IMG/VR virus record: IMGVR_UViG_3300017706_000583
Location: 1 to 20,449 of that record
DNA: 20,449 nucleotides
Direction: 5' to 3' (one strand)
Source of the DNA: a virus
Position numbers and translations under genes: made by a program. The first letter of the stretch is position 1, and each line of letters begins with the position of its first letter. The notes below the pieces were generated by a model that was not told the DNA's origin, did no database searches, and saw nothing but the letters and a program-made list of their open reading frames with translations. Shown in pieces: positions 1-20,449 of this stretch.

Positions 1-2332
1 TTATTTGAGCAGGATCACTTGAGCTTTGAACGTCAAGCACATATGCTGGCGAACACCCAATCCCTAAGTTACCTGATTGGTCAAATGCAGATAGCGCACC
101 TCCAACACTATTTCTCAACTCAAGCAAGTTAGCTGAAGAAAAACTGTTTTCCTGAACTATAAGAGGTATCTTTGTATTTTCGTTACCACTAGAGCCAGCA
201 GGAGTTAAAAGATGCAAACTACCACTAGGCGAACTCGTCCCAATCCCCAAGCTCTCCGCACTCGCATCCCAGAATAACTTTGCGGTGGTGCCTGTGTCCT
301 CATAAAAGCTGATGTCGCCGCCTGAAGAAATGCGCATACGTTCTTTTGCTAGAGTATCAAAACGTAAAATTCCAGTGCTTTCGTTACTTATGGCCATTGA
401 GTCATCAGTCTGGTTATAAGTAATCTGCCCAATCGTTCCTGTGTTAGCTGCATTTTCAATTTTAAATATAACTTGCTCACCAGATACGTTTGGATTTTTA
501 ACAGTCAGCCCATCGCTGGTGATTGTGCCTGTGACGTCAAGCGCACCAACGATATTTGTAGCATCTAGGTTTGTTGTACCGTCTACGTCTATGTCACCAG
601 AGATGTCTAATGAAGCAAAAACAGAAGTGCCTGTTGCTGTAACGGTGCCAGTTACGTTAATACCTGTAGAGGTAGTTTCTAAACGTACATCCGTTCCGCT
701 GTGGAATATTCTTACCGCATGATCGTAGCCACCACCGTCACGCATTTCCATGTATGTGTTAGAAGCAGCATGTTCTCTGAAATAGATATTATCAGAGTTA
801 ATATTAAAGCCACCATTTGCAGTAATGTTTAACGGCTTGTTGTTTGCTGCAATAATGTTTGAGTTATTTAAGTCATGCTCAATTGTAAGATCACCATGAG
901 TTCCAAATCTAGCTTCATTGCCATCGCCAAATAACAAGTTACCAGTCATGCTGTCGCCAGTAACATTAACAAAGCCAGACGCATCTAAAGCCGCAGCTTG
1001 CCAAGCACTATCGTTATAAACCTTTAGAATATTATCAGTTGTATTAAAGTATAAATCACCATTGCCTAATGAATCCCCGTCATTGTCTAATGTAGGATCA
1101 CTAGCTTTAGCGCCAAGATAAGTGTCATCAAAGTTATCAGCAGCCAACTCAGCAGCAGCCTGTGCAGCTTGAGCAGCTACCTTAGCAGCCTCGGCCGCAG
1201 CAGCATTTGCAGCCGCGCCAGAAACAGAGCTAGCAACCCCAGCAACTGTCGTAATGTGTGCGCTAATTGGTGCAAGCGTATTAATGTTGGCTATGTTGTT
1301 AGCTATTGTAGATAAGTATCCAACAGATGGAGCAACAGTATTTACATTAGCAATGTTGTCAGCAACCGTGGTTACTTTAGTTATAACATTAGCGACATCA
1401 TTAACGTCATCTATATTTGTAGCGACTAGATTAATGTTTGTTGCGTTGCTGTTTACTGTAGAAATGGCAGACGTAATTCCAGCAACAGTTGCAACATTGC
1501 CAGAAATACCAGCAACAGTATTAATATTAGAAATGGCACTAGCAACAGTGTTTACATTAGTAATAGCAGCACCAACAACATCTACATTGCTTATAGAACC
1601 ACCAACCAACTCAACTTGGTCAAGGCTGTCAGCCACATCATTAAGATCAGAGATAGAGCCAGCAACACTATTAACATTAGTTATGTTTGTATTGACTGTA
1701 TTTACATTAGATATGCTAGAAGCCACAGAAGTAACTGAGGATATATTAGATCCTACGCTATTGACGTTACTAATCGCACCAGCAACCGTTGTAATGTTAG
1801 CCTTAATGCCATTAAGAGAAGTAATCTCAGATGCAATAGATGCAATGCTTGTTAGCTCATTGCCACTTGGCCCAACTTCTAATGCGCCAGTAGTAGAATT
1901 AAACTGAACGGTCTTTCCTAAGCGACTAGCTTTAGCAGGAAGGTCCAAAGACACACCCACTTCATAATCATTTAAAGATATAGAGCGTGATACTCGGTCA
2001 TCTAAATCAGCAACCTGAGTAACAATACGATCTAGCTGGTCATTTAAGGAAGATGCGCTGTAAGAAGAAGTAAGATCAGTTGTACGCTCAAGCGGCACAT
2101 CCCTAACTATAGCAATCTCTGCGCCAGCAGTTTGACCGCTACTCGTTGTAATAGATCCAGTTGATCCGCTGCCGCCTGTAACCGTGTAAGCAGATGTAGC
2201 CAAGACCGAGCCGCCTACATATACAGTAAGGTCAGTGCTTGCAAAGAATTCAAAAGGAACTGTGAATACAGTTTGCCCTGATGTTGCTGTGTAATTAATA
2301 CGGGGATTGTTGTTTGATACGTTGATTGCCAT
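1..2332 (-). CDS. Tail fibre protein, T7 gp17-type N-terminus (partial, 3' end missing)
   Basis: Host-binding fibre of the short tail. The frame opens at ATG 2332 behind a strong AGGAGAGG and stays open to the left edge, giving at least 777 residues with no stop; the TTA at 1-3 is out of frame. Residues 1 to about 125 match the T7 fibre N-terminal domain that attaches to the tail: a TSGQTVFTVPFEF stretch, an IAIVRDVPLERTTD stretch, then an LNDQLDRI helix. Residues 161-366 are decapeptide repeats (separate entry). Residues about 370-400 are Ala-rich. A beta-rich region follows with GDSMTGNL, a THGDLTIEHD stretch, and two copies of an LGIG(T/C)-SP-LxV motif near residues 693 and 754. In other phages such motifs often precede a self-cleaving chaperone (peptidase S74) domain, which would lie outside this window. 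It is the last gene visible here, downstream of the ejection proteins, with its own 69-nt leader. Confidence 0.9.
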   Translation of the reverse strand, partial: MAINVSNNNPRINYTATSGQTVFTVPFEFFASTDLTVYVGGSVLATSAYTVTGGSGSTGSITTSSGQTAGAEIAIVRDVPLERTTDLTSSYSASSLNDQLDRIVTQVADLDDRVSRSISLNDYEVGVSLDLPAKASRLGKTVQFNSTTGALEVGPSGNELTSIASIASEITSLNGIKANITTVAGAISNVNSVGSNISSVTSVASSISNVNTVNTNITNVNSVAGSISDLNDVADSLDQVELVGGSISNVDVVGAAITNVNTVASAISNINTVAGISGNVATVAGITSAISTVNSNATNINLVATNIDDVNDVANVITKVTTVADNIANVNTVAPSVGYLSTIANNIANINTLAPISAHITTVAGVASSVSGAAANAAAAEAAKVAAQAAQAAAELAADNFDDTYLGAKASDPTLDNDGDSLGNGDLYFNTTDNILKVYNDSAWQAAALDASGFVNVTGDSMTGNLLFGDGNEARFGTHGDLTIEHDLNNSNIIAANNKPLNITANGGFNINSDNIYFREHAASNTYMEMRDGGGYDHAVRIFHSGTDVRLETTSTGINVTGTVTATGTSVFASLDISGDIDVDGTTNLDATNIVGALDVTGTITSDGLTVKNPNVSGEQVIFKIENAANTGTIGQITYNQTDDSMAISNESTGILRFDTLAKERMRISSGGDISFYEDTGTTAKLFWDASAESLGIGTSSPSGSLHLLTPAGSSGNENTKIPLIVQENSFSSANLLELRNSVGGALSAFDQSGNLGIGCSPAYVLDVQSSSDPAQI
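1235..1852 (-). repeat. About 20 degenerate 30-bp (10-residue) repeats in the fibre shaft
   Basis: Residues 161-366 of the fibre read as near-continuous decapeptides with consensus (S/T)NVNxVAxxI, for example SNVNTVNTNI, TNVNSVAGSI, TNVNTVASAI and TNINLVATNI. Most units are exactly 10 residues; a few are 7, 9 or 11. Hydrophobic residues fall at positions 3, 6 and 10 of each unit, and Asn dominates positions 2 and 4. The DNA period of 30 bp preserves frame, which is why the opposite strand also stays open here. This is probably a fibrous, oligomeric shaft between the tail-attachment domain and the distal tip. The structural class cannot be decided from sequence alone. Confidence 0.85.
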
Positions 2333-2356
2333 GTGTCACCTCTCCTCTGCTTTTCT

Positions 2357-2387
2357 CATAAAGAAGCAAAGAAGAACAATGCACAAA
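2357..2387 (-). promoter_or_regulatory. Intergenic motif shared with 17594-17623, candidate late promoter
   Basis: The 69-nt gap between the gp16-like stop and the fibre start contains, on the minus strand, TTTGTGCATTG (2387-2377), then TTTGCT (2370-2365), then TATG (2360-2357). The same three blocks in the same order, with similar spacing, lie in the gap before the 77-aa gene. Both gaps precede a gene with a strong ribosome-binding site. A phage-specific promoter or an RNA-processing site would fit. TTGTGC and TATGAG would make a poor sigma-70 pair with a 20-bp spacer. The function is inferred. Confidence 0.4.
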
Positions 2388-2401
2388 TAATCTAAGACAA
2401 A

Positions 2402-5400
2402 TTACTGCGCCCAAGCTCTGGTAATTTGATTGATGTCATCCTTTAAGAACCAAAGTCGAGCAAACGGAGCATTGCGAGCTATTGTTTTTGCTCCTTCTCC
2501 ATACTCGCCACTAGCAAATTGATACATACCATTTCCAACATCAGCCGCCCAAGATGGGCCAGCACCAGCTAATCCAGTTACAGCATCTAATGCGCTAGGT
2601 TCTTGAGGAAACTTAGCCGCTAATATGCCGCCAGTAATATTAGGGCCACCAAGCGCAAGTGAAGTGTGCATAGCTGTATAAAAAAGATCTGAGTACAAAG
2701 CCATAACTCCACTCATATCAAAGCTTCTAACAAACTTGTCTTGAGCAGACATTTCTTCCCAAACAAAGTCAGGTGTTCTTAAACTTAATGAAAGATAGGC
2801 AAGGCCAAGAGAAGTAGATATGCCAATCATTCTATTCTTAACTTGATTAGTAGCTAATGCTGCAACAGTCTTGTTTAAGTTTGCAAGCGTGTAGCTATAA
2901 AACTGAAATGGCAATCCCATAAGGCCATTTTCAATTCTAGCATAACCACGAATTTTAGAATCTTCCTGCATTCCAAATTTCTTAGCAACACTCATAGGTA
3001 TGTAAGCAACACCATCTGTTATGATTGGTTTGTCAGCTGGAGTTCCTGACATAATTGTATTTAACACACCACTATTAAGGGCGGTTCTGAACTTAGCTAC
3101 AGTTTCCTCAGCATCATCTAGCTCAACCTTGTATCGCTTGTTTGCTTCAAGCTTAATGCCTTCTTCTTTTTGATTGCGAATATAATTATACGCAACTTCA
3201 TCAATTCGCTTCTCGTATTGAGATATTGTTTCCCCAGCTTTTTGAAGGTTTGTTGTGTGATGTAATTCATGCAGCAATATAAATTCATAGTAATCATCTG
3301 CCGAATCTATAAGATCAGCATTTTTAATTAACTGAGTTCTGTGAACGTGTATTTCTTCTGTAATCTTACCTCCTGCTAACAACTCATCTGTGCGCTGAAG
3401 CATTTCATCTTTTTCTCTAGGGCTCGATTTAAATAACTCATAAATTTTTTTTATAGCAACTGAATCAATGTAAATTGTATTTGGCATTCCGTCTTCAAAG
3501 CCAACAGATAAACCTAAAGCCCCTTCAAAACCAGTTCGCTCTGTAACATCTTTAACAATTTTAGAATCAGTAATAATTCTATCTACAAAAAACTCTGGGC
3601 TATATCTAGCTAATAACTCCTCTTCAGTCATGCTAGATACTAGCTTTGGCTTTGGCCTTTTGTAAGTCTTGCGAGTTTCTGCAAGGATCTTATCGTAATC
3701 AATTTTAGTCCATTCATCAGTATTAGCCATATACAAATTGGTATCTGACTTTTGCCAAGGAGCTTTTGCTATTTTAGCTGCATCCTCTGCGCCAATCCCG
3801 TAGCGAGACAACCACGTTAGCTCTTGTGGTGTAAGATCTTTGTATCTGATTGAGTAGTCAATAATAGTATGGGCATCAATAATTCCAGCAAGCTGCTTGG
3901 CTATTGTGGTCATTGGAGCAAGGCCGTTTAGAATGTAAAAAGCATTTCTTGCGCTGCTAAGAAGATCATTAGCATCTACATTGTTAGATAAATCTTCTAC
4001 CATTCTCATGTGCGCAGAGCCACGAAGAATATCTATAGCCTCACCAGCAATCCTAACCTCATCTACAGTCATGCTAACTGTATTTTTATCCATAATTGCT
4101 TGGACGCCTTTAACTACATTGTCTAAGTCATATTCCATAACAATGCGGCCAAAGTCAGGAAGCGCAGCTAAACCAGCAGAGCCCATGTAACTGAATGAAG
4201 CGGCTTCTCTAAGAATAAATGCAGCCCTCTGACTCAAGCTATCTGGATTTCTAATTACTGCACCAGAAACGCGATCATACATATGCATGTAATCTCTACG
4301 CATTTTATTTATATCTTTTGTAGAAAACCCTTTGGCTATCATTTCTGCTTCCATATCAAGCAGAACTCCATCTACATCTTTGCCAAATGCTTTTGCATAT
4401 TCATAGCGTGGCTCAATGCGAGCGGCATATGTCTTCATTACAGCAAGCGGATCAGTAACAATAAATTTAGTAACAAGTTTGTTAGGTATGTCTATTTGAC
4501 GATGGCGAAAGTGCTTAGAGCGACCATAACCAAATCCAATGCTATCAACATTGGTAGGATCTTTTTCATTTAAAATCCTAGCTATTGTAGTCTCAACGCG
4601 CTCTTGAATAGCTTCTACACTTGTTGCTAAATGCACTCGCTCAAACATAGCAGTCTGAGCATTCTTTTCATAAATGTATGGATTGCTTTGATACCAGTTA
4701 AACAAAACTTCAGAAAACTCTTTGCGATTGTTCTTAATTGCAGTCGCATCCCAGAACCTAGGAAAGAATATATCTTCACTCTCAGGAGTAACCTTAACTT
4801 CTTCTAAGGCAAGTTTAGTTGTTCTTTCATCTGCAAGTCTTTCACCGAGCAAAGCAAGACGATTATCTAACATCTGAACTTCAAGCTTGCCGCGTTTAGT
4901 TCCTTTTAGCTTAGCAGATGCTAGCCTTGTATTTAGTGATGCTATCTCTGCTTCGAGTTGCTCAATCTTAACGGCAACTCCTTTGTTGGTTCCAATTAAA
5001 CCAACGCTCTCTAATTGCTTTTCTGCTTTGGCAAAGTAATCATTAATAACCCCAATAGCCTTAGCCTCATTTTCAGTAAGGTCAGCAGAGTTCTTAATTC
5101 TTTTTTCGCTAACTCTTGTTAGCCAACTTCTATAGGTATCTTCACTACGAGAGGCGCGGCGAGCAAGATCAGACACGTTAATGTCTAATGGTGTTATCTC
5201 AGCAGCGCTTGTATCAGACGCCCACAACTTAATAAGTTTATCATGCGAAGCTACCCACTTACCATTGCTTACCGCCGCTCTCTGAGCAACTGACTGAGGT
5301 GTAGGAAGCCCTATAGAATTAAGAGCAAGGGCTACACCACTGTCACTAAATGACCGAACAAAGTTTTCTTTTATAGCAGACGGATACTTTGATTGCAGCG

Positions 5401-6376
5401 CTCGCTTCATTGGTGTTGACACTGCTTTGTACAAAATACTGTCAGTAAAAAATGAAGGCATGATTTTGAAGGGATCTTTTAAATCTATTTCTAAAGATTC
5501 TAATTCCCTAAATGCTTTTTCATTTCTGTAAGCTTGCGCTGTTCCTCTAAGCACTTCAGCTCTTTCTTGAAAGTCTTGAACAGTTTCAGCGTAACCTTCA
5601 TATGAATTAGATTCTTTTTCTGTAGCAGCAGCAGATTCTTCAAAAGTTTGAATAGTAGCGTTTAAATCATCATCGCTAAGATTTCCATACGGCCTTTCTT
5701 CCCTAGGAGGCGCAGATGCAATATCTTCTCGACTAAGCCCTTCAAGATTATCTATGCGACGAAGCATATCCATTTCTTCTTGAATAGCTTTTTGCGTGTT
5801 TGCATGAGCGCGAGCTTTAGCTGTTATTGGAGCGCCAAATGTCCCACCTATACCAGCCCCAAATATAGCTGTTGTTGCAATATTTACTGCACTTTCTTGA
5901 GCAGTTTGCAACGGATCAAACGGTTGAATAACTGCACCTTCTAATCCTGCTTGAATAGCAGCAGTACCAGCGCCCACACGCAAAGCTGACTTCCCAATGC
6001 CAACAGCAGGGCCACCAAACGGAAGCGCTATAAGATTAATAGGATCAATAATACCCGCTACTAACTGAGCGCCTATTGTTGACTCAGAAAGAACTTGTCT
6101 ACGTGTTGCGCTTTCATCAATAACTCTTTTCATGTCAGCCATATGCTGCTGACTTGTAGCTCTGGCTAATGTTTCTGCATAAACTCCGTAGCTGCCCAAG
6201 TCTTTCATTGGATTGTATCCAGATTCTTTTTGAATCCCGTATCTAGCTGTTTGACCTATAGTTTCAAACAAGGGATCAAGAGTATAACCTACAGAAGCTG
6301 ACAGAGTTTCTCCAAAAGTAGGTCTGCCGCTAACTATATCTCTTTGGAAATATACTGGAGAATATTCATTAGCCAT
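2402..6376 (-). CDS. Internal virion / DNA-ejection protein (T7 gp16-like) with embedded HELHH zincin-like domain
   Basis: A 1324-residue protein, close to the 1318 of T7 gp16, last of three ejection proteins. Such proteins are packed in the capsid core and extruded to form a channel across the host envelope. The N-terminal 190 residues include Gly/Ala-rich hydrophobic stretches (about 103-150 and 165-182), and a coiled coil spans about 465-515. I see no lytic transglycosylase motif such as T7 gp16 has. Residues 1036-1040 read HELHH, preceded by hydrophobic FILL, and E1060 in a DEVAYNY context is a plausible third metal ligand, giving HExxH-x19-E as in gluzincins. The C-terminal part (about 1100-1324) looks like other podoviral ejection proteins, with a hydrophobic segment near 1180-1195. 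Its ATG overlaps the previous stop as TAATG. The ejection role is well supported by order and size; peptidase activity is inferred from the motif. Confidence 0.85.
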   Translation of the reverse strand: MANEYSPVYFQRDIVSGRPTFGETLSASVGYTLDPLFETIGQTARYGIQKESGYNPMKDLGSYGVYAETLARATSQQHMADMKRVIDESATRRQVLSESTIGAQLVAGIIDPINLIALPFGGPAVGIGKSALRVGAGTAAIQAGLEGAVIQPFDPLQTAQESAVNIATTAIFGAGIGGTFGAPITAKARAHANTQKAIQEEMDMLRRIDNLEGLSREDIASAPPREERPYGNLSDDDLNATIQTFEESAAATEKESNSYEGYAETVQDFQERAEVLRGTAQAYRNEKAFRELESLEIDLKDPFKIMPSFFTDSILYKAVSTPMKRALQSKYPSAIKENFVRSFSDSGVALALNSIGLPTPQSVAQRAAVSNGKWVASHDKLIKLWASDTSAAEITPLDINVSDLARRASRSEDTYRSWLTRVSEKRIKNSADLTENEAKAIGVINDYFAKAEKQLESVGLIGTNKGVAVKIEQLEAEIASLNTRLASAKLKGTKRGKLEVQMLDNRLALLGERLADERTTKLALEEVKVTPESEDIFFPRFWDATAIKNNRKEFSEVLFNWYQSNPYIYEKNAQTAMFERVHLATSVEAIQERVETTIARILNEKDPTNVDSIGFGYGRSKHFRHRQIDIPNKLVTKFIVTDPLAVMKTYAARIEPRYEYAKAFGKDVDGVLLDMEAEMIAKGFSTKDINKMRRDYMHMYDRVSGAVIRNPDSLSQRAAFILREAASFSYMGSAGLAALPDFGRIVMEYDLDNVVKGVQAIMDKNTVSMTVDEVRIAGEAIDILRGSAHMRMVEDLSNNVDANDLLSSARNAFYILNGLAPMTTIAKQLAGIIDAHTIIDYSIRYKDLTPQELTWLSRYGIGAEDAAKIAKAPWQKSDTNLYMANTDEWTKIDYDKILAETRKTYKRPKPKLVSSMTEEELLARYSPEFFVDRIITDSKIVKDVTERTGFEGALGLSVGFEDGMPNTIYIDSVAIKKIYELFKSSPREKDEMLQRTDELLAGGKITEEIHVHRTQLIKNADLIDSADDYYEFILLHELHHTTNLQKAGETISQYEKRIDEVAYNYIRNQKEEGIKLEANKRYKVELDDAEETVAKFRTALNSGVLNTIMSGTPADKPIITDGVAYIPMSVAKKFGMQEDSKIRGYARIENGLMGLPFQFYSYTLANLNKTVAALATNQVKNRMIGISTSLGLAYLSLSLRTPDFVWEEMSAQDKFVRSFDMSGVMALYSDLFYTAMHTSLALGGPNITGGILAAKFPQEPSALDAVTGLAGAGPSWAADVGNGMYQFASGEYGEGAKTIARNAPFARLWFLKDDINQITRAWAQ

Positions 6377-9300
6377 TAATTAAGCTCCATCATCGGGCCT
6401 TGCAGTCCAGCAGTAGGATCAACGTTAAACATTGTACCGCCACCAGTAATAACAGCACCTCCAAGAGCATCTGTTGGAATGCCACGAGGAACAGCATGCT
6501 TAGTTGTTCCAGAGGCAACTGCGTCTTTGCCTTCTCTATTAGTTCTTTTAGACACCATATCTAAAAATATTCTATCTTTATTGCTTAAAATAAGCGGCGC
6601 TCTAATGGGTAAATCCTGCGGACCAGTTTCTGTTACTTCAGTATATACTTGCTCATAACCCCCAGCTTCTGGTGTAGTAATCCTAAATACTGCGTACTGA
6701 ACTTGCCCTCTAGTTGGCACACCTATTGGCTTTAAGAAAATATTTCCTTTTGGAGCGCTCCACGTTGCTATTACTTGAGCAGTATATGCAACCGCGCCCA
6801 CATCTTTCATAAGACCAAGCTCGGGAGGCTGTGCATTTGGCTGTGCTTTTGTCACTTGATTAACAATGTAATCTTTAAACAGGTCTTCATTTTTAGGAGC
6901 AGCATATGAAATTGGTGCAGCAGTTCTTGCCGAACCATTAGGGCCAAGAACAATACCCTCTCCACTTGGATATGATGCATTAAGCTGACGTTCTAATCTT
7001 TTTTTAAGCTCTGCAGCCCCAAGGCCACCAGCTAAAGATATGCCCATTAAATCTAATGTAGCAGCTTTCATTCCATTATATGCAGAAAGAGGCGCATCTT
7101 GAATGCCACTAAGCTGAGAAACATAATCATCTAAATTAGTGCCAAGGAAAGTTTCTACATTTTCTTTGTATCTTGGGTTTCTTTCTAGCTCAGACTTAGC
7201 AGCAAATGCCCTAGATAAAAACTCAGGATCAGAACCAATAAGTCTAGAAGCATCTGCTAAATAATCTAATACAGAAACCTGACTTTCATCTAAGCCCTGC
7301 ATCATAGGAGATCTCATAGTTGTCCCCATGTATTCATACTCTCTGTAACTTGTATATTGAGAGAGTAAAGCTACTGGACTTCCTCCTAAAAAGTTTCCAC
7401 TAGCAAATGAAGAAAGAGATTCCTGCAAGGAGTAAGGCATAGTATTTAAGCCAGCAATAGCATTTAATAAAACTTGACCACGCTCTGTTTGCTGTGCTTC
7501 AGCATTTGACCAAAATGTAGATAACGGTTCCCCTTGCAAAACATCAGAAAAGTTTTTTGTAAGAAAGTCATCAACAAACTTTTGATCAGTTATACTTTTT
7601 GGATCAAGTTGCCTTTGCCTAAGCCTCTGTTCATTTTCATAATATTTTCTGTCTTTTTTAGCTTGTTCAATTCTGCTAGAGTTTATACTTGCGCCACGAT
7701 TAAAATGCTCTCTAACTGTACTTTCAGTCTTAGATGTTTTTGCATAGCTAGAAGCTTGGCTTAATAATTCTAAATGCCTAGAGTTTAAATTATCTGTTGG
7801 AGCAGAGCCATCTAAATAAGCCTTTGCATCTATAGCAGTTTCTTTAGAAGGATTAGTTTCAAAAAACTCATTAATGCTAGCTTCAGCACCACGGCGCTGT
7901 ATTTCTTTTAAATATTCCTGCCTTAGAGTTTCATCTAAGTCATCCATTAACGAAAATGTATCTATTAAACTTTGAACCCCAGACGAAATATTTGTGCCTC
8001 TAAGTTTATCAAGGCTGTCAATCGACTCATCAAAAGTAGAGGCGCTTAAAGCAGCATTTGCTTTTTTCTCAGCCTCAACATACTTACCAGCCGCATCTCT
8101 ATACGAACCAATAAAGGGCAAAAACTCATCAAGAATTTTTGGATTAACTTCATTATTAATCTTAATCAAAGCTTCTAATGCTGGCTTTGATGTATCTGGC
8201 GCACCAAGAGAAGTTCTAGAAAAAATAGCTTTTTCAAGTTGCTCTGTTTGTTTCTTGGTTAAGCCCTTAACAGCCCTAAGCATTAAACCCTCAACATGAG
8301 CGCTAAGTAAGTCATCACGATTTTTAATTAACTGCTCTGAGAGTGTTTTATTACCAGATGCTAAAGCATTTCTAGATTCGCTTGTTAGTCTTGCGTAATT
8401 TGAAATTGCTTGCACTGCCACAGTATTAGTAGGTACAAAACTATTTCTTCCTTGATTGGTAGCTTTCGACAATGCTGCTGGCATACTTTGTTGCATGTCA
8501 AAGATGCTCATAGCATTCTCTGCTTCTAAAGATCTTAACTCTTGGTCTTGAACTACTTGAGCCGCTTGGATTGCATCAGACAATAAGCCATCAGAAAACT
8601 GTTCTAGTTGAGATAAGGCGCTGTAGTTAGATCCAATACCCTTCATTGCATCTGCTATGTAAGAAAACTCTTGAGGAACTGCGCCAGCATTCTGAGTGCC
8701 TACAGCATGTTGCAATAGTTTTAGTTTATCTGGGTTGGTAGTTTGAGTAATAGCATATCTTAGTAAGCCTCTAGCTTGAGCCAGTTGACCAGCTTCACCC
8801 ATATTTAAAGACGCTTGAGAATCAAACAATCCAGAATCCACACCATCATTTATAGTGTTTTGAACCTGAGCAATTACTGCATTTGTTTGAGTCGGGCCTT
8901 GAAGTACGCTTGGCCCACCTTGGGCAACCATTGATTCAAAAGCCTCATATCCATTTTCAACGGCTTGCGCTTGAGCCTTGGCTGCTGCCGTTCTTTCCCT
9001 TTGTATTTGAGCTATAGATAGACTTGTTTTAGTAGCATTAAGATAAGTTGTGCCTACATCTTGTATGTAAGTTTTGAACTGACCTTCTGCCTCATTAGAC
9101 ATTGCTGCCATGTAATCAGACATTGCTGACTCATATAAAGCAACACCATTAGGATTTCCCTCATACTTTGCTGCTAACTCTCTAGCTTTATTCTGCATTT
9201 CATCGTCATAAGACTGCTGAAACCTACGCATAATAACGCGCTGATATGCTTCTGTAGCTATTTGACCAAAACCTTGAGGTGGAGCAAATGCTTGAGGCTT

Positions 9301-9522
9301 ACCAGTATTTGGATCAATTGCTGTAACTTGCTCCCTTACAATAGAAGCCGCCGCCTCTTCACCAACTTTCTCAGCTTGGAATGCAGCTTCTTTAAAAAAC
9401 TCTCCCGCAAGCTGATTTGCGCTATCAGAAATAGCTTTACCTACAATTTGACCGCCCTCAGAAGCGCGAGCAACACCAACTGGCCCAATTTTAAACTGAC
9501 GTTTTTCTCTAATTACAGCCAT
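6376..9522 (-). CDS. Internal virion / ejection protein (T7 gp15-like)
   Basis: A 1048-residue, mostly helical, Gln- and Ala-rich protein in the gp15 position between the gp14-like and gp16-like genes. In T7, gp15 (747 aa) and gp16 form the core stack and the trans-envelope channel with gp14. The N-terminus reads KIGPVGVARASEGGQIVG and the first 200 residues are rich in amphipathic helix. I find no enzyme motif, signal peptide or membrane segment. The assignment rests on position, size, composition and co-linearity rather than a diagnostic motif. Start: ATG 9522 with AGGA 6 nt upstream, 8 nt after the preceding stop. Its TAA overlaps the next ATG by one base, so the two are probably translationally coupled. 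It is clearly longer than T7 gp15. Confidence 0.8.
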   Translation of the reverse strand: MAVIREKRQFKIGPVGVARASEGGQIVGKAISDSANQLAGEFFKEAAFQAEKVGEEAAASIVREQVTAIDPNTGKPQAFAPPQGFGQIATEAYQRVIMRRFQQSYDDEMQNKARELAAKYEGNPNGVALYESAMSDYMAAMSNEAEGQFKTYIQDVGTTYLNATKTSLSIAQIQRERTAAAKAQAQAVENGYEAFESMVAQGGPSVLQGPTQTNAVIAQVQNTINDGVDSGLFDSQASLNMGEAGQLAQARGLLRYAITQTTNPDKLKLLQHAVGTQNAGAVPQEFSYIADAMKGIGSNYSALSQLEQFSDGLLSDAIQAAQVVQDQELRSLEAENAMSIFDMQQSMPAALSKATNQGRNSFVPTNTVAVQAISNYARLTSESRNALASGNKTLSEQLIKNRDDLLSAHVEGLMLRAVKGLTKKQTEQLEKAIFSRTSLGAPDTSKPALEALIKINNEVNPKILDEFLPFIGSYRDAAGKYVEAEKKANAALSASTFDESIDSLDKLRGTNISSGVQSLIDTFSLMDDLDETLRQEYLKEIQRRGAEASINEFFETNPSKETAIDAKAYLDGSAPTDNLNSRHLELLSQASSYAKTSKTESTVREHFNRGASINSSRIEQAKKDRKYYENEQRLRQRQLDPKSITDQKFVDDFLTKNFSDVLQGEPLSTFWSNAEAQQTERGQVLLNAIAGLNTMPYSLQESLSSFASGNFLGGSPVALLSQYTSYREYEYMGTTMRSPMMQGLDESQVSVLDYLADASRLIGSDPEFLSRAFAAKSELERNPRYKENVETFLGTNLDDYVSQLSGIQDAPLSAYNGMKAATLDLMGISLAGGLGAAELKKRLERQLNASYPSGEGIVLGPNGSARTAAPISYAAPKNEDLFKDYIVNQVTKAQPNAQPPELGLMKDVGAVAYTAQVIATWSAPKGNIFLKPIGVPTRGQVQYAVFRITTPEAGGYEQVYTEVTETGPQDLPIRAPLILSNKDRIFLDMVSKRTNREGKDAVASGTTKHAVPRGIPTDALGGAVITGGGTMFNVDPTAGLQGPMMELN

Positions 9523-9530
9523 ATTTATTC

Positions 9531-10016
9531 CTATCTATGTGGGCCTGTAGCTGGTGGGCCATAGTTTGGCGTTGCTGCGCCAACTTTACTATAATTCGAT
9601 ATACCGCTTGCTAACGTAGTAAAGGCACCAATGGTTGCAGCTTGACGTTTAGCTCTACCTTCCACTCTAGCAGCAGTTGCTTGCTGTTGAAGCCTTGCCG
9701 CTTCCGCTGCCCCCATAAAGTCAGATCTGCGAGTATCGTCAGAAGCAATTTCTTTTTGTTTTTCAAGAAATGCTTGCACAGATCTGTCTGATATATCTCT
9801 ACCAGCAGCAGAAAACGCAGCCATATTTGCTGATAAGTTTGATCTATACTGCTCTAATCTGTCATTATGTCTTTGCCTAGCTTCAGTCTGACTTCTAACT
9901 TTATCTGTTTCGATATTAAAAGCATTTAACTCAGCCGATCTTTGCGCTGCCTGACCAGCAGCCATTTGACCAGCAGCACCAACAACACTTCCTATAAGTC
10001 CAAGCATTTGAAACAT
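9531..10016 (-). CDS. Internal virion protein (T7 gp14-like)
   Basis: A 161-residue protein. Its N-terminus (MFQMLGLIGSVVGAAGQ) is a short hydrophobic Gly/Ala segment of the type seen in gp14-like proteins, thought to form the outer-membrane pore during ejection. A long charged, Ala/Gln-rich amphipathic helical region follows (about 20-130), with an IETDKVRSQTEARQRHNDRL stretch and an F-AAGRDISDRSVQAFL stretch characteristic of this family. A second small hydrophobic patch (ATIGAFTTLASGI) precedes a Pro/Gly tail. T7 gp14 is 196 aa. The ATG at 10016 overlaps the gp12-like stop as TAATG. Position after the tail tube gene and before the two large ejection proteins supports the call. Confidence 0.83.
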   Translation of the reverse strand: MFQMLGLIGSVVGAAGQMAAGQAAQRSAELNAFNIETDKVRSQTEARQRHNDRLEQYRSNLSANMAAFSAAGRDISDRSVQAFLEKQKEIASDDTRRSDFMGAAEAARLQQQATAARVEGRAKRQAATIGAFTTLASGISNYSKVGAATPNYGPPATGPHR

Positions 10017-12541
10017 TAGACTATTAACTCCGCTACTATGCCATTTACCTGCATTGGTAATGGACTGTCTTGCTCAATGGTTATCTGAGGATTCCTACTG
10101 TAACCAAGCAATCTAACTTCTTTCTTGCCAGTAAAACTTGAGCTTATAGCTGGCCTACTGTTTACCTTCATGGATTCAGTAGCTTTAACATCAACAACAA
10201 CATTCGTAATTCCCCTTACTTCACCAGTTGCAGGGCCAGTACCCATAGAGGCATCTACAGGATTGCTAATTACTTTGGCTGTGTACTTTTTGCCGACATA
10301 AACAACACTATTTGTATCAGGATTAGAGGAACTTAATGCACTTGTGTCTATTGTAGGGCCAGCAATTACTGTAGCTGTACTATACTTTACAGCAGAACCT
10401 TCTGTAAAAATTACGTCAACCGTATCTGAAGCAGAAAATGATCTAAGGTCTACATACCTTCCTGAGGATAAAGTTCCATCTACATCTACGGTCAATGCAA
10501 CAGATGAACTAGAAGGACTTCCCAGAGTGTAGTAAATCTCAATAAAGTTATTTGAAGAGTCTGCATCAGTAACAGTTTGAACAGTGTTATTTAAGCTGGT
10601 TAGTGTAACTCCAGCGGAGGTAAAGACGCTATTGTTTGAAAGACCAGTTATATAAATTGAGTCGCCAACCGCAAGAGTAGACGGGGCAGAATAAAACCTT
10701 AGCTTTACTGTAGCAGATCCAGACGTCCAAACCCCTTGAGTGTTAAAGTCAGTAAATGTAGCTGGATTATAAGTAACGCTAGACCAATTATCTAAACCAA
10801 TGTCATCGCTAAACTCACACAAATGAAGCTTGTTGCTATAATAAACATTAGCAAACAAACGATTGTGTATAGCACATACAGATGAAAATGTTCCATCTGT
10901 TGTAACTCTAGTCCAAGATGCTTTCTTCTCGGCCCTGTTAGAGCTAAACAAAGTTATCTCACCATTTGATAAAGTAAAAGCTGCATATGAATCTGGAAGA
11001 TCAAAGCCGCTATGAACTACCGCTAAATACTTTGGAGTATCTATTAAATGAGAAGCAATAGTTGATATTGAAGTTGAGGTATATGCTTCCTCTGTATCTG
11101 TATACAAGTATTCTCTTACTGTATTACCACCCATTTCAGTAAAGATAGTTGCCCCATCAATAGAAGTAGGCTGAACGAACTCACACCCATATGGTGTTTG
11201 CTTTCTAATCTGAGCATTTGTAGGCGTAATGGCTTGATTTAAGTAAGTCGGTATATACAATTCACCAGTCGCAGTGAAGATCTGCAAGTCACGGTTAGAA
11301 ACCATATATCTAATTTGGTTTACATCACCAGTAGCAGCAACAAGCTGAATAGAATCAGAATCAGCAGCATCACCTACATCAAAGTTAAAGAAGTTTCCAA
11401 TCTTGCTCATCCAGATATTATCTGGCTCTGCTATGCTACCACCAAAACAAAGTCTATTTTCATGAAAGGTAACGGCAGCAGGATAACCCCTTACAGAAGA
11501 CCAAGACTGCTCATCCCAATCCTCAGTGGGCGCATGAGTAACAATCTTAACATTGCCGCCTCCATCCTCTGAGTCATTAGAATTAGAGCCAGCAGTTATT
11601 GTATATGTATTCTCATCGATAATACCGGCTACAGTTCTAGCGCCATTTATTTGGCTGGCATTAATGCCGCCAACAGCAGAAGCCTCTTCAACTGTAATAC
11701 TTTCACTGCCAGAAAACCCATGATTTAAATGAGTTACTTCTATTATCGCAGATCCATCAATTGTTCTAAGAGGATTTAAAACAGAAAGCCTAATTTTTAA
11801 TTCATCAACAACAGTGCCAGTTACAACGGTAGAAGAAGTGTAACCAGTTATTTCAATCTCAGAGCCGCCATACCTAACCGTAGTCCCTACATGCCCTGAT
11901 ACCCAGTATGCAGAACTTGTGGTAAGGGTAACGCCTGATCCAGTAGTCGCAGAAGGATCTAGTGTTACCCCACTAGCTTGAAACTTAGAATAAGGTTGAT
12001 AGGTAACTTTATTATCTGCTCTCTTATCAAAACTATAAACGCTAATCTCAAAAGCGTCTAATGCAGTTCTTGTTAGTATTCGTGGTGCGAATAACGGATG
12101 GCAGATAAACATTACATCGCCGTACTGAGCAAATGTATATTCCTGCAAGTAAACCTTATCAAATGGTAAAGCATTACTGCTAGTATCTTGAGTAATAGTT
12201 TCTACTAAGTGTAAGTCGCCAGCAGTGGTATAAGTTCCAGCGTTATCTAAGAAGAAGCAGCGAACCTTTTGGTGTTCAACAGAAATTACATAAGCTTCAT
12301 TATCATCAAACTCAAACTTAAATAAGTGAGACTGCTCTTTATAAGAAGCGTTATACGTTATGCTGTAATCATACTGATGCTTTAAACCATAGCGTTTTTT
12401 AAGTGCGCCCTCAGAAGTAACAACCATGTTTTCTACGCGCTGTGCAGAAGAAACATACACAGGAGAATCGGTTCTCATTATTAAGGAATCGCTTATTTCG
12501 CCAAACTGAAAGCTATTCTGGGGTACTCTAACTTTCTGCAT
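10016..12541 (-). CDS. Tail tube protein B / nozzle (T7 gp12-like)
   Basis: An 841-residue protein that forms the tail nozzle below the gp11-like adaptor. The N-terminus carries the family signature: NSFQFGEIS (9-17), then R23-D25-Y29, then a VENM-to-G-KKRYG block (36-52). A second conserved block near 350-385 has YPAAVTFHENRLCFGGS followed by an IWMSK-GNFFNFD stretch. The rest is beta-rich, Ser/Thr-rich and poor in Cys, as expected for this family (T7 gp12 is 794 aa). ATG 12541 overlaps the gp11-like stop as TAATG, and its own TAA overlaps the gp14-like ATG in the same way. No frameshift or truncation is seen. Confidence 0.93.
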   Translation of the reverse strand: MQKVRVPQNSFQFGEISDSLIMRTDSPVYVSSAQRVENMVVTSEGALKKRYGLKHQYDYSITYNASYKEQSHLFKFEFDDNEAYVISVEHQKVRCFFLDNAGTYTTAGDLHLVETITQDTSSNALPFDKVYLQEYTFAQYGDVMFICHPLFAPRILTRTALDAFEISVYSFDKRADNKVTYQPYSKFQASGVTLDPSATTGSGVTLTTSSAYWVSGHVGTTVRYGGSEIEITGYTSSTVVTGTVVDELKIRLSVLNPLRTIDGSAIIEVTHLNHGFSGSESITVEEASAVGGINASQINGARTVAGIIDENTYTITAGSNSNDSEDGGGNVKIVTHAPTEDWDEQSWSSVRGYPAAVTFHENRLCFGGSIAEPDNIWMSKIGNFFNFDVGDAADSDSIQLVAATGDVNQIRYMVSNRDLQIFTATGELYIPTYLNQAITPTNAQIRKQTPYGCEFVQPTSIDGATIFTEMGGNTVREYLYTDTEEAYTSTSISTIASHLIDTPKYLAVVHSGFDLPDSYAAFTLSNGEITLFSSNRAEKKASWTRVTTDGTFSSVCAIHNRLFANVYYSNKLHLCEFSDDIGLDNWSSVTYNPATFTDFNTQGVWTSGSATVKLRFYSAPSTLAVGDSIYITGLSNNSVFTSAGVTLTSLNNTVQTVTDADSSNNFIEIYYTLGSPSSSSVALTVDVDGTLSSGRYVDLRSFSASDTVDVIFTEGSAVKYSTATVIAGPTIDTSALSSSNPDTNSVVYVGKKYTAKVISNPVDASMGTGPATGEVRGITNVVVDVKATESMKVNSRPAISSSFTGKKEVRLLGYSRNPQITIEQDSPLPMQVNGIVAELIV

Positions 12542-13119
12542 TAGCTACGCCTTTGACTTATAAACCTCGAAGTGTTTAGCTTTTTAGTTGTTTGTTGTTG
12601 TGAATCAAGCCTACGCGCTCTCATCAAAAACTGTTCACCCTTTTGCTCCATTAAAGAAGCAAGCTGTGCATCTCTAGCTACTGAGATTGAAAGCATAGCA
12701 GCAACTTGAAACTCTACAGCCATTGTAAAGTAAGGAGGCCAGTAAGCCTCATCTGCTCTAAAGATATAATCTGCTACAAGAACCTCAGTCTCGTTAGCAT
12801 CGCAATAAGCTTTATCCCCATAAGTATCATAGATAATAGGTTCATCGTTTATTGTTATAGCACTAAGCATAATAAGGTCAGACGGAAGCTGGTAAGCTGC
12901 ATCGTATCGACCAGTTGGTGCTGCCACAAGTCTGCTAATCTGTTGTTGATTTGTAGCAAAGCGCCATCTTGAGTTAGTTAGTGAAGCGCGAGCAACGTCT
13001 TCATATACAGCATCAACCACATCTGCCTCTACCGTTCCCTCGTCAAACGATTGAATCGGAGAGCCGCCCATAAGAATAGACGCGCGAGAACATACTTTAA
13101 TTGCTGTATTTGCTGGCAT
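12541..13119 (-). CDS. Tail tube protein A / head-tail adaptor (T7 gp11-like)
   Basis: A 192-residue protein, near the 196 of T7 gp11, which sits as a dodecameric ring between portal and nozzle. Family features seen are: a helical N-terminus with A-KVCSRASILMGG (5-19), an SFDEGTVEADVVDAVYEDV helix, an LTNSRWRFATNQQQ segment, a Y-LPSDLIMLSAI strand, and an AYWPPYFTMAVEFQVAAMLS helix. The C-terminal tail is basic. The start is ATG 13119. The bases just upstream form a GC-rich hairpin, and the only good Shine-Dalgarno (GGAGG) lies on its far side (separate entry), which is unusual. The stop overlaps the gp12-like ATG by one base. Confidence 0.92.
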   Translation of the reverse strand: MPANTAIKVCSRASILMGGSPIQSFDEGTVEADVVDAVYEDVARASLTNSRWRFATNQQQISRLVAAPTGRYDAAYQLPSDLIMLSAITINDEPIIYDTYGDKAYCDANETEVLVADYIFRADEAYWPPYFTMAVEFQVAAMLSISVARDAQLASLMEQKGEQFLMRARRLDSQQQTTKKLNTSRFISQRRS

Positions 13120-13127
13120 GGTAAGTC

Positions 13128-13147
13128 GGGGGCCGAAGCCCCCTCCC
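13128..13147 (-). promoter_or_regulatory. cUUCGg hairpin spanning the ribosome-binding site of the gp11-like gene
   Basis: In the 32-nt gap after the decoration-protein stop, the minus strand reads GGGAGGGGGC, TTCG, then GCCCCC and GACTTACC before ATG. GGGGGC pairs with GCCCCC (13143-13138 with 13133-13128), closing a C(UUCG)G tetraloop, the exceptionally stable class. GGAGG (13146-13142) is 22 nt from the ATG linearly. If a 4-bp inner stem forms, the effective distance falls to about 10 nt. No U-run follows on the minus strand, so it does not look like a standard terminator. Hairpin-shortened spacing is known from T4 mRNAs; its use here is inferred. Confidence 0.55.
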
Positions 13148-13151
13148 TTTA

Positions 13152-13421
13152 TTAATCAGAGTCAGTCGCTGTAATCGCAACACCATTTACAATGTCTACA
13201 ACAGAGCCATTGTTAGCATTACAATAAGCATGTGAAACAACTGGTGTGCCGCCTGTAGATGTTACAACAATCATGTAATCATTTAAGGCAATCATACCAG
13301 CGGCATCATTGAAGTATCCAGCAGTGTTTACTGTAGCAATGGTATCCGTTGTGCTGTAGTGCCACAATGAAAAACCAGATGCGCCAGCTACACGGCTAAG
13401 ACTTTGTGCGCTATAAGCCAT
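13152..13421 (-). CDS. Small probable capsid decoration protein
   Basis: An 89-residue protein directly after the major capsid gene. The start is taken as ATG 13421 (MAYSAQ) rather than TTG 13424, because AAGGAG lies 7 nt upstream of the ATG. It has a compact, beta-rich pattern: L-RVAGASGFSLWHY, then STTDTIATV, then AGYFNDAAG, then NDYMIVV and a V-SHAY strand, ending Asp-rich. Similar short LWxY-TxDxxxTV-xxGYF domains are, from memory, common in marine phage head modules and sometimes occur inside fibre proteins. The position between capsid and tail genes suggests an outer-capsid or fibre-like accessory. No catalytic motif, signal or membrane segment is seen. The function is inferred from context. 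Confidence 0.65.
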   Translation of the reverse strand: MAYSAQSLSRVAGASGFSLWHYSTTDTIATVNTAGYFNDAAGMIALNDYMIVVTSTGGTPVVSHAYCNANNGSVVDIVNGVAITATDSD

Positions 13422-13432
13422 CAAGTAACTCC

Positions 13433-14242
13433 TTAGTTGTTGTCGAGAACTTCAAATACACCGTCATCATCAATAACGACAGAACCCATAGACATCATTG
13501 ATGTCGCAAGGTGCGCTACTTTCTGCGGTACATAATTGACCTCGGTTTGAACATCAGAGTTGATTCCAATGCCTACAGCGCGAGCGTGGTAAGCAAAGTT
13601 CTTGCCGCCAGCTACTGCTGAAGTTGAGAAGATCTTAAAGCCTAAGAACTCTTTCATTGTCATGCCACCAGCAAATGGTAAGTTTTGCGGTCCAACATAA
13701 TCAGATGAGGCAAACTCATCAATGTTAAACAAGTCAGCAAAACCAGCAGGAGACATAGCAAGATAGCGTTGGCCATCTTCTGGAACATCTTCTGTACCAA
13801 AGGTTTCAAACAAGCTTAGGAGATCTGCTTTCTCAATCGCTGAAGATGTATTGTGGATCTGAGTTGAATTAGCACCAGCATCCATAGCTGTTGTAATCAA
13901 AGCATCAGTTTGACGACCCAAAGCAGCAGCAGCAGATTGAGCTACAGCTTGACGTTCGTTGATGTTAATCTTCAACTCGTCTAGCTTGTCAATATACTCA
14001 GCCGCATAGTAGTCAGCCATAGTGACCTCTACATTTGTGTGCGCCAGTTCCATAGTAGAAACATCGCCATTGCGTGATTTAGTTGATGCAGTACCTTTTC
14101 CAATTACTTGGAAGCGAGCAGTTGAACCAGTCACATTGGTTGAGCGGATTGTGTTCCGTAGTTTAGAACCCATACGCTGATATGCCATGTGAACTTCTGA
14201 TTCAAACTGTTTGATAAAGGCTTGGTCAATTGTATTAGCCAT
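13433..14242 (-). CDS. Major capsid protein
   Basis: A 269-residue protein, short for a podoviral HK97-fold capsid protein (T7 gp10A is 345 aa). It lies between scaffold/gp13-like and tail adaptor genes, the standard position. Visible features are an N-terminal helix (AFIKQFESEVHMAYQRM), an elongated arm with RFQVIGKG, a long helix with INERQAVAQSAAAALGRQTD followed by ALITTAMDAG (the expected spine region), and a C-terminal beta region with K-AHLATSMMSMG and an acidic end. The start is ATG 14242 with AGGA 7 nt upstream. It is preceded by the longest gap in the head module (79 nt) with repeats, consistent with separate regulation. No slippery sequence for a minor capsid form was noticed at its 3' end. 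An alternative capsid-fold subfamily is possible; the role is fairly sure. Confidence 0.88.
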   Translation of the reverse strand: MANTIDQAFIKQFESEVHMAYQRMGSKLRNTIRSTNVTGSTARFQVIGKGTASTKSRNGDVSTMELAHTNVEVTMADYYAAEYIDKLDELKININERQAVAQSAAAALGRQTDALITTAMDAGANSTQIHNTSSAIEKADLLSLFETFGTEDVPEDGQRYLAMSPAGFADLFNIDEFASSDYVGPQNLPFAGGMTMKEFLGFKIFSTSAVAGGKNFAYHARAVGIGINSDVQTEVNYVPQKVAHLATSMMSMGSVVIDDDGVFEVLDNN

Positions 14243-14256
14243 TTTACAGTCCTATT

Positions 14257-14310
14257 TTGAAGTTACAGTTGCCAACGGGTATCCACTCTTTCACTTCAAC
14301 AAGGGTATCC
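14257..14310 (-). promoter_or_regulatory. Repeat-bearing leader of the major capsid gene
   Basis: The 79-nt gap upstream of the capsid ATG holds a direct repeat of GGGTATCC (plus-strand 14277-14284 and 14303-14310, both preceded by CAAC). It also holds a 7-bp inverted repeat, TTGAAGT/ACTTCAA (14257-14263 with 14293-14299), enclosing the palindrome GTTGCCAAC (14268-14276). The transcript could fold into a stem-loop ending just before the ribosome-binding site. No clear sigma-70 promoter or U-run is visible. It could be a promoter or operator, an mRNA stabiliser or a processing site. Confidence 0.35.
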
Positions 14311-14321
14311 TTTCGGGCCTT

Positions 14322-14843
14322 TCAGTGCGTTATGGGCCGTAATCCCCCATCGTAAACACTTTTTTGATTTAGATTGCAACGCACAAAATCAACGTACTTA
14401 TGAGGAGGTGATATACTTACACCTACTGGCTCAAAGCCAAGCCACACCGCCCAGTCTATCATAATCTCATAATCAGCAAGTATGGTCATAGTCATCTGAG
14501 GCTGTGTTTGCTCTAAATAGTTAAGCAACATCTTCGACCCGCGAGCCATAGATGTGAAGTTTTCTTTAATTTTATGGGAAAACATAAAGAACATCTGCGG
14601 ATAATCTTGGTCTTCGTTGTACCAAAGACCGCCAACCGCAGTAAATACTTCGCCTTCTTTGCGAACTAAATAGCATTCAGAGCATTCATACATTTCTGTA
14701 ATGGCTTGCTTAATATCCAAGTGTCCAAGGATTTTAAGCTCTCTTATATTCTCATGACTTAGATTGGCAGCAACTTCATCAATGTGATCAAGAGTAAAAG
14801 GGGTTAAGTAAAACTTACCCCTCTTGAGAATCTTAACCTCCAT
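14322..14843 (-). CDS. T7 gp13-like protein with GNAT-type fold (DUF2833-like)
   Basis: A 173-residue protein resembling T7 gp13, a protein needed for virion morphogenesis whose family has an acetyltransferase (GNAT)-like fold. Matching pattern: an early basic strand and a D-AANLSHENIREL helix (about 20-37), a Y-VRKEGEVFTAVGGLW strand pair (59-74), a FMFS strand, a helix with MARGSKMLLNYLEQ (99-112), and near the C-terminus IDWAVWLGFEPVG (129-141), the typical closing element. The pyrophosphate-binding loop is degenerate (ARGSK instead of R/Q-xxGxG/A), so catalysis is uncertain. Its ATG lies inside the scaffold gene (11-nt overlap). T7 has gene 13 after the tail tube genes; here it sits between scaffold and capsid. 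Confidence 0.7.
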   Translation of the reverse strand: MEVKILKRGKFYLTPFTLDHIDEVAANLSHENIRELKILGHLDIKQAITEMYECSECYLVRKEGEVFTAVGGLWYNEDQDYPQMFFMFSHKIKENFTSMARGSKMLLNYLEQTQPQMTMTILADYEIMIDWAVWLGFEPVGVSISPPHKYVDFVRCNLNQKSVYDGGLRPITH

Positions 14844-15561
14844 AAAGACGCTTAAACCCTTCTTCTACTTGCTTAACATAAGCAGTGTCATTCTTATCCC
14901 AGTACCTAGGGTCTTGCATCATTTGATCTAACTCGGCTTGAGTTGTTTGACCTGTTGGCTGAGTGCCATCAGAAAACGAACCATCCTTAGTTGCCTCCAT
15001 GATTGCCTCGAGAGCAAGGATTCCTTCATGGCTTTCGCACATGCGCTCAATAGCTGGCAAAGACTTCTCAGGAAAAAACTTGTTTGCAAACATAGACGCT
15101 GCTTGAATGCGGTCATTTGCATTGTCACCAAGTTTTGCTGACTCGGCCTCAAGATCAGGTTGGCTTCCATTAACAGCTTGAGCATACATCTCAATGCCCT
15201 TTTGAAACTCTTCTTGACCATAGCCATTTTCAAAGGAATGCTCAGACCACCATTGTAGTAACTTATTGTCTACAGCAAGATCGTCATTAACAATATCAGG
15301 AAGCTGATAATCCCCAGAAGAATCAGGGCGATCACTAAAGGCCTCTGTTTGTATTTCCTCCAACAATTTATTTCTTATGTCTTCTTCTTTACCACCCAGC
15401 TTTGACTCAAGCTCTTTATAGGCTTTAGCTAAGTCTTCACCACTGCTATACTTCTCAGGCAACCACTCAGGGCGCTCTGGCTGACTGTCTTCCGCTACAA
15501 CAAAGTCACGCTGCTCTTCTGCTGCTGGCGCTTCACTGCTTTCCATCAAGCTCTCGCTCAT
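14833..15561 (-). CDS. Capsid assembly scaffolding protein (T7 gp9-like)
   Basis: A 242-residue, very acidic, Glu/Gln-rich helical protein that would direct shell assembly and leave before DNA packaging. The N-terminus is disordered and acidic. The family hallmark follows at 31-56: PEWLPEKY, then a short spacer and LAKAYKELESKLG. A middle region has a DYQLPD stretch and WWSEHSFENGYGQEEF, and the C-terminal third ends in helices with a basic KQVEEGFKRLYGG tail, the kind of end that contacts coat protein. Cys is nearly absent. The start is ATG 15561 with AGGAG 9 nt upstream, overlapping the 86-aa gene by ATGA. It lies between portal and capsid genes as in T7. Confidence 0.88.
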   Translation of the reverse strand: MSESLMESSEAPAAEEQRDFVVAEDSQPERPEWLPEKYSSGEDLAKAYKELESKLGGKEEDIRNKLLEEIQTEAFSDRPDSSGDYQLPDIVNDDLAVDNKLLQWWSEHSFENGYGQEEFQKGIEMYAQAVNGSQPDLEAESAKLGDNANDRIQAASMFANKFFPEKSLPAIERMCESHEGILALEAIMEATKDGSFSDGTQPTGQTTQAELDQMMQDPRYWDKNDTAYVKQVEEGFKRLYGG

Positions 15562-15818
15562 TTGTTTTTACTCCTATGTGAATGTGCAATACGCTGCTCA
15601 ATAAGGCCAACTATATAACGCTGGCCCTCTATATGTCGCAACTCTTCCGTAGTCACATTAGGCCCATTAACCATTTCTATGGTAATAGAGCGCAAATAAC
15701 GAAGAACTTCCTTGCCTGTTGGTGACTCAAATATCTGAGAAATGTTCTGACTTATCTGAACATCTTTGTCAGAAGCCCTCTGTATTCCGTCTAATCCAAT
15801 GTTAACCTTGTTCGGCAA
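15558..15818 (-). CDS. Small conserved head-module protein between portal and scaffold
   Basis: An 86-residue protein of unknown function. The frame begins at TTG 15818, with AAGGA about 7 nt upstream. There is no earlier in-frame ATG, and the next internal Met (residue 49) would remove half the protein. It overlaps the portal 3' end by 17 nt and the scaffold start by 4 nt (ATGA). Visible pattern: IFESPTGKEVLRYLRSI (about 29-45), then a LRHIEGQRYIVGLIEQRIAH helix (61-80). An F-x-G-x-VLxxL block followed by a G-x-R helix recalls the small Bbp19-like phage proteins coded near head genes, but I hold that link loosely. No membrane segment is seen. It may be a head-assembly accessory. Confidence 0.7.
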   Translation of the reverse strand: MPNKVNIGLDGIQRASDKDVQISQNISQIFESPTGKEVLRYLRSITIEMVNGPNVTTEELRHIEGQRYIVGLIEQRIAHSHRSKNK

Positions 15819-17331
15819 CCATCTGTCCTTGCTGTTGCTGCGCCATCTGCTGCGCTAATGCAGCTATTTGTTTACGCTGTTCTTCATCACGAATCAAGCT
15901 CTCTGGCACACCAAATTTTTTTGCAAGGTGAATTGCTGTTTGTTCACTGTCAATTAGAAGCTGCAACATCTCTGGGCCAAAGGCTCCACCAACCAGCTCA
16001 AGGAAGCGAGCAACACTAGAAATGTCTTGATTTGATTGAGCTTGTGCAAGCGGAGAGACAGAACGGACTTTAACCTCCCGCCCATTTACTGTAGGAACTT
16101 CTATGCGGCCCTGCTTCTTTAGAATGTATATTACTCTTTGAAGTACGGGCTGCACGAGTTCTGCTTGCAATCGACCAAATGCAGATCCCATTCTTCTAGC
16201 CAAGTCGCCCATACGTTCAGCTACTTCAGTTGCAGTCGCAGGGGTTTTATCTGGATTCCCAAGCATGTCATTGTATAGCGCACGTTTAATATTCAAGCGC
16301 ATATCGCTAAGAACAAGCTGAGCTACATCAAAACGACCAGCGGCTTGTATTGGCTGAAGGCCAGCAGATCCCATAGCTTTCGGTATGATTGAACCGGGCA
16401 CTAAATTAATCGTGTCAGGGTTGATTACGCCATCATCTTCCATCTGGTAAATCCCAGAGATAGACATCTGTGCATTCTCAAGAATAAGTTCAATTGTAAG
16501 ATTCGTAGTCTTAATAGCAGATAGAGCATTAAGCAGTGGGCCGCGCCCGTAAATCTCACCAGCGCATTTGCCCCAGCGAAAGCAAACAAAAGGATTAGAA
16601 CCAAGACCAGTCATTTCTTTAGAGTGAACTAAAGTTTTAGTGGTCATGCAGATAGCATAATGAAAGTAAGCCTCTTGATTTTTCTTAGAGTAGTCGCGGC
16701 AAACAACCTCAAGCACAGTCGTTTCACGATCAGATCCCATTAAGGACGTAACCTTCTGATCAAAGTTTCCCTTAGGATACATGATAGGAAGATGATCGAA
16801 CTTAACCTTCTTTCGCTCACGATAGACATGATCGATCTTATCATCGGGACCGGTGTCAAGGACTACATGAGGAAGCGGTATAGCTGAGAAATTTACAGGA
16901 TTAATTGCATCTCCCTCTTCTACGCACAAGACACCAGTACCCACAGCCAAATCCATGAAGGATTCATGAACCTCTTGGCTGAAATTAGAATTCTGAAGAA
17001 CCTCGAATACATACTCAGTTACTTCATCAAGCTCGTTATCTACAGCCTCACGCTGATCGGGCGGCACTTCACTGCCAGCCATAAGATCAGCCCAACGGGC
17101 AAAGTTAGGAACTAAGCCAGACTGTAAGCGACTAGCAAACTCCTGCACACCAACTACCGCAGTCTCATCAAAGATCTTATCATCCCTGCGCTGCCCAGCT
17201 TCTTCGTAGTAAAATGATTCACGCTGAGGCAAAGCATACTCATAGCATTCCTCAAACAACGGAACCCAGTTCTCACGAAAGGCTTTTGCCTTCTGATAAC
17301 TTTGAATATATTGCTTTGCTATATCAGCCAT
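15802..17331 (-). CDS. Portal / head-tail connector protein (T7 gp8-like)
   Basis: A 509-residue protein (T7 gp8 is 536 aa) forming the dodecameric ring through which terminase pumps DNA and to which the gp11-like adaptor binds. Family features are: an N-terminal helix with FRENWVPLFEECYEYALPQR (19-37), DETAVVGVQEFASRLQSGL (55-73) followed by a PNFARW block, a CFRWGKCAGEIYGRGP block (about 249-264) followed by the helix LNALSAIKTTNL, and a C-terminal T-ATEVAERMG-L helix with later Gln-rich tail. ATG 17331 overlaps the stop of the 77-aa gene as TAATG. No tail-length or nuclease domain is fused to it. Confidence 0.93.
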   Translation of the reverse strand: MADIAKQYIQSYQKAKAFRENWVPLFEECYEYALPQRESFYYEEAGQRRDDKIFDETAVVGVQEFASRLQSGLVPNFARWADLMAGSEVPPDQREAVDNELDEVTEYVFEVLQNSNFSQEVHESFMDLAVGTGVLCVEEGDAINPVNFSAIPLPHVVLDTGPDDKIDHVYRERKKVKFDHLPIMYPKGNFDQKVTSLMGSDRETTVLEVVCRDYSKKNQEAYFHYAICMTTKTLVHSKEMTGLGSNPFVCFRWGKCAGEIYGRGPLLNALSAIKTTNLTIELILENAQMSISGIYQMEDDGVINPDTINLVPGSIIPKAMGSAGLQPIQAAGRFDVAQLVLSDMRLNIKRALYNDMLGNPDKTPATATEVAERMGDLARRMGSAFGRLQAELVQPVLQRVIYILKKQGRIEVPTVNGREVKVRSVSPLAQAQSNQDISSVARFLELVGGAFGPEMLQLLIDSEQTAIHLAKKFGVPESLIRDEEQRKQIAALAQQMAQQQQGQMVAEQG

Positions 17332-17564
17332 TAGCCAAACCTACCTAAGAATCCACCGCCAGAAGCACGGAATAAAGAGCGTCTTCCTGCGCCACCGCGC
17401 ATACCGCTTCTCTGCGTTTTGCCCTCTAAAGCTGTAGAAATATCTTCCCGCTTTTGCTTGGCTCTTTTCTGAATCTCTTCAGACTTAGCTTCTTCAGCTG
17501 CTATACGCTGCTCTGCTGCCGATTCTTTTTCGGCCTGACTTGGACCACCACCGCCAAAACACAT
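17331..17564 (-). CDS. Small Gly/Arg-rich protein between terminase and portal (unknown)
   Basis: A 77-residue protein I cannot assign a function. The N-terminus is MCFGGGGPSQAEKES, the middle is a charged Ala/Glu/Lys helix (about 12-48), and the C-terminal 25 residues are Gly/Arg-rich (GMRGGAGRRSLF then GGGFLGRFG). Similar short proteins starting MCFGGG next to portal genes are, from memory, frequent in podoviruses. It has the best ribosome-binding site of the region (AAAGGAG, 8 nt from ATG 17564) and lies behind the only gap in the packaging-to-scaffold run, so it may be the first gene of a transcript. Its stop overlaps the portal ATG. A minor virion or connector role is possible. Confidence 0.8.
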   Translation of the reverse strand: MCFGGGGPSQAEKESAAEQRIAAEEAKSEEIQKRAKQKREDISTALEGKTQRSGMRGGAGRRSLFRASGGGFLGRFG

Positions 17565-17593
17565 ATTAATCTCCTTTGTTTTCTACTCGTAAG

Positions 17594-17623
17594 CATAGAA
17601 GGGAGCAAACATCAATGCACAAA
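17594..17623 (-). promoter_or_regulatory. Intergenic motif shared with 2357-2387, candidate promoter for the head genes
   Basis: The 62-nt gap between the terminase stop and the 77-aa gene contains, on the minus strand, TTTGTGCATTG (17623-17613), TTTGCT (17609-17604) and TATG (17597-17594). This matches the gap before the fibre gene, with the first block identical over 11 bp. From there to the ATG lie about 30 nt, including AAAGGAG. It is not preceded by an obvious terminator. A promoter or an RNA cleavage site is inferred from recurrence alone. Confidence 0.4.
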
Positions 17624-17626
17624 AAG

Positions 17627-19150
17627 TTATAGCCTAGACCAAAAGCTTGGTTTGTTTCTTTGCTTTGGGCCTCTACTAAAGACATCAAAGTTGCGCTTGG
17701 CAATCACAGGCTTAGCTGGTCTTTGGCTGTTCATTAATGCTCTACCCTCACCAGCACCTAAGAATAAATACTGGGCTGCATCATGAACGTGGCTAAACAT
17801 ATTCTTATCTGGTTTGTCTGCGTATCTTTCGCCGCTTACTTCCATACGCTTATAGGCATAACCACCCTCAAAGCCCTTAATTAACTGGGGGCAACGCCTG
17901 TCTATTAGTAGTGCTGGCTTACCTTCAACCATCTTCGTTAACTGGGAGGATACAGATTCAAGCCGAAGGTCAACAGAGTTGGAAGGCGCAGGAAACGCCT
18001 TCAAGCCAGCACCGCGCAGAATATGAAAGGGAGTCGATTCATCAGTCTGCGCTCTAAAATCACCCGCAGGATCGCCGTAAATAATTACCTCAGAGGCAGC
18101 AGCAAACCTAGTGGATAGTTCATTTCTAAGAACCTCGGCAAAACGCACGATGCCCATGTCTACCGCCACAATTTCTGACTGTAGAAACCATCTTCCCCTT
18201 ACCTTTTGACCAAAGACCGCAGCAGGAGTTAGACCAAAATCCACGCCAACATAAACTGGCATGCTGGCAGCAACGGGTATTTCTTCTTCTGCTATGTGAA
18301 CTTCTGATGCAAACATTGGATATACAGGCTTTCCGTCTTGAATATGACCCAGCCGATTCATCACATACACATCTATCCATGATTTAGTCTTGCCTCGAAT
18401 AAGGTTCGAGTAATAAGTCTTAAGCATGTTCTTTGTGTTTTCAGCCTTTGGGTTTGGATCATAGTCTTCTATTTCTCCGTCTTCTGTTTTCCTCTCAACC
18501 ATCCCAGAGGGCTGGGTATAGAAAGACCAGTTATCTGGTTTGACCAGCATCTTAGCTTGCTCACGCGGAATATGATCTGGGATTGGAACTTCGCCAGACA
18601 TAATGGGCCACCAATGATCTTCTTCAGGGGCGTTGGTATCGGCAATAACGCCAGTCCAAGAAGGCCCACCATCACGCATAGAAGGAAAACGGCCAACACG
18701 CATCGTACAGGCATCGATAATACTTTTAGGAATCTCTCTAGCTTCGTTGATCCAGATCCCTGTAAGTTCCAAAGAAAGAAGTTTCTTAACGTCTTCGGGC
18801 CTATCAAGAGCCAAGAAAAGAACCTCAAGATCTATGTCTCCCTTTTTAATCCTATGGGTGTATGGCACTGACCAAGTAAACTTACCCCAGTCATTTTCCG
18901 GAAACCAGTCTAGCCAAGTCTTGATAGTAGTAGTTCTAAGCTGTGGATTGGTATTACGAATAATAGCCCAGCGGCTTTTGCGTATTCCGTCTGGGCCTTT
19001 CTTCTGTTGAATAGCGCGGCGAAACACTTCTACACAACAACCAACAGACTTGCCAGAACCAACTGGGCCTCTTACGCCACGAAAGAAGGTATCATCTTTC
19101 ATAAAGGTCTTGAGTACATCGCCATCAGGCTTGTACTTAAAGTCTATCAT
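17627..19150 (-). CDS. terL: Terminase large subunit (packaging ATPase/nuclease)
   Basis: A 507-residue DNA-packaging motor that docks on the portal, translocates DNA with ATP and cuts the concatemer. ATPase part: Walker A GPVGSGKS at 28-35, a Walker B-like LTGIWINEAREI at 129-140 (E136 catalytic candidate, Asn at the usual Asp), and a coupling-type VIADTNAP at 168-174. Nuclease part: an RNase H-like fold with VYVGVDFG (D304), IIYGDPAGD (D360) and FSHVHDAAQYLF (D456) as metal-binding acidic residues. The C-terminus is basic. Length is typical. ATG 19150 overlaps the previous stop (ATGA). In T7 the equivalent gene lies after the tail genes; here it precedes the portal. Confidence 0.96.
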   Translation of the reverse strand: MIDFKYKPDGDVLKTFMKDDTFFRGVRGPVGSGKSVGCCVEVFRRAIQQKKGPDGIRKSRWAIIRNTNPQLRTTTIKTWLDWFPENDWGKFTWSVPYTHRIKKGDIDLEVLFLALDRPEDVKKLLSLELTGIWINEAREIPKSIIDACTMRVGRFPSMRDGGPSWTGVIADTNAPEEDHWWPIMSGEVPIPDHIPREQAKMLVKPDNWSFYTQPSGMVERKTEDGEIEDYDPNPKAENTKNMLKTYYSNLIRGKTKSWIDVYVMNRLGHIQDGKPVYPMFASEVHIAEEEIPVAASMPVYVGVDFGLTPAAVFGQKVRGRWFLQSEIVAVDMGIVRFAEVLRNELSTRFAAASEVIIYGDPAGDFRAQTDESTPFHILRGAGLKAFPAPSNSVDLRLESVSSQLTKMVEGKPALLIDRRCPQLIKGFEGGYAYKRMEVSGERYADKPDKNMFSHVHDAAQYLFLGAGEGRALMNSQRPAKPVIAKRNFDVFSRGPKQRNKPSFWSRL

Positions 19151-19353
19151 CTATAACCTTTATCAACTCCAAAGCGGATCATATCTTGAACTACTTCAGG
19201 CGCAATGCTTTCAATCAGCTTATCGCAAGCAGAGTCACTAACTAAATGACTGCTAGCGCCAAACTTCTCCACAACATAACTAAGATGAACCTTGCGCACA
19301 ATCTTGCGCAAAAGATCTAAGTCTTGCTGCTTAATTGTATTTATAAAGCTCAC
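19147..19353 (-). CDS. Small conserved protein immediately upstream of terL
   Basis: A 68-residue protein starting at GTG 19353. It overlaps the 51-aa gene before it (GTGA) and terL after it (ATGA), so the three are probably translated together. Pattern: IKQQDLDLLRKIVRKVHL (7-24), SYVVEKFG, then a second helix with ACDKLIESIAPEVVQDMIRFG (43-63). The helical, small, basic-then-acidic build and its place just before terL would suit a minimal small terminase or a packaging accessory. It is shorter than known small terminases and I see no clear helix-turn-helix. The function is unknown. Confidence 0.72.
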   Translation of the reverse strand: MSFINTIKQQDLDLLRKIVRKVHLSYVVEKFGASSHLVSDSACDKLIESIAPEVVQDMIRFGVDKGYR

Positions 19354-19505
19354 TTCTTAGCAGCCTTCCTTTTAGGTTTAGGCTCTGGGCCCTCTTCTAG
19401 CTTCATAGAATAACTCATGTGTGTTGCTTCTGTCCAAGTAAAGCCATGAAGAGTGTGAGTCTCCCCAGTCCAAAGTTCTTTTGTGTTCTTAGTATACCAA
19501 GCCAT
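19350..19505 (-). CDS. 51-aa protein with basic C-terminal tail
   Basis: A 51-residue frame from ATG 19505 to TGA 19350. The sequence begins MAWYTKNTKELWTGETHTLH, continues GFTWTEATHMSYSMKLEEG, and ends in a Pro/Lys tail (EPKPKRKAAKK). Its start overlaps the stop of the 78-aa gene (TAATG), and its stop overlaps the GTG of the 68-aa gene (GTGA), a pattern repeated through this cluster that makes it a credible gene despite its size. The aromatic, Thr-rich first half looks like a small beta structure; the Lys tail suggests nucleic-acid contact. I do not recognise the family. Confidence 0.65.
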   Translation of the reverse strand: MAWYTKNTKELWTGETHTLHGFTWTEATHMSYSMKLEEGPEPKPKRKAAKK

Positions 19506-19741
19506 TATGTTCTGTACTTCCTTACTTTGTTGGCAATTGCTTTCGGTTGAGCCACATGCTGCTTACCTGCTGCCTTACCCTTTCGTTTAGCTGCGGTTGT
19601 AGCTGCATATTCAGAAGAGCTAAGAGAAGCGATAGCCTTACTAGGAAGATAACGCTCACCAGTCTCACTAGACTTCTTGCCAGACTTGGTGCGCCACTTC
19701 TGCTTGCCCCAGTTTATTAATGACTTTTGAGGCGCTCTCAC
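19505..19741 (-). CDS. Small basic protein, DUF5872-like
   Basis: A 78-residue, strongly basic protein starting at GTG 19741. Pattern: LINWGKQKWRTKSGKKSS (8-25), GERYLPSKAI (28-37), LSSSEYAATTAAKRKGKAAGKQ (40-61), then Q-K-IA-KV-KYR. The W-W-x-TKSG and GERYLP blocks match what I remember of the DUF5872 family, which occurs in phages, bacteria and some large algal viruses and has no known function. The GTG overlaps the stop of the 55-aa gene (GTGA), and the TAA overlaps the next ATG (TAATG). Its charge would suit DNA or RNA binding. The family match is from memory, not a search. Confidence 0.72.
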   Translation of the reverse strand: MRAPQKSLINWGKQKWRTKSGKKSSETGERYLPSKAIASLSSSEYAATTAAKRKGKAAGKQHVAQPKAIANKVRKYRT

Positions 19742-19905
19742 CTGTAACCACCACCAGCAGCCTTATACCGCTTTGCTAAGAGTTGCGCTTTGCGTGCCGA
19801 CCACCTGCCAGCAGCAGTGCCTTGAACATTAGCAGCCTTTATTCTGTTGAACAAAGACTTCCGCATTTTAGGCTTAGTGTAATTACCAGCAGCATTAACA
19901 GCCAT
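19738..19905 (-). CDS. 55-aa basic protein ending AKRYKAAGGGYR
   Basis: A 55-residue frame from ATG 19905 to TGA 19738. It starts MAVNAAGNYTKPKMRKSLF, continues RIKAANVQGT, and ends GRWSARKAQLLAKRYKAAGG then GYR. The W-SARKAQLLAK-YK-aGGGY block is, from memory, a recurrent short module in phage and large-virus proteins of aquatic origin, function unknown. It begins directly after the stop of the 66-aa gene (TAG then ATG, no gap) and overlaps the next gene as GTGA. It is very basic and mostly helical in the second half. Conservation of the C-terminal block and the tight coupling support a real gene. Confidence 0.75.
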   Translation of the reverse strand: MAVNAAGNYTKPKMRKSLFNRIKAANVQGTAAGRWSARKAQLLAKRYKAAGGGYR

Positions 19906-20106
19906 CTATCTACCTATTAAGCTTTTCTTTTTACCTGTTGCAGGGCGATAACCCTTTTTAACAGGAAACGCACTCTTATCTTCAGTACCCATTTTCTTGT
20001 CAAGATACTGGCCTAAACGTTTACCAGCTGTAGCAACGTCAACAGAACCCTTTGCTACTTGAGCAAGTATTCGTCTAATTGAACTCGGTATTTTTGAATC
20101 AGCCAT
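19906..20106 (-). CDS. 66-aa basic protein of unknown function
   Basis: The start is taken as ATG 20106 (MADSKIPSS), 27 nt inside the longest open frame, because GGGAG lies 9 nt upstream and the ATG overlaps the preceding stop as TAATG, as at six junctions here. It encodes 66 residues: SSIRRILAQVAKGSVDVATAGKRLGQYLDKKMG as two helices (about 8-41, shown here in part), then a basic tail with FPVKKGYRPATGKKKSLIGR. It ends immediately before the ATG of the 55-aa gene. No recognised domain. The basic helix-rich form fits the rest of this cluster. Confidence 0.7.
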   Translation of the reverse strand: MADSKIPSSIRRILAQVAKGSVDVATAGKRLGQYLDKKMGTEDKSAFPVKKGYRPATGKKKSLIGR

Positions 20107-20354
20107 TACATATGACTCCCTTCTTTGTCCCACTTAGCCTCAATAGACTGAAGCTTCTTTAACAGGCTTTTATATTTAGGATGCTTATCTCGAATGTACT
20201 TAACTGCATTGCCAGTAACATTAACATATCTACGCTTCATCTTGTCTGACATCGAGGCATCAGGTTCGTCACGCTTAACGTCAGGAACCATCTCCTCAAA
20301 CTTAGCCATCTCCTTAGAGAGCCGATCATAACGCTGCTCTACAGTTTCAGTCAC
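20106..20354 (-). CDS. 82-aa charged helical protein of unknown function
   Basis: Begins at GTG 20354, overlapping the 25-aa gene's stop as TAGTG. It is 82 residues and highly charged: an acidic N-terminal helix (VEQRYDRLSKEMAKFEEMV), a linker, then a basic half with SDKMKRRYVNVTGNAVKYIR (36-55) and DKHPKYKSLLKKLQSIEAKW. The acidic-then-basic arrangement and helical build could fit a small DNA-binding or packaging protein, but no family is recognised. The stop overlaps the next ATG (TAATG). The initiation codon is weak, and translation may depend on coupling. Confidence 0.7.
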   Translation of the reverse strand: MTETVEQRYDRLSKEMAKFEEMVPDVKRDEPDASMSDKMKRRYVNVTGNAVKYIRDKHPKYKSLLKKLQSIEAKWDKEGSHM

Positions 20355-20431
20355 TACTTCTTCTTTCCACTTGGCTTCTGCTTGGGAGGACGCCCAACCT
20401 TAGATCCATAAGTTCCCTTACCCTTTGGCAT
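20354..20431 (-). CDS. 25-aa basic micro-protein (MPKGKGTYGSKVGRPPK...)
   Basis: A short frame from ATG 20431 to TAG 20354 with a good ribosome-binding site (AGGGGG, 7 nt upstream). It encodes MPKGKGTYGSKVGRPPKQKP and five more residues (SGKKK). The GTYG-VGRPPK pattern recurs, from memory, in tiny proteins of aquatic phages. Its stop overlaps the next start (TAGTG). The GRPPK core resembles an AT-hook (GRP core flanked by basic residues), suggesting minor-groove binding in AT-rich DNA; that is inference. It is the first complete gene in the window; 18 bases lie to its right. Confidence 0.65.
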   Translation of the reverse strand: MPKGKGTYGSKVGRPPKQKPSGKKK

Positions 20432-20449
20432 TAATAACCCCCTAATAAA

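Follow-up and report, generated by a model that had tools for sequence, protein, structure and literature searches.

A recurrent zincin-like domain inserted in the T7-gp16-type ejection protein of an environmental phage

Phage ejection proteins of the gp16 type are packaged in the virion and then ejected. In T7 gp16, residues 1–156 form a transglycosylase and residues 157–228 an extended "molecular tape," and the C-terminal portion, gp16-C, is assigned to the cytoplasm (PMC8954989). The N-terminal transglycosylase of gp16-like proteins has been described as phage-specific (PMC8954989), so an enzyme at the N terminus is no requirement for membership in this group. In 2017, Iyer et al. proposed zincin domains for proteins that phages deliver, with the N4 virion RNA polymerase (vRNAP) and P1 DdrB as examples (PMC5512222). 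The zincins of polyvalent proteins feature a three-stranded sheet, an HExxH helix, and then a Glu helix, with variable inserts between the helices (PMC5512222), and in the short-tailed phage N4, the vRNAP, a giant packaged and ejected protein, contains an HExxH zincin-like domain (PMC12633501, PMC5512222). In the open literature that we surveyed, such domains are reported for N4 vRNAP and the polyvalent proteins (PMC12633501, PMC5512222), and we came across none in a T7-gp16-type ejection protein.

We analyzed a 20,449-nucleotide stretch of viral DNA (IMG/VR record IMGVR_UViG_3300017706_000583; hereafter, the window) that encodes a gp16-like protein with a zincin-like domain in its C-terminal part (Table 1). 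The 1324-residue protein matches the profile phrog_342, annotated as "internal virion protein with endolysin domain," over its central body (residues 18–872, E 2e-34), and the match fades at ≈872–898, just before the inserted segment. Because the match starts only at profile position 222, the N-terminal enzyme part is missing; no Pfam match to an N-terminal lytic transglycosylase of the T7 type was found in the protein. The gene thus shares with T7 gp16 and other gp16-like ejection proteins the phrog_342 backbone and an ordinary podovirus gene order in its surroundings, but its product differs from T7 gp16 in having no N-terminal transglycosylase and an extra C-terminal zincin cassette. Judging from family and gene order, the protein is probably packaged in the head and ejected. 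For the product of the upstream gene, neither Pfam nor PHROG gave a match above cut-off. Elsewhere in the window, a 173-residue protein encoded between the capsid and scaffold genes (14322–14843, minus strand) has a match to phrog_308 ("internal virion protein") at E 1.4e-11 and a weak one to DUF7222, and a tail-fibre-like protein (2–2332, minus strand) contains many INNVNTVAxxISNV-type repeats in its first half.

Table 1. Features of the gp16-like gene and its neighbor, with positions in the window.
Feature	Position	Strand	Basis
gp16-like ejection (internal virion) protein, 1324 aa	2402..6376	-	phrog_342 match and full-length relatives
Inserted zincin-like domain, residues 890–1095 (type A)	3092..3709	-	empty sites, and a different insert on 97% identical flanks (L085/L090)
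NTDEW, residues 885–889, N-side anchor of the cassette	3710..3724	-	N885 and W889 invariant in alignments A1 and A8
FRTALNSGVL, residues 1096–1105, C-side anchor of the cassette	3062..3091	-	F1096 invariant in alignments A1 and A8
Well-modelled core, residues 918–1075	3152..3625	-	AlphaFold2 pLDDT 92.2, pTM 0.86
D971, invariant Asp ending a β strand	3464..3466	-	invariant in 24 aligned domains
HELHH, residues 1036–1040: two predicted zinc ligands and general base E1037	3257..3271	-	no variation at H1036, E1037, or H1040 across the 24 domains aligned
E1055-K-R-I-D1059, ExxxD/N helix with E1055 as predicted third zinc ligand	3200..3214	-	invariance in 24 domains
E1060, third ligand proposed earlier, not conserved	3197..3199	-	residue counts at this position
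Probable gp15-like internal virion protein, upstream gene, 1048 aa	6376..9522	-	assigned by position and gene order

A sequence-only reading of the window had proposed that residues 890–1095 form a metallopeptidase-like domain, with HExxH and a glutamate, inserted into a gp16-like ejection protein between two neighboring pieces of ordinary sequence, and that the segment might be missing from some homologues. The phrog_342 match, the spacing in relatives, and the conservation of the motif all support this picture. NTDEW and F1096 are separated by 206 residues in the window, compared with 6–7 residues between the equivalent positions in L010 (=L106), 7–8 in L142 and L147, and about 10–14 in two distant relatives, pelagiphage Hodr and Vibrio phage 22O28-1. 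These empty sites confirm that residues 890–1095 are a real insertion, with the proposed boundaries right to within a few residues. To gather relatives from viral contigs without favoring carriers of the insert, we used patterns that lie outside it (TPADKPI and ALGGPNI) in the main scan. Clustering the best 80 of 377 relatives at 95% identity gave 58 groups, of which 54 have HExxH and a downstream E-x-x-[IM]-[ND] helix, three have an empty site, and one is degenerate. With all loci taken together, 67 of 71 non-redundant clusters contain an intact zincin, three have empty sites, and one is degenerate, a frequency restricted to sequences close to the window and based on classes assigned by pattern matching. 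Two scans with narrow patterns returned no loci beyond those already known.

HELHH is the sole HExxH string in the 1324-residue protein, and 0.013 occurrences would be expected by chance from shuffling this protein; together with its presence at the same position in 67 of 71 relatives, this indicates that the motif is not a chance occurrence. Since the four exceptions are the empty and degenerate sites, HExxH is conserved where the segment is present, as had been anticipated. Besides D971, H1036, E1037, H1040, and E1055 (Table 1), F1032, Y1054, and A1062 are invariant in the 24 aligned domains. Across 51 domains, the median pairwise identity is 28% (minimum 14%), and little is conserved beyond HExxH, the Glu helix, F1032, D971, and A1062. 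In gluzincins, HExxH is accompanied by a Glu in the following helix with Asp or Asn four residues on ("ExxxD/N"). E1055 fits such a helix, being present in all 67 intact copies, each with D/N four residues downstream. The earlier choice of third ligand was E1060, in a helix, DEVAYNY, that begins at D1059; conservation excludes it, given that the position is Asp, Gln, Arg, Asn, or Lys in most relatives (D27 Q12 E10 R8 N5 K4 G1 across the 67 intact copies). The spacing between H1036 and the Glu, 19 residues in the window, reaches 265 in relatives with both ends intact, as a result of further segments inserted in the loop between the HExxH and Glu helices. One subgroup of type A inserts (L114, L115, L117–L121, L123, L125, L133, and L144) displays a second HExxH-like string, HEYVH, 73–86 residues before a conserved HEMFH, which is probably a chance or local feature.

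With 24 sequences, AlphaFold2 produced a confident, compact model of residues 918–1075 (Table 1); for residues 880–1109 with 12 sequences, the pLDDT was 79.8. The model begins with a strand (933–935), a helix (938–947), and two further strands (955–958 and 967–970), followed by three helices (972–983, 989–1001, and 1007–1018), the HExxH helix (1026–1039), and the Glu helix (1051–1072), the last two being consecutive and well modelled. A Foldseek search of the PDB with two models retrieved no solved zincin and no match at E ≤ 0.001, and the best match to a metal-enzyme fold was a weak one to YbeY (TMt 0.43, E 2.4). Among viral structures, the top matches, A0A6J5N5Q0 (1325 aa, E 2e-3) and A0A516LUJ6 (1270 aa, prob 1.00), are sized like gp16-like proteins and are probably members of the same family as the window protein, so they do not provide independent support.

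The inserted domain matched no family above threshold in Pfam, PHROG, or NCBIfam. Kinship to ImmA-type proteins, suggested in the sequence-only reading, finds no sequence support, as PF06114 was absent at E ≤ 1 from the Pfam results. In arrangement, the domain as modelled resembles MPTase-PolyVal (PF18818; ArdC, TraC1, and P1 DdrB), with which it shares the HExxH helix, a second helix with a glutamate ligand, a small preceding β sheet, variable inserts between the two helices, and residence inside large proteins that enter the host. The window domain differs in its carrier, a T7-gp16-type ejection protein, in its fixed site, and in having no Pfam match. Comparison with eight ArdC/TraC relatives by hhalign gave probabilities of 20–28% (P about 1e-3; 0.5% for a reversed control), too weak, with PF18818 unmatched in the window record, for the domain to be filed as MPTase-PolyVal. 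The C1 domain of N4 vRNAP, from the schitoviruses, is also an HExxH zincin-like domain in a giant ejected protein, but its carrier is different, and its HExxH follows a strand, DDKTIYLV, with few residues between. Gluzincins, including the thermolysin-like ExxxD and mini-gluzincins, have in common with the domain an HExxH followed by a helix with Glu and D/N four residues on, and neither a sequence nor a Foldseek match to them was found. We detected no recognizable intact copy in a cultured-phage collection and no cellular homologue in a single scan across genomes of bacteria and archaea.

The inserts occur as two types, type A (≈180–210 residues; the window, L002, L003, and others) and type B (≈130–140 residues), which are homologous (hhalign 97.4%). 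Comparison of closely related backbones reveals a sharp change at the insert: type A L085 (=L003, a single metagenomic contig) and type B L092 are 96% and 97% identical in the flanks and 35% in the insert; L085 and L090, 97% and 97% in the flanks and 33% in the insert; and L112 (type A) and L116 (type B), 96% and 97% in the flanks and 33% in the insert. The converse is seen for the window and L085, which are 85% identical in the insert and only 65% and 74% in the flanks. At the DNA level, identity between L003 and L006 falls at the NTDEW codons and recovers at EETVLKF, just before F1096. The type B partner of L085 was found in four metagenomes (L006–L009), and the L085 insert is identical to no other that we found, making a simple assembly chimera unlikely. 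On a backbone tree built without the insert by a quick method (59 rows, leaving out 12 clusters not divisible by the anchor rule), the domain-type labels require at least 11 changes. The domain behaves as a cassette, exchanged or lost as a unit.

Domains are also nested within one another. In L013, the loop of a type B zincin accommodates an intact type A zincin; the surrounding type B copy has KEILR at HExxH and DYVLNK where its sister L134 has YENKIN, so that all its ligands are lost. Further segments of up to about 245 residues sit between the HExxH and Glu helices in L028/L055, L064/L152, L065/L066, L067/L107, and L027/L068, leaving both ends intact. Those of L028 and L064 had no Pfam or PHROG match, and a likeness to ADP-ribosyltransferases, noticed by eye, was set aside on this ground. 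Decay is seen as well. RAAEE replaces HExxH in L139, and in the nearest cultured relative, Pelagibacter phage EXVC031P Hodr (portal 63% identical), gene 057 contains one copy (residues 267–372, E 1.1e-9) with KEVYR in place of HExxH. Compared with the window, this Hodr copy is degenerate and lies at a different site, the window's insertion site being empty in Hodr. The degenerate copies in Hodr and L139 imply that the activity, and the empty-site relatives that the domain itself, is dispensable in some phages.

Taking these observations together, we lean toward a reading in which residues 890–1095 are an unnamed, gluzincin-like peptidase cassette, representing a new zincin family, that is ejected before the DNA and cuts a host or other incoming protein. 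H1036, H1040, and E1055 would hold a zinc ion, as family knowledge leads us to expect, and E1037 would activate water. Packed in the virion, the gp16-like protein would leave ahead of the DNA, and its C-terminal part, by analogy with T7 gp16, may reach the cytoplasm or the inner membrane of the host, and there the zincin domain would cut its substrate in the first minutes of infection; proteolysis and a host target are the most conjectural of these steps. Cleavage of the backbone itself is made less likely by the very different peptidases that sit on nearly identical backbones, and exchange with the active site retained may suit an effector in an arms race better than a structural component. 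The pattern of exchange, loss, and dispensability fits an effector under changing selection.

The zincin could instead be a self-processing protease that, at assembly or entry, cleaves the protein carrying it or further internal virion proteins in preparation for their release, as has been proposed for polyvalent-protein zincins, with P1 DdrB being processed before packaging (PMC5512222). We regard this as rather unlikely, since a cut site in the shared backbone would have to suit peptidases only 33–35% alike and relatives with empty sites keep the same backbone without a zincin, although cuts within the cassette or in other proteins remain compatible with the data.

It is quite improbable that the peptidase acts on the wall or envelope, cleaving peptidoglycan peptides or proteins of the envelope during entry. 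The idea that a zincin stands in for the transglycosylase, as had been put forward for the window, holds insofar as the N-terminal part is missing from the window protein. It is weakened by L126, in which an intact zincin accompanies what is probably a phage lysozyme at the N terminus (endolysin PHROGs; PF00959 at E 3.6e-4, narrowly short of the cut-off); the zincin is therefore no simple substitute, and its location in the C-terminal part makes wall enzyme and zincin separate modules. HExxH zincins are, to our knowledge, not usual wall enzymes, and in T7 the C-terminal part ends in the cytoplasm (PMC8954989). The L126 protein (3367–8355) continues from the probable lysozyme through PPPRPxTVEA repeats to the ejection-protein body. 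The gp16-like proteins of L112 (3517–8490) and L111 (540–5216) have about 250–300 extra N-terminal residues beginning NAGNIRAGQGYAGET, an extension without a Pfam match that resembles a module in place of the T7 transglycosylase.

About as improbable is a non-peptidase domain that binds metal through HExxH, such as a YbeY-like RNase or a hydroxylase of the αKG-HExxH kind. YbeY uses three His, unlike the inserted domain, which has no third conserved His, and the conserved Glu in ExxxD/N fits gluzincins. In favor of such an enzyme are the lack of any matched peptidase family, the weak YbeY match being the best to a metal-enzyme fold, and the occurrence of HExxH in αKG-HExxH hydroxylases as well (PMC12633501). 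The least probable alternative is an inactive structural spacer descended from a zincin, for despite the loss of HExxH in Hodr, L139, and the outer copy of L013, HExxH and Glu are kept in 67 of 68 filled sites at low overall identity and motif-bearing types have been exchanged repeatedly.

Returning to the ejected peptidase cassette, we tentatively suggest a broader possibility, in which the ejection proteins of marine short-tailed phages would contain a fixed "effector slot" holding a pre-DNA peptidase, exchanged by recombination and sometimes with nested domains, that disarms host defences or other host proteins before phage expression. In the case described here, a zincin-like domain occupies one fixed position in almost every close relative sampled of a T7-gp16-type ejection protein, exchange boundaries are clean, and both empty sites and inactive copies occur among relatives. 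The domain is nameless in the three family databases searched, and the nearest cultured phage infects Pelagibacter. Since different types occupy backbones that are almost alike, and relatives provide versions that are empty or inactive, the role of an ejected peptidase becomes directly testable.
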